DNA from: Mortierella sp. BCC40632
Lineage: Eukaryota; Mortierellomycota; Mortierellomycetes; Mortierellales; Mortierellaceae
DNA: 64,000 nt
Assembly (NCBI GenBank): GCA_011634665.1
Contig: WAEK01000019.1
Coordinates: 434,001 to 498,000, forward strand
Direction of reading: 5' to 3'
Notes under the pieces: model-generated
Seen by the model: only the letters and a program-made list of their open reading frames with translations
What the model was told of the DNA's origin: nothing
Database searches by the model: none
In this document: positions 1-64,000 of the stretch, one piece after another
Position numbering within the stretch: position 1 is the first letter of the stretch
Layout: each line of letters opens with the position of its first letter
Made by a program: the position numbers and the translations under genes

Positions 1-60
1 GTTGAAATAGCCATGCACGTTAAGACAACCTAATCTAGCTCTGGCCTCTCCCCTCCTAAT
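1..60 (-). repeat. Edge fragment resembling the LINE 3' end
   Basis: The first 60 bases resemble the LINE 3'-end segments at 31455-31520 and 42085-42155; all share an 'atagcc' block and 'acctaatctagc'. It is diverged and cut by the window edge. Orientation is taken from those better copies, where poly-T lies on the left. Confidence 0.4.
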
Positions 61-242
61 TCGTAGCAAGTGTATTGTCCCGTCGTCGCTCGTGCATTTC
101 CTGTGTGCCATTTCGCCAGCCTCAGAGAGTCTGCGTCAACTAAATGCCCGTTTGCGGATTGGAGAGCAGACGCAGGATCCTTCAAGCTCTTTAGTTCCCG
201 TTGTAGGAAGGGCCTATGCCAACGAGAGAGAGAGAGTCAATG

Positions 243-280
243 AGTATATTTGCATATTTGCATATTTGCATATTTGCATA
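243..280. repeat. 8-bp microsatellite (tttgcata)n
   Basis: About four and a half head-to-tail copies of tttgcata. From here to about 660 I see only short open frames and no recognisable domain. Confidence 0.8.
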
Positions 281-662
281 GATAGTGCGTGCCGCCAATA
301 TCCTGCAGAATACAGACATCGAACCGACTAGACTCGACGGCCCCTACAGAAAGGCCCTGCACTTATGCTTCCAGTAATGGGAAAGCGTGCCGACAGTGGT
401 ATGGAGTTCAACCTTAAGGTCGACAGCAGTAGTCCAGCCAATCTCATGATCATTAGGGCTGCATGCCTCAAGATTTTCCGCCTTTGGAGCGGAGCCTCAT
501 TCTGCTTCAAGTGCAGCAAGCGAGACTACATCAAAGTACGGTTCCCTCTGCCATTCAACGTTGACACCGGAAGGGACATGCCCTTGTGCTCCTCTACAAC
601 GGCCAGAGTCTTCGACCAAAAACGCCCCCTTCAAGACTAAAACTAAGCCAATGAAGATAGCC

Positions 663-686
663 AAAAAAAAAAAAAAAAAAAAAAAA
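663..686 (+). repeat. Poly-A tract
   Basis: A run of 24 A with no recognisable element body next to it and no clear flanking duplication. It may be a tail-only retroposed insertion like those at 32318 and 41991, but that is inference. Confidence 0.6.
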
Positions 687-914
687 GTAAGCAAGGAAGT
701 CAAGTGGAAACCTGGTGAAATCTCACGAAAGGGAATCATGAAAATCTCTTGGCTAATGGTGTTGCATCCACATTGAACATTTCTTCGCCCCTACCATTCA
801 GGAAGCTTTCACCTTGCCTAAGAAAAGTTTATCAGTTTCAAAAGTAGCACATAGGTCTTTGGTTAGTTGTCAAATCGCGGAGAAGAATAATGAATAAGCA
901 TAGAGACAAGGTTT

Positions 915-1285
915 GACTTTGGGATTGTCACTTTGCTTCTTGAAATTCGGGAACCATGGTTGCTAGAAATTCGGGATGAAAGTCTTGCCTTAATTTTCGG
1001 AAACAAATTGGTTGGTTTGCGATTTATTTCACGAGCATCAATCTCCCTATGCAGGCACTCACCTTTCTAGAATGATACTGCAGCTCGCCTCACCAGTCGA
1101 TGGGCCGCTTCTTTCACTAGCGCTCACCAGCACTCACTAGTGAGCAGATAAAATATGGATTGCTACCAGAAAATTTCCATCCCGAATTTTAGGCCGAATT
1201 TTAAGTAGCCGTGATTCCCGAACTTTAGAAGACAAAATGCCAATCTTGAATTAAAATAAACGCTCGGGTTTCCCAAAGTTTAACT
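915..1285. repeat. MITE-like element with imperfect inverted termini
   Basis: The stretch 919-983 and the reverse complement of 1170-1250 match imperfectly. Both contain two blocks close to 'aaattcggga' separated by a 'ccatgg/cacgg' segment, and both continue outward through a 'gattg-ca-tttg' block. There is no coding capacity between them. This is most easily read as a non-autonomous DNA element. From 1290 to 2455 I see no gene; the last few hundred bases are the pyrimidine-rich upstream region of the DUF2235 gene. Confidence 0.5.
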
Positions 1286-2455
1286 TCCTTCACGTTGATA
1301 GTATACGCCACTCTAGTACAGATCACAGCGACTATACTGCAAATAACATATTTTTTCTAGGCGAATGAAGTTAAATATGTATGTTTAAAAAAAAAGAAAA
1401 AATAGACGCTGACTCCTTTTCCCCACGTTACGTTTCTGACCTTTGTCTTTACTGTACTGGCCTTACTTTGGGAGGAGGGGCAGTGCACGCGCCACGTGCA
1501 CAGTTTCGAGTCCAGACATGGTCTTTCTCACACTAACTTATGTTCCTTGATTATGGATCCTTTCTATCATCTCCGTTTATTCCTTCCCAGGTGTTCCTCA
1601 TCCAAACGTTGACTAAAACACAGGGTACTCAATAGCAAAAGTCACTCAGTCCATTACATGTCACATGGAGGCAAAGCACAGTTTGGCTATGCATTATGCA
1701 ATGCGGTACTTGACTAGTGCTGTGCGCGATTGAGGCACTGCTTGGTTTGATCCCCTCCAATTGCTGACTGATTTGACCGCTTCCTTAGAAATGCCCTCTG
1801 TCCAGACGCCCAGGCTTGGTCTCTCCAATCAATTGGTAGTTACCAGGAGGGGAGATGTTCTGAGTCTCAAGACCTGGCCTGGGCATGGCTCAAACTTTTC
1901 TAATCACTACACCACAGGATATGCATGACATGGTAGCCCGTGCCGAGTGTGATTTGGATAGCTGACTTGTAGCAGATGGACGCAACGCAGCTATTCGACC
2001 CTTCAATATCAAGTCTCTCAGTCCTCTGGATTTCTCATGTTATGCGGAAAGTAGCACAGGTTCTACAGACGACCTTGTTTTGTCACGAATAGACCGTAGA
2101 CAAGGCTGATTCTCATATCCTTTCTATTTACAAGTATATTATGGCTGATCTTACGGCTCTGTCTGCTTTATCTCTTCGGTCTGTAACCCTTGTTCATTGT
2201 TTTTTAGGCTCGAGTACCCTTTAGGCATTTTAAGCCTTATTTAAAGACTTCAAGACCCTGCCAAAGATTCCGGTTCGCAAACCAATCTCAAAGCCTCTGT
2301 TTCTTTATTGGAGTTCACTTCAATCGATTGACTTTGTAGCCAAAGTCCACTCTGTTCTACATTCCCTCACTCAACTCTCTTGTCGCCTTGGGGTTTATAT
2401 AATTCATCTCTCAGCCTTGTCTCTTTTAGCCCTTTTTCTTGATATTCATTCCAAA

Positions 2456-3275
2456 ATGGCAAACAACCCTAGCACTTTCCAGATGGGAACTCCGCCTGAG
2501 AACGGATTCCACAATCCTGACCTAGCCGTAGATCAAGCCATGAATCTAGCTGCACCAAGAAAAAAACTCATTGTCTTGTGTGATGGAACCTGGTGTGGAG
2601 CAGAAACTGACACCCAAACCAACGTCTATCAACTCGCAAAAATGATTATGGATGGTCAAGATCCATATAAGGCAAGCCCATTCCATGATCCTGCCCGTAA
2701 AATTAGGGCAGGTTACTTCCCTGGCGCTGGTATTGGTGGCACGTTCCTAGAATATCTCTTCAATGGCGCTACTGGGAGTGATATTAGTGAAGATTGCCTT
2801 GAGGCATACCAGTACATTGTCCAAAATTACACTACAGACCATGAGATCTGGATGTTCGGTCTCAGTCGTGGCGCCTACACCGTGCGATGTGTCGCAGGTA
2901 TGATCAACAACTGTAGCATCCTCATGCGAAGGAAAGACGGCGATGTTGTCCCTATGAACGACCATAAACCTCTCTCGAATGACGAGAAGGAGTTATGCAG
3001 AGAAATGTACAAGATCTACCGGAGTCACGATCCTGATGACCGCCCAGATGCCCCGAGGATTCGCAGATTCAAGGAGAATGCTTGTTACAATACGCGCACA
3101 CCAATAAAGTTCATGGGCCTGTTCGACACAGTAGGAAGTCTAGGCATACCAAAGCTTGACGCTGGCATCGGTCTCACCTTCCCCGAATTTTTTGATCAGA
3201 AAATATCCAGTTCCGTTGGGAAGGTAGTGTTTCTTATTTTCACGGTTGCAAGCTATGAATTGAATATCTTTCTAA

Positions 3276-3307
<32 letters not shown>

Positions 3308-4342
3308 GATCGTGGTGTTTTCCAGGTTTACCATGCCTTATCTATCCATGATCGACTGTGGGGGTTTGAGCCCTGCCATGCGCGACGAAGTGACAGACAC
3401 TCCGAAGACCCAACGTTGGGTATCCAGGAGCGCTGGTTTCCTGGCTGCCACTACGATCTCGGACGACAACGGTTTCGGTTTATGCGGGCTGGGCAGAGCT
3501 GGCTGGAACGCACGGCCGCTGCCGTCATCAATCCTCTGACAGGTGTTATTGAACCCAACCATGTCCTCGCGGATTTTGTACAAAAATGGATGCTTGAAAG
3601 TATCCAGAATGAATCGGGAAACTTAGTTGTTCCAGACATTCAGACCAGGATCACAGAATTAAATCAACTCACGATGGCGGACAGGGATACTGGTAATGGG
3701 GATGTTTACGGCAACATCCTCCAGTATGGACCGTTCGGAATGATATGGGGGCAACTAGTCCACCCCACCCTCAGCTCTCGCCCCCTCGAACCGATCACAG
3801 TCATAAGTGAAGAGCTACTCAGCAATACCATAAGCCTCCTTGGTCCGGTCGGGCAAGTATTACAAGGAGCAATCAACTCTATCTCTGGCATTATCACCGA
3901 CATTACCAACGTCATCGGACGAATTCCAGTTGTCGGGCGCTTAATTCACCTGCCTTTGACCCTTGCTAGCGACATCTTTAAGCTCTTTGCGCCACTAGGA
4001 ATTGTATGGAGGGACTTGGCCAACATATTCTTGTCCTTGTTCCAGTTCCATGAGTTTAGGCTTATCGTTGATGTGCTGGCTCAGACAAGAGAAAGAAGAA
4101 TCTCTGGAGATGCGGATGTGGCAAGGTACGACACCCCACGTCCTACCTTGAATGGTATGACGGTTGCAGAGCTTGGTCAGATCAATCACATAAGATATCC
4201 AAGCAGATCTTTCGAGAAATTCGAGGAGTTTACGGAAATTGCTGGATGTACCGTGCAAGATAGTTCTCCAAAAAAAAAAAAAAAAAAAAAAAGGCTGGCT
4301 GACTTGTTGTGGCCGAGCGTCCCTGGCGATGTCGTTTTTTGA
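2456..4342 (+). CDS. DUF2235 alpha/beta-hydrolase-like protein
   Basis: Two exons (2456-3223, 3326-4342) give 594 aa; the 102-nt GT-AG intron holds a (TC)n tract and happens to be open in frame. The start is the ATG in 'ccaaaatggc', because the frame upstream has no ATG. The DUF2235 domain (fungal relatives of bacterial Tle1-type phospholipases) fills most of the protein. It shows an N-terminal 'VLCDGTW' strand, the nucleophile elbow 'GLSRGAYTVR' (G-x-S-x-G), 'GLFDTVGSLGIP', and the 'HALSIHDRLWGFEP' block right after the intron. Downstream are hydrophobic stretches (about residues 420-520) that could contact membrane. Function in fungi is unknown; lipase or esterase activity is inferred from the fold. 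The C-terminus is odd: 23 A at 4270-4292 are translated as lysines and the last ~25 residues look non-native, so the original 3' end was probably altered by a poly-A insertion. Confidence 0.85.
4270..4292 (+). repeat. Poly-A insertion inside the DUF2235 reading frame
   Basis: A run of 23 A near the 3' end of the coding sequence, after 'agttctcc'. It is read as a lysine tract and leads into a short unrelated tail ending at 4342. No clear target duplication is visible. Confidence 0.6.
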
Positions 4343-4574
4343 TCCTTTTGATGTCGGCTCTTCTCCTCTTCTCCTCTTCCCTCTTCCTTTCCTTGCGGGT
4401 GAATTCGAGGCGCATTTGATTGAGGATACACTGATACACCCGCAATTGAGTTCTGAGTCTATCGCTTCATTTATGGAGCGAATGGGTGGGGTCACCAGAT
4501 GATGATTCTGAGAGGGAAAGGGTGAATTCATAGTTTTTTTTTTTTTTTTTTTGGCTAGGTCGTTGAGTATTGGA

Positions 4575-5010
4575 AAAAAAAAAGGTAGAGTCCAGTCTTT
4601 ATTGTAGTAAGGAGAGGACAGTCGTACAAGATGGAGTCATGGCCTCTTGATTGCACCGCGCGCAGATCCAACGAACAGACTGTCCAAATTTTGGTCAAGC
4701 TTTTCTCCACTCCTGCGTGGTCAGTGCACAGAGGGGCAGAGGGGAGAGCCAAAGGAAAACTAAAAACAGTGGAATCAAATGAACACCTCTAGGTGGTGTA
4801 AAATGAATCGCGTTGGCTCAAATTCACATTCACACTCTAAAGAAATGGCTCCATGTCGCGTTTGACTGAAACTCTACCCCTCATAATATAGGGTTACCTG
4901 GTTTTGTGATGAGATGTTCACGAAGGGGCACGATCTCTATAAACCAAAACGACGCGTGGGATTGATCTAGAAGTTCAGGTTGTAGTGGATTGGGCTTGTG
5001 CCCGACGACG
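4575..5010. repeat. Dispersed repeat, copy 1
   Basis: About 430 bp similar to 10155-10575: both begin with 'tagtccagtc/gagtccagtc' after an A-rich tract and share 'cctcttgat', 'tttctccactcc', 'ctctaaagaaatgg' and 'gactgaaactctaccc'. There is no long open frame. The family is unknown to me; a SINE-like or LINE 3'-end origin is possible. From 5010 to 5490 I see nothing recognisable. Confidence 0.6.
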
Positions 5011-5490
5011 GTGGAGAATGAAAACATAAGGAAGTAGCATTGAGAGAAAAAGAGTAGGGCACTTGAGAACCTTATTAAAACAGATCATTGTTGAAGGTGA
5101 AAGTGGGTCACAGAACGTAATGATGGCTACTCCTCCGTGTCTTCTGCCCCTGTGTGCTGGAAAAGCAATCCCTCCTGTTGTTGATTAGCAAGTTTGAGTA
5201 CAAGACGTAAAAAAAAATAAAGCCTGGACGAATGTGCCAAACTGTGTCTATTTAGTACCGACGCTCCGAGTTGAACCTATGGTTCTGTTCTTCTTGTTTA
5301 ATTATTGGTATCTGAAATGACGTGTCTTTGGTTCCTTTGTTGGCTTGGCCTCTACCTGACAAGGTGATCAACCAGTGCCTCTGAAAAGCGACAAGCTAGG
5401 ATCCGAGAGCTAGGCAACACTGCCTCTTGCTACTTAGCAAAGATTGCAAACCGATGGACTTGTTGGTTGTGGCTCTGCCTTCAGGGGCCA

Positions 5491-6520
5491 TCATTTCAGG
5501 GACTCGTCCCCCGTAACAGTGAATCTAAAGCTGCTGTCTCTAGCTAATGTTCGGCCTTGCTTGTGTGGGTCTACAGAGTAGAAACGAGTTTCTGAATCAT
5601 CGCGTTGTATGAGAATGCTGTGTGTCTGGATATCGCAGAGGACAACTCCCAGGGTATGAATAGCACAAAGTGCTGCCCAGGTCTTGTCATGATCGAATGA
5701 ATCCAAAAGTTCCTGGCAGATATCGGTTCCTACATAATCGGTTACAAAAATCATCTCCATTTCATTCACTATCCCTTTAGTCCTCAGCTTTGGGGTGCAT
5801 CGTCCCGAAAGATCTCGCAGTATCCGGTATGCCCCTGCTTCAGTCCTCAATACCTTCATCACCTAGTGCTTGTTCCAAATGTCACCTTTCTTCACAACGA
5901 TGTCATATCCTTGCCAAGATACATTGTAGTCAGCTGCATGTTGCCAAAAGCTGGCACGGTAGTTTGAATAGTAGTCTTGGATCCTGATCGTGTCTTACGA
6001 AGAACTAATAAGGAGTATGAGTGAAGTGTTGGCATGAAAACCCATTGGATTGTCAACTTGATTTCGTATGACGTCTAGCTGACTCTCATACCCAATAATT
6101 AACTCCCTTGTGGGCACCCAGCACCCCATATCGATATCCGTTGAGACGCGTGTATCCAATAGCTGTTTAAGTGCATGTGTCGGTCCTCTTGCCATCCTAG
6201 CCCGCTCCTATGCCATTTGGGTGGCCGCCAAATTGTCTGACTTGAAGAGGGCTAGAGAGCTAATCTATTGACCACAATTGGGAAGAAGATCATCAGGGTA
6301 ATCTGCAATTGAGATCAGGAACACCATGTAAAAGCCTCATGATTCTGATAGTGTCTACAAAAGGGAACAACGCTTGCACAGATCCAAAATATTGATAGAG
6401 CAGCTCATGAAGTGTTACCATGCTGCCAACAGTGTAAGAATCTTTATCTCCTATATACGAAAAGGAAATAAATGTCACATCGTCGTGCTTTTTTCGTTGC
6501 TCCACAAGATCCATCATCAC
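5491..6520 (-). pseudogene. Decayed protein-kinase-like gene
   Basis: The best part is 5491-5990 on the minus strand, with one stop (5863-5865). It reads 'EAGAYRILRDLSG', then 'IFVTDYVGTDICQ' where the hinge region of a kinase would lie, then 'AIHTLGVVLCDIQTHSIL', which occupies the place of the catalytic loop H-x-LGVVHGDI-x3-N. The HGD and Asn positions are changed (LCD, S), so even an intact product would be catalytically doubtful. Two more open pieces on the same strand (5995-6195 and 6293-6520) may be upstream exons, but I could not join them. Kinase-like domains of this type accompany nuclease domains in CRN-class effector families of fungi, and a gene with a PD-(D/E)XK-like motif lies about 1.2 kb away on the other strand. 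Confidence 0.45.
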
Positions 6521-6599
6521 CTTCTCAACCTTCTCTCAAGCTCGTCCCTACCAAGTAAGTAATGGCCTCTTTTCTTCCATGAGCAATGATAGGCGTTGG

Positions 6600-6985
6600 C
6601 GACTCTATGGACATGCTCTCCGAAAGGACTAGCTGCTGGCCGCAAGGACTTGCAAGTGTTCATGGAGTGGCCGCGTATGGCGGACTGCATAATTGGTATG
6701 CAATCCCTCAGATATGACCCAGGGTGTCGGTCTGCGTCGCCATAGTCAACGCAAAGTAATGGAGAGTCCTAGCCTCACAAGGCGGTAGGGCCATTACATT
6801 CTTGTTCATGTTTTTTATGACAGGGGAGTGTGGCGGCTCTGTGGACATGCTCTCCGAACGGACTTGCGTAAATAGTGTTCATTATGGAGCGGCCGTGTTG
6901 GTGGACAGCATCATTTGTTTGCAAACCCAAGCCAAGCCCGCTATTGCCTAGGGTGAGGCTGGGTGTCGATCATCATCGCCATAGT
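6600..6985 (+). repeat. Diverged direct duplication of about 140 bp
   Basis: 6600-6741 and 6831-6985 share 'ctctatggacatgctctccga' class sequence, 'ggagtggccg/ggagcggccg' and end in 'cgtcgccatagtc/atcgccatagtc'. They are two diverged copies about 230 bp apart. No open frame or RNA fold is recognised; the rest of 6990-7640 holds nothing I can name. Confidence 0.5.
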
Positions 6986-7671
6986 CACACAATTACCTAC
7001 TCCAAGCGGTTTCTTGGCACGAGACGGCGAAGGGTTCTCTTTAGGAGACGAGTCAACACTTTTTTTAGTGCTGCATTGCCAATTGGATTGGTCTTTTCTC
7101 TCACTTGAATCTATTTTTCACTCGCACAATAGTAAGACGAAGCAACAAAGCTAGCTTGTCAGAACGCACAAAAATTTTCACCCCTTCAACACTCTAAGCG
7201 TCTTGCAACAATCAACAACTCCCCTTCAGTCATCAGCTATCACGATATCAACAAGATCAGCATCACCTCAGCAGCATCAGGACCGACTCGCATGACAAAT
7301 CCCGAAAAAAATGAAAGCAGACCTCGAGAAAGGTGTGTAAAAGGCGTGGTGTAAGATGGATAAATCAAAAACATCATATTGACATGTATCGTTATCTCTA
7401 GGACAGTTTCGTGGAAGCGAGACCTGGCCAAAGTTGGATATCGTCAGTACTTCGATAATGTCAGCGATCCTAGCCATATCAACCTGTGTTTCTGAAATCA
7501 AGTGCTTCGTCTTGCCAGGATCGCAGAAAACTCCACCATGACTGGTTCTGCACCATATTGCCTATTTTCCAAAAGAGCTCGCACGTGTCGCTGAAACAGA
7601 GGGCAAATGAACTAGTGGCAGCTTGGTCGGACGACAGGAACTAGCAGGAAGTCCGTGACTTTTGGGATGCT

Positions 7672-9561
7672 ATGAAAGTTCAGGATGCCAGCAAGAGTCA
7701 TCTTCAAGTGCTGCACAGACAACTTTATGTGCGTGAAAACGCTGTGGCCCAGGAGCACACCAACACGCTCTTGGCGCAGATCGGATCAAGTAAGCATGTT
7801 TGGATGTGATATTTATATTGTCTTTTTCTTTTCTTTTCTCTTTTTTTTTGTACTGGTATAAATGTGTTATTTACTGCGTTTGTTCTATATCTTTCTAGGA
7901 GATTCAACTTCATCCAGGAAAAGATTGACAGATGAACCCTCAGGATCGGGGCAAAAGCTCCGTAAGGTCGTAATTCTGGATGAAAGCTTTTCAGACAACG
8001 GAAGTCTCTACACCGACTCGGCCCCTTCTTCCGCATCGACATCGGCCCGATCATCCTTGAACCCAAACGATTTCCAGTATGTCGACCATATGGTTGGCCC
8101 AGGCCAATCCTCTTCCAAGATTCAAGGCGAGCCTTTTGTGGTCGATGGTATCAACGTTTCAAAGCTCTGTATGAGAGCACGTAAGGAAGCAATCAAGAAC
8201 CAGTGCGAGCTCAATGATGTGTCAGAACTTCAGTAAGCGATAAAGCGATTAACAATTCTTTCGTTTAGATCGCTGGCATGATGATGGTGATTGTTAATAT
8301 ATTTTTTCTCCTGCTCCTCTTGCGAATTAGTTACCTCAACTTTATTTTCGATAATGCTGCGCTCACTAGAATACTCCCTCGTGCCGCAGCAGACAGGATC
8401 CTGCGTGTTTCCTTGCCGGCGCCTTCCCAACAACAATCGATAATGTTGGTTAATATAGCCTCTCATGCTGCCCTACATAGCGTCCAAGAAAGCAAACGGT
8501 ACCTAAAAGAACTCAATGAAAACGGCGACAGCTTTGTGAAGATATTGTTGAGCTCGTATTTGGAAAGCACGGCACTCTGGAAAACACCAATGTCTCACCC
8601 TCCATATCAGCCATTACCACTCAACGAAGACTCGTTTACTCATGGCTCGGTTCGGCAGGTCATTGTCGCTCTTCTTCAGGACTTGGATGTTGTCAATCAT
8701 TGGTAAATATGGTGCTAAACCCTGGTCCAAGAATTACATTGACGTACTGGTTTAACATTGGTCTGTTCCTGTTTTACGATGCATTCTAGGAGTCGAGACG
8801 CACTTCCTACACCCCGAGGGTTTGAGGAAGTTTATCAAGCGGACTATCTCGCCGAGTGTGATGGTTTTCCGATTTGTGTTGTGGAGATTAAGAAGCCACA
8901 TGCCAAGGATGACCCTCTTGAGGGCGACGCTCGAAAGCTCCCTAGCATGCTGAAGCTATCCTATGGTCGTTTGCTGGACGCTGGTGTCGAGTCACCTGTT
9001 GTTGGTCTTCTGGTAGAATTCAAGTTGTTTGCTTCTGTAATTGAAAGCTTTCTTCCAATTTTTCCTTGACATCGATTTAACTCTTCTCCTCTCATATAAT
9101 TTCTACTCCTTCTCTTCTTCAGGAACTCGATGCACAATTTCGACTATGAATTTGTGTGGGGAGGCGCTCTACATCCACAAGATGATTGGAGTGTTCGAGC
9201 TACCAATTAGCAACCTCCAGATCGGTTTGCTGGCCGCGGCAATCTCCCCGCTGATGTTCGCACGGGTAAGCGAACGGCACGTTTGGTCCATTTCTTGGTA
9301 CTGCGATCGAACAACTTCTATTAACACTTGTGAAATACGGACGTTCATAGAGTATCCTAGAGAAGACAACTAAAAAGATCGCCAATCTAGATCGGGCGAG
9401 AGCTAAGAATAGGAAAGCCGATTGGCAACGTCCATCGTACTATGTCAAAGGAAATCGAGTGCCTATCCCGAGGGTCATGCCAGAAAGTATTGCAGACGAA
9501 GACGCGGCCGATGTTCAAGTCTCAGGAGATCTAACCCCACATCATACGATGGATGATTGAC
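7672..9561 (+). CDS. Multi-exon protein with PD-(D/E)XK-like nuclease motif
   Basis: Likely exons are 7672-7789, 7899-8232, 8331-8702, 8790 to about 9012, about 9122-9265 and 9351-9561; most junctions are GT-AG and keep phase. The N-terminus is a short helical stretch, followed by a Ser-rich linker and a helical region. Exon 4 carries 'AECDGFPICVVEIKKP', whose D...E-x-K spacing and hydrophobic strand fit the core of a PD-(D/E)XK nuclease. The C-terminus is basic. The exon 4/5 junction lacks a strong donor in the right phase. An in-frame TAG at 7642 lies just upstream of the chosen ATG, so the N-terminus may be truncated. The family is not one I can name; nuclease activity is inferred from the motif. 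The kinase-like pseudogene lies upstream on the opposite strand. Confidence 0.5.
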
Positions 9562-11339
9562 GATGGAAGAATCTAAAACAAAGTGGCGTGTTTATTCGCA
9601 ATCGCTCTTTCTCACTCTTTATTCTGCTCAGCTCTTTGGTCCCACCCAACACATTGTTCGAACCCACAATCCGCAGTCTGAAGTCTGTTAGAATCGGGCC
9701 CATTAAAGTATAGATTTGCTAGTTGGCAAGCTGGCTTCTCAGTTTATTGGTTCCCTACCAATCGTGCCACCTCATGTTTCTTGATTCCACGAGGCTGCTA
9801 AGGACGAGAGCACCTACAGGAATCAGCAGGGACAAGGGTTCCATTGCCTCAATCAAGGCGAGTCTTATCCAATAGCCTTGTAGTGAACGCAGGAACACGA
9901 GGATTGATACTAGACTAGCAAAGGATTCTGTATCAGACGGACAGGTGATAGTCCTATGGACACACCTATCACCTTACCCCAGGGCCATGTCTGAGCAGGA
10001 ACATGATAACTTTTTGAAGTCAAAAAACAAATGCTCCCTATCCGAGACGCCAAGAAGAGGACGATATCTTAGAAATAGCAATAACTACACCAATAACCAT
10101 AACCATAACAAAAAAAAAAAAAAAGAGAGAGAGAGAAAGGATTGTAAAAAAAAAAAAGTGGTAGTCCAGTCCCTAGTGTAGTTAGGAGAGGTCAGATGGG
10201 TCGTGCAAGATGTAGCCACGACCTCTTGATCGCACGACGCGTAGATCCAATGAACAGATTGTCTAAATTTTGGCAGAGTTTTTCTCCACTCCCCTCCTCT
10301 GTGCACCAACCACACAGAACCAAATGAAAATTGAGAACGGTTGAATCATATGAACATCCCAGATGGTGTAAAATGTATCGCATTGGCTCAAAATTCACAC
10401 TCTAAAGAAATGGTTCTTTCTCACGTTTGACTGAAACTCTACCCGTCATCATAAAGGGTTACCTGGTCTTGCGATGAGAGGTTCATGGGTTCTTTTCGGT
10501 GAGGTACGATTTCTGTAAATTTAAACGATGCATGGGATTGATCCAACAGTTCAAGTTGAAGCAGATTGGACTAGCACCCACTCGTAGTTTCTGTGTATAG
10601 TTTGAATTGCTAGTAGTTGGCATAAAAAGCTTCTGGGAGAACAGCCTAAAACCATCAAAATATTTTGGTTAAGAGGATTTCAGCCAAATGATTAGAGTCT
10701 TGCTGTGTCCCTCATTACCTTTGTACAGTTTAATCTGCTTCCTCCGTCTCGTCGGAGCAGATTTTTCGCCATTCTCCATCAGAGTCGTAAAATTCCTCGA
10801 TCTATAAGAAGATATGGCACTGCAACCTTGGCGACGGGTCAATCTAGTTGCGTACATCCCAAAGGGCTCGTCCTAAAAGCCTGCTATTCAAAGGGCAAAC
10901 CTGATCGGAACTTTTTCAAGATAGTAGTCTGTCATATGACCACTCAGGACCCATTGACCGCCTTTCTGAGAATCCATTGGGTTAATCTGTTTTTCCTTGG
11001 CTTCAATTGCACTGGTGTGTCTACCTGTGTAGGTAATCTTTTGAGGATAAATACCGTTCCTTCTATCTGTGTCTGAGAGGTGATTTTGTCCATCAGACCT
11101 TTCCTCCCTGGGATAGCCTTGAATGTGGCCCAATTGCTTGTAGGGGCCTGGAAAACAGAAAGGGGTTCTGTATACGATTTAACTCTCTTGGCTCTCTTGG
11201 TAGCATTAATAAACCTGACGTCTGTGATCTTTCAACCGAGACCAACTGAGATAGAAAAGCCAGCCCTTGGTGCACTCAAACACACAGTCAGCTGCACTCG
11301 TTCAAACGTCAATGCTACAGTAAAATAAAAGAACAACCT
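9562..11339. other. Gene-poor interval with repeat copy
   Basis: I see no recognisable gene. It contains two A-rich tracts (10109-10124 and 10146-10157), the second copy of the dispersed repeat (separate entry) and short open frames without domains. The ORF at 10705-11076 shows no family I know. Confidence 0.5.
10155..10575. repeat. Dispersed repeat, copy 2
   Basis: Partner of 4575-5010, in the same orientation and also preceded by an A-rich tract. Shared blocks run across the full length with many substitutions, so the two insertions are not recent. Confidence 0.6.
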
Positions 11340-11591
11340 TGTTGCTGCGATCCGCTGAGATTAAACTCATTGTTCTATAGACTTGCTCAAAAGCACAACA
11401 TCTTTGTCTTTTTTTTATTTTCTTCTGCTTTACATAGCCTTGAAATATTTTACGTACTTTTAACAAGTAATGAGACAAGAGAGGATCTTTAATAACGCAC
11501 CGAGTCCCTCCTTTTATACGGGACCCGGTGGGGCTTGTCTATTGGTGTGTCTTCTATTCTAAACTAGGTGATTGGTCCACAATATGCGACA
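11340..11591 (-). repeat. 3' LTR of the Ty3/gypsy element
   Basis: A 252-bp segment starting 'tgttgctgcg' and ending 'atgcgaca' on the plus strand, giving TG...CA ends. On the minus strand it carries a TATA-like 'cgtataaaag' and is preceded by a G-rich stretch 'cttgggggga' that fits a polypurine tract. These positions are what an LTR downstream of pol should show. No partner copy lies in the window. Confidence 0.6.
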
Positions 11592-11890
11592 ATCCCCCCA
11601 AGGGAAGGCTGAAAGCCGGAGATATGAAAGCATAGTGGGCCATGGTGTTTTGGGATCAAATTCCCTTTTATGCAATGTTATACCACGATCTGTCAAGAGG
11701 GGCCAGAAAAAAAGAACTCTCTTGCAGTCGTGTCGAGGGTCAACATCCTCTTATGACAACTGTAAATTGTGGCGGTCGCTCAAAGCAAAAATCAAAAAAG
11801 CTTTGTTGAGGAAAGCCCAGTGGGCGAAACTCAAACGCGAACCTAAGGGGAAAACGGAAAAAAACCCCTTGTCATCTCCATTGGATGCAT

Positions 11891-14854
11891 TTATGATGCT
11901 TGCTTTGCACGATTGCGCTTGCGCACACGAGTAGCCCTTTTCTCTTTACTACTCTGACCTGTTGCAGCATGTGCTCCACCATCCGTTGTCGTCTCGACTG
12001 GATCATTGGGTCGTCGTTTTTTACGATCAGGACCTTGAGCATGTACATCACTGGCTATTTTGTTCCTTGGCGACTGACGTCGCTTGCGTTGCGTAGAAGG
12101 GCACTCCTGCTGCTCTTGCATTGATTCGTGTCTTTTCGCCGTCTGACGAGGCTGCGCTAAAGATTGTGCCTCTGGTCGATCGCGAGTCTTCCAGTAGTCT
12201 GAGATGCACTTTCTTTCAATAAAGTTCGACTGAGGCTCCCAGGTCTTTTCTTTGTATCCTTTCCAGCTTACGTAGTATTCCATCCCCTCCCCAGGAAGTT
12301 CCCTGTGGTCAAGAATTTTATGTACTACATATGTATCTGTTGTTTCGAAGTCGTCAAGCACAAGCTTGAGCTGCGATGGTGCGAAATTACGCCCAAGCAG
12401 TTCCCCAGTACCATATTGCAGTATGTAGGAACCACCGGTCGTTTTTCTAACAACAGTGTACGGGCCTTCGTATCGCGGGGACAGTTTGTCACCCTTGATC
12501 GGATCCAACGACATGACCTTCGACCCATCAGGGAACTCATTGTGCAGTACCGTTTTGTTAAAACGCTCAATCATGCGACGTTGAGTTTCACGAGCCGTAG
12601 CATCGATAGCTGGGAAGACGGTCTTGGTCATATATTCAAGCCGCTTCAAGAGTTCTTCTTGGGATACTAATTCGCCCTTGTCATTTGAGAAATTACTGAT
12701 ACCATTGAATCGCCTTGCAAAGAAAAGTGAGAAAGGCGAAGAATTATGCAGAGCTGCCACCTTAGTGTTCATGGCGAGCTGTGCCATGGGTGCATGAAGT
12801 GCCCATGAATCCTCTTTATCGCTGACCTCTTTGCGAATGATGTTACACGCAGTCTTTACGTGAATCTCAGCGACACCATTGCCGCGAGGATGATAAGGAG
12901 TGACCAAGCGATGTTGCGTACCCATCGTGTTTGTCATCTCTCTTATTGCCTCGTCGACGAATTCTCTACCATTGTCAGATTGAAGGACGCGAGGGAATCC
13001 AATAGTGGTGAAGATCTTGAATAGCACTTTCGCGATTGTAAGCGATTCCTTGTTTGGTATGGGTTCAAGGAAAACAAATCGGGTGCAGACATCTGCCAAA
13101 ATGAGAAGGAAGTTGTTAACCTCACTCGTCACAGGGAAGGGACCGGCTAGATCAACAGCCATGTGTTCTCCTGGCAACTGAGCATGAATGGCTGACATTG
13201 GGTGATAACCCTTGCGCGCGATGTTGACTCACTGGCATTCTGGACAACGCTGAACAAATTCCAAGCAATCCTTGGCCAAGTGGGGCCACGTTTTATTTAA
13301 CGAATGGATGTGATTGACCATCGCATTGGTACCGAAGTGACCTAATGCATGGGTGTCAGCTAATAATATTTTTCTTTCGGAAACCTTGACCGTCTCTCGA
13401 GGAGTCTCGGCATTCTGAATTAAATCCATGTAACCATATACCTTGGTTGATGCTTTCCCGATTGACTTACTCGTCCACAGCTCCTGAGGAAACTGTCGAG
13501 ATAACGCATCCGGTAACACATTCAACACTCCAGGCCGATACACAACCTTGGAGGTATAATCCAGAATTGTTTCCTGCCACGCCGTTAACATGGAGTTCAT
13601 ATCCTTTTGCGAATGCATAAAGATAAGAGCTCGATGGTCAGTAAAGAGTGTGAAATGACGTCCCCACAAATAATAATGCAATTTTTTGAGGGCGAACACA
13701 ATTCCCAACAACTCTTTCTGGGTGGTTGAATAGTTTCGTTCACTTGCCTACAATGAACGAGCAACGAAAGAAATGTAGCGAATATTCTTCGGGTCCGATT
13801 CTCCCCCCGGCAACTGGTACAGGACCGCGCCAATGCCATAGTTCGATGCGTCTGTCGCAACGTAGAACGGAAGGCTAAAATCAGGAAAGTGGAGAATGGG
13901 AGCTTGCGCCAGAAGATTTTTCAAAGCGTTAAAACATCTCAGCTGGAGATCATTGAGAACAAACGGGCCAGGTACATTCCGTAGCGCATCCAACGGAGCG
14001 GCTATGGTGCTGATGAGCGGAACATATTCCCTGAAGAAATTGAATGTACCCATGTACGATTGGACTTGCTTACCCGTGGTCGGGGGCTTCCATTCGTCTA
14101 TGTTCACCAATTTGTTGGGATCCACCCGCTTCCCGTTAACATCAATGATAAAGCCCAGCAGCGACACTTGTGTGCTGTAGAAGTTGCATTTCTCTCTATT
14201 GATAATAAGTTTTGCTCGGGTCAGGCGACCGATGACAATCTTGACATGCAGTTCATGATCACGACGGTTCTTGGATGCAATAAGGATGTCATCAATAAAA
14301 TTGCGGACAAACTTCAGGTCTCCTAGAATTCTGCTCATACCTCGCTGGAACAAACTCGACAAGGGCTTCAGTCCACACGGAGCCTTCTTGAACATGTATT
14401 GTTGTCCATTGTGCATGAACGCCGTGAGTGGCTGATCCTCCTCGTGGATCGGAAGTCGATGATATGCCTGTTTCAAGTCCACAGTCGAGAATACCGCATT
14501 GCCTCCTGCAAACTGCATGATATCTGAAATAAGTGGAACAGGGAAATTGTCATCCGGTAAGTAGGCGTTCAAAGGTCGTGGATCGAGACACACGCGATAA
14601 AGCGTCTTATTTCCATCCGCATCCTTCTTTGCTGCCAGCGTTAACGTGTTATTATGGCGGTTCCCGACAGGCGCAAGAGTAATCACATCATCAGCAAGCC
14701 ATGCCTTGACTGCATCGTCAATGATGGGAACTTGCGATGCTGCGAACGTCTTGGGTCTACGGTACAACTTGACATTCTCCGGTACTGGCAAGTATACCTT
14801 CATCTCCGGGACGGGGCAGTAACTTGTTTTCGGGATCATGGCGATAGCCTCCAA
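11891..14854 (-). pseudogene. pol: Ty3/gypsy pol (RT-RNase H-integrase-chromodomain)
   Basis: A single frame of about 988 codons interrupted by two stops, TAG at 13748-13750 and TGA at 13229-13231. In order it has reverse transcriptase ('VCLDPRPLN', 'STVDLKQAYHRLPI', active site 'FIDDIL'), RNase H ('VATDASNYGIGAVLYQ', 'TDHRAL'), the integrase H-H-C-C zinc finger ending 'RCPECQ', and the integrase core ('MAVDLAGPF', 'LQSDNGREF', 'HPRGNGVAE'). It ends in a chromodomain ('YYVSWKGYKEKTWEP') plus a basic tail. That order places it in the chromovirus branch of Ty3/gypsy (Metaviridae). The protease is absent upstream. The second stop lies directly after the zinc finger. Because the frame is otherwise continuous, the copy died recently. 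Confidence 0.9.
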
Positions 14855-14868
14855 TAACTTGTTGATGC

Positions 14869-14975
14869 TGTCAGATATGACACGTCACGGGCAGGGTATA
14901 AATAATCCCCTGCCCGGCCATCACAATAAGATCCCTCTCTTTTTCCCATTCCATCATCGTGTCATATACATCAGC
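14869..14975 (+). repeat. Short LTR-like spacer between gag and pol
   Basis: It begins 'tgtcagatatgacacg' and ends near 'cgtgtcatataca', so its ends are inverted (atatgacacg/cgtgtcatat). Inside, 'gggcaggg' and 'ccctgccc' bracket 'tataaataatc', a TATA box in the loop of an 8-bp stem. It looks like a very short LTR or a MITE that replaced the gag-protease junction; I found no clear target duplication. Confidence 0.4.
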
Positions 14976-14977
14976 TC

Positions 14978-15499
14978 ATCAGCAGGTTTGCGGAAACTAG
15001 GGACATAACGTTCCATCATCTTAGTGGCAGCCGTATCAGGTCCAAGACGGGAGATGGCAAAGAGAATCTTGTCGGTATCGGTAGGGTATGTGGAGTCATT
15101 GGCAACAAAGAAAAGATCCACTCGAGCCTGGAATGACTTCCATTCTTCGCGCTTGCCCGAGAAGACTTCGGGGAGAGCGAGGCGGGGCTTGGCTGGTGAT
15201 GAAGTGCGGCTGGCTTGAGTGACGGTGATGTTATTCGACATGTCGCTGCGGAGGGTATCCAGTGCTTCTCGGAATTGGGCTTGACTGACTGGATGGCGGA
15301 CCCTGGGGAGGGCACCCACTTGTTCGTCGAGCTCTCTTATGGTTGTCTCAAGAACTGCTGCACGGTCTTCCAGAGATGTGATCGTGGGAGCTAGGTTTGC
15401 GAGGAGACCTTGTGTGACAGCATTGTAGACTGTCTCTCCTGCTTTGCCACCATTGCCACCATTGCCACCATTACTACGCCCCCTCACTGCGCCCTGTAC
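14978..15499 (-). pseudogene. gag: Ty3-type gag fragment
   Basis: The likely start is the ATG at 15499 (MVQGAVRGRS...), after which come a Gly-Asn repeat, a coiled-coil-like helix, and 'LPEVFSGKREEWKSFQARV' with 'DKILFAISRLGPDTAA', the conserved core of Ty3-class Gag. The frame ends in unrelated sequence shortly after 'RYVPSFRKPADE', so the C-terminal capsid part and the zinc knuckle are missing. It lies on the same strand as pol and could belong to the same element or to a relative. Confidence 0.65.
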
Positions 15500-15564
15500 C
15501 ATAGTATATATAACCCCATCTCTTTGTATTATAAACATCATCCGTTTCTAGCTCTCCCTTCTTG

Positions 15565-15650
15565 TTCTTATCCTTGTCCCTGTTCTTGTCCTTGTCCTTG
15601 TCCTTGTCCTTGTTCTTGCCCTTGTCCTTGTCCCTGTCCAACCTCTCGTC
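15565..15650. repeat. Low-complexity (ccttgt)n tract
   Basis: Repeats of ccttgt with interruptions (ccctgt, tcttgc), about 14 units. It separates the gag fragment from the next retroelement fragment. Confidence 0.85.
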
Positions 15651-15659
15651 CTGTTGCTA

Positions 15660-16316
15660 TTACACCTTAGAAGAAAGGCAGTTGAATGCGAAAAAATTCC
15701 ATCATTTCAGAATTCTTGGAAGCAGCATCTTCAAGGGTTCGGACGCGTTCAACCAAGGCATTGAAGTTGGTGTTGGCATTTTCAAGTCCAGCGGCAGGTA
15801 GCATGGCGGAGAAAAATTGTTGATGAGAGTCAGGGAATTGTTTTGTGTTTGCTGAGATGGTAGGGCTAGGGATGAAAGATCAAAAGTCGTTTGATCTGGC
15901 AATGCCGAGAAAATCTAGACGAGTGTGGACAGAGTGATCTTTCAAGGCTAGATGGAAAAGGCGAAGGAGAAAATGGATTGAACAGGGAAGAGAGGCTTTC
16001 AGGTGCTGAACTGGATTTATTCAAGTTACCAGATACAGAACAAACTATGGTAGAGCTATAGGGTATTTATATTATTAAATGAAGGCATAGCCTCGGCGCC
16101 TAGGAACTGATACGGACAAATACTAGTTCTGTAGAACTAACTAGAACTATTACTAATAAATAATTACTAACAAATAATTACTAATAGATGATTACTAAGA
16201 AGTATACGCAATCATCTTAGTAATCCGGGGGCCTTGGGATCCTAGGATAGCTTCCTAGGGTCTTCGCAGTGTCCTTGTGACCTAGTAGTTGTCGCGAGGC
16301 TGCGGCGAAGCAAGGA
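15660..16316 (-). mobile_element. Fragment of a second retroelement (gag start and LTR-like flank)
   Basis: The minus strand over 15660-15840 reads '...FFSAMLPAAGLENANTN' and 'VERVRTLEDAASKNSEMM', a short helical stretch like the N-terminus of an LTR-element Gag. The adjoining 16000-16316 is AT-rich with 'aataattacta' repeats and could be its LTR. It is too short to classify. The MULE is inserted at its right edge. Confidence 0.35.
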
Positions 16317-16325
16317 CTACGGACT

Positions 16326-16347
16326 GAGTGTCCTTTTGGGCTGACCA
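16326..16347 (+). repeat. MULE left terminal inverted repeat
   Basis: Begins GAGTGTCC immediately after the 9-bp target duplication; pairs with 22142-22163. Confidence 0.88.
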
Positions 16348-16479
16348 AATGGAACTAATGGAGTGAAAGGAAATAAATGATTTAGTGTGAGCCCCTTGGT
16401 CGAGCTGTGAAAACATTTCAGTAAACAGCAAGGCGCGTACCTCAGAACTAATTCTCGTGTTGTAAACACGCATAAGACT

Positions 16480-16824
16480 CTATTGTCTCTTGGTTGATGG
16501 TCCAGCGATGGGCTCTGTCTCCTGTATCGGCCCTGAAGACCCTGCCAAGGATGATCGCCATCCGTACGAACCGTCTCCATGTACCGGCAAAAGATATCGA
16601 GGTCGTTGCTGGTTCTGCAAATGCTCTCTTGCGGCCACTGCCATATTGCCCGCTGCCAGAACATCGCGGTGGAATGGTGTATTGCAGGACTCGCAAAATA
16701 ACCTGCGAATCGATGCAGACGAGACAAAGTCTAACGGATCCCTTCCACTGCGTTGGCATTTTGGGCATCGCTTCGAGGTGTAGAACTCGTTGATCCCGAC
16801 CACCAGGTAATCGAGCGATCGTGC
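16480..16824 (-). pseudogene. Fanzor (eukaryotic TnpB-like) C-terminal remnant
   Basis: From an acceptor-like 'cttctag' (exon start 16824) the frame reads 'LVVGINEFYTSKRCPKC', a ~23-residue insert, 'RLFCESC', then 'HRDVLAAGNMA' and 'RPRYLLPV'. This is the signature end of TnpB/Fanzor nucleases: a C-x2-C...C-x2-C zinc ribbon, the RuvC-III aspartate in 'HRD' and the helix after it. Fanzors are RNA-guided DNA endonucleases. Here only the last ~115 residues remain, and the REC/WED region and the RuvC-I Asp and RuvC-II Glu are absent. A 22-T run (16862-16883) lies in the gap and may mark the insertion or deletion that removed the middle. It lies downstream of the XPG-like gene on the same strand, so the two may once have been one protein; that is inference. 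The identity of the zinc-ribbon end is fairly secure; present activity is excluded. Confidence 0.75.
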
Positions 16825-16861
16825 CTAGAAGTCGGAATGTAGAAAAGATTAGTATGTCAAG

Positions 16862-16883
16862 TTTTTTTTTTTTTTTTTTTTTT
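16862..16883 (-). repeat. Poly-T run between XPG-like and Fanzor parts
   Basis: 22 T (poly-A on the coding strand) exactly where the central Fanzor domains would be expected. It resembles the tail-only retroposon scars elsewhere in the window. Confidence 0.6.
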
Positions 16884-16969
16884 GGCTATCCGAACCTGCG
16901 AAACATACTGTAATCATGCAACAAGTCAATTAAATAGAGGAACACCATCCTACCTCTTTCCAGCAGCTT

Positions 16970-18029
16970 TCAAGCGCAGGGCTTTGTGGCCTTGACTCTG
17001 CTTTGTAGGTCGAAAACTTGGCTGTTCCTGAGGACTGCCTGAGCATTGGCGATCTTGGCCTCTTCAGGGGCATACATTAACTCTTGACCGTGCTCGTATA
17101 CAAGCAGAGCTTGGGAATAATCGATAGGCCTGCTTGTATTCTTGCTGACCCTGGATGATCTACCATACGCATCAACTAGCTCGCCAACGCTTGCTGTTAT
17201 GAAGGAAATTGATTAGAGACTATGGACAAGCAAGTCAACGTAATAGTGACTGCAGACAATTACCTTGGGTAAGCTCGCGAATTATGCCAAAGTTCGACTT
17301 TGTTCCTAATCCTGGAACGTTGTTGCTGTAGTCGTTAAGAGAAACAGCCGCCAGAGCTGTCAGCTGTGCCCGGGATACTCCGAGGGCCTTGGCACAGTCA
17401 TCGACATCGTATCGCTTGAACGAGCGAGCCGTTGGACGAAAGACAACCCCGATGCTGCGATGGGCCAATAAATCCGAGTCGCCAGACACGACCAACACGG
17501 ATTGTCCAGACCGTGTTAAACTATCGTGTCGGAGTCTGACAGCGACGTCAGCCTCGCCAGGTGCCCGATGAGCATTCCAGCCGGTTTTTTGAAGTAGTTT
17601 GGTGATTTCATCTCTGTCCTCGACTGTCAGGGAAACCGCCGAATCAGTGATGCGATTAAAAATCTGATGCTTGGTCCGTGAAAGAGGTTTGCCCATTTAG
17701 GCTCTTCTCTCTGCCTCGTCAACTAGCTTGTGGGCTTTCTCAACCTTTTTGTTTACAGCGGCTGTCCTCTGGGCATGGGTTTTTGCTTTGTTCTTTGTTG
17801 GATAGCCATCCACGAAGATTTCGGTAAGTTGGGTCTTGGGAAGGCGTTCCGAGAGGAACTTGTCAAGCGCCGCGGCTCGTCTTTCGGGATGACACTTGGT
17901 GTAGATTCTCTTGATCTTCGAAAAGTATGCGCCAAAGAGATCAACAAGCACCCTCGTTCCTTCGAGTATTTTTTCTTCAGGAGGCGTGATAGAGTCCTCG
18001 ACGAGTTTCCACAATCCGAGGACCCCCAT
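16970..18029 (-). pseudogene. XPG/FEN1-like structure-specific nuclease (MULE cargo)
   Basis: Exons 18029-17264 and 17193-16970 join in phase through a 70-nt GT-AG intron. The N-domain starts MGVLGLW as in FEN1/XPG/EXO1, where the free N-terminal Gly matters. Next come 'VLVDLFGAYFS' and 'IFVDGYPTKNKAKTHAQR', carrying the first two metal-binding Asp positions. The I-domain has 'APGEADVAV' and 'VVSGDSDLLAH', the Glu/Asp and Asp-x-Asp pairs. The helix-3-turn-helix reads 'LNDYSNNVPGLGTKS' with its Asp. So every metal ligand expected of the family is visible. One in-frame TAA (17697-17699) splits the N- and I-domains and is followed at once by ATG. The second exon adds ~74 residues and ends in TGA. 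Family members cut flap or bubble DNA. The gene sits inside the MULE and shares its strand. Confidence 0.75.
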
Positions 18030-18079
18030 TACTGAACGTGACGGGGCGTGCGTGTATGAGTGTAAAGGAAGTTTGAAGA

Positions 18080-18260
18080 AAAAAAAAAAAAAAAAAAAAG
18101 GAGGTGGGAAGGTTGAGCGATAGAAGTAGAGAGAGAGGAGAGGTAGAGGTGTTGAGAGATAGCGGCGTTTGTTGAGAAAGAGAGATAGGAAGAAGATGAG
18201 AGAAGAGAGACGAAGAGAGACGAAGAGAGAGGTAAAAGAAAAAGAAGAATTGTGGCTGGT
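18080..18260. repeat. Poly-A and purine-rich tract upstream of the XPG-like gene
   Basis: About 21 A near 18080 followed by 160 bp of GA-rich sequence (agagaga, gaagag). It lies just upstream of the XPG-like start on the minus strand, where it reads as a pyrimidine-rich leader, as seen before other genes here. Confidence 0.5.
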
Positions 18261-18322
18261 GGAGGTGAAAAAGGTGGATCCCTCGACTCAAATCACCTTC
18301 CTAAAACGGCATTTCGTCGGAT

Positions 18323-18347
18323 GAGTGTCCTGTTGATGGGCTGACCA
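18323..18347 (+). repeat. Internal MULE TIR-like copy
   Basis: 'gagtgtcctgttgatgggc' followed by 'tgacca' matches the outer TIRs with a short insertion and has the left-end orientation. The 9 bases outside it (tcgtcggat) do not match the right-end duplication, so it was not used in the last transposition. Confidence 0.7.
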
Positions 18348-19028
18348 TCCCTCTGTTTGACTCCGCCCCCCCCCCTCCCACCCAAAATGTATCAAGATAT
18401 CGTTCAATTTTGGACGTACACTTATTATCCAATCAGCGCTTGCCTTTCATCTAGGATGTTCAAGGCCCCATTTCCAGTAGTTCTTCATAAGTGAAGTACC
18501 TTTAGACGCGAGTTTTTTGTTGGAGTCTCTTAATAGATATTGAATATATATAATAATTTTTTTTACATATGTCAGTGTAATTTTCTCGAGTGGGAAGCAG
18601 GGTGTCGACACATTATGAGCCAGAAGGTCGGGTTGGGACGCGTGTCTAGTCAACTTTTGACAATGCTTAAAAACTAAATGCACATTATTCGCGCAATTCA
18701 ATATCAAGGCCTAAAAGATCCACTAGTAAAACTATTGAAGGAAAGTCAGGGGAATCTGGTTAGTGAGAAAATGTAAAATGAAACCGATCATGGAAGCCCA
18801 ATTTTTGACCAAGTCTTAATGCTTCAAAGAAGTCATTATATTCTTCCCCTGGATACATTATAAGTGTGCTTGCCTTTCTAGCCAACAGTTTAGGCTGGAT
18901 TCAGCCTAGATTCTGGCAAAGGGTAAAGGCCCAAATGGTGCGACTTTGATCTTTTTATCACTCTTAATTCGGGTTCAAATGATGCAGAGACTGGACAAAG
19001 AGCTCGTTGTGTTTATTGAATGACTAGC

Positions 19029-22000
19029 CTAATATTTCTGTCGCTGTCTCTTGGTCTTTGATTTCATGCTTTCTTCAACCATGCGAACCAATCTTGCTAA
19101 CGTCTCGTTTATCGCTTGTTCATTTTCTAGGGGAGCTTCCTTGTCTTGAAGAGATATTAGAGAGGTAAGACGTTGGAGATTGGTGGATAGAGTATCCGGT
19201 ATTGGTTCAAAAGTCGGCTCAGTGTACTCAAGATAATCTCTGTGAGCTGCATCTAAAAGCGAACGCTTGTTATCTGGCTTATCGCTATGGGGATGGATGT
19301 CATCACACCTAAGCTGTAATTGTGGTATTTGAGACATCACTAAGGCAATATGCTTGCAGCAGCTGACATTCATGCGGAAGTATGGGCATGTACAGTTGAT
19401 GATCTCGCCAGATGCCATTCGACTAAAGTCTACAGAGATGTCGTATGATAATCTAGGCGTCGTAAAGGATTCAACTCGGAATGTTCCATTGTCGATCTGT
19501 ACCATTGGCTCACCAGCAAAGCCCAGCAACTCTCTGGTCTGTATGTGTTTTTCAGCTATGATTTTGAGGCGTGCTTCAATCTTCTGTGCCGGGTTCATGC
19601 GCCCTACTTTCATGATGCCTAAGATACACTTCTGCTGGAAATGAGGAACGGCCATGAAAGCCAGGATGGAAATGACAGTGTCAGGGCGCCGCTGATGCCG
19701 ATCTCGAAAGAAATGTCGCTTGAGGATGTTGTGCCAGGATTCGATGTAGTTGTTGGTATCGATAGATGCATATGATACTTCTTGTCGAAAGCACATCATC
19801 CAGGACTTCTGAATTTGAGAGTTATCCTCACTCTGTTCAGGCCCAAAGTATCTTTTGTTTAGATAGTGTAAAAGATCCGTCTGTCCTTTCCACTTTTCCC
19901 GGTAGTCTTGAATCAGCAGCACGGCTCTAGCATGATTAGGTTCTCTTTGGATTGAGCGAAGTTCTGCAACCGCCTGTAAGACTCAAAAAACGAATTTTAG
20001 AATCTCAAGGCACCAATTGTAAATAAGTGAAGGGAGTGCACGAATGAAACGTACCTCGTCCCTAATGGCTTTTCTCTGGTCAACATGAAGATGAGTAACT
20101 CCATGAATGCGACTGCGAACCTCGCGTTCCCAAATACGAAAGACATGCCAAGCACAAAAGAAAACGGGGATCTGATCTTCTGCGAAAGCAGTCTTGATTG
20201 CCAGTATCTCAACATTGCCTTGGTCCGTTATCACAGCGTTCGGCCTGTAAACATATAAGTTGCCTGGCGAGGAAAAGATCTCGGTCATCTTGCTTCGGAG
20301 TCCCCGTAGCCATCCGACAAGAACAGAATTTTCCGTGGTCTTTGTCAACAGGAAGGCTACTGGAACGCCGAATCCTGTTCTGGCGTTTTTTACAACGAGC
20401 GTGAATAGGTTGGTTTTCTGCCTATCGATACAATGGTTTCATTTGTAAGTGCAAGGCTCAAGAAAAGCCAGCCAGCCTGAAAAAATCAAACACTCAGGAT
20501 TGTACCCAAACACATCGTGAGTCCCATCAAAACAGATAGTTCTTCCATGCGCTTGCAGCTGATTCATTTGCCACCTTGTGGCAAATCCAAAATAGAGTCC
20601 ACTAACGTGGTCATCCTTGTCATAGTAAGTGAATCCACCATCATACTCCAGTTCCATCATCCATTTCATTGATGAGAGCACAGGGTCGTTATCTTTCCTC
20701 ATTTTGTTGGCCATGATGGAGTGCCAGATGTTGTAGACATCGTCGTAGGTGATGGAGTCATCACGAGAGAAGCGTCCCTTCTCCCGCAAGACCTGCATAA
20801 ACTTGTCATGTTCCATTGTGAGCTGGTTCATCACCATAGAGATTGTGGAGCCCCCCAGAATAAGCTTCTTGATCGTCGCCTTGATAGCCGCCGATTGTTG
20901 ACGAGATCCCAGACCGTTAAAGAGCCCCACATCGTGGTTATGCTCGTAACAATAGGAAACATGACATACGGTCTGGCTTGTCCCATCAAGTCCTGGAACT
21001 TTTTGAGTGCTGACTCGGATCTTGGCATGACATCCCTTCTTCATGCTCTGTCTGCTAACCCTTTGCTTTCCTGATTTCCCTCCAACCACTCTGTCTTTTC
21101 TGATGGTGCGTTTTTGGCCGGCACACTGACATTGCAAATAAGACAATGTGCCCCCTTTCTTTTCTTTGCCAGTATACTTGTAAATGCCCTTCATCTTAAC
21201 AAAATTGTGGAAATTTGGGCCTGGTGTCGTTGAAGCCATTCGACATACTCGTCCGGAGATAGAGTGAAATGAGCCGATTTCTCTGTGATCTGTAACGCTC
21301 CATCTCGAAGGTTTTCCTCTCGGATACCACCATCTTTCAACAAACACTCGCGAACCTCTTTCAACGCAAGCTCGCGCAAGTTATTGGATATCTGCATTTG
21401 AATCCGCTGAGTAATGATCGGAAGTAGCCAGTTTATTAGGCCTTCGATTAAATAGAAAGCTAAACACATGGAGAACCGAGCTACACTTGCACTCACCTCA
21501 ATTGGGGTACCCTCAATCATGACTACGCTGGGTAAAGTATCGAAACCGGCATCAACTGAGCCTGTGTCTAACTCTGCATCATGTGCTTCATCAACAACAG
21601 AGTTATCTCTGGCAATGTCGGTATCCCTTTCGTCGGCAAGACCGGCATCCTCTGGGTTTTGGTTGGCGTCATGCTCCTCAGAAAAATCGGAGCTTTCTAC
21701 GTTGTTGGTGACGGAATCAGCACTATTGGTAGGGGTGTCAGCGTCATTGCCAAGGTCGACTTCTCCAGTGTCCAGATCTGCGTCGTAAGTGTCATCCTCA
21801 CCACTACATCTAGGTTGAGGCTCGTCATTAAAAAGAGCGGCCTAAGGGTGGAGAAGAGTAAGTAATAGGCTAAGGGATAAGTTCTTTCTCTTTTTTCTTT
21901 CAGGTAAGGAGTGACTGTACCAGTTTCCGCAGACTACTAACGACGAGCATCTCGATGTCCTTCTCTTTGTGTGCCGGGGTAGAAGGTGCAGCCTCGGCTG

Positions 22001-22031
22001 GCGTCCTGTTTCGGACGCGGGACTTGACCAT
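19029..22031 (-). CDS. MULE transposase
   Basis: Five exons: 22031-21921, 21841-21497, 21406-20506, 20421-20055, 19973-19029, all with GT-AG introns that keep phase (about 889 aa). The N-terminus is basic, then an Asp/Glu-rich region. A WRKY/GCM1-like zinc region follows ('LQCQCAG', 'KGCHAKI', 'SYCYEHNHD'). The MULE catalytic core has 'ICFDGTHDVFG' (first Asp), 'AVITDQGNVEILAI' (second Asp) and 'FFCAWHVF'. The C-terminal SWIM finger reads 'CTCPYFRMNVSCCKHI'. One base is missing in an A4/T4 run (21201-21204) in exon 3: the frame before it and the frame after it both match the family but are offset by one. It is either a real one-base deletion or a sequencing error. The gene lies just inside the right TIR, typical for this superfamily, and would mobilise the XPG/Fanzor cargo. 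Confidence 0.88.
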
Positions 22032-22141
22032 GGGAGCGAAGGGATGCAAGAGCGGATGTCTGATGGTTGATGGGCAAGCTTTTCAATCGAATCAACAAGT
22101 TTGTGATGTAGGGGTAAATTTTGAAATGCATGGTTTACTAA

Positions 22142-22163
22142 TAGTCAGCCCATAAGGACACTC
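22142..22163 (-). repeat. MULE right terminal inverted repeat
   Basis: Reverse complement of the left TIR with two mismatches; followed directly by the 9-bp duplication ctacggact. Confidence 0.88.
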
Positions 22164-22172
22164 CTACGGACT

Positions 22173-22738
22173 TGTGACTGTCTTTCCGAAATGGTGCAAC
22201 TAGATGGAGTTGACCAATTCCATGACAGATAGTTCGCAATCGGTGGGTGGAGGAAAGGGTGATAGAGGGTTGTAGTTGTATGATGATTTCTGCGCGCGCG
22301 AGTCAGCTCTCTGTTCTCAACTTGTTCTTCGTGTCTGATGTAAAAGGACAAAGAACAAGCGAGGCAGGTCTGCGGCGCACTATTTAAGCTACTCTAGGGT
22401 CTGCAGTAGTCTGTCTACGGTGAGGTCACTACCCTCAAAAAAAAAAGAAACAATACTCAATACAATCATTTGTATCAGCCTTAATCTCACGCAAAAGAAT
22501 ACCAGTATGCTGGATTTTATTTTACAGAAGAGAGTTTCAAGGAGAGGAGCTCAAAAGACTGAATTTTCTTCTCTTTTCATTGGGCATGACAGAGGGGAGC
22601 AGCAGCTCCTGGTGTCTCTTCTTTGCCTGCTCTTTGGCTAATTGGCGGCGGCAGGTCTCATATGTGCAACATAGTCGCAGGGTTGTCGCCTACATAGAAG
22701 GTTTACCAAGACCAGAGCTCAGTTCTTTGCTTGTTTAG
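22173..22738. other. No recognisable feature
   Basis: Flank of the MULE and downstream region of the next gene. I see only short open frames. The first bases would be continuous with 16316 before the MULE inserted. Confidence 0.5.
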
Positions 22739-25076
22739 TTAAATACATTGTAATAGTTCATCATACTCATCACTTACTCGTAAGACAAGAAGATCATGAA
22801 TAGCCAGTGCACTCATGCCCAATTCCTGCACAGTTGAGAAGAGGCGACGCTCTGGAGACCTAAAGTATCGCGTGATGTTTTTACCTTTGGTTCCCCAACA
22901 AATTTGAACCCTCTGGATGACTGGCCCTATTTGATTCAAATTATTTTATAACAATGTTATATTGCAGTCGAAGTCGATTCAGCAGTTATCAGGGTATCTT
23001 CCTTACCTCCAGTCAAAAGACCGCAAACATACTCCTTGCGAAGGGAGTCCACGCCGCCAACCTCAGACGTCCTTGCAACTAGAATATCGTGCAGTTGCCG
23101 AGGCAACTTGAAAGTGCCTTCACTGCGGTACTTCATAGATGCTGGGTCCCAAACCGTTGCTGATTCCCCAGCAGACCAATCTATATCAGGAGAGGATATT
23201 GTCCTCCAAAGAAAATCAACTTTGACCCCAGTCTTCTTCCTATCAGCATTGTCGATATCCTGGTTTCTTCTCTCTGTCGAGTCGTGCCCGGTCTTCTCTC
23301 CCATGATAATGAAAGCATCCTTGACTGCTGTGGTGAGACGCCTACACACTCCCCAGGCGTTCTCCTTCCACCAAGCTTCCCCCAGCCGTGCGGCTACTGG
23401 GAATGGCGATGACTCCGAGATAAGTAACTCCTCCCTTGATTGATTAAAAATAAAATAAATGAAATTGTTCAGTTTATGTGTGTTAAAGTCAATCAACATT
23501 GTAACAGGAAACGCTCTAGACATAACTTACCACTGGTCCAAACAGTAGTGAATTATTTTGCACTCGGGATCTTGTTGCCGCGTCTCCAATACAGCCTTCA
23601 ACTTCTCCTTTGTGTCAACATCCATGCATCGGTCTAGGTATCTGTCTGCATCGTCTCCATATTGCTGGAGAGGCGGGAGGTCGGAGATTATTTCTTTCCA
23701 ATCGGCTTCAGAGAACAGTGCTTCTATTTTTCGGTCGTCCAAATCAATCATAAAGCTGTGGATTGGACTGAAAGACATGACAAACGTCAGCATACACTCG
23801 TTTTCAGGGTAAAAGGAAAATCGACAACGAAAAAGCAAGAAAAGCACCTGAAGACGGCACAGTTTTCGTCGGAGCCGGCAGCGTACAGCACGTCTTCCAC
23901 TATGGTGCCTGATTCCAGAACCCACTTCTCTCCTAGATTCCGATATCGCCCTTCTAGTGATCGCCGGTTCTTGTTGGTGAACTATACTCAAATAGTATAA
24001 AATAAACGACGTCAGTTTGACATCAATAAAAACAAACTGGTTGGTATAACTAGAGGATCTTACCGATTTTTTTCGCTTTGGCGAGACTGATGGTACTGAC
24101 ACTGCGGAGTTGATCAGTGAGGAGTTGGTCAAAGTGGAGCTGGCCGATGAGAAGTTGGCTAACAAACCCGTTTCAGAAGCTGACGTCGCAGAGAAAAGTT
24201 TGCCAGCGCTGGTTTTATCTAATCTCACATAATGAGGAAGGCAAGAGTCAGGAGAATATTAGGCATGGTCCTTGTTGGTATGGTATGATGTACAGGTGCA
24301 AAAGCTACCAATAGGTATAGGCTATTCTCAAGAAGAGAGTAGGGTCGAGGACAAGGACGAGGATGATAGAACTGGTGAAGATTTTTCTGGATTACATTAA
24401 ACAATGGGCAATTAATTATAAGCTCTCTCACACCTTCTCTGGAGAAATGACTGCACCTACCTTCTTTGACAGATTGAGGTTTCAATGGGGGCATTGAGGC
24501 AAGGCGACTAGGTTTTCTTGGAACCTGTAGTGAAGGCATGGCCTTCGACGATAGACCTGCATGTCCAGACGTCCTTGTTTGCGCGCTCATCGCCTGGATG
24601 AACTTTTTGGAAACATGCTCGGTTTCTGAAACAACCTCTGTAGCAGTTCTCTTAGTCGTAATGGATATCTGTGACGAGAGATTTCTCTTGGCCCAAAATT
24701 CAGCTCCATTATTACGTAGCCAAATTTCGTACTGGGAGGCCAGCATTGTCTGCATTTTGAGTGGAATCATATTCGAGGAGATGAGGCTGATGTAAGCATG
24801 ATCGGCGTCTTGTTCTGACCGATAATTAAACACATGCACAAAGCCCGGAAAGCTGACTTCCTCCTTGCGCCTTATTGTACTATTATACCAGTCGATGGCA
24901 GATAAGTGGTGGTTGTTGTTGTCGTCGCCATTATTGTTGTCGCCGCCATTGTTGTTGTCGTCTCCATTGTCGTTGTCGTCTCCATTGTCGTTGTCGTGTC
25001 CATTGTCGTTGTCGTCTCCATTGTCGTTGTCGTTGTCACTGTAGTTGTTGTCGTCATTATTGTTGAAAGGGTCCAT
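22739..25076 (-). CDS. Unnamed fungal family protein, 585 aa, intact
   Basis: Six exons (25076-24461, 24218-24064, 23981-23848, 23767-23531, 23434-23007, 22926-22739) with GT-AG introns. All phases agree and the total is 586 codons with stop. The N-terminus carries about eight DDNDNG-type hexapeptides encoded by near-identical 18-bp repeats. A basic 'SPKRKKS' could be a nuclear signal. After it come 'EKWVLESGTIVEDVLY' and 'HSFMIDLDD', then 'GVKVDFLWR' and 'GTFKLPRQLHDIL'. These blocks recall a very large Mortierella/Rhizophagus family without a characterised member; I recognise it only by pattern. The 'VDFL...E' segment could be a PD-(D/E)XK-like core, but I cannot show the lysine. The gene is divergent from the CRN gene, and its upstream region is shared with a tandem array. 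Confidence 0.75.
24905..25050 (-). repeat. In-frame 18-bp coding repeats
   Basis: Seven to eight head-to-tail units encoding D/N/G hexapeptides in the 585-aa protein. The nucleotide units are nearly identical, pointing to recent expansion by slippage. Confidence 0.8.
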
Positions 25077-25269
25077 GATTGCTTCAATTGTATTCACAGC
25101 AAAAAAAAAGTCAAAGATTAGAGACCAAGAAACTCCTTGCATCAATGATATGGGCCGATACTAAATCAGTTCACTAATGACGTTGGTTGCAAGCACTGCA
25201 TAGATTGAGTGAACAATAGAAAATGCTCCTTGTGTGCCTCCGCTTCTCAAACGAAAGTGAAATAGAAAG

Positions 25270-26003
25270 AAACTCCCCTCGTATGCCTTCCTGCCGCCTC
25301 CCTGCCGCCCCCAAGCCGCGTACTAAGCAAGGATGGCTAAACACGGATGGCTGAACAAGATTCGCCAAAGGAGAATGAAAATAGAAAAAAAAAACTCTCC
25401 TCGTATGCCTTCCTGCCGCCTCCCTGCCGCCCCCAAGCCGCGTACTAAGCAAGGATGGCTAAACACGGATGGCTGAACAAGATTCGCCAAAGGAGAATGA
25501 AAATAGAAAAAAGAAAACTCTCCTCGTATGCCTTCCTGCCGCCTCCCTGCCGCCCCCAAGCCGCGTACTAAGCAAGGATGGCTAAACACGGATGGCTGAA
25601 CAAGATTCGCCAAAGGAGAATGAAAATAAAAAGAAAAAAAACTCTCCTCGTATGCCTTCCTGCCGCCTCCCTGCCGCCCCCAAGCCGCGTACTAAGCAAG
25701 GATGGCTAAACACGGATGGCTGAACAAGATTCGCCAAAGGAGAATGAAAATAGAAAAAGAAAAACTCTCCTCGTATGCCTTCCTGCCGCCTCCCTGCCGC
25801 CCCCAAGCCGCGTACTAAGCAAGGATGGCTAAACACGGATGGCTGAACAAGATTCGCCAAAGGAGAATGAAAATAGAAAAGAAAACTCTCCTCGTATGCC
25901 TTCCTGCCGCCTCCCTGCCGCCCCCAAGCCGCGTACTAAGCAAGGATGGCTAAACACGGATGGCTGAACAAGATTCGCCAAAGGAGAATGAAAATAGAAA
26001 AAA
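25270..26003. repeat. Six-copy tandem repeat of about 120 bp
   Basis: Units begin near 25270, 25391, 25515, 25638, 25761 and 25881. Each starts 'ctcctcgtatgcc', contains 'ccgcccccaagccgcg' and 'ggatggctaaacacggatgg', and ends in 'gagaatgaaaata' plus a variable A/G tract. The units differ almost only in that tract (period 120-124). Both outer edges carry a degenerate 'ccttgtgtgcctcc' block, as if diverged partial units. The minus strand stays open through the array, which follows from its repetition and is not evidence for a protein. It lies between two divergent genes. The rest of 25077-26721 is GA-rich, then pyrimidine-rich leader sequence. Confidence 0.95.
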
Positions 26004-26721
26004 GGACACCTTGTGTGCCTCCCTGTCATTCCCACTCTTACCTTTTCAGTAACTCAAACAATTATGCGTCAGGGGAGTGTGCGAAAAGGTGCGAAAATGC
26101 ACAGATGATGATGATAAAAGAGATAAAAGGGCTGCGGTGATGGAGGCGTTTGGCTGGAGGATAATGGGCGCGATAATTGTAGGCAAGAGAAAAGGAAACG
26201 GTACGAAGAGAAGAGTGATGGACAAAGAGAAAGACGACGTTGAGCGTGGTGGGTGATGGGAGTGAGGAAAAACGCGAGAGGCAATGATGACGGTGGGGTG
26301 AAACTTGCATGGCGCAAGCCACTTTTTTACGTCACCGAATTTCTACTCTGCCGCAGTTGCTGCGTCGCCCCCCACGCATCTCCTACAACCTTGCAGCTCC
26401 CTCTGCTCACCCCACGCCATCTATCACTACCATGCACTTTCTTTCGGCGCGTCTCTTTACAATGTCACCCTCCTCACTCATATCCTTTTCTCTATTCCAT
26501 TGCCTTTACCGCTCTCACGCTCTCCTTTGACCTTACTTTTTTGTTTGTATCTAACATCCTTTCTTTTTGCCACCATTTCCACCTTTGCATCGTCTTTGCC
26601 GCCGTTCTCACGCCTTTCCATCCCTTCCTTTTTAATCCTCTCTTCCTTTATCCTCTCTTTCTCTGCTGCCCACACCTTTTTTTACTCAACATCCCTTCTT
26701 TCACTCATGCTTCGCAACACC

Positions 26722-29700
26722 ATGACCGACAAACACTTGACTCTATTCTGCCTTGTTGATGGGGAGGCTACCTCCAAAGCGTTCCCTGTCAGGATCTCTC
26801 CTGACGACTCGATTGGTGATCTCAAGGATCTCATCAAGATCAAGCAAAGTCCTGATTTTGACGACATTGTTGCCAACAGCCTCATTCTCTGGCGCGTTAC
26901 CATCCCTGATGAGGACGAGGAGGCCTCCATCCTGGTTGACAACGTCCTCAACGACAAGAAAAAGTTGAGTAGCCCAAGGACGCGTCTCTCCAAGTTGTTT
27001 CCCCGAGAGTCCTGACGATGACACATACATTATTGTCCAGCGCCCTCCCCTCATGGTAATGCACGCGCGTTTTTTTCACAATGGGATGCCCATCTGTTGA
27101 TTGATCTCCTCTACCTGCATGAGCTTATTCGTTTGCTCCTTTTCTCTCCATTACCCTCATAGTCCATGCCCCTGCACCATCCCGCTCACTGACTCCACTT
27201 CCTGGATACCACTCGGATAGCTCTCGTCCCAGCTCGCCACTGTCTGGTATGACCTCGCTTACGTTCCCTTGTCTCCTTTTTTTATTTTTATTTTTTAGCT
27301 GTTCTAACATCTCATACTTTCCACTTATCTGACTAGGAGACCTCCAGGCCGACATCAAAGCAATCACGGAAAAGTTCTTTGCGCCAGGACCAATCACCAC
27401 CTTCCTTGACGCGTTTGTGAAAGGCGATGGGGTGCTACCTATTACGTCAGGATCTATTCGTGGTTTACCGAGAGCATGGCGTCGTGGATTCGGTATTCCT
27501 CCTGAAAATCGTCCCAGCCTATTGTTCGTGGATCTCCCTGATCCATCCATCCCTGAATCTGCCTCAAGAAATCTTGCATCAGGGTCCATTCTGGATATGG
27601 TAAAAGAAAACAATCGTCCACTTATCCCAGGTAGGTCTCATCCGTTTCTTTTATCGTCTTCTAGTTTGATGCTCAGTAGTTCGTCTCTAATGCTACCTTT
27701 TCTTTGCTTAGTGTTCGGTGTAAGTGGATGCGGGAAAACGCGTGCGGTCATTGAGCTCCTGTCTCAACACTGGGGATTCTATTTTAATGCCTCGAGCGAC
27801 GACTGGGGATCAGCGGATATGATGACCCTTCACTCTACTATCGATAAACACTTGCAGGAAACCCGAAAATCCTTTATAGAGGACCGGCTTGCCAACAATG
27901 CCTATGCACGAAAGACAACGCTCTTACTCTTCATCTCTCGCCTGCTCATCCTCAAGCACTGTTTACATGTCCCTGGTTGCAACGACACATTCACAAGCTC
28001 AAGGTGGACTCTCTTGCAAACCTGCCCACATGTACTCTTCGAGAACGACATCTTCGACATTCTATTCCGCCAGATCCGCAGGCTTCGACATCACAGTGAA
28101 GAAAACCTTTCTGACTTTGTCACCGACCTATTCGAGAGTACAAGAGACAAAATTATCAAACATGGATGCCTACCACAAATCAAGCCGGGAACGAGACTTC
28201 TGGTGGTCCTTGATGAGGCACAACTTCTTGGCGATGCATTCAATGCATCATTCCAGTCAATGTCTTCTTCAGACGAGTCTCCTCGCCCGTTATTGTCACC
28301 AATACTGCATGCTTTTCGAGATATCGGAGGACATCAACTCACTCTTGTCACTTGTGGAACAGGATTGTCAATCAATACTCTTTTCTGGGTACAGAGCTCT
28401 GGCTCTGGTCTCAAGGACAGCTCCACAACCTTCAAAGTAACTCAACTGGTTTGCATTTGCAATTAACAGGAGTACAACGCGCGGCGACTGTATCATTAGA
28501 CAAAAGTTAAATTCACATTTGTTTCTTTCCAATCCCAACTCTATTTCAAAAAATAGCACATGGAGTTCCCAGGGTGGACAGATCAAGATTCTATCACGAT
28601 GTACATTTCCCGGGTGCGGACATGTCTGCGGGACGAACAGTCAAGACTGGCTTTGGACGAGCATATTCCGAGGGAGGCAATGAAGATGCTGTATGAGAAG
28701 TTTGCGGGTCGCTTTCGTCCAGCAATAGTCGCAATTGTAAGTCTTTCGAGAATGGCCATAGCCACAGAGATGATAATTTGGATTTAGCGTAATTTGTACT
28801 TACACCTCCCCATATCTGATCTGTCTTCCCTTTGACAGGAGAGGATTATCGAGTGCAACGACACAGGATCATGGGAGAAGACCATCAAGGACGCAGAGGA
28901 CAGGCTGGTGTCTTGGGCGAATCGACACATCAAGGGTAACCTGTGCTATGAGATAAATCGTCTCCATGACAAACACAACAAATACAAACATCAGCTTGTG
29001 GACTTTATCGACAACACTCTCAGCCTTCTAATGTGTCAGCCTTGCATGTTTGGAAGTCACGACCTTGTCCTTAAGGAGGTAGACCCACAGTTGGTGGAGC
29101 ATGCTTTTGGCCGGATCAAAATCATCTCGGGCAAGGCTACTACCGTTTTGGACGAGCCCTTCGTTTCCAAGGCTGTGGAGAACTATTTCATGGCCACAGA
29201 TCCCTACTTCAAGAAGGAGGTCCGGAAACGGATGGTGAAAGCGACAGCCTCTGATCAAGGATGTGTGTTTGAGAGGTTCATGATGAATGTTTTTAGCGAG
29301 ACATTCAACAAACAACCCCTTTCAGATTGGCCACATCAGCCTGCCATTTCTGATATGTGTCCAGCTCTCGTCGGCAAAGCTGAGATCGTTGGCTGGAGGG
29401 AACCTGGACTCGAGCAAGGCACGACTCATGCAACGATGTCGATGGAGGATTTCATGGACGCCCATGTCAACCAACAGTCAACTCGAAACAACATACCCGT
29501 CGCTCCATTTTTCTTCCCCAAGTCCAAGCCGTCGGGACCAGATTTGGTTTTCTTTATTCGGATCGATGGTGCTCGGTTAGTACCTGTTTTTTTGTACAGA
29601 TGAAGCTGCATCAAGGGTCGTCCAATTTTTCGGAGAGGGACTGGAATGAGGCACTCAGCACAGTCTCGGCACGCAAAATTGAGGCGCACGTGAAGACTTT

Positions 29701-29968
29701 CCGCAAGTACTGTCCCAACAATGTCTACATCAGCATGATTGTCGCATATCCTACTAAGTGGAGTGACAAGCTGCTGGCACCATCAGATCTCCCAAAAGAC
29801 ACGAGTGGTGTACAGCAGGTCGTAATCAACATTGGCGATAACAATTTCGGCGATATATTCCCCAAGGATCATGTAGAGTTCATTGATCGTCTCAAGAATG
29901 CGCGAAAGCGTTCTGCTGACGATGAGGATAGTAATGATGAGGATTGTTCCAAAAAGCAGAGGAGCTAG
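26722..29968 (+). pseudogene. Crinkler (CRN)-type effector gene, frame-broken
   Basis: Exons are 26722-27055, 27163-27246, 27337-27630, 27712-28436, 28557-28736 and 28839-29968, with GT-AG introns. The ubiquitin-like CRN header (about residues 1-110) starts 'LTLFCLVDGEATSKAF'. A conserved linker ('FFAPGPITTFLDAF', 'GLPRAWRRGFG') leads to a P-loop NTPase with Walker A 'GVSGCGKT' and Walker B 'LLVVLDEAQ'. The C-terminal half ends in a restriction-endonuclease-fold nuclease with 'SGPDLVFFI' and 'MKLHQ'. CRN proteins are known in oomycetes and fungi as secreted, nucleus-acting effectors. Breaks: an extra base in C4 at 27001-27004 gives a TGA at 27013; a compensating indel lies in the C-rich stretch near 27045-27052; a T7 run at 29587-29593 shifts the frame just before the catalytic lysine. 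As it stands the gene makes no full product. Confidence 0.85.
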
Positions 29969-30528
29969 TCTACCACTGCACCCTCTTCAGCCTCGTTGGC
30001 CGCTCCTTTTATTTTTTTCTTCGATCAGCCATCAAATACTTATACCCTTTTGTTGTCATACCCTACGTTCGCAATCATTCCTTCAACTCTTCTGCCCCGA
30101 TAGCACTTAACATCTTTTAGCATGACAGATATCTTTTAGTTGGATATCGAGGAATTCACATCGTCCTAAGCAATCTTTTCAAAGTCTTAAAGATGTTATT
30201 ATTGTATGCAGTGCGAGACGATTGTGACCGAATGTGTTTTTTTTTTTTTGCTCGGATATTTACTCAGCCTCGACGATGTCGTGGATGAGTGACCAGAAAA
30301 GGGAAAGAGGACCAGGAAATATTGTGAAAGCAAGGGTGATACTACAACAGGAGGGGGCGATGTGTTAGAACAGCGTGAGGGGATAGAGAATACAAGGGAG
30401 AGCAGCGACAGCGCCGAGGGAGAACAGCGATAATGCAGAGGATGAGTAGTGACAGTAATAAGAGAGCAGCGACAGGGTGAAGGGTGTTAGTACAGCGTCA
30501 GTACAGTGTTAGTACAATGTTAGTCGCG
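29969..30528. other. No gene; degenerate gttagtacag repeats
   Basis: After the CRN gene come a T-rich stretch (30239-30250) and purine-rich sequence. At 30485-30545 there are several copies of 'gttagtacaGt/AtGt'. Nothing coding is recognised. Confidence 0.5.
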
Positions 30529-31269
30529 TTAGTATAATGTTAGTGAGAGCAGTGTGCAGTTTGAGGCCACTCGCTGCGATCCCAACCGGGTGATGATCCC
30601 AGAGTCGTTCGCCACGATGACGCAGGATCGACCCTCGTCCTTCATCATCTTCACTGATTCTGTCCGGTGGAAAAGCACTGTTGCTGTCGCCATGGACCGC
30701 TTGGCGTTATGCCCCATGGTGACTTGCTCTATCTTTCCCCACTGAGAGAAAGTAGCTCTCACCTCATGCGCAGTCGTGGTGATGCTCAATGAAATTACTT
30801 CCACTGATCGCTCCTCATCCCATTCTTGCTGTGAGTTGGTGAACTCCTTGAAATACACCTTTTCATCACCTTCCTTCACCATTCCACAGTGAAGGATTGC
30901 TTCCAGCTGGGCTCGCTGTCCAACTTCCACTATGAAACAGCTGACTGAAGTTTCGTCCGCCAGCTGGATCCAACGGACCAAAGGGGTTGCAACCGGGGCA
31001 ACCACACCTTGGTAACACTTGGCCAATAAGGCCCTGCGTTGGGTCATCGAGGTTGATGCCTCGCCAAAAGCGTCAGCCGGGATGTACGCCTTGAGGTGAT
31101 TACGACGTCGATCTACGAGGATGAACTCATCACTCGCAGACTCTACGTCTGCCTCGCTTTCACTCTGACTGTGGGGCAGCTCAGAGTTGTCTGTATCCAC
31201 TTGCATGGATGCAGAGTTTGCAGGGGTGTCCCTGAAGGGAATGAACTTCCCATTTTTGGGGGGTCCCAT
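30529..31269 (-). CDS. LINE ORF1-like protein, truncated
   Basis: 246 aa, starting MGPPKNGKF. It has an acidic Ser-rich N-terminus and an RRM-like segment near residues 165-225 ('ITTTAHEVRATFSQWGKIEQ', 'ATATVLFHRTES'), then an abrupt unrelated end. ORF1 proteins of fungal and other non-LTR elements have RNA-binding domains of this sort. It lies among LINE fragments. I take it as the 5' part of another element whose 3' part is missing; a host RNA-binding protein is less likely. Confidence 0.45.
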   Translation of the reverse strand: MGPPKNGKFIPFRDTPANSASMQVDTDNSELPHSQSESEADVESASDEFILVDRRRNHLKAYIPADAFGEASTSMTQRRALLAKCYQGVVAPVATPLVRWIQLADETSVSCFIVEVGQRAQLEAILHCGMVKEGDEKVYFKEFTNSQQEWDEERSVEVISLSITTTAHEVRATFSQWGKIEQVTMGHNAKRSMATATVLFHRTESVKMMKDEGRSCVIVANDSGIITRLGSQRVASNCTLLSLTLY

Positions 31270-31417
31270 CGATGCAGCGAGGGAGGGTAGGGATGATAAT
31301 AATAAAAAAAAAAGGGGGGAAGGGGAGGGGAGGGTGGTTGTGGTTGTGTGGGGCTGCCACTTCGATGGTTGTTCTTTGATCTGAATGAATATTCACGCCC
31401 ACTGTTGGCAGTAGCGT

Positions 31418-31842
31418 GGTAAGAAGGAAAGGTTTTTTTTTTTTTTTTTTTTTTATAACAATCTGTTTCCGCTGGAATAGCCGTGCAGGCAAAACTACTA
31501 AGAAAACCTAATCTAGCCCCGGCCACCGCAAAGCGGTGGCAACCCTCCATCAACCATAACAGCTCACGTGGCTGTTGCCCCGAGCAACGATTGCCGTCTC
31601 TCTCGAGACGTTTAAATAGTTGAGAAAAAGATCGTTACCGGAAAGGTATCCTCCCCATCCTTTCCAACACCCCCAAATGTCGCCGTCCTGCTAGACTATC
31701 GAGCAGGGAGGTATCAGCCGACGCTGCATCGTTCTGTGCTCCTGGGCATCGTTGCTCCTGGTGATCAACAAAAAGGGATCCGCACTGGTAAGAAGGAAAG
31801 TTTTTTTTTTTTTTTTAACAATCTGTTTGGTAAGAAGGAAAG
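31418..31842 (-). mobile_element. Two LINE 3'-end insertions at the same target site
   Basis: The 14-bp target 'ggtaagaaggaaag' occurs three times (31418-31431, 31787-31800, 31829-31842). The first gap holds poly-T plus ~330 bp of LINE 3' end like 42085-42420. The second holds 16 T plus 'aacaatctgttt', the last dozen bases of the same 3' end. So a 5'-truncated LINE copy and a near tail-only copy each duplicated the same target. Confidence 0.85.
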
Positions 31843-31901
31843 GTTTTGACCCTTTACTAGCTTTTTAAAGCCTTTGACAACAGCCGTGCGATGAAGGCTC
31901 G

Positions 31902-32403
31902 TTTTTTTTTTTTTTTTTTTTTGTTAACGAGGGCCCCACGTGGGCATGCAGAGTTTATGGATTACCGGGGCTACTGCCCCGTTGTCACTTGGGCCATAAC
32001 AGGATCTAACCCTGCAAATAAACACTAAATAGTTCTACCTAATGTCCAGATACTCTGTTCGCCATCACCCACGTCGCATGAGTGGTCGTAATGCCAACTC
32101 CCTACGCGGCCTGTTGCGCTCATTCGTCGTCTTTTAGCCCTCTTGGTCCATCGCTAACACTTTTTTCCAACTCCCTAGCCGCTCCATCGCCTCCAGCTTT
32201 CTCTTTCCAAGGTAGTACTCATGCACAGTACTGTCTGCTTCATCGTATGCCTCCTTGAGGTTCGGCTTCTGCCTCAGCGGATTGTTCAAGTCGGAGAAAT
32301 CTCCACAGCTACCTTGGTTTTTTTTTTTTTTTTTTATAACATCCACAGCTACCTTGGTGTCCGTCAGCACCGTTGCGTCTCCCAGCGCGTCGATGAAGGC
32401 TCG
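31902..32403 (-). mobile_element. 5'-truncated LINE copy with target duplication
   Basis: Poly-T at 31902-31922 is followed by the same 3' UTR as the full-length LINE ('gttaacgaggg', 'gtgggcatgcagag'). It then runs through the C-terminal codons of ORF2 (minus strand 'MERLGSWKKVLAMD', compared with 'MERLGSWKKVLTMD' at 33046-33243) and stops at 'cccagcgcgt'. The 13-bp 'cgatgaaggctcg' flanks it (31889-31901 and 32391-32403). Confidence 0.85.
32302..32357 (-). mobile_element. Tail-only LINE insertion nested in the truncated copy
   Basis: The 16-bp duplication 'tccacagctaccttgg' (32302-32317 and 32342-32357) encloses 18 T plus 'ataaca', i.e. on the minus strand only 'tgttat' and a poly-A tail. 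'gttat' before poly-A is the terminus of the LINE 3' end at 31455. Confidence 0.85.
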
Positions 32404-32683
32404 TTTGTCCATGGTAGCATGCGGCTGGTGGAAATTAACGATTGGGAAGGGAAATAACGGTCTCGGCCTAGGGAGGAATAAATTGGTGGCGGCCGGGTTG
32501 CACTGTCCTGAATAGAGGTAATCTATCCAGGCGTCCCATAGGACAAGCAACCCTGCTTGGCTCTCCTGCAGCTACTGCTCCGCCTACGGCGGGAGCAGTA
32601 CCCATCAACCCCCCTGCCGGAGCACGTCACCCTTGGGGTGATGCTATATAAATAGTAGACACGCCTGCCTGGAGAGTTCCTTA

Positions 32684-32796
32684 CCTTTGTGTAAGGAAAC
32701 CTTCCAGGTAGGACCTTCGACCTCTTTGCAGTACTCTATATACCCATCCCTCCGTATGACAATAAACTGACCTTTGTGTAAGGAAACCTTCCAGCT
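32684..32796. repeat. Direct repeat of the LINE target sequence
   Basis: 'tgtgtaaggaaaccttccag' occurs at 32684-32703 and again at 32775-32794, 91 bp apart, with no poly-A between them. The second copy is the left target duplication of the full-length LINE. Confidence 0.8.
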
Positions 32797-33045
32797 TTTT
32801 TTTTTTTTTTTTTTTTTTTTGTTAACAAGGACCCCATGTGGGCATGCAGAGTTTATGGTATACCAGGGCGGCCGGGGCCGCCCTGTTGTCACTTGGACCT
32901 TAAACGAGAAGGAATCTCGCAAATGGATACTACAGAACCTAGTCTACAGTGTCCATATACTCTTCGGCATCACTCACATCGCATGAATGGGTCGAGTATT
33001 GTCCGCCCACCCCCTACGTGGCCTGTTGCGCTCATTCGTCGTCTT

Positions 33046-36000
33046 TTAGCCGGCGTCCATTGTCAACACTTTTTTCCAGCTTCCTAGCCGCTCCATCACA
33101 TTCAGCTTAGTCTTTCCCTGCACATACTTCAGAACTGTTTCATCCGCCTCTCTGTACGCCTCTCTGAGGTCGGGCTTCGGCCGCTGTGGACTGTTCAAGT
33201 CTGAGAAATCACTGTGGCTAGGTTGGTGTCTCCCCATCACCATTGCGTCTCCCGGCGCGTTTGCTCACCGCAGTGATTCCTTTCGTCTTTTCCCAGTCCA
33301 CTGTGGCTGTACACCTCTGTCCCCAGATCTGCGTGCGTCCAAATTCCTCAATGGCTTCGATAAATCGAGTCGCCATATCCTTCGCTATCGGTCTTGTCGT
33401 CCTGTGCATTCTCTTCCAGCTTGTTATCATCACTTCAGGTACCATTCCCTGATACGCCTCCATGATTGTGTGTTGCGGCTCTGCATTCCTCCTGTGCCTC
33501 GATCTCTGTTCAACCTCCCTGGGTCTGATCTCTTCAACTCCTTCAAAGATCCCCTCCAAGGAGTCCCCAAAGATCCCCTTCACTCTTCTCCGTGAACGTT
33601 GGTTTTCCTCTTGGGTGAACCACGTTCCTCCTAGCGTCCCTCGCTTCCTCCAACCACGCCTTGCACTCTCTCTTCCACTTCCTCTTTCCACTCTCCTTCA
33701 CGGCCTTCACCGCCTCTCGCCACCCTTCCTCCTGCTCCTCCTTTTTGGCCCTGCATTCCCCAGATGTGCTCCATCGTCTCGGTTTCCTCCTCGCAGACCC
33801 TGCACGTGTCGGTATCATACAGGTCTGGGTGTCGCTTCTTCATCTCGCTCAGTGTCGGAAGCATCCCGTGCAGCTTCTTCAACCTGTGCGATCGCCTCTG
33901 GCAGTCTCCTTCACTCGTGTAGAAACTCCTCGGTGCGTTCCTCTCGTGAATGATCTCCAGTGTCGCGCTCCACTCGATTGCTTTCCAATCGGAGATGTAT
34001 CGCCTCGTCCTGTTCTGTCTGACCCAGTGCTGGTGGGCCCCTCGCTGCCGACTGTAGCTTCAAGACTTGGCGAACATCGTCCTCCACTGCGTGATCCATG
34101 AAACTAGCCCTGCACCCATATCCATCCTTAACCAGCTTTGGAAGCTCCCATGGGATCCTAGCCGTCCGATGTGCCTTGGACGCTAAGCGGTCTGCTGCTT
34201 CGTTACCTGGATTTCCTGAGTGGCCTTTTACCCACTCTACCTCAATCTTTCCACCTTGGTCGCAGTAGGACTGGTGCACCCATGTCCACCATTCAGCATA
34301 CGTCGCTCTCTCTGCTTCATCCTCCTCGTGGCGTCCACTCTTCCCTTCACCAGCTTCTCAAACCCCTGGACCACAGCATCGTTGTCGAGCCTGATTGTTA
34401 CTTCCTTCCCTCGCGGGCTGCACATAATTGCTGCAAGAAGTCCAAGCAACTCGGCCTTAGTCGATGATGCATATCCCTCGACCGTCCCTGCAATAACCTC
34501 CTCGTACCCTAAACCGCTTTTCACGACCACTCCAAACGTCATCTTGGCTTGCTCGGTGGCATAGTGTTTTAGCGATCCATCTGTATACAACTCCAGGCAT
34601 ACTTCATCCTTGAGTTGCTCTCTCTCCCCGGCTGATGTTGTTTGTGGCCTCCTCGTTCAGTTGCAAGATTTCGGGTCGGTCAAGCCCCTTGCTCCCCACT
34701 CCTCGGCGTTCCAAATGGGCATTGCGGCATTTGCAAACGCCTCATCATCGCCTTCTTTTGCGGACTCTGTTGTCTTTCCGAAGGCTGTTGAAGTCCTGGA
34801 GGGCTGCAAGCCTGTACAGCAAGGGCCTTCTTCGCCTCTTGGCCGTCCCTTTTGCCTGCCTCTTCCTCTGGCTCCTCCGTCTGAGGATGGGTCTCACCAC
34901 GCTCCCTCTTCTCTCTCTTCACACGCTCCCTTTTCTCTCTTTTCCTCATCTTTCCTTCTTCTTTCTTCTTCTCTTTCCCATTCCTTCTCCAATCTTTTTT
35001 TTTTTCCAGCACCTCAAACTCGACCTCACGATTCTCTTTCTGGATCCACTTGTTTCCCTCCTCGTGGCATTCTCTCATCACCCATTTCCTCCTTCCTCAT
35101 TATTTCTTTGTTCATGGGTCTCCACCATTTTTTGTTAGCCCTGTTTTTGCGTGAAAAAACTCTTGGTTGGTCTATCTCCTCCATCTCTCTCTCACCTCTT
35201 CATCTTCACCCTCATCGTCGCTTTCCTCTTCTTCCCCTTCTTCCTCTGTTTTGTATGACGCGTCCGTTTCGATATTGTCCAGCAGTGTCTCCACCTTCTC
35301 CTCTTGCTTCTCCACCCCACCTCTCTCGTGTTTGCCTCTGCTCCTCCCACACCACACACATGGGCCTGCGCCCCTCTGGAACCATGGAGGCATCACTTTC
35401 CTCTTTCCCATCTGGGATCTCTCTCTAATGTCCTTCCACGACATGAGTAGTATTTCTGTGGAGGATCTGCTCCGCAAAAGATTCCCTTCCTACACAACTC
35501 CTTCGCCTCTTCTTTCATCCTTCCCCAAGCCATTCTTGTATGCTCACGGCTCCGGCTTTGAGTCCAATGTCTCTCTCGACGTTGACCGTGAGAGTCATTT
35601 TTCCTCTCTGCCAGGATCCGGCATACCCCGCTCGTCAGACTGTTCCTGGTCATCTCGACTTGATCTGGTATCCTCGTGGGTAGTGTTGGCAGTTGTTGTG
35701 CTTGTTGAAGGGCTAAGAGTCTGGCTCTTGCAACCCTTCCTACCAAACCTGCATCCCCAGACGTAGCCATAGGCTGGTGATTTGTTCCTCTGCTTGCAAA
35801 TCTTCCAGTCTCCTGATGGTTCCCAGACGGTTGTGGTGCATAACACTGTTTGGCGTGGTCTTTGGCATCTTTAAATTTAGTCTTGATCATTGACATGTAC
35901 TTGCCTGTGATCCTCCTGAGCGTCGGCGAAGGATGACCTGGATTGACATCTTGTACAGCACCTTTGGGATGAGAACCGAGTTGACGATGTATGCTGCTTG

Positions 36001-38843
36001 CTTGTCTGTAATCCTTTTCCTTCGAAGCGTGTTGCAGATCGTCTCGGTGTCCCTTGAGATAAGGTCGATCGTGGGCTTGGTTGTTCCCTTCGCGTTTACC
36101 CAGACTCCTAATATCCTTGTTGCCTCTGCCCCGCCAGTCGGTGAAATGACATCCCTGTCTTTTCCCGAACCGCAGTGTCCTGTCCTCTACACTCGGGTTG
36201 ATCGCCAATACCACTGTCTTTTTGTGTTGATCTCCACTCCATTCAAAGTGAAAAAGGACATTGCCGTATCCAATATTCTCTGTGCAGCGCCTTTTGAACG
36301 AGCTATCCACGTCGTATCATCCACAAATGCCACGTCTGCGATCTGTATCGGAATGTTGCCGCTACTCATCGTGTATCCATCCTTCCCTTCCATGATCTCG
36401 CACAAAAGTGGGTCGTATGCTATCCGCCATAACAGTGGACACTCAACCCCTCCTTGATCCAGTCCGCACTCCGGGTGGTACTCCTCGGTCAGTCCATATT
36501 CCGTGATGACTTTGTTGACTTTAGAACACGCGATGTTTGTACACAGTTCGATGAATTCCTCTGGTGCCTTAATTCGTCTTAATCCCCGTATTAACATTCC
36601 ATCGTCTTGACAGTTGACCGAGTCAAAACAGCGCTTCATATCCTGAAAGACGACCCACATCTCTTTTTTGAACTCCCGAGCGTCCTCCATGGCTCCGTGA
36701 AGAATATGAATAGGGTCTCTCGTTGTGGTCCCTTTCAACACCGAGTAGTTTGGCCCTTTAAGGATGTCATGCCTCGACAGTGTTTTCCCCATGCGTACCA
36801 TGAGTATAGCGAACATGATTTTTCTTGCGTGCTCCAGGAGGGTGATCGGTCTCACTTCAGCTAGACTTCCTGACCATACTGGGGCTTTGGGAATGCAATA
36901 AAGAATACCTGTTTTCCATTCACCTGGCATGTTCCTCTGAATAATGCATGCTGCGATAATCTGAAATAAAGCCCAATTCCCGATATCGCCCTGCTTTTTG
37001 AACAGATCGTTTGCCGTGCCTGACGAACCTGGGGCCTTGTGCGCAGGGGCCTCCCTAACTGCTCTCTCATACTCCTCCATGGAAGGGGCGTCCATGAGTC
37101 CATAGTACCAACCATCCTGTACCCACTCCATAGGCTCGTATTGTCGTTTCCACGCTGAGCCTTGCTCGATCGGTTGGGATGGTCGGGGCCCATGCCATTC
37201 GTTGAACCACTTACGGACATGTGATTTAATATCTCCTGGTTCAATGAGGGTAGTTATAGTATCTTCGTCTGAGTACTGAACTCTGTCCAGTACCACTTTG
37301 CCCTTTTGCCTGCTTAGGATACTATCTATCATCTTCCCTGTGGCCGTCTTCATCTGCTCGCATCGTCGTTCAATGGCGTCTTGGATGAACTGACGTGCAG
37401 TCGCTTCTGTCTCGGCTTTGATCCTGTGAAGTATGTCTTTCCAGACTTGCTTGATTTTTTTGGACCAAGCAGTCCACTCCCCAATGCTTCCTGACCATAG
37501 CGGTGGCTCTTCAATATTTGTTAGGTCGTCTTGAGTAGTAGCGTTGTGTTCATTAATCGCTTCTGCTATCGATTCCCTTTGAATATCGAATCTCCTGCCA
37601 TTTTTCTGTTGCATCGTTGACTTCCCAGGTGCCTGAGAACGGTGTTGCCAGGTGTTTGAGATCTCTTACCCTGTAGATAATGTGTCGGAGAGACACTTCC
37701 TTCTCTGGCTTGGCTCCAGATCGACCCACTATCCTCCCTGGGATGGTATCCTTGGCACTTGATACGATCGTCTTTGCGTACCAGTTCCATGCCGCGTTAA
37801 GATCGAGCTTTTTGAGTATTTCCTTCTCGACAGGCTCATCAAGTCTTTCGTACGCGGCAAACCCGAGCCTATCCATCGTTGTGGCAGTCATCCTCCCTGT
37901 CAGCACATTCTTAAACTCCTCCCATTGCTCCTCTGTGGCGTCACGGTAGCAGAAACGGAATCCCTTCGCCTTTTTGTACTTTTGTTTGTTTGGTGGTTGC
38001 AGCTGCTCAATACCGTGTATTGAAAAGGTCGCTCTTGCCATTCTGTGATCCGAGGCGACGACCCCTTCCATATCCTGAATTGATGCTTTTGTGATTCGCA
38101 TTGCGAGCTGCCCACTGACGAAGATCTGTGTCTATTCTGCTCTTCTCTTGACATGAGTATTTCCTAGCGACCTCATTCGCCGATCTGAATGTATCATGGA
38201 GTGGCTGTGTCATGATCCATCGTAGCAGGTCAATTTCGGGTCTAGTTCCTCGTCCGTTGTGTCGGTCCACTGTCGGTTCCATGACGCCATTAAAGTCTCC
38301 CATGAGGATGACTGCCATTGATCTACTCTGTGCTTCTTCTATTTTCCTTTGGGTCCACTGTGTTGCTTTCCTGTGCTCATCATTCTGGGCACTGGGTATG
38401 TAGCAATTTATTACCCGCATCGAAAAATTGTCTCGAAAATGAAAATCAATCGCCTGCACTCTTCCCCCATAGGACTCTCTTCGGTGGTAGTGCTTCGCCC
38501 AGTGTGGTGCCACTATTAGCGCTACCCCTGTGCCCCTTCTCTGCTCTTCTGGCCCGTGGTCCCAATACACCTCGTATTTCTCATGCTTAATTTTTTTCCT
38601 TATTTTTCCATTTTCTATTCTTGTGAACATCCCCCTTTCTCCTTCTTTGGGCAGTTTCGTCTCTTGCACTGCAATCATGTCCATCTCCTTCCAATCTCCC
38701 CACTCACATAGTGCATCGAACTTCCCTGGTTGGTTTGCTCCTCTGATGTTGAACGAACCAACTCGCAGAAACTGTTGCATTGGCCTCGCCCCTCTCCTCT
38801 CCCTACGATCGCCGTTGTGTACACTATTTTCTGCTCTCTGCAT
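33046..38843 (-). pseudogene. LINE ORF2: APE endonuclease, reverse transcriptase, RNase H
   Basis: It starts near 38843 or the internal ATG of 'MQQFLRVGSFNIRG'. Endonuclease motifs 'VGSFNIRG', 'AVQETKLP', 'GTGVALIV', 'ILMGDFNGV' and 'SDHR' lie at 38840-38040, across one frame change near 38100. Reverse transcriptase is at 37614-36187, with 'VFQDMKRCFDSVN' and 'AFVDDTTW' (the F-V-D-D active site), and the frame shifts again near 36250. RNase H is at 34590-34150: 'MYTDGSLKH', 'SSTKAELLGLL', 'RLDNDAVV' and 'WVKGHSGNPGNEAADRLA' give the D-E-D-D set. A C-x2-C...H segment ('CRVCEEETETMEHIW') follows near 33800. The C-terminus 'MERLGSWKKVL' recurs in the truncated copy at 32.2 kb. At least four frame changes make this copy inactive. 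Confidence 0.85.
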
Positions 38844-40756
38844 TGTTCGAGCGTGTGGTCATTGTCTTCCCCTGCGTTGTTGTTTCTTTTTTCCGGATAC
38901 CATCACTTTCTACTGCGATTGACGTTATTCCAGCTATCGCCCCGTTGTGCACATTCCGGTTGTACTCTGGGAGCGTCTGTGCTCCTGTTTTCCTCTTTTT
39001 TTGGACGAATGCTGCCATCTCCGCGAGCGTCTCGACCCTTTCCCCATCCTCAACCTCTTTATTTTCCTTTCCTTTTTTTCCCTCTTCTGTCGTTCCCCCT
39101 GTCACGGTTTTTCCCTGCATCAAGCTCACCATCATGCTCATTAGCCATTTGTTTTGCTCCTGGGAGCGTTTTAGTGCCTCATTCAATGACTGTACTGTCT
39201 GTTTGAGTATCTTCAACTGCTCTTCCATTTGCTTGTTCTCTTGAACTTGACGGGTCGCCGTTGAGCTACGAGCCCCTCCAAGCGCTGGGAAATTCTCGTC
39301 GTTGACTTCGCCCATTTTCGTAACCTCAGTTCTCCTCTCTAGCACTGGTCCAGTGGTCTTCGCCGGATCGTCCTTTGCCACTGTGCTGTACGATATTCCA
39401 CTTTGCACCTTTCTGAAGGCATCCCGTCTGAACGCCTGCACTTCCTTAACGTGATTCCTCGACGCGATCCATTGCCGTTGTTTCTCGCAGCCCCCCAATC
39501 CCCGTGCTTTTTTCGTTGCACGCGTAGCATAGTTTCTCCTGCAAACTACACCACGCCATTTTCTTCCCCTTCACCTCTACTCCTCTTTCCATTGCCCTTT
39601 CCATATCCTCTTTCGAAGCGAAATATACAAAGGCTTCACGTCTGTATCTGAATTCTGCAGTCTTACCTCGGTAATATCTTGGAACTTCGATGAAGTCAGC
39701 TTGTACGTCTTCCAAGAGGCCCTGTAGATCCAGGGAAGTCGTTCCGATTGGTAGGCCTGAAAGCTTGCAGGCATACTCTAGTGCCCACTTCAGCTGGACG
39801 CCACCGATGGTCCCAATGCGGACGAGGTCTCTTCCGATTGCGACATGTTTCTTGCCGCTTCTGACGATCTCGTCAACCGCCTCTTGCTCCTCGAATACCA
39901 CCACAGCCTTCATCTTCTTTCCATTAGGTACAGCGATGAGGCTGACCTTCTGGACGGTTCCGAACTTGTTGGCTGCCATTCGAACCAGTCTGTCTGGTAC
40001 TGTTGGTGCGATCCCGTACAGTTCGACTGTTCTAGCCAGTCGAGAGGCCACCTCTGCGTCGTTGTCGATGACTGTGAAGAGATTGACTCTTTCCTCTTCG
40101 TTCTGGCTGACATCGTCCATCTCTCCTTCATCCTCAGTCGACTCCTTGTCCTCCTTCTCGAGTTCTCGGATGGCTCGCACGCTGACCGTGATCGCGAGGA
40201 GTCGATTAACGTCCTCTTGACTTTCCACGAGGACCTGTAGGTGTTCTTTTCCTTTTAGAAACATTTTCCTCGGCCATTGCACAAGATTTGCCTTTTGGCC
40301 GAGGATAATCCCTCCATCTCCTTTTTTTTTGGCCGATGTTTTGCCAACGATCCATGCTTATTGGAGTCATTAGCGCCAACTTCCTTGCCTTTGTGGCGTA
40401 ATGGTGCGCCACTCCTTTTCCTCCTCCTCCTTCTGCCTCCTCATCGCCCCTTGTCGTCGTCGTCGTCGACTTCCATTTTCTCCAGCCCTTTTTTTTGGGC
40501 TGATCTCGACGCTGCTGAGTACATAAAACCCATGCACTACATCGTAGTGCTCGAGCAGCTGGGAGCTGGGAGTTGTATCAGCTACCACTCGGCTCCCAGC
40601 GGGAACGCTCTCACTCCTCCTGCTCTCGCTGTGACCTAGGTCACCGTTCGCTCCATTTCTTTTTTTTGAATTGTTAAATTCATCCGACGAATCTTCGCCA
40701 TCTGAGCGATGATGGACGAGATTTTTGGATGTGCCTAAACCCTGAGGTTGGGGCAT
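38824..40756 (-). pseudogene. LINE ORF1: RRM-like and zinc-knuckle protein
   Basis: It starts at the ATG of MPQPQGLG (40756), and a frame change occurs near 40280. The middle (40282-39500) has an RRM-like segment ('ANKFGTVQKVSLIA', 'MKAVVVFEEQEAVDEIV') and a zinc-knuckle start 'KLCYACNEK'. An A6 run and a G6 run break the frame inside the knuckle. The remainder continues at 39498-38824 with a coiled-coil region ('MEEQLKILKQTVQSLNEAL'). This is the nucleic-acid-binding chaperone of the element. It ends just where ORF2 begins. Confidence 0.7.
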
Positions 40757-41005
40757 TGCGTCTCACGAACTAGATTGGGTGAGAGGGGGGAATGAGGGGG
40801 AAATCTGTGGGGATGTGGAATTTAGGGTCTAGATCGTGGTAGATGGGAAAGGTGTGTAAGGAAACCTTCCAGCTTTCTTTTCATCATCGCGCTCATAGCA
40901 TTGTGGCTAGTTGGCGCTCGTATAGGATACCTATAAGATATCCTATTTCTTTCACAGTTCATCAGAAGCGAGCCAATCATCTCCTTTGATTGTCTATCTC
41001 TTCAT

Positions 41006-41077
41006 GCCCGCATAGCTCACCGGTAGAGCGTTTGCCTAGTAAGCAAAAGGTAGTCGGTTCGATCCCGGCTGTGGGCA
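41006..41077 (+). tRNA. tRNA-Thr (AGT)
   Basis: 72 nt that fold as a full cloverleaf. The acceptor stem is GCCCGCA/TGTGGGC plus discriminator A, the D arm GCTC...GAGC, and the anticodon stem TTTGC/GCAAA with loop CTAGTAA, giving anticodon AGT. The T arm is GTCGG-TTCGATC-CCGGC. Internal promoters are visible (A box TAGCTCACCGG, B box GGTTCGATCCC), and a TTTT follows at 41088, suitable as a Pol III terminator. No intron. Confidence 0.93.
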
Positions 41078-41125
41078 TTAGATTCTCTTTTGATCTTCTC
41101 CAAAGTGAGAAAGGCTTTTTTTTTT

Positions 41126-41753
41126 GGATGTGTCTAACTACGGAAAAAGCTAAACTTCGGGACTCCCGAACGTTAGTTATTGAAAAAACTTATTCTCACA
41201 TATAGTGTGAGCGGCTTATTCTCACATATAACCACCTTTTTTGCCGATTAAAGTGGGTTGGGTGCCTCAACTTGCGATTTTTTTGAAATCATCTGGTAGG
41301 GATGATCGCTCGACGCCTCCTGACGAATTTCCAGGAGATGGAGCCTTGGGTTTGTGCGTCAGGAGCCCAAAGACCAAATTCCAAAATGGTCGCACTAACT
41401 CCATGTAATTTTCCAGCTCACAATTTGACTTCTAGACCCCTCTGAATTTTCTGCACTCAGCTTCGTGCAAAAATTTCCGTACTAACTCCGTGCAAAAGTG
41501 GATGTGTGTGAAATTAAGACGCTCACACATATGTGAGAATAAGTTCATCCATTTTGGGACTTGGGGCCCCAGGTTAGGGCCTGTGAGGCCCAAAGGTTCT
41601 AAACGCACTAACTCCGTGTAAAGGTCATTTTAAAAAAATCTCATGCTATCCCTGTGTAAAATCTCCGTACTAACTTGGTGTAAAATTTCCCATACTAACT
41701 CCGTGGTACTGTAGTAAGCTCACGACAGTATAGTACTGCAGTTAGACACATCC
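41126..41753. repeat. MITE-like element with nested inverted repeats
   Basis: Outer 14-bp perfect inverted repeat 'ggatgtgtctaact' (41126-41139, 41740-41753). An inner pair of about 23 bp starts 'cttattctcacatat' (41189-41212) and ends 'tatgtgagaataag' (41521-41543). Between and after lie five copies of 'actaactccgtg' with small changes (about 41395, 41481, 41609, 41671, 41694). There is no coding capacity. I take it as a non-autonomous DNA element downstream of the tRNA. Confidence 0.6.
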
Positions 41754-41769
41754 GACAGGATAATATTCG

Positions 41770-41975
41770 TTGGAACAAAGTCACCTTCCATTTTGATCAC
41801 TTAACAGTCGGATCCTTAACCCACTTTAATCGTCGGGTCACTTTCTGGTCTATTCGTCGGACACAAACACATTCCTTTTTAGTCACCTATCTGTCGGATG
41901 TCTTGCTACTTATTTATCGGGTTCTTCTCTGCTTATTTGCCGAAGACTTTCTGTCTATCAGTCGGACACACTTTC
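41770..41975. repeat. Degenerate GTCGG-containing repeats
   Basis: About seven irregular units of 22-35 bp, each ending in 'gtcgg/atcgg/gccga' preceded by 'cacttNNtat'. One of them, 'aacccactttaatcg', is the inverse of 'cgattaaagtgggtt' at 41244-41258 inside the adjoining MITE. Confidence 0.5.
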
Positions 41976-41977
41976 AG

Positions 41978-42025
41978 AGTGCTAAGGCCCGGGTCCAAAA
42001 AAAAAAAAAAAAGTGCTAAGACCCA
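41978..42025 (+). mobile_element. Tail-only insertion with 13-bp target duplication
   Basis: 'agtgctaaggccc' at 41978 and 'agtgctaagaccc' ending 42025 bracket 'gggtcc' plus about 16 A. Only the last bases and the tail of a plus-strand retroposon were inserted; its 3' end differs from that of the LINE copies. Confidence 0.65.
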
Positions 42026-42058
42026 AACTGAACGAAATGCTGGCTCCATCCTTTCAGT

Positions 42059-43680
42059 TTTTTTTTTTTTTTTTTTTTTTTTTTATATCAATCTGTTTGC
42101 GCTGGAATAGCCGTGTAGGCAAAAACCAGACTAAGAAAACCTAATCTAGCCTCGGCCCCCGTAAAATGGTGGCAACCCTCTATTGACCATAGCAGCTCAC
42201 ATGGCTGTTGCCCTGAGTAACGATTGCTGTCTCTCTCGAGACGTTTAAATAGTTGAGAAAAAGATCGTTACCAGAAAGGTATCCTCCCCATCCTTTCCAA
42301 CACTCTCAAATGTCGTTGTCCTGCTAGACTATCAAGCAGGGGGGTATCAGCCGACGCTGCATCGCTCTGTGTTCCTGGGCATCGTTGCTCCTGGTGATCA
42401 ACGAGAAGGGACCCGCACTGGCAGGCGTCAACGGGGCATGCGAACCCATAACCATCGCTCCAACGTCCTCTTACTCCTTGGAAAGGGCCTTTCTTCTTCG
42501 GGGTGATTCCATGTCTTGTCTCCTATGCCACTGTTGTCTCACAGCGTTCTTTCCATAGGACTTCAGTTGACTGCGGCTCGGATGTAGCTGACAAAACAGT
42601 AGGCCACTCGAGCTGCCACTGATTCTATAGCCGCGAACAACATCTTCCATGCCTCAGTTAGAGCTGTTTGGTGTCAGTCCTCGACAGAGAGAGCCAAAGG
42701 TCCAAGAAGATCTTGGTAGCACCCTATCATTGTGTTGAGAGTTAGATGGAGAGTCTGGACTCCCCTGGATAAAATCGAGGCTCCTGGCTATCATACTGGC
42801 CGGCGCACCTCTCCAGAACATCTGTCTAGGGGTCTTCAATCCTGGCACGTTGTTCTTTCTCTGCCTTTCGAGTGCTTCTTTGGCTTCCCTGTTGGCTTCA
42901 CTGACAGTTCTCCTCTCCTAGTCATCGATCCTCCTTATGGCCCCGTCCCACATTTCATGTCTCTGTTCTTATGTAGCTGGACATCTCCACACGTGGTCGT
43001 TGTCTTCAACCTCATAGTCACAGAGCCTACACCGTCCATCTGGATACACTTCTTGGTAGCGGGTATACATAACTTTCCCCGAAGGCATCATAACAAAAAG
43101 TTTTTTTCATCCTGTGGGTCCGATGATGTGTGTCTTTAGTGCTACTGAAGAACGTCTGCACTTGTTGGTTGTGATGGATAATCGCCAGTGTTGATCGCCA
43201 GCCTACATCCTCCATGTTTGGCACAGCCCTCTTTGTCCTGCGTTGGGCCATCCATGCCTGGTGTCTCCTCACCGTTGTCTGTTGCTTTGAAAATTGACGG
43301 ACATCGATTTCAATCTCTGTTCCTGCACACTTGGCCAGCAGAATGAGCTCATCCTGCGCACTCATATCGACTTTTCAAGACTTGGTCAGGATGTTGCCTC
43401 TGTTGTCGCCATGGCCTCGGACCCATGAAACTTCTACTGTACCCTGCCTTTCCTGGACTACTTTTGCTACAACCGCCCAAAGCCCTGCCAGGTTTGCTCT
43501 CTGCCGTCTCCTGGGTAGTGTCGAGGCTCTGTTGGTACCAGATGTGTGAACTGATCGACAACCCCTTCGTTGTCAAGCTCCACTTTGATATCCTGTTCTG
43601 GCGGGGTGGCTACGATTGCTGCAAGGAGACCTAACAGCCCCGCTTTTGTTGATGACGCGTGACCATCCACCCTGGTTTAC
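42059..43680 (-). mobile_element. 5'-truncated LINE copy with RNase H remnant
   Basis: 26 T at 42059-42084 are followed by a 3' end similar to 31455-31786, then by ORF2 C-terminal sequence in several frames. 43670-43467 on the minus strand reads 'ASSTKAGLLGLLAAIV' and 'VELDNEGVVDQF', an RNase H core in which the catalytic Glu of 'TKAE' is Gly. 43365-43027 holds a helical downstream segment. The right boundary is not sharp and I see no target duplication. Confidence 0.7.
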
Positions 43681-44142
43681 TGTTTGCAGTGCAATACTGT
43701 GGGTAGATACTTCCTACTCTTGAGTATGTGTGTGCAGAGAGCAAGAAACATTTGTATGCAGCACGAGTCTAATCAGGATATACGATCCTGAAAAGTCATC
43801 TAGGATGGTCGGTAACCGTAGAGCGACGCCTGAGCCATGGAGAACGTGCCGTGCAGTAGATGAGAAGCGAGAAGTTGGAGGGGTAGGATGGACATGGTCA
43901 AAGCCCAAAAAGAGCTGACATAGTTCTGGTGGCCGTAGCCAAATCGCGGCGCCTAGGGCAAACCGTGGCTTGGAGAGCACCTACGCGCAGCGGAAACAAA
44001 AAAATACAAAAATTACTCAAGGCGCGTCCCTTCTAACAATTCTCTCTGTCCTCTTGGCTCACATCCACTTTTTTACGACCATCTCTCTTTCCTGTCAGTG
44101 GCCTCTTTTTGCGGAATCGGTCATTCCTTCCCAACCCAAGTA
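43681..44142. other. Upstream region of the kinesin gene
   Basis: No gene is recognised. The last 100 bases before the kinesin ATG are rich in C and T (tctctctgtcc, ccatctctctttcc), like other gene leaders in this window. Confidence 0.4.
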
Positions 44143-47100
44143 ATGTTCGGTGGCAGAAACGGTGCTAGTCTACCGTCGAAAGGAAACAAAAACACTGGAC
44201 CCATCAGTAGGAAATCTCAACCAAGCATCGCCTCAAACAATCACAGCCCTCCCTTGCTGGCCATTCAGCAGGACAATAAGGCACGAGCAAAACCAGAACA
44301 CTTAGGCATTCATAGGAGTTCTTCTGTTGATTCTGCCTCATCGGGGTCTTCTGCCAACAGTAGCAAAAATCAACAATCCACACCGATGCAGCACAATCAG
44401 ATTTCCCATCAGCTTCAGTCCCTGACACCCAAGTCTCATGGAAGCTCGCTTCTCACAAATGCATCCAGTGGGAACAAGGAACTCAACATTCAAGTCGTTC
44501 TGAGATGCAGGTAATTGACTTGACACGCCTGAGCGATTGATGAAGGAGACCTCACCATCGTGTTCCTGATTCAAGATTTCTGACAATATTTTGCATGATA
44601 TTGTAGAACACGAAGCGAACGGGAGCAAAGAGAGAACTCACCGGTGGTCGTGACAGCACACAATCGTGAGATTCATGTCCCATCCACACTCGGTGATAGA
44701 GCACCCTCCAAAACCTACACCTTTGACCGTGTTTTTATGTATTCAGATCAGGAAGTCATCTACAGCGATGTCGTGGCTCCCATCCTGGATGAGGTTCTAG
44801 CAGGATACAACTGCACTATTTTCGCCTATGGTCAGACAGGAACAGGAAAGACTTTCACCATGGAGGGTGATCTCAGAGACAACTTTGGAGAATGCTCCCG
44901 CGATGCCGGTATTATCCCGAGGACACTCTACCATCTCTTCGCTATGCTCGACAGGAAAGACACTGAATTTTCAGTCCGTGTATCATTCTTGGAACTCTAT
45001 AACGAGGAGGTCAAGGATCTCTTGGCCACAGACGATGATCGAAAAGTGGTCAAGATTTTCGACAGTGTGAAGAAACAGGGACCGCTTGTTCAAGGACTGG
45101 AGGAGTTTGCAATCTATAGTGCAGCACAAGGCATTGAAGCTCTGCGGAGGGGTAGTGCTAAAAGGACAGTGGCATCGACAAAAAGCAACGATAAATCGAG
45201 TCGCTCACATGGCGTTTTCTCGATTACAGTACATGTCAAAGAGACCGCCGATGATGGTGAGGAGCTTTTAAAGATTGGCAAGCTGAACTTGGTCGACCTT
45301 GCGGGATCAGAAAATATTGCTCGGTCGGGTGCTGAGGCGACCCAAGCAAAGGAGGCAGGAAGAATCAACCAGAGTTTGCTCACTCTAGGAAGAGTCATCA
45401 ACTCTTTGGTGGAGAGGTCCCAACATATCCCTTATAGGTAAGCAGAGCAGACAAATTATGTATGGGAAGCCTGTCCTATCTGATAGGAATAGCCGCTAAT
45501 TGTTTGGACCGCTGGATCAAAAAATTCCATTAGGGAGAGTAAGCTTACGAGGCTACTGGAGGATTCTCTTGGAGGGAAAACAAAGACTTGTATTATCGCC
45601 ACAGTCTCGCCTGCCCGGTCTTGTCTGGAGGAGACAATCAGCACTTTAAATTATGCTAACCGAGCAAAGAACATCAAGAACACACCCGAGATAAACCAGA
45701 AAATGTCAAAGAAGACACTCATCAAGGAGTATCTTTTGGAAATTGATCGGCTGAAAGCGGACCTTCATGTAGGGACAGAACGGATAGATCAAAAATAATG
45801 CGGAGCAAACTAGTTCAATAGATCGTTTGGGTCATTTCATTCTCTGACTCATGACTCACCGACCTTGTTTTTGCATCCATTAGGCAACTCGGGAGAAAAA
45901 TGGAGTCTTCATGACCCACGAGTCGTATCAAACCCTCTTGGACGAGAATACAAGCAACAAAGACATGGTTACCGAGACTCAGAAGCAGGCCGAGAAAGCG
46001 AATCAGGAGCTCCGAAAAGTCGAAGAAAAGTTTAGAGAGAACCTCAAGTTATTGACAGCAGCAGAGCACAAACTTGAGGTGGCTAATACCGAGCTGGAGA
46101 CAAAGCAAGCACAGCTTCATGAAACACAGAATGAGCTCGCGACGACAAGGCAGTCTTTGGATGAGGAGTCTATTCTGCGACAGGCCCATGCTGAGACAGA
46201 GTTGAGGCTGAATGCAGTTGCCACAGGATTGCGGTCAACACTAGTAGCCAGCATCAAGGATAACGAAGATCTTTACGGAAAGCTGGAGAGAAAAATTTTA
46301 GTCGAACAAGAGAACAAGGCTGCGCTTTCCGAGTTTCAAAGACGAGCAGTGGCCCTCGGCGAAGAGCTCTACAAGCGTCTCAATATATTCAAGAATTCAC
46401 AAGTTGAATCCAGCATGTTGGCTATGCAAAGGCTAGAAGAGGCTCTCAAGGACTCTAGCAAACATATTAATGGAACACAGCAACTCATGGATGCCTATAT
46501 TGAGCGTGTGGATCAGGCGATCGAGACTCTGCAGAGATTGGATTCCTCTACGTCCAAGGAAGTGGCTGTCTTGCAGCATGAGCTTGAGGAAAGTTGCAAC
46601 GAGACACGCGAGTTTTTGAAAGCAAGGACTGATGCCACCAGGGCCGCCGCACTTGAAGGATTTGCTTCACTAAAGAAGACAATTGCAGAGCTTGTAGAAT
46701 CAACCTCCACTAGGAATGATGATATCTTAACTGAGGTCACTAGTCTTGTGGATGAGTCAGCCCGTTTTGCAAAAGAACAAACCACTCAATTCCAGCAATC
46801 GCTTGACCAGTACGAAAAAGCAACAAAATCCGAGATTGATCAACTCAGACAGCAAAACTTGGATCTGAAACAAAAGCTCGAGGAGCAGGAGATACGACAA
46901 GACGAGCAGAGATCATTGCTACTCTCTAATATTGGTAGTATGTTGGACACCTTCCTGGGAAACCAATCAAAGGCAATGATGGGGCTTTTCTTGGAAACCA
47001 GTCGCGAACACGAATCCTCATTTGCCATGCTGGACAAGGCTCATGAGAACCAAAAGAACTGGGCATCAGCATTTTTATTGCAGGGAGAGCAGCGCTCAAA

Positions 47101-48560
47101 GCAGCTGGGTTCTTCGAAAGAAAGGCTTCAGGCAAGAGGCGTAGATGCGAAGAAGATTCTGACTAAAGAAGGCAGTGTGGTGTCTTTGACTGCAGACAAG
47201 ACCACCTCGGTCATTGGCAAAGAGTTGGATATTCAAAGAGAAGCAACAGAAACAAGACTCGCAGACATCGATCGGGCAGCTCAACAAGGATATAGCCGTA
47301 TGAAGGAGCACACAAGTGGTATGTCCCAGCATTCCATGCAAATATCTAACGATGCCATTGCGGCAATTCGAGACCTAAAAGCCCAGACAGCTACCTCAAG
47401 CAACCACTTGGAGACCAATCATACTCTTATTGCTAGCCATGTAAGAAGCATTTTGATTTGTGAATGCATTTTGGACTTTTCTTTCTTTCTTTCTTTCTTT
47501 CTTTTTCTTTCTTTCTTTCTTTTTTTCTTTTTTTTTTTTTTTTTTTTTTTTGTTGATGGTTCTAATCGTGACCCTATACTTTTTATTTTAGATGAGGGCT
47601 TCTAAAGAGCATGTCCTCGAATTCAGCAAGGAGGCTGGTCACAACATGGAGCGTACACAGGTGGAGACAGAAAAACTCATTCCCCATTGCTTCAAAGTGG
47701 ATGATCCGACTGGAAAGATACCATCGCGCCCCAAATACGACTACCCGCAAACATGGGACTTGACTCGACCTTCACAGGAAATCCTGAAAGAGTTTAGGGA
47801 GCGAGGTCGAGTCAGCTCTTATTCAACTGATAGAGAGGCTAATGGCTCTAAAAGAATTGGTCGAGATGACTCAGCATTCTCATCATTACCACTAAATCGG
47901 CCAACCAACTTAAGAGAAGGGTCGCCTTCGATTGTTGCACCTGAACTTCAGGAGCAACAGCCTCGAGAACCGTTGTTAGTTGGGATTTCAGAATACAAAG
48001 AGATCAATACTTCGACAAGTGATCTGCCAGCTCATCTCGTGGAGATGTCAACAAAGACACCTTCACCATCGGTCTCAAGACGGTCCTCTGTCTCATCTAT
48101 TAAGCAGGAAGCAGAAAAGAACGAGCCATCTCCTGATCAGAAAACCTCGACTCTTCTACAGCCTTCAGCCTACACACGTCCTGTGCGACCTACTGCCTCC
48201 ATGACCAAAAAGACTACATTCCTGACCTCACCCTTCTCATTGCTATCCAAGCGTACCGCCTCGGAAATGGATGCGAACCCGACTGAGCCCGCAAATGGGC
48301 ATGGTGTGGGCAGTAACGTGGATACTAGCAACAACCTCCAGGCAACAAGCACCATGCCACTTCAGCCAAAGCCCATCAACACGCTCTCTAAACCTAACAC
48401 ATTACCCGAGAACTCTGCAGGACAGCTGACGGGATTGCTCGCGGGCTTCAGTGCTGGAAAGTCTGGTATGATGAATGGATCTGAAGGACCTAGAAAAGTT
48501 AGTCGAACGATACCCTCCAAGCCAACAAAGCGCTTGTTCCCCTTTTCGGGCAAACCATAG
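44143..48560 (+). CDS. Kinesin-5 (BimC/Eg5/Cut7 family) mitotic motor
   Basis: Five exons (44143-44510, 44607-45437, 45534-45768, 45884-47440, 47592-48560) with GT-AG introns in phase give 1319 aa, long for kinesin-5 (about 1000-1200). A Ser/Asn-rich N-terminal extension precedes the motor at '[10 protein letters not shown]'. The motor shows the P-loop 'GQTGTGKT', switch I 'NDKSSRSH', switch II 'DLAGSE' and the neck linker '[18 protein letters not shown]'. Exon 4 is mostly coiled coil (bipolar tetramer stalk). Exon 5 has the BimC box region '[16 protein letters not shown]' and a Ser/Thr-rich tail. Kinesin-5 slides antiparallel microtubules to build the bipolar spindle. Oddity: the Thr-Pro normally phosphorylated by Cdk1 in the BimC box is Ile-Pro here (codon 47718-47720). 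The ATG at 44143 is the first in frame before the motor. Confidence 0.95.
47441..47591 (+). other. Kinesin intron 4 with extreme polypyrimidine tract
   Basis: A 151-nt intron with (tttc)n followed by about 29 consecutive T, then a short spacer to the 'ttttag' acceptor. The frame stays open across it by chance until shortly after the acceptor, so intron retention would truncate the tail. Confidence 0.8.
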
Positions 48561-48872
48561 TTGATATCGATGGAAAAGGAAAGGAAGGGAGATAATTTCC
48601 AGGATAAGGTCGTGATTTTGGAGGACTCTTTGTACACTTTGGGTGCCCTAATGATCGACCCATCGTCCGCATTTTCAATTCATGCAATATGACAAGGTCG
48701 ACCAAACACACGCGCATACACCATCTTCGCTTTCTTGTTTCAAAAAACTCTTGCTTCAAACCGTTGTAGACCTACTCTTTGTATTTTATTTTCTGTATTA
48801 ATCAACCCACTGTAGGTCTTCCCACTCTCACCAAAGAAAAAAAAAAGAGAGAGAAATAAAATCCACAAGTGC

Positions 48873-50039
48873 CTATCCAGACAGAACCGCCAACCGTTGA
48901 CGAGTCGACACGTTAATTGCCTCAAACTCGGGAGAAGATAACCAGGCGACGTAGTTGGGATAACCTTGTAGAGTTTTACGGAGATGGAAGAGCCCAGGAG
49001 TCAGATCTTCAGAAAAAAGATTTCTGCATTCTGGAATAGTCATGAATCGATCGAGACATACCACAGAACGAATGTCTGCAATGGACAACTATGTCGAAAT
49101 CAAAAGACAGGGTTAAAAAGAGAATTAGGATCTTGAGCAGAGGTTTCTCGTTGGTTTGTACTCCATAAATCGCTGGACGAGTCTTTGTCACTTTTGTGCG
49201 TGTTTGTGCGGAAAGGAGTTACCTCTTCTCCAACATAGAACCCATTAGAGCCATTTTTGGCGAGCCATTTCTCATGCTGCTCAATCCAAACTGGCACCTC
49301 CTTCGAGACAAACTTTTGTAGTTCACGAGCCTTGGTGTCCGGAAAGGCGAGCAAGACTTTGTTGACATAAAGCGACATGATCGCATTGGAGGAGGTGTAA
49401 AAGACATTGATAACTGTCTCTTCCCAGGGATCTTGACCAAAAAGACCAAACTTTCGGGCGAGATATCGCTCGATCGCTTCAGACTCTGGGATTTCCAGTA
49501 CCTAAGAGATTCGATCTAGGTTCAGTAGCAGAAAGAGAGAGAGAGAGAGAGAAGGAAGGGGTCAAGTGAAAAAAATCTACGTACTAGTCCGGTGTCTTCG
49601 TGAATCTCATAGAGTACAGGCATCACGCCTAGAGGGACTTGTTTCTTCTCAACGCCCCAATCCTATTTAGAAGAAAAGGTTAAGAACAGAAAGAAAGGTA
49701 AGTAAAATAGATCCCTTCCGTCGCTTTAAGACTGGGCACTTTTCTATTTTTTTTTTTTACCGAGGGATAAATGCTCTCCCAGCGAACGCCAGCAAGGGCA
49801 AGAATGATACGAGTGGTGGCAGCCATTCCATGCAACTTTAAATAGAGTATCTTGTAGAGGATGTCCTTGTTACTAGTGTTTATGCCTATCTGAGCGCCTG
49901 ATGTAATCGAGCGTGAAAAGGTCGAGGCAGCAGCCAAGGCAAGCTCCGGACGTGATCGAGTAGTGAAGGTTGAAGCAGGAAGGCCATTTGATGGTTCGAC
50001 TGAATGCTCAGAAGAGCCTCCCGGATGATGGCTAGACAT
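48873..50039 (-). CDS. Glutathione S-transferase
   Basis: Four exons (50039-49761, 49662-49585, 49501-49223, 49088-48873), GT-AG introns, all phase 0, 283 aa. The start is the ATG of MSSHHPGG; the longer frame upstream has no ATG. The first ~50 residues are a Ser/Ala-rich extension that could be a targeting sequence. The thioredoxin-like N-domain follows ('LYLKLHGMAATTRIILALAG'), then cis-Pro strand 'GVMPVLYE' and 'IPESEAIERYLARKFGL', where GSTs bind the glutathione gamma-glutamyl group. The all-helical C-domain carries 'LSIADIRSV' (N-capping box position) and ends 'FEAINVSTRQRLAVLSG'. It conjugates glutathione to electrophiles in the cytosol or an organelle; closest to fungal sigma-like or general GSTs. 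It is convergent with the kinesin gene, 312 bp away. Confidence 0.92.
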
Positions 50040-53000
50040 GAGTGCGGCGTTGAAAGACAAAGAGGAAGAAGAAGAAGAAGAAGAAGAAGAAGAAATAAGA
50101 AAGGTGTTAAATCAAGTCAAGTAGAGGTTTGCTGTGGCTATGCAAAGAAAACAAGATAGGTTCTTGGATGGAAACACCTCACACTGATTCATAGATGTGA
50201 TTCATTTTCAGAGGTCTGAATTGGCAAACATTACACAAAGCGGCATCCCTATATGCGCAGTGAACTCTCTTTCCTCTGTTTTCGCAGGACTGTGGGGTGG
50301 AGAAGCGCTCACTCGTTTTTTCATCGAAAAAAAAACAAAGAAAAAAATATGTAGTCGCACCCAGAGGCTTCCTCATTCTCGAATGCTTTCCCACCGTATT
50401 CTACAAAAGACTAACTACCTTACCATGCTCTCACTTATCCACTGTGCTGAGTTCACACTTGATCGTCATGCTCTTCCCCTTAGACCTTATTTGAGGCTTT
50501 ATTGATTGACGCGCTTTCGCCCATGCTCTGCAAAGGACATACGCAGAAACCATTCAACCGCTATAGAGTTCCCCTCAAAAAGACGCGGTTTAGGTAGATA
50601 GGAGTGACTGGGAAGGTACTATGCGAAGTCTGAACAGCAGTGGAGAATCGCACAATGGATAAGAGAGAGAGGGTCGGGTATAGTAGGTAAGCATTCAAAA
50701 TGGCAAAACTTCTCGGTAAGGCGGAGGATTTTCAAAAAAAAAAAAAAAAAAAAAAACTGCCATAGTCCCACGAGGCCCCAGAAGACAATCCCTGGTCTCG
50801 CTCGGATCCTGGGGCATCCGGCCAAGGGTAAAGTGCTTGTCTAATCAACTAACGAAGAACATTCGGGCTCCTCATGCGTAACCCATGTGCCATCATGACT
50901 CTGATTAAATACATAGGAGATTAAAGAGGAGGTTCCGAGGGCTATCTGGCAATGCATTGCTAAATTCAGTTCCATTCAGGTGCTTTGGGCTTTACCGATG
51001 GGCCTAAATAGTCTAGAGAAACACCAGCACACACCGGAAGATGTGTGAGCCACTAAAGCGATTTGCCTACGACCGCGCGTGTCTGCGTCCGCTCGCTGGC
51101 CATCACGAGAAGATAAATAACTCCCCCACTTCTTTCTCATTTATCTATTCCTCTCTTGATTTACACCTTCTCCCATTCCTGACACGATTTGTCGCTGCCT
51201 ACATTCACAAACTCACCCGAGCTCACACCCACACTCGAACTCGCCCAACACACCCATGCACACGTGTGCAGCGTACACACTCTCTCACTCCTTGCTCCTC
51301 TCTTATTTTCCTTTCTCACTCCCTGATAGTTAGTAGGGATTGTCTCTTCTGTCATGCTTTATCCTATTTTCTCTATTGAGCGCTCTTTTTTTTTTTAAAA
51401 AAAAAAAAAAAGTCATCCCAGTTGTCAAGTACAAACACACTTTATCCTTCTCTCTGTTATGATTCTGCAGTGAAGGGGAGGCGATATCGGTGGTGGTGGT
51501 AGTGGCAGTAGTTGCTCTCTTGTCTCGATCTCTCCGCATTGATTTCATTGTGGTTCCTAATGTTTGAGTGGAAGCGAAGGAAAGAAGGAGAGAAGAGGAC
51601 ACGATGAATGAGAAGGATGGGGGGGGGGAGGGCATTCTTTTTCTCGCAGCCTTTTTTTTTATTTGTGTTTTCCACGCCTTCCCTCTGAGAGCGGGCAGGC
51701 ACGCGCGTCCTCCCCCCCCCCATTTATCTCATCTCTCCACTCCGTTGCTCTGTCTTGCGCTTTTATGTTGCGCCCTCTCTCTCTTGCTCTCCCGGCCTCC
51801 ATAACCTCGGGTTCCTTTCCTCATTGCTCGTTCTCCTGGCATACCCTTCTCCCTCACCCCCAAACTATTAATTCTATCAATGACGCACGAAGCCAGAAGC
51901 AGCCTGAAAAGGTATTGCTGCCCAAAGAAGGAAATCTCACTAAGATTCCCCTTCTTAATCAACCCTCTGTCCTCATCGGAGTGAATGAGCTGATGCTCCT
52001 CTGAAAATGAGGTCGATCCATCCATTCAAATGTCATGAGCTATCGAGAAAAACTCAAAATTATAATCGCATCCTTACTCCATATGTGGTCGACTTTTTTG
52101 CTGTATTTTTTGTACATCCCAAAAAGGTATCACAGACTTATGAGTCGGATCGAATACTCAGAAACCTACTAAAGACCCATGCACAAGATTCACCTCTGCC
52201 TCGCCCTAGACTCACATGCAACGGCATCTTTTCTTGAGGGAAGACCTACTTACCTCATACTGTAGACTTTGTTTTTGCTCCTCAGCAAAAGAGGGCAATA
52301 CATCACATGCCATCGTGCAAAAGCACAAAAGGTCGAGGGATCAGTCTATTTGAGGAAACTCACCAGTCCATGTTGACCAAATCTTCCCACAACCAGTCTC
52401 TTGGCTGAGCACTGAATGCACTGAATGCACTGAATTCAGAGGCTGCGTAGACTATGCCCCACTTTTTTCAAGCACTCCTTTCCCTTCCTTGACTCCTTCC
52501 TCTTCCTTTACCAAACTGCCAAACTCCACCCTCCTTTCTTTCTTTCTTTCATGCTCCCACTCTAAACACCTCCTCAACTCTCTCTCATATCACTCCCTTC
52601 CTTCCCTCCCAACCTCACTCCCACAGTCTTCTCTCGCCATATTCATTCACTTTGGTATTACCTTTCCAATATCGCCATCAATCGTTCCAGCAAAAGCCTT
52701 ATTATTTTTCCTCTTTCCCGTACTCGCCATCAACCATCCCCGTAAGAGTCTCCTGTAAGAGTCTACTCTTCATTTTGTCTGTCTCTCTATGCTTCTCTTC
52801 GTCTCTACGCTTCTCTTACTCTCATACGCTCACTGTCCTGACCATTCCATCTTCTTTTTGCTTTTTCTTTATTTCATTCAAGAACACAAAGAAAAAGGTA
52901 CCGACTAATTTTCCTGCACATTGATAAGAGAGATAAGGAAAGTGTATGTGAGAGAGAGGTATCTGAGAGACCAAAGAGGTGTGTCGTCTTCATTACACTA

Positions 53001-53811
53001 TCAATTAAACCACTTTGGTTGTGGCTCATTTCAGATTCCTGCTTGGACAGTGTCTGTTGTGTTCACCATTGACCTCGAAAAGTCTGCTTTCTTTGTTCCC
53101 ATTATTGCAGAGAGTGCCTGCATGAGGTTCCTCAAAGACCCCGTGGTGTGTAAGAATTATCATTAGTATTATTATTATTGGAATTAGAGACTTAGTAGTT
53201 GCAACTGAAAGATGAAAAAGTGGAGATAGCAGTTGAGTGGAGTTGTTGCAACAGAGAGATGGGTGCAGTAGTCGTAGAAGGCTTTTATGGTAGTTGTGAA
53301 GAGAGCGTGAGAATTTTTACCACTGCTGCTTTTCAGTCATCAACATAGGAAACCATTTCCACAGTCTTTCCTCTCGCACGCACACACTTTCTTTCTATTT
53401 CTCCCTTTATCTCAACCCCCAATTTAAAGCTGCCTTTCACATTCATACCGTGTCTCCCTCTTGAGAACCATTGAGTTAACTATAACTGTTTGAAAAGCAA
53501 CATATAGTTGGTTTACGCTTAAAATGGGGAATAGGCGAAGCCGGAAGGTTCATATCCGAGATAGGCCCACATAGTCCATGCATCTTGGGTTCATAACAAA
53601 ACGATTACTGAATCAGTCGCTGAGGCGACGATCCAGGAGCTTTGTTCGTAGCCTCTTCTCATAGTACTCACCCATGCACATACCTGGGGAAGTCGTTTCA
53701 AGACCAAATATTGACTACCTCTTCCTCGACAGTATATTTATCGAATCTGAGACATATCAGACACAGGACGGACATGGGGGGGTAGACTTTTATCCAAATT
53801 TGGTGTTCCCT
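50040..53811. other. Long intergenic stretch without recognisable gene
   Basis: Contains a (gaa)n tract (about 50068-50094), 24 A at about 50733-50756, an A-rich/T-rich pair near 51385-51411, a G/C run near 51620 and 51712, and long pyrimidine-rich sections (51120-51360, 52480-52860). Short open frames (for example 52921-53166) show no domain. The pyrimidine-rich parts may be leaders of genes that are lost or too divergent to see. Confidence 0.5.
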
Positions 53812-54912
53812 TTACATCCATTGCCATAGATTACTATAATTCCACTTTATTTTATTCATCTTTTTTTTTTTTAGTTTCAGTCGGATCGAGTTAATGCTTT
53901 GGCCGCTGTATCTCTTTGTCCACTCATCTACACTATCCTGAGCAGGGCAGCTGTCTTCTTCAGCAGCGCGCTTTATCAGTTCTATGAACTCTTTTCGCCG
54001 ATCGTAGGCCCGTCTCTCGGACTGGTCAGTTGGCCAGCGAGGATCCTGTTCTCGCAAAGTTGCGATCGGACCATGGAACTCGTCCCAGGCTTGACTGACC
54101 GTCAATCTTCCGCGATCAGCTAGCATCTTGTATTGGTGTAAACTGGATACCGAGGATTGATTAGTGTGAGTGTGTAACTGCAAGCTATTAGTGGGCGGGC
54201 CATATCGTGCCTGTTTGGCTGTTTGCACTTGATTACCGGCTTGAGAGCTCGCTTGCCCTTGTCCATACCCTTTGACATGTTCTTGTTGATGTCTATCCCC
54301 TCGGTTGAAGGGGGGATATTTATGCATTGGATGAGGGTATGCTGTAGGATGATAGCAATAATGGCAGTGACAAGGATCATAGCCGTGGGATGGATAGACA
54401 TAAGGAGGTGGGCGTGGATAAGGTGGATGTGGATAGACATGAGCAGGCGGGTGTGGATAAGCATGGATAGATGGGGGTGGATGGACATGAGCAGGTGGGT
54501 GTGGATAGGCGTGGATAGATGGCTGAGGATGTCCAATGGGAGGATTCCAGTCGTTCATAGATCGCAGCTCTTTAGCGATCACATCCTTAACAGTGACTAG
54601 AAATTCCTTCTGAAATCCTGTCATTAGCCCAGCAACCTGAGCCGTCATATCTTGGTGTCGTGCTTCGACCTGGCTACTTATTGCGTTTAGGCCATTTGAG
54701 ATGACATGCTTGTCAATGGCAACTGTAGGGTTAACAACATTTGAGTTCCGCCTGTGTTCTGCTATGGCATCATTGAGTCGTTTCTTGAAGTCCAAGAAGT
54801 AGGGACTCTCGAAGATATGCGGCAAGGAGGTGAAAAGTTTGTTGCTTAGAACTCTATTCCTGTTATCGGGAGTCAGGTAAAGTGCCGCATCCTGAAGGAT
54901 AACTCGCCTCAT
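53812..54912 (-). pseudogene. Crypton C-terminal fragment with GCR1_C-type DNA-binding domain
   Basis: One open frame, 366 aa, beginning 'RRVILQDAALYLTPDN', then 'LPHIFESPYFLDFKKRLND', as in the linker of fungal Cryptons. A Pro/Tyr/His-rich repeat region follows ('AYPHPPAHVYPHPP', from about 54.54 to 54.30 kb). The C-terminal block 'YKMLADRGRLTVSQAWDEF', with 'DPRWP' and 'YDRRKEFIELIKRAAEE', matches the GCR1_C helical DNA-binding domain found after the tyrosine recombinase in Cryptons. Upstream of 54912 a stop ends the frame and the recombinase is missing. The element at 61-64 kb ends at the window edge in 'RLRRV', exactly where this fragment's homology begins, so it shows what the other's C-terminus should look like. 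Confidence 0.7.
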
Positions 54913-56558
54913 TCGAACCAGTATGTATCCGTATCAGTTCACATTCATGAAATAATGCAAAAACGCGAGTTTATAAACACAAGTAGTGTTCTTTGTGGTG
55001 ATCGTTCCACAACGGGGACGGCGAGAATTCCTCTTTCCTTTGAAAAACGAAAAGGACTTTTTTTGGGGAAAAAGCTAAAAAGGACTAATTTAATAAAAGA
55101 AAGGACTTGAAGAAAAAATGATAAAAGGATCATTTGAGAGAGACTCTTGCCTTGCAAGGGATCCATCGCTGCGGCTATCAGTTCTAGAGTGAGTGATAAA
55201 GGGATGCCAGATGCTTTGTAAGAATTTGATCCGCACAATGCTCAGATTTAAAGACATAGTTACCTACATTACACCAGAGTCCATGGTGCCGATGATAGCC
55301 CCAGACGAGTTATCCCCAGTGACCACCAAACCGCATCTTTCCTAATATGATATTCACTCGAAAAACATTCACAATACACATTTCACCTGTTTTGACCTCA
55401 GTTTGCACTGCTTATTTGAGGATTAACAGCTCCCTTCGCAGTAACCCCATGCAACAGACTGTGCGTAATCCATCAAAATAAGAACGGAAAAGACAAATGA
55501 CATGGACAATAAAAGGGTGCTATAGTGGACGACGCTAGAGTTTACGGAGCTGGCCCTCCTCAGTACGTACTTTCCGGCAAGCTCTATCAACTGACAATGC
55601 CACGTCGGCCATTTCGCGTCCATGGACATGTCCGGTTAAACGATTATGGTCCTAGTTCTCGAAAGATAAACTAAGAAATCATGATATCTTGTACCCAGGA
55701 GCATTTACTATAAAGCACTGTCCCTCTAAGTTAGCATCCTGGACTCACTCAAACACCGTTGCTTTCCCTCGCGGTTCACAATGGTCCATTGTTTAGCTCG
55801 CACAGGTTGGTACAGCAACCTAGTCCTTTACATGCATGACAGTCCCACATGAGCGAAATGGCTGTGGAATAAGTTCATCTGTATCGTCGCACATGCATTG
55901 CCTCCTTTCGTCACTCCTTCAAACGTACTATACATAAGGTAGTCATGATTTAAAAGAACATTGTTTTACTTCAGAACTTTTATCAATAATGGGTAGCTTT
56001 CAGCATGAGCTCGCATGAACCTATTTGATAACCGAGGGAGCTGGCAGGCGTTTTTAGAGATGTGTTAACCTGTGCTTATCACAAGAGCAGGAAAATCAAA
56101 CGAAGCATTCTCTCCTTTGGCCAGTGCATATTGAGGAAAGAAGATCACTATGTTCGTTCTGCAGAGAATCAAATCTGCAGGAACAATCACACTTCCGGCG
56201 TGAACCCTCTAGAGTTTCCGCCGTGATTTCTTACGGCTCCATCCATCCGGTCAGCAACAACTACTGGACTGGAACTGTCGCAACATGTCAATGTGCCAGA
56301 ACGCACCGAAGTAAGCTATCAAGAAAAGTTGTTCTGTGTCTGCATAGAAAACCAAGCGTGCGGCACGAACCCTTGACAGAGTTTTTGCCGTGATTTCTTA
56401 CAACCACGCAAACTACACAGTCACTAACAGACCGCTAGAAGGGAGCTGTCGTAGCGCTTCCCGTACCAAAGGATTGATTCACATGCTCGTTCCAAAAGCA
56501 ACCTACCATAAATTACGCTGTCTGGTGACGGAAAGTCCAAGCTTGCAGTTCATGAATT
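54913..56558. other. No gene; a diverged direct duplication
   Basis: Nothing coding is recognised. About 56195-56280 and 56365-56460 are related: both contain 'cgtgaaccct/cacgaaccct', 'agagttt', 'gccgtgatttcttac' and a following 'gctgtcg/actgtcg' block. It is an old ~170-bp tandem duplication. Confidence 0.45.
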
Positions 56559-56662
56559 AGTGTTTCTCAAAAGTCGGATGATATCTGATTTTTTTTTTTT
56601 GGACGGAGATAACACAGGGAAAAAAGGCCGGATCGGATATCATCCGACTTTTGAGAAACACT
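56559..56662. repeat. Long hairpin (31-bp arms)
   Basis: 'agtgtttctcaaaagtcgga...' at 56559-56589 pairs with 56632-56662 with 30 of 31 bases complementary, around a 42-nt loop containing a T run. A minimal MITE or a foldback remnant. Confidence 0.85.
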
Positions 56663-56707
56663 GCGAGTCATGATATTGTGAAAGTACATCGCTCCAATCA
56701 CTCCGTA

Positions 56708-57854
56708 CTAGCATTCGAGGCAAGAGAGTGTCGTCGTGAAGGTGAATGAAAGGTAGGTGTTGGCGGAGACCAAGGATATGGCAAGCGCCTCTCCAGGGCC
56801 TTGCGTATCATAAATGCATTTGCCAAGCGACATATGCGTTACTAAGCAGAGTAATAGACGAACATTGAATACGTCCGAAGAGGCAAGGTGCTTTTGGTTA
56901 ATGATAACTCTTACTTTGTATGGAGACAACATGGTCAACAAATCTCCTTGGAGAAAGTCTTGGAGCCCGTACTTGTTGGTGGGGAGAGCAATAGTTCCCA
57001 AAGCACGCGCTCCAAAAATGTCATCGATCGCTTTCGTCCCATAAATAGTGCCAGCCAGCCCGTGGGCATCAATGAATGCAATAGTGTCCGTTGATCCCAT
57101 TTGTCCAAGGATACTTCGATTAATTCGCAGGAGCTTGCTAGATTGGTGTGATAAGGCAGATGGGCATGTAAGTAGAGGTTTTTGCTCATTCACAGCACAC
57201 TCGTACAGCATGCCTACACTTGCCGTCACCTGTTGAACCCTTACCAAGGTATCAGCCTTTCTGCCACCAGTCTGAGACAACGACCCGAATAAGATTTCAA
57301 TCGCGTGCATGTCTGCTTTGTAGCTGAGGAGGCCTCTCCCATATCGAAGACGAGGTCAGTGCCATCAAACAGTATTGTCCACACATGATTCCAGTATGCC
57401 ACACAGGTGGTTTCTGAAAGTCTGTGCTCAAATTGTTTGCCTACTATCAACATACAGCTGATGGGAAGGAGGAGAGATAGGATTAAGATAAAGAATGTAA
57501 GAAACCACCATTACTAGAAAGACTTTGATAAGTGCACTTACAAATAGCGGAGGATTTCAAGGGTTACTCTCTCAAGCTCTAGTGTCTCCTTGGCCACATC
57601 TCGTCCGTCTTGTTCCTGATTCACGATGTCGGCCAAGCGAGGCAATATCTCATTCATCAGATGCTTGACATCCAGCGAGCGGCTATGTGTGTCATGCAGT
57701 TGAGAGAGAAATCCATCAATCCGTGATTGCTCGAAGCCTTCGAGACGAATTTCCTTTTCAATCTTGAGAACCAACTCTGCCTCAAATAGCTCGCTTGTGT
57801 TAGGGATATGTACAGAGACAATGTAAGACAGAACGGTGCTATTAAGAAGCACAT
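56708..57854 (-). pseudogene. Decayed gene with nuclease-like GRKAD motif
   Basis: Pieces: 57852-57542 (helical, 'LFEAELVLKIEKEIRLEGFE'), a 57457 acceptor that joins in phase, then 57457-57245 with a one-base frame change near 57330, then 57310-56915. The middle reads 'GGRKADTLVRVQ' followed by 'LYECAVNEQKPLL'. The D and the E-x-K spacing recall a PD-(D/E)XK core, as in other gene families of this window. The continuation stops after 'LLTMLSPYK'. I do not know the family; function is not assigned. Introns and the start upstream of 57854 could not be settled. Confidence 0.4.
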
Positions 57855-59522
57855 CTAAATGAAGTATTAGTGGCTTCCCAATGGTTGCTAAAGTCTACAG
57901 TGAATCAGTAAGACTTACTAGAGATTTTGTAGCTCCTGTTCGGAGATACTGCTCTAAGAGAGCTCACTATGCGCGTAGAACGCAAGTCAGCGGATGTTGG
58001 ATGATATCTCAACGGATGGGACCTTTGGGAAAGGGCTGTGCGTGTTGCCTTGAGCCTGAAATGAGGAAGTGTGACCGAAGCATTAATACCCATATCATCC
58101 CTCTCAATAACATAAAAATAAAAAGGACACTACAGCATTCACTTTCACAGGCACAAAGCAGAGAACCTTCTTGAAGATGTAGGCAAAGTAGTCAAATAAT
58201 GGAGAGCCATTGAACAGCTTCATTGTCTCATCAACAGCGGAACTGTTTTTGCGTCACTTAGTCCTGTGTGTGTTGGCGTTTCCACTTTCGTCCTGAGGAC
58301 ATCTCACATCGCTTTGATCCCCATCACCATCCTGCGTGCTGGTGCTGGAGATGGCATCACCTTACAACTCTTGTTCAATTAGATCTCGGTATCTCTTGTC
58401 AACTACAGTCACTGCCCCTGTCTTGTCAGTCATGACAGCTGTTGCCACGGTTTTCATATATCTCCTCTATAGCACGATCAGTGGACCAGCGTCATTATCT
58501 CATTAGAGTCATGAGGCCATCAATTGCCTTTGCTCTCTTACCTATTCAGCAGTTACTTCCTTCTCATTTTTTTTTTTTTTTTTTTGAGTTCCAAAACCCT
58601 TTCCTTGCACTCTTAGATTCATCCCAATCCTGTTGTAATTTACGTCTGTGAGATGCAGGTTTCACAATTGGAATAAATTGCTTCCAGGTGTCCCTCAATG
58701 GGCCGGGATGGGCGGAGGGCACTTTGGCAAGGTTAAGGGGGCCAACGGGGATGGCTTCTTCAACGTTCAAGGTAGATCTTCGGGGTAGTCATTCAGATTA
58801 ATATGGCTGACCGACTGGCTGGGCGGAAGATGGAGGACGCGCTAGGACAATGGACGTCTTGAAAGCCGCGTATTTGAGCACCCCTTTCCGTTTTTGGCTA
58901 GACTGCTTTAACAATAAGGGCATATCATGTTGACTGACTTAACGGAGATCACCTCGAGCAACGCTGCTCTGGTGCTCAGAACGATATGGCATCTGCTGAT
59001 GCCATCCTCCTCGATAGTCTAGCAGGCAAGCGACATTTGGAGGTAATGGAGAGGATGGGGAGGATTCCTTTCTGGTGACAGTCTACTTTTTCAACCTTTT
59101 GATCGTCTTGAAAAAGACGACAATCGTTGCGCGGGGCTTCGGCAACGTGAGCTGTTATGGTATTATGGAGGACTGCCACCGCTCCGCAATGGCCGTGGCT
59201 AGTTTAGTTTAGTTTTAGCCTACATAACTATTTCCCGCAGATACAGATTATAAAAAAAAGTTGGCTGACAATGATAGGGGGAATAGGCCGTATCCAGTCT
59301 ACCTTTAGCCTTTACGGGATGATAGCATGCAAACTTGGCTGGACTATGGACAGTGCTGGCAAAGACTGTTCAACAGCGATCAGGAACAGTCGAAGTAGCA
59401 TGGGTCCGAGGGCACAGTAACAACCAATATTCTAGGTGATGGAGTTGTAACGACAGCCGCAACAGAGGCGACTGTGCCCTGGAAAATCGTTTTTTTTTTT
59501 TTTACTGGCCCCCTTTGGGGTT
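57855..59522. other. No recognisable gene
   Basis: Short frames only. It holds a T-rich run at 58568-58585 and 14 T at about 59490-59503; the latter is the 3' tail of the truncated LINE that follows. Confidence 0.45.
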
Positions 59523-60756
59523 TTATTCGTCAGCGTGCACCCGTCCCACGATCTGCAGACGTGACCAACTAGTTCTCAAACCCCCCTCACTACCCCAAAA
59601 CAAAAGAATAGAGAGAAGAAAGAAAGGGTGGAGGGCGACCCAGAAACGATAAATCGATAAAAACACAAATGCAGAGAAGGAACCGTAGTCAGGGGTAGGC
59701 CATATCTAACCAAACGTTACCTCCTCCTTGGACACCACAATGTACGGAGGGTGATTCCAAGTCTTGTGCATTCGCCTATGATGGCTTGTTGGAGTGCTGT
59801 GTGTGCACAGAGCTTGAGGCTGTTGACGGAGGGCCAGAGGAGATCATCCACTGTGCCATCTCTCGGGGTTATCCCGGAAGTAGCTTGTGGATGACGACAA
59901 AAGTCCTCTAAGTGCTGTATAGGACCACGGAGTGGATGTGTACTGCGATGGGAGGCAGGCTTTAGGCAGACTGCTGAAGATTATGCCAGGGACGAGAGTA
60001 GTGATCCAAGAGCGGGCGGCCTTCCAGAGGGCCCACACTGCTCTACAGTTGGCGAAGGCATGTCGAGGGTCCTCTATGTGGGACTCCTGCTCTGGGCAGT
60101 TAATAAGGCAGCGCTTGCACTCGCTATTGACATCTTCCTTCCACTTGGCTCTGACCTTATCAGTGGTGATTACATGATGGGCGAGGTTGAAAAGGAAAGG
60201 CCTCTCTTTTGGTGTCCTGAGGGGATGGTGTGTGCGACTGAGAACCGTGTCCCGCCACTTGTCGGGATAGGACTCATTGTTCTGTGTAGGAGACTTGAGC
60301 CTCATCCTACCATAGACTGGGACGAATGGGTCTTTGCCTTGGTCGAACTTTTCCTGGCGAGTGTTCTGCTTTCTGCTCTCCAGGTATTGACGAGCAGCGC
60401 GGACTGAAAACCCTTCAATGTCGACCTCTCCTGCGAAGACGGTCTCCCCTCTAAGTCAGGGTCTGTGTTGGGGTGGGGGTGGAGTCTGGTGAAGGCCCAA
60501 ATCGCGTCAGGGACTACTGTGAGGTGGTAGTGGCTGCGGGAGTGGGGTGAACGAGTCTGTCCTTCGGAGAGGTGAGTGAGGAGAGCAATCGCGTCAGTGG
60601 GGCGAAGGGGGGCGTACGTCTCTTGTGCAACCGCAGTGAAGAGGTCACCCATCGGGTGCGCCATTTGGCCTTGAGTGCCGAACATTGCAGCTCGACGTCC
60701 ATCAAGCCAAAATTGCCTTTATCCTTGGGTCGTCTGAGCCAGTCTCCGCTGACCGA
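59490..60756 (-). mobile_element. 5'-truncated non-LTR element (RT C-terminal zinc region)
   Basis: Poly-T (59490-59503) precedes 'actggccccc' and a ~100-bp 3' end. On the minus strand 60685-60302 and 60305-59844 are two overlapping frames. The second has 'KERPFLFNLAHHVITT', 'ECKRCLINCPEQESHIEDPR' and 'HAFANCRAVWALW', the C-x2-C...H...C zinc segment that follows the reverse transcriptase in many LINEs. It is a different family from the 33-40 kb LINE. The RT itself is missing. Confidence 0.65.
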
Positions 60757-60849
60757 ATCTCTCTAATCTTTTGTTTTTGGGTAGTGTAGTTTTTGAGAAC
60801 TAGGTGGCCACGTCCGCAGATCGTGGGACGGGTGCGCGCCGACGAATAA
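59523..60849. repeat. Inverted pair of the LINE 3' end
   Basis: 59523-59580 and 60792-60849 are complementary with 5 mismatches in 58, and weaker similarity extends to 59616 and 60757. The right arm is thus a second copy of the 3' UTR in opposite orientation, closing the truncated element like a long terminal inverted repeat. Confidence 0.85.
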
Positions 60850-61128
60850 TACCTCTCATGAGGCCCTTATATTTACCTTTGGCCTGCGCATGGCCCTCCT
60901 GTGTCCAGTAAAAATTGGGCCACAGGCAGCGGCCAAAAATCATATGATGATCTACTGGCCAAATAAAAAGCAAAGAACTTGACCTGTCATGGTCTTGGAA
61001 GGACCAGCGCTCGCATTGGCTGCCTCACAATAAAACGACACAAATTGACGCACCATCTCTTCCCACTCCTTTTCCCTCTTCTTGCAACCACACGCCTCTT
61101 TTATTCACACGTATCCTCATATCATCTC

Positions 61129-64000
61129 ATGCTTTCCAAACTCGCTCTTTACCGCTCGCTTAAGCAACAAGGAGCGAGCCCCAGCTCTATTGCATGCGCA
61201 CTACACCAAGAACCGACACCACAGCAACAACCCCCATTGACTAACACCGCACATCAAGGCGAAAGGCGTAAACTCAACGACAAAGACCAGTCCAAAAAAA
61301 ACCAGCCCAAAAAAAACCAGCACAGAGAAAACCAGTACGAGCACGAAGAAGAAGAAGACTACCGTGAGGACTCTCCGCTGGTGAGGAGAAAACGGGTGCC
61401 AAACGCAGAGCGTAGACTTGACAAGGGCGAAGACAAAGACCGCCATGATAACCAGCACAAAGAGGAAGACGAGGACTGTCAAGAGGAAGTCGAAGACTGC
61501 CAAGAAGACGAAGACTACCAAGAGGAGGAAGACGAAGACTACCAAGATGAAGACTACCATGAAGACTCTCCACCAATGCAAAGAAAGCGAGCATCTAACG
61601 CGTCACGAAGGGGGAAAAGACGTCGACTTGACCAAAGCGAAGACTATGATGGCCAAGAGGACGCTTCACCGAAGAAAAGGAAAGGAAAACCTTCCGAAGT
61701 TAGGGCCGCCCAACCGCAGAAGGCAGCCTCCGCGTCTAATGTGGCACGAAAAGACAAAGGGCGTCAGCTTGATCAGGACGAGAGCCAACTCCGACTTGAT
61801 CGAGAGGATTCTCCACCAAAGAAGAGGAGAGGAAGGCTATCCAAAGCTAGCACAGCAAAAGGTAGAGAGAACTGCCTCGACACTCTTGGTTCCCTGGGCT
61901 CGGTTTACGCAGACGTTGCACTTGAATCAGGGGCAGGAGATTCTAGTACAAGTGTTCCGTCTGGCAACCAAACACGCGATGGTAAGTAAGAGTAAAACCG
62001 GACAGACCTATCTCAGAAAGCGTAGCTCCGGTGCTAACAATTTGTCTCCTCTCTGCTCTGGCTAGAAATCGTTTCTTTTGATGACCTTATACGCATCCTC
62101 TCTGCACCAGGAATGGGAGCAAGTTCACAACACCCTCAGCGCTTTGCTACAGAGAAGGACCGTTGCAGCTACGAACGAGAACGCGAGTCCCTTGAAAAAC
62201 ACCTACGCTACCACAGTTTGTCGTCCAACACAAAGAACACCTATGCTAGCACCCTTGCTAAGTATAAGGTAGAGTGCCCCCCATTGTTATAGGTAGGATA
62301 AGAGAAAAAGTTTCTCTTGGTATTTGAAGAAAAAAGAGGAAGGCGCAAAATAGCTGATGGTTTAATCTTTCACTATCTCTTCAGAACTTCTGCGACAAAC
62401 ATTACTTTACAGTCATTGAAAGAGGAATGTCACCATACGAGATCACTGAGGAAAAAGTAATCCGTTTCTTCGAGGAGGTAATCTTTGTGCGGAGGATCAA
62501 GAAGTACTTTATCGAGAACCAGTTCAGAGACCGCAGGCTCCCGTTAGGGATGACAAAAGATATCCCCGCCGGACGCAATGATACTACCGGGAAAGAGGTA
62601 GACTTGAAAACGAGTAAGTAACTCTATGTATTAGAGCTCAAAGAATGACAGCACTACACACATCCCTATTTAAAATTACTAACCTTGGCTACCGACAGTG
62701 TTGAGATCTGCACCAATTGACACCAAAGGAAGGAGTGTCATCGAAGTTCCGTATAGCAGGCCAAGTGTTGAATCAGCTCAGTGTGCTCTTGTTCACTTGG
62801 AAAGTTGTCAAAAGAGTAGGATGGGACAGACGACTAGTGCCTCCATTATTCAATCCAGCCAGCTATTGAAGAATGCCATGGAGCGATATCGACGAAGTCT
62901 AGTTTACGGTCACTTTAGGAACGACAGTCAACTCACATCAGACTGTGCAATAAGGAACAGCTACTCGATTGCAGATCATCTCACCATGCTTTTGGATGCT
63001 TGGAGCCGAAGTGCGACAAGTCAATCGCCATGGATAAGGGAACACTTCGCTCTCGCAGCACGACACTTCATGCTATTGCGCGATGAGGATATACGAAAGT
63101 TAAATTTTTCTGATTGCTTCATGGATCCGATGAAAATCCTCGGATCTGACCAAGCAGTGTCTATGCTGGTATTCGCATTGCGTCGAGGGAAAACAAATCA
63201 AGCTGGGAAAACTCTCTACGCTTCTGCTGTAAGACACGAAGATGTCCGACGCTGCTGCATTGGAGCATTTGCTTTTTACCTCTTCGAGAGGTTCCAGGTA
63301 AGAGTAAATTGAATGGGGCCGACCAAAAAATGGATAAAGGATATGGAATTAATCGAGACCACAGGTCAAGGAAGAACCTCTTCCAGACCTTTTTGACCCC
63401 TCTTGGCTGGATTTCAAGGTTCTGAGAGGGATTGATCCTCATTCAGAGATATCATACGCGGCTTCAAGAAAAACGACAATGGCGATAATGGATCGTCAAA
63501 ACATATCTAGCGCACACATCACTCATTCTGGTCGTCACAGCGGAACAGTGGAGGCCCAGAGAATGGGAATTCCGTATGAGTACATAAGACAAGCTGGGAG
63601 ATGGCAGCACGGAAACAACAAGATGGAAGAGTTTTACATCGATGGCTACCCCACCGAGTTTGCGCTGGCAATAGCAGGTTTCAAGGATAAACCATTTCAC
63701 CTCGATCGCAATGAGATAACACCTCCTTTAAGTCTACAGCGACAAGTCTTTCCGTTTATCGAGACAGCTCTAGATCAGCCAGATGCTGGATCTAAGCAGC
63801 AAGGCGAGCGCTGGCGAGAAGAATGTGAAAAGGAGATGGATGAAGTGAATTGGAACGATCCAACTCAGCCGGAAGATATTATGCCTCTTTTGCCGAACCC
63901 CAAAGCGGAGGAGCTGGAAAAAAGGGTACCACTCTACATGACCAGCGACAACAAAGCAAGAAATTGCTTTCTGAGGATGTTTACTCGGCTTCGACGCGTC
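61129..64000 (+). CDS. Crypton tyrosine recombinase (runs off the window)
   Basis: Five exons (61129-61981, 62066-62268, 62385-62613, 62699-63297, 63365 to the edge) with GT-AG introns in phase; 840 codons without a stop. The first ~285 residues are a charged, disordered region with repeated 'EDSPP-x2-RKR' and 'RRLDQ' units plus Glu/Asp stretches. The recombinase follows: an N-terminal core-binding part ('NTYASTLAKYK', exon 2), 'RDEDIRKLNFSD' with the first catalytic Arg, then 'HITHSGRHSGTVEAQRMG' (H-x2-R), 'IRQAGRWQHG' and 'EEFYIDGYPTEFALAIAGF' with the nucleophilic Tyr. This is the layout of fungal Crypton DNA transposons, which integrate by site-specific recombination of a circular intermediate. 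The C-terminal GCR1_C domain should lie beyond 64000. No decay is visible, so it may be recently active. Confidence 0.88.

Follow-up and report, generated by a model that had tools for sequence, protein, structure and literature searches.

Positions 16326-22163 of the window, by which we mean the whole analysed stretch of 64,000 nucleotides from Mortierella sp. BCC40632, probably represent a decayed MULE-type copy carrying a single XPG-Fanzor gene outside the transposase unit and inside the outer ends of the element, a reading to which we assign, together with the mechanism proposed below, a probability of roughly 0.6. At the sequence level it draws on the element boundaries, the fused structure of the gene, its conserved domains and catalytic residues, the correlated history of its two parts, and purifying constraint. 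Fanzors are eukaryotic relatives of CRISPR-Cas12, and XPG-Fanzor appears to be a new domain architecture.

Ends and gene content of the window element

The terminal inverted repeats (TIRs) displayed 95% complementarity across 20 nt (16326-16345 / 22144-22163) and matched at 20/22 positions when counted by eye at 22 nt. We searched positions 15300-23200 for inverted pairs with up to 2 mismatches and arms at least 1 kb apart; the element ends were the sole 20-nt pair with a perfect 9-bp flanking repeat, and such a pair of TIRs and duplication arose in 0/200 dinucleotide shuffles. These results bear out the preliminary description in its matching TIRs, in the perfect 9-bp duplication at both ends and in an element bounded also at 16326, and because the duplication abuts the 16326 end, the last insertion made use of this end. 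A genome search for the empty site, with both flanks fused at the duplication as the query, matched nothing but the flanks in the window itself.

The preliminary description had also listed three genes on one strand. All segments do lie on the minus strand, but the XPG and Fanzor segments are, as far as their sequence tells, pieces of one gene that lost its middle at 16907-16912 (Table 1). In C18, C7 and C12, the sequences on either side of this junction are both matched, 2.25-2.28 kb apart. The proposed TnpB/Fanzor C-terminus was confirmed by PF07282, the TnpB/Cas12f1-like TNB domain, which exceeded its cut-off in 16480-16824 (E 6.2e-11). Carrying a stop codon in its XPG part as well as a frameshift, and with the Fanzor core deleted, the window copy of the gene is evidently dead. 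The MULE transposase held up in its SWIM zinc finger, which was over the Pfam cut-off (E 1.1e-5) and also in the spliced protein, whereas the FAR1 domain was under the cut-off and the MULE domain PF10551 reached E 0.0053 in one exon (17.6 bits vs a cut-off of 27.6) and was absent at E 0.01 from the spliced transposase. The internal TIR-like copy probably marks where the MULE ended on its 3′ side until the XPG-Fanzor segment joined; given this TIR at 18323, the MULE by itself would span 18323-22163, and the XPG-Fanzor segment would lie beyond the inner end.

Table 1. Coordinates of the element and its features in the window
Feature	Position	Strand	Remarks
Target-site duplication, left	16317..16325	.	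CTACGGACT; 9 bp, perfect
Decayed MULE-type element	16326-22163		5,838 bp; gene segments all on minus strand
TIR, Fanzor (3′) end	16326..16347	+	
Conserved 3′ terminal stretch	16326..16362	-	folds as hairpin; conserved in 7 copies
Last XPG-Fanzor exon	16480..16824	-	Glu of INEFYTS, four-Cys zinc ribbon, RuvC-III Asp (HRD)
Deletion junction	16907..16912	-	about 2.25 kb gone: Fanzor N-terminal part, RuvC-I, RuvC-II
Exon 2 of XPG-Fanzor gene	16954..17193	-	frameshifted in window copy
Exon 1, XPG/FEN1-like nuclease domain	17264..18029	-	in-frame stop 17697-17699
Internal TIR-like copy	18323..18346	+	left-end orientation; 0 substitutions, 3 inserted bases vs left TIR
MULE-type transposase gene with introns	19029..22031	-	SWIM, FAR1-like domains
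TIR, MULE (5′) end	22142..22163	-	
Target-site duplication, right	22164..22172	.	CTACGGACT; 9 bp, perfect

Architecture of the XPG-Fanzor family

To whether XPG and RuvC domains occur as one protein, the relatives of the window copy answer yes. Exon 2 was open and, in 3/3 copies tested (C18, C7 and C12, the last two being recent duplicates of each other), continued in frame over a GT-AG intron into the Fanzor exon, and the diverged C6 copy gave a spliced open chain of 964 aa in which three junctions stayed open. Both parts were present together in eight NCBI proteins, each from a different Mortierellaceae strain; one of these proteins, P0013 (1,254 aa), is complete both in its XPG domain and at the C-terminus of its Fanzor part. 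The same arrangement was found in other species. The window MULE did not invent the fusion, which is a diverged Mortierellaceae gene family of older origin picked up by MULE-type ends. A full-length structure prediction of a 1,180-aa fusion had low confidence (pLDDT 52.5) and was set aside.

The XPG-like nuclease of the preliminary description was recovered with the family profile, which matched the structures of RAD2 (best E 5e-13), XPG, FEN1 and EXO1, while the Pfam scores in the family, those of the window copy among them, stayed under the curated cut-offs (XPG_N 16.7 bits vs 22; XPG_I about 17-22 bits vs 24.9). An AlphaFold model of the domain (pLDDT 85.2) matched EXO1/FEN1 in Foldseek with a probability of 1.00; TM-scores by query were 0.67-0.72 for the EXO1 chains among the 50 matches listed, and identity in the structural matches was 16-20%. 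Alignment of 12 members revealed the catalytic carboxylates of the XPG/FEN1/EXO1 group, which presumably correspond to FEN1 residues by the FEN1 numbering: E159, D161, D186 and D233 in 12/12, D184 in 11/12, D74 in 11/11 members with a letter there, and D30 in 8/9 with a letter there. The exceptions were P0005 (D184 to G), P0017 (D30 to G) and gaps in truncated models. The domain, as modelled and aligned, has the FEN1/EXO1 fold and carboxylates.

For the Fanzor part, we used the signature of Bao and Jurka (2013), D-X(125,275)-[TS][TS]XX-C4 zinc finger-X(5,50)-RD, with the D in D[LPAG]GQ[AT] taken as its first residue. Among 21 proteins, 8 extend as far as the zinc-ribbon end, and the signature fits 8/8 of these; the window copy does not fit because its RuvC-I part is deleted. 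The TNB domain was over the cut-off in P0013 as well (PF07282, E 2.9e-14). Between XPG and TNB, Pfam gave no Fanzor-type name, and NCBIfam gave only TnpB and FEN matches below the cut-off. Viral and prokaryotic contigs scanned with the Fanzor-side alignment yielded no relative, which are weak negatives with two peptide patterns each. The conserved 3′ terminal stretch is a candidate for the end of a guide-RNA scaffold. Its hairpin displayed no covariation beyond shuffles (170/500 reached the observed value), and an Rfam search of 16000-22600 returned no match up to E 1.

Related copies, genome-wide pairing and alternative readings

Outside the window, the 16326-type end was found at 7 places of the same genome: C18, C7 (two places), C12, C26, C4 and C9. 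The C9 match spans 60 bp. The end pattern with 2 mismatches matched also in C1 and C8, and a reversed control pattern gave 3 matches. Fanzor C-terminal sequence lay beside the end in 6/6 copies retrieved besides the window (C18, both C7 places, C12, C26 and C4); this argues against the segment being consistently absent from copies with the same TIR, the outcome named in advance as damaging to the preliminary description. MULE 5′ sequence was present upstream of the Fanzor sequence in C18, C12 and C26. The TIRs and 9-bp duplication that mark a MULE were resolved at both ends in only 2 copies, the window copy and one in C7 with its own TIR pair and perfect duplication; no intact TIR with a matching duplication was found at the 5′ ends of C18, C12, C26 and C4. 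The 5′ side of C26 has a partial TIR-like stretch. No fully open gene was seen in the window subfamily (C19, C18, C7, C12 and C26 read), and some of the breaks are homopolymer length changes that could be assembly errors. Searches with 9-base exact seeds found no TIRs with an 8-11-bp duplication around the diverged XPG-Fanzor loci C25 and C6, and therefore the XPG-Fanzor gene is not tied to MULEs.

Across this genome, a related Fanzor followed downstream within 4 kb, on the strand of the XPG, at 23/42 XPG-like places, and none had an opposite-strand neighbour; 19/42 XPG places and 16/39 Fanzor places were unpaired. Across 12 members, distances in the XPG tree correlated with those in the Fanzor tree (Mantel r 0.84, or 0.73 without the window family; 0/5000 permutations as high), and dN/dS was 0.09-0.37 across XPG, linker and Fanzor. 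Synonymous divergence between C18 and C7 was 0.14-0.30 in the XPG exons and 0.66-0.72 in the main Fanzor exon, and thus the parts were exchanged between copies by recombination or conversion.

This unequal divergence would also fit XPG and Fanzor being two neighbouring cargo genes run together by gene predictors. The NCBI models may share one annotation pipeline, many are marked partial, and between the parts lies an intron containing a poly-T stretch. Yet the frame runs on over a GT-AG intron in every copy tested, the C6 junctions are open, the linker has a dN/dS of 0.19 in both comparisons made, and all 23 pairs have XPG followed by Fanzor on one strand, so that we consider two separate genes very unlikely. 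That unrelated pieces were joined in assembly is scarcely credible: indels in homopolymers hint at a noisy long-read assembly, but a stretch of about 4.3 kb spanning both parts matches at 83% between C18 and both C7 and C12, C7 matches C12 at 99%, and other species have the same arrangement.

It is doubtful that the MULE captured the XPG-Fanzor segment passively, as in a Pack-MULE, with no role for it in transposition. Such capture is consistent with the 33/38 MULE places that have no XPG-Fanzor within 10 kb, with the internal TIR at 18323, which suggests a MULE complete without the segment, with the dead window copy and with the two diverged members without TIRs. Against it, a MULE match lay within 10 kb of 5/23 XPG-Fanzor places, which include related copies of one subfamily, vs 0.41 expected with uniform random placement (0/2000 simulations as high), dN/dS among copies is below 0.4, and Fanzors are generally mobile-element genes (PMC3627910, PMC10432273). 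A further reading leaves Fanzor as the sole cutting part, with an XPG domain that is a nuclease no longer and instead offers the Fanzor a platform for binding DNA or RNA. The distance from classical FEN1/EXO1 and the single carboxylate missing from each of P0005 and P0017 would fit; the carboxylates kept in all or nearly all members make it unlikely.

Proposed mechanism and comparison with known systems

In the preferred reading of a fused gene within the MULE-type ends, one protein would comprise an N-terminal FEN1/EXO1/XPG-type domain, a linker and a Fanzor RNA-guided nuclease. By analogy with published Fanzor biology, the Fanzor part would bind an RNA transcribed off the element's 3′ end, including the candidate hairpin, with flanking target DNA as guide, and after MULE excision would cut the restored empty site. 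More speculatively, the XPG domain might then trim or resect 5′ ends or flaps at the break, and repair might thereby be steered to recopying the element from a homologue or sister, much as has been proposed for TnpB and bacterial insertion sequences. We tentatively suggest, as a possibility, that the Mortierellaceae possess two-headed RNA-guided nucleases whose Fanzor RuvC cuts the empty donor site and whose FEN1/EXO1-type domain processes the ends or flap, so that recombination would recopy or spread the element.

A natural fusion of an RNA-guided and a structure-specific 5′ nuclease would tell what Fanzors do in eukaryotic transposons, here linked to a specific transposon superfamily with the transposase present. 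Should the partner domain process the cut, selection would act on a particular repair route beyond the cut itself. The family also makes readily available natural proteins with two predicted catalytic centres. The preliminary description knew of no described combination of a Fanzor with a flap-nuclease-type protein in one bounded element, and in the open-licence literature searched we likewise found no description of the pairing.

The XPG domain resembles FEN1/EXO1/XPG (RAD2) nucleases in fold and catalytic carboxylates and differs in its 16-20% identity and in being joined to Fanzor on a mobile element. The window element is like other MULEs in its TIRs, 9-bp duplication and SWIM and FAR1-like domains, and unlike them in a PF10551 score under the cut-off and an additional cargo unit on the 3′ side that brings a copy of the 3′ end. 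In SpuFz1 of Spizellomyces (Saito et al. 2023, PMC10432273), Fanzor is likewise followed by a short non-coding stretch that ends in the 3′ inverted repeat; its published guide RNA extends 14-15 nt past the conserved region, whereas the XPG-Fanzor family has only a candidate hairpin, and the word "fusion" does not occur in that paper. Fanzor1 in MuDR-type elements is already published (Bao and Jurka 2013, PMC3627910): ROr-4 (Rhizopus), PBl-3 (Phycomyces) and MCi-4 (Mucor) are MuDr-type elements of early-diverging fungi with a Fanzor gene within MuDr-like TIRs and 9-bp duplications and the common D...[TS][TS]..C4..RD signature. In that paper, "fused" is absent and "endonuclease" occurs 14 times; the endonucleases in the 12 of 20 matches listed belong to Mariner elements and are of the GIY-YIG and restriction types. 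ROr-4, PBl-3 and MCi-4 reportedly have no MuDR transposase (PMC3627910), whereas the window element has a transposase within the same ends and its Fanzor is fused to XPG.

The element in the window and its genes

The genome searched comprises 49.9 Mb in 62 contigs, the window included. The element is bounded at 16326 and 22163 by inverted ends that match at 20 of 22 positions and by a perfect 9-bp duplication, as the preliminary description had claimed. Between 15300 and 23200, no other inverted pair of 20 nt combined two or fewer mismatches with arms separated by 1 kb or more and a perfect repeat of 9 bp at the flanks, and none of 200 shuffles yielded such a pair. The MULE transposase, XPG-like and Fanzor segments, said to share one strand, do so: all are on the minus strand, in the order transposase, XPG/FEN1-like exon, second exon and last Fanzor exon. 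This copy is broken in three ways, by a stop, a frameshift and a deletion; as read from the C18, C7 and C12 copies elsewhere in the genome, the missing stretch codes for the Fanzor N-terminal part and RuvC-I.

Features of the element copy in the window
Feature	Position	Strand	Remarks
MULE-type transposase gene with introns	19029-22031	minus	SWIM zinc finger passes its Pfam cut-off; FAR1 and MULE domains fall short of theirs
XPG/FEN1-like exon	17264-18029	minus	stop at 17697-17699
Second exon of the XPG-Fanzor gene	16954-17193	minus	frameshift
Last Fanzor exon	16480-16824	minus	TNB domain (TnpB/Cas12f1-like, PF07282), E 6.2e-11
Deletion junction	16907-16912	minus	both sides matched by the C18, C7 and C12 copies, with 2.25-2.28 kb between

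Past the transposase lies a TIR-like copy (18323-18346) oriented like the left end; the MULE therefore probably needed no XPG-Fanzor segment to be complete, and appears to have gained that segment together with a second 3' end. Open frames resembling reverse transcriptase and gag, judged by eye to be those of a retrotransposon (13748-15547, minus), end about 0.8 kb to the left of the element.

The XPG-Fanzor gene in sister copies and relatives

The preliminary description listed the XPG nuclease and the Fanzor remnant as two genes and raised the possibility of a single protein. Both are present, and judging from their sequences they are pieces of one gene whose middle has been deleted. Exon 2 is stop-free in the C18, C7 and C12 copies and closes with a GT site; the Fanzor exon follows an AG, and the reading frame carries on into that of Fanzor. 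In the C18 copy the frame changes within exon 1 and a stop comes early, close to where the main Fanzor exon finishes. The Fanzor parts of the C7, C12 and C26 copies are broken by stops or frame changes, some at homopolymers, where assembly errors may be responsible.

The suggestion that XPG domains and a full RuvC occur in one protein holds in relatives. On C6, the diverged member L045 yields, once spliced, an open chain of 964 aa that runs from the XPG start to past RuvC-I, and in P0013 (Mortierella sp. AD010, 1,254 aa) both the XPG start and the TNB end are complete. A database search with the L045 chain scored 7,988 candidates and returned 9 proteins; a profile search scored 7,995 and returned 11, 2 of them already known. 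XPG and Fanzor stand in one chain in 8 NCBI proteins, several of them partial according to NCBI: besides P0013, these are P0003, P0015, P0016 and P0017, which end short of the TNB domain, and P0004, P0005 and P0014, which are without the first XPG residues. The Fanzor exon of the C18 copy matched one protein, found in Lunasporangiospora selenospora, with 69% identity across 82% of the exon. The named species looked up, six with matched proteins and L. selenospora, belong to the Mortierellaceae, to which the remaining species were assigned by genus; the L. selenospora match makes a host from this family probable.

An XPG profile built from eight sequences matched the structures of yeast RAD2 (E 5e-13), human XPG, FEN1, EXO1 and GEN1. 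The AlphaFold model of the C7 XPG exon (mean pLDDT 85.2) had EXO1 and FEN1 as its top structural matches, with probability 1.00. The XPG exons of L045 and L046 matched poxvirus G5, which we take to be FEN1-like, weakly and below the Pfam cut-off (E 0.0003 and 0.002). The aligned catalytic carboxylates are kept in the family except in P0005 (D184 to G), in P0017 (D30 to G) and at gaps in truncated models.

The published Fanzor signature is present in all eight proteins that extend as far as the zinc ribbon. A catalytic Glu lies in the loop preceding the TNB domain, according to PMC11423790, and we take the Glu of INEFYTS/VNEYYTS to be this residue; the Glu preceding the TNB domain is replaced by Lys in P0005. 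Since a sequence search of solved structures with the Fanzor part matched at the level of the TNB domain only, with the TnpB-like protein L79 scoring best (E 0.0025), it yielded no placement in Fanzor1 or Fanzor2.

Copies, mobility and history of the family

At least 51 genome matches were obtained with the XPG exon and at least 62 with the Fanzor exon. Merging gave 42 XPG and 38 Fanzor places, or 39 with the window's own TNB place added by hand, these lists being lower bounds. Of the 42 XPG places, 23 had a Fanzor place no more than 4 kb downstream on their own strand, 2 had one upstream and none had one on the opposite strand; 19 of 42 XPG and 16 of 39 Fanzor places had no partner. Open frames of about 370-440 aa that resemble XPG and have no Fanzor neighbour (L042 and similar frames on C10, C17, C19 and C5), at about 26-31% identity to the XPG part, are possible relatives of the fused domain's source.

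The 16326-type end is common to 7 places outside the window, and Fanzor C-terminal sequence adjoins it in 6 of 6 fetched places (C18, C7, C12, C26, C4 and a second C7 place). The end was not found at the fetched loci L014 and L015, though the Fanzor exon is present there. The C7 copy (about 10.8 kb) has both ends with a matching 9-bp duplication, AGAGGGGCT, contains a second, different Fanzor and gave no transposase match; in C12, the second Fanzor and the XPG-Fanzor gene both have a MULE transposase upstream of them. The C7 and C12 loci are 99% identical over about 7.7 kb, ending exactly at the 3' TIR, and their flanks differ, which from sequence comparison points to recent mobility. At C26, MULE 5' sequence is joined straight to the Fanzor 3' part, as in a deletion derivative. 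No TIR with a duplication was found around the C25 and C6 XPG-Fanzor loci. A MULE match lay within 10 kb of 5 of the 23 XPG-Fanzor places (uniform random placement would give 0.41 on average, and none of 2000 simulations gave as many), and XPG-Fanzor was absent within 10 kb of 33 of 38 MULE places.

The second Fanzor-like gene, at L010:6535-9088 (minus) in the C7 element and in the matching part of C12 (L011), lies upstream of XPG-Fanzor. It has a RuvC-I-like GTDPG, by eye, and a TNB-like zinc ribbon below the Pfam cut-off, and a 430-aa piece of it gave 122 unmerged matches genome-wide.

Among 12 members, the XPG and Fanzor trees (supports 20 to 100) have 3 of 9 splits in common, reached by 15 of 5000 label permutations, and XPG and Fanzor distances are correlated, with r 0.84 for all 12 members and 0.73 once the window family is removed; none of 5000 permutations was as high in either case. 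Between copies, dN/dS was 0.19 in the linker; it ranged over 0.21-0.37 in the XPG exons and 0.09-0.29 elsewhere in the Fanzor exons, comparisons that share references and are not independent. Synonymous divergence between the C18 and C7 copies is highest in the Fanzor core (0.72) and the linker (0.66), followed by the last exon (0.32) and the two XPG exons (0.14 and 0.30), that of XPG exon 1 being several times below that of the Fanzor core. This unevenness along the gene marks the copies as mosaics, probably formed through recombination or conversion.

Proposed mechanism and known systems

The element runs on for about 155 nt past the Fanzor stop, and in seven aligned copies its final ~30 nt base-pair into a hairpin (four distinct ends were folded singly), with no covariation support in that alignment. 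On the strength of this stretch, its terminal hairpin and published Fanzor biology, we suggest that the protein would be guided to the restored donor site, where the XPG domain would process the ends.

The preliminary description knew of no earlier account of a flap-nuclease-type protein with a Fanzor in one bounded element, and in the open-licence literature we found no paper pairing XPG with Fanzor and none on TnpB with Mortierella. In the same literature, TnpB with XPG appeared only in a Cas12a study with a single mention of each, FEN1 or flap endonuclease appeared beside Fanzor in single mentions only, and Mortierella with XPG gave unrelated studies, by title. 'MULE', 'Mutator' and 'fusion' are absent from PMC10432273, as are 'PIN domain', 'flap' and 'Mutator' from PMC10711439. 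Fanzor and Mutator do co-occur in some papers, and Bao and Jurka 2013 (PMC3627910) places Fanzor1 in MuDr-type elements that lack a transposase. In this genome, 60 bp on C9 (G000:C9:1269586-1269645) match the element's 3' end alone; they are possibly a short non-autonomous or 'ghost' copy, and may resemble the 'ghost' copies described for SpuFz1.
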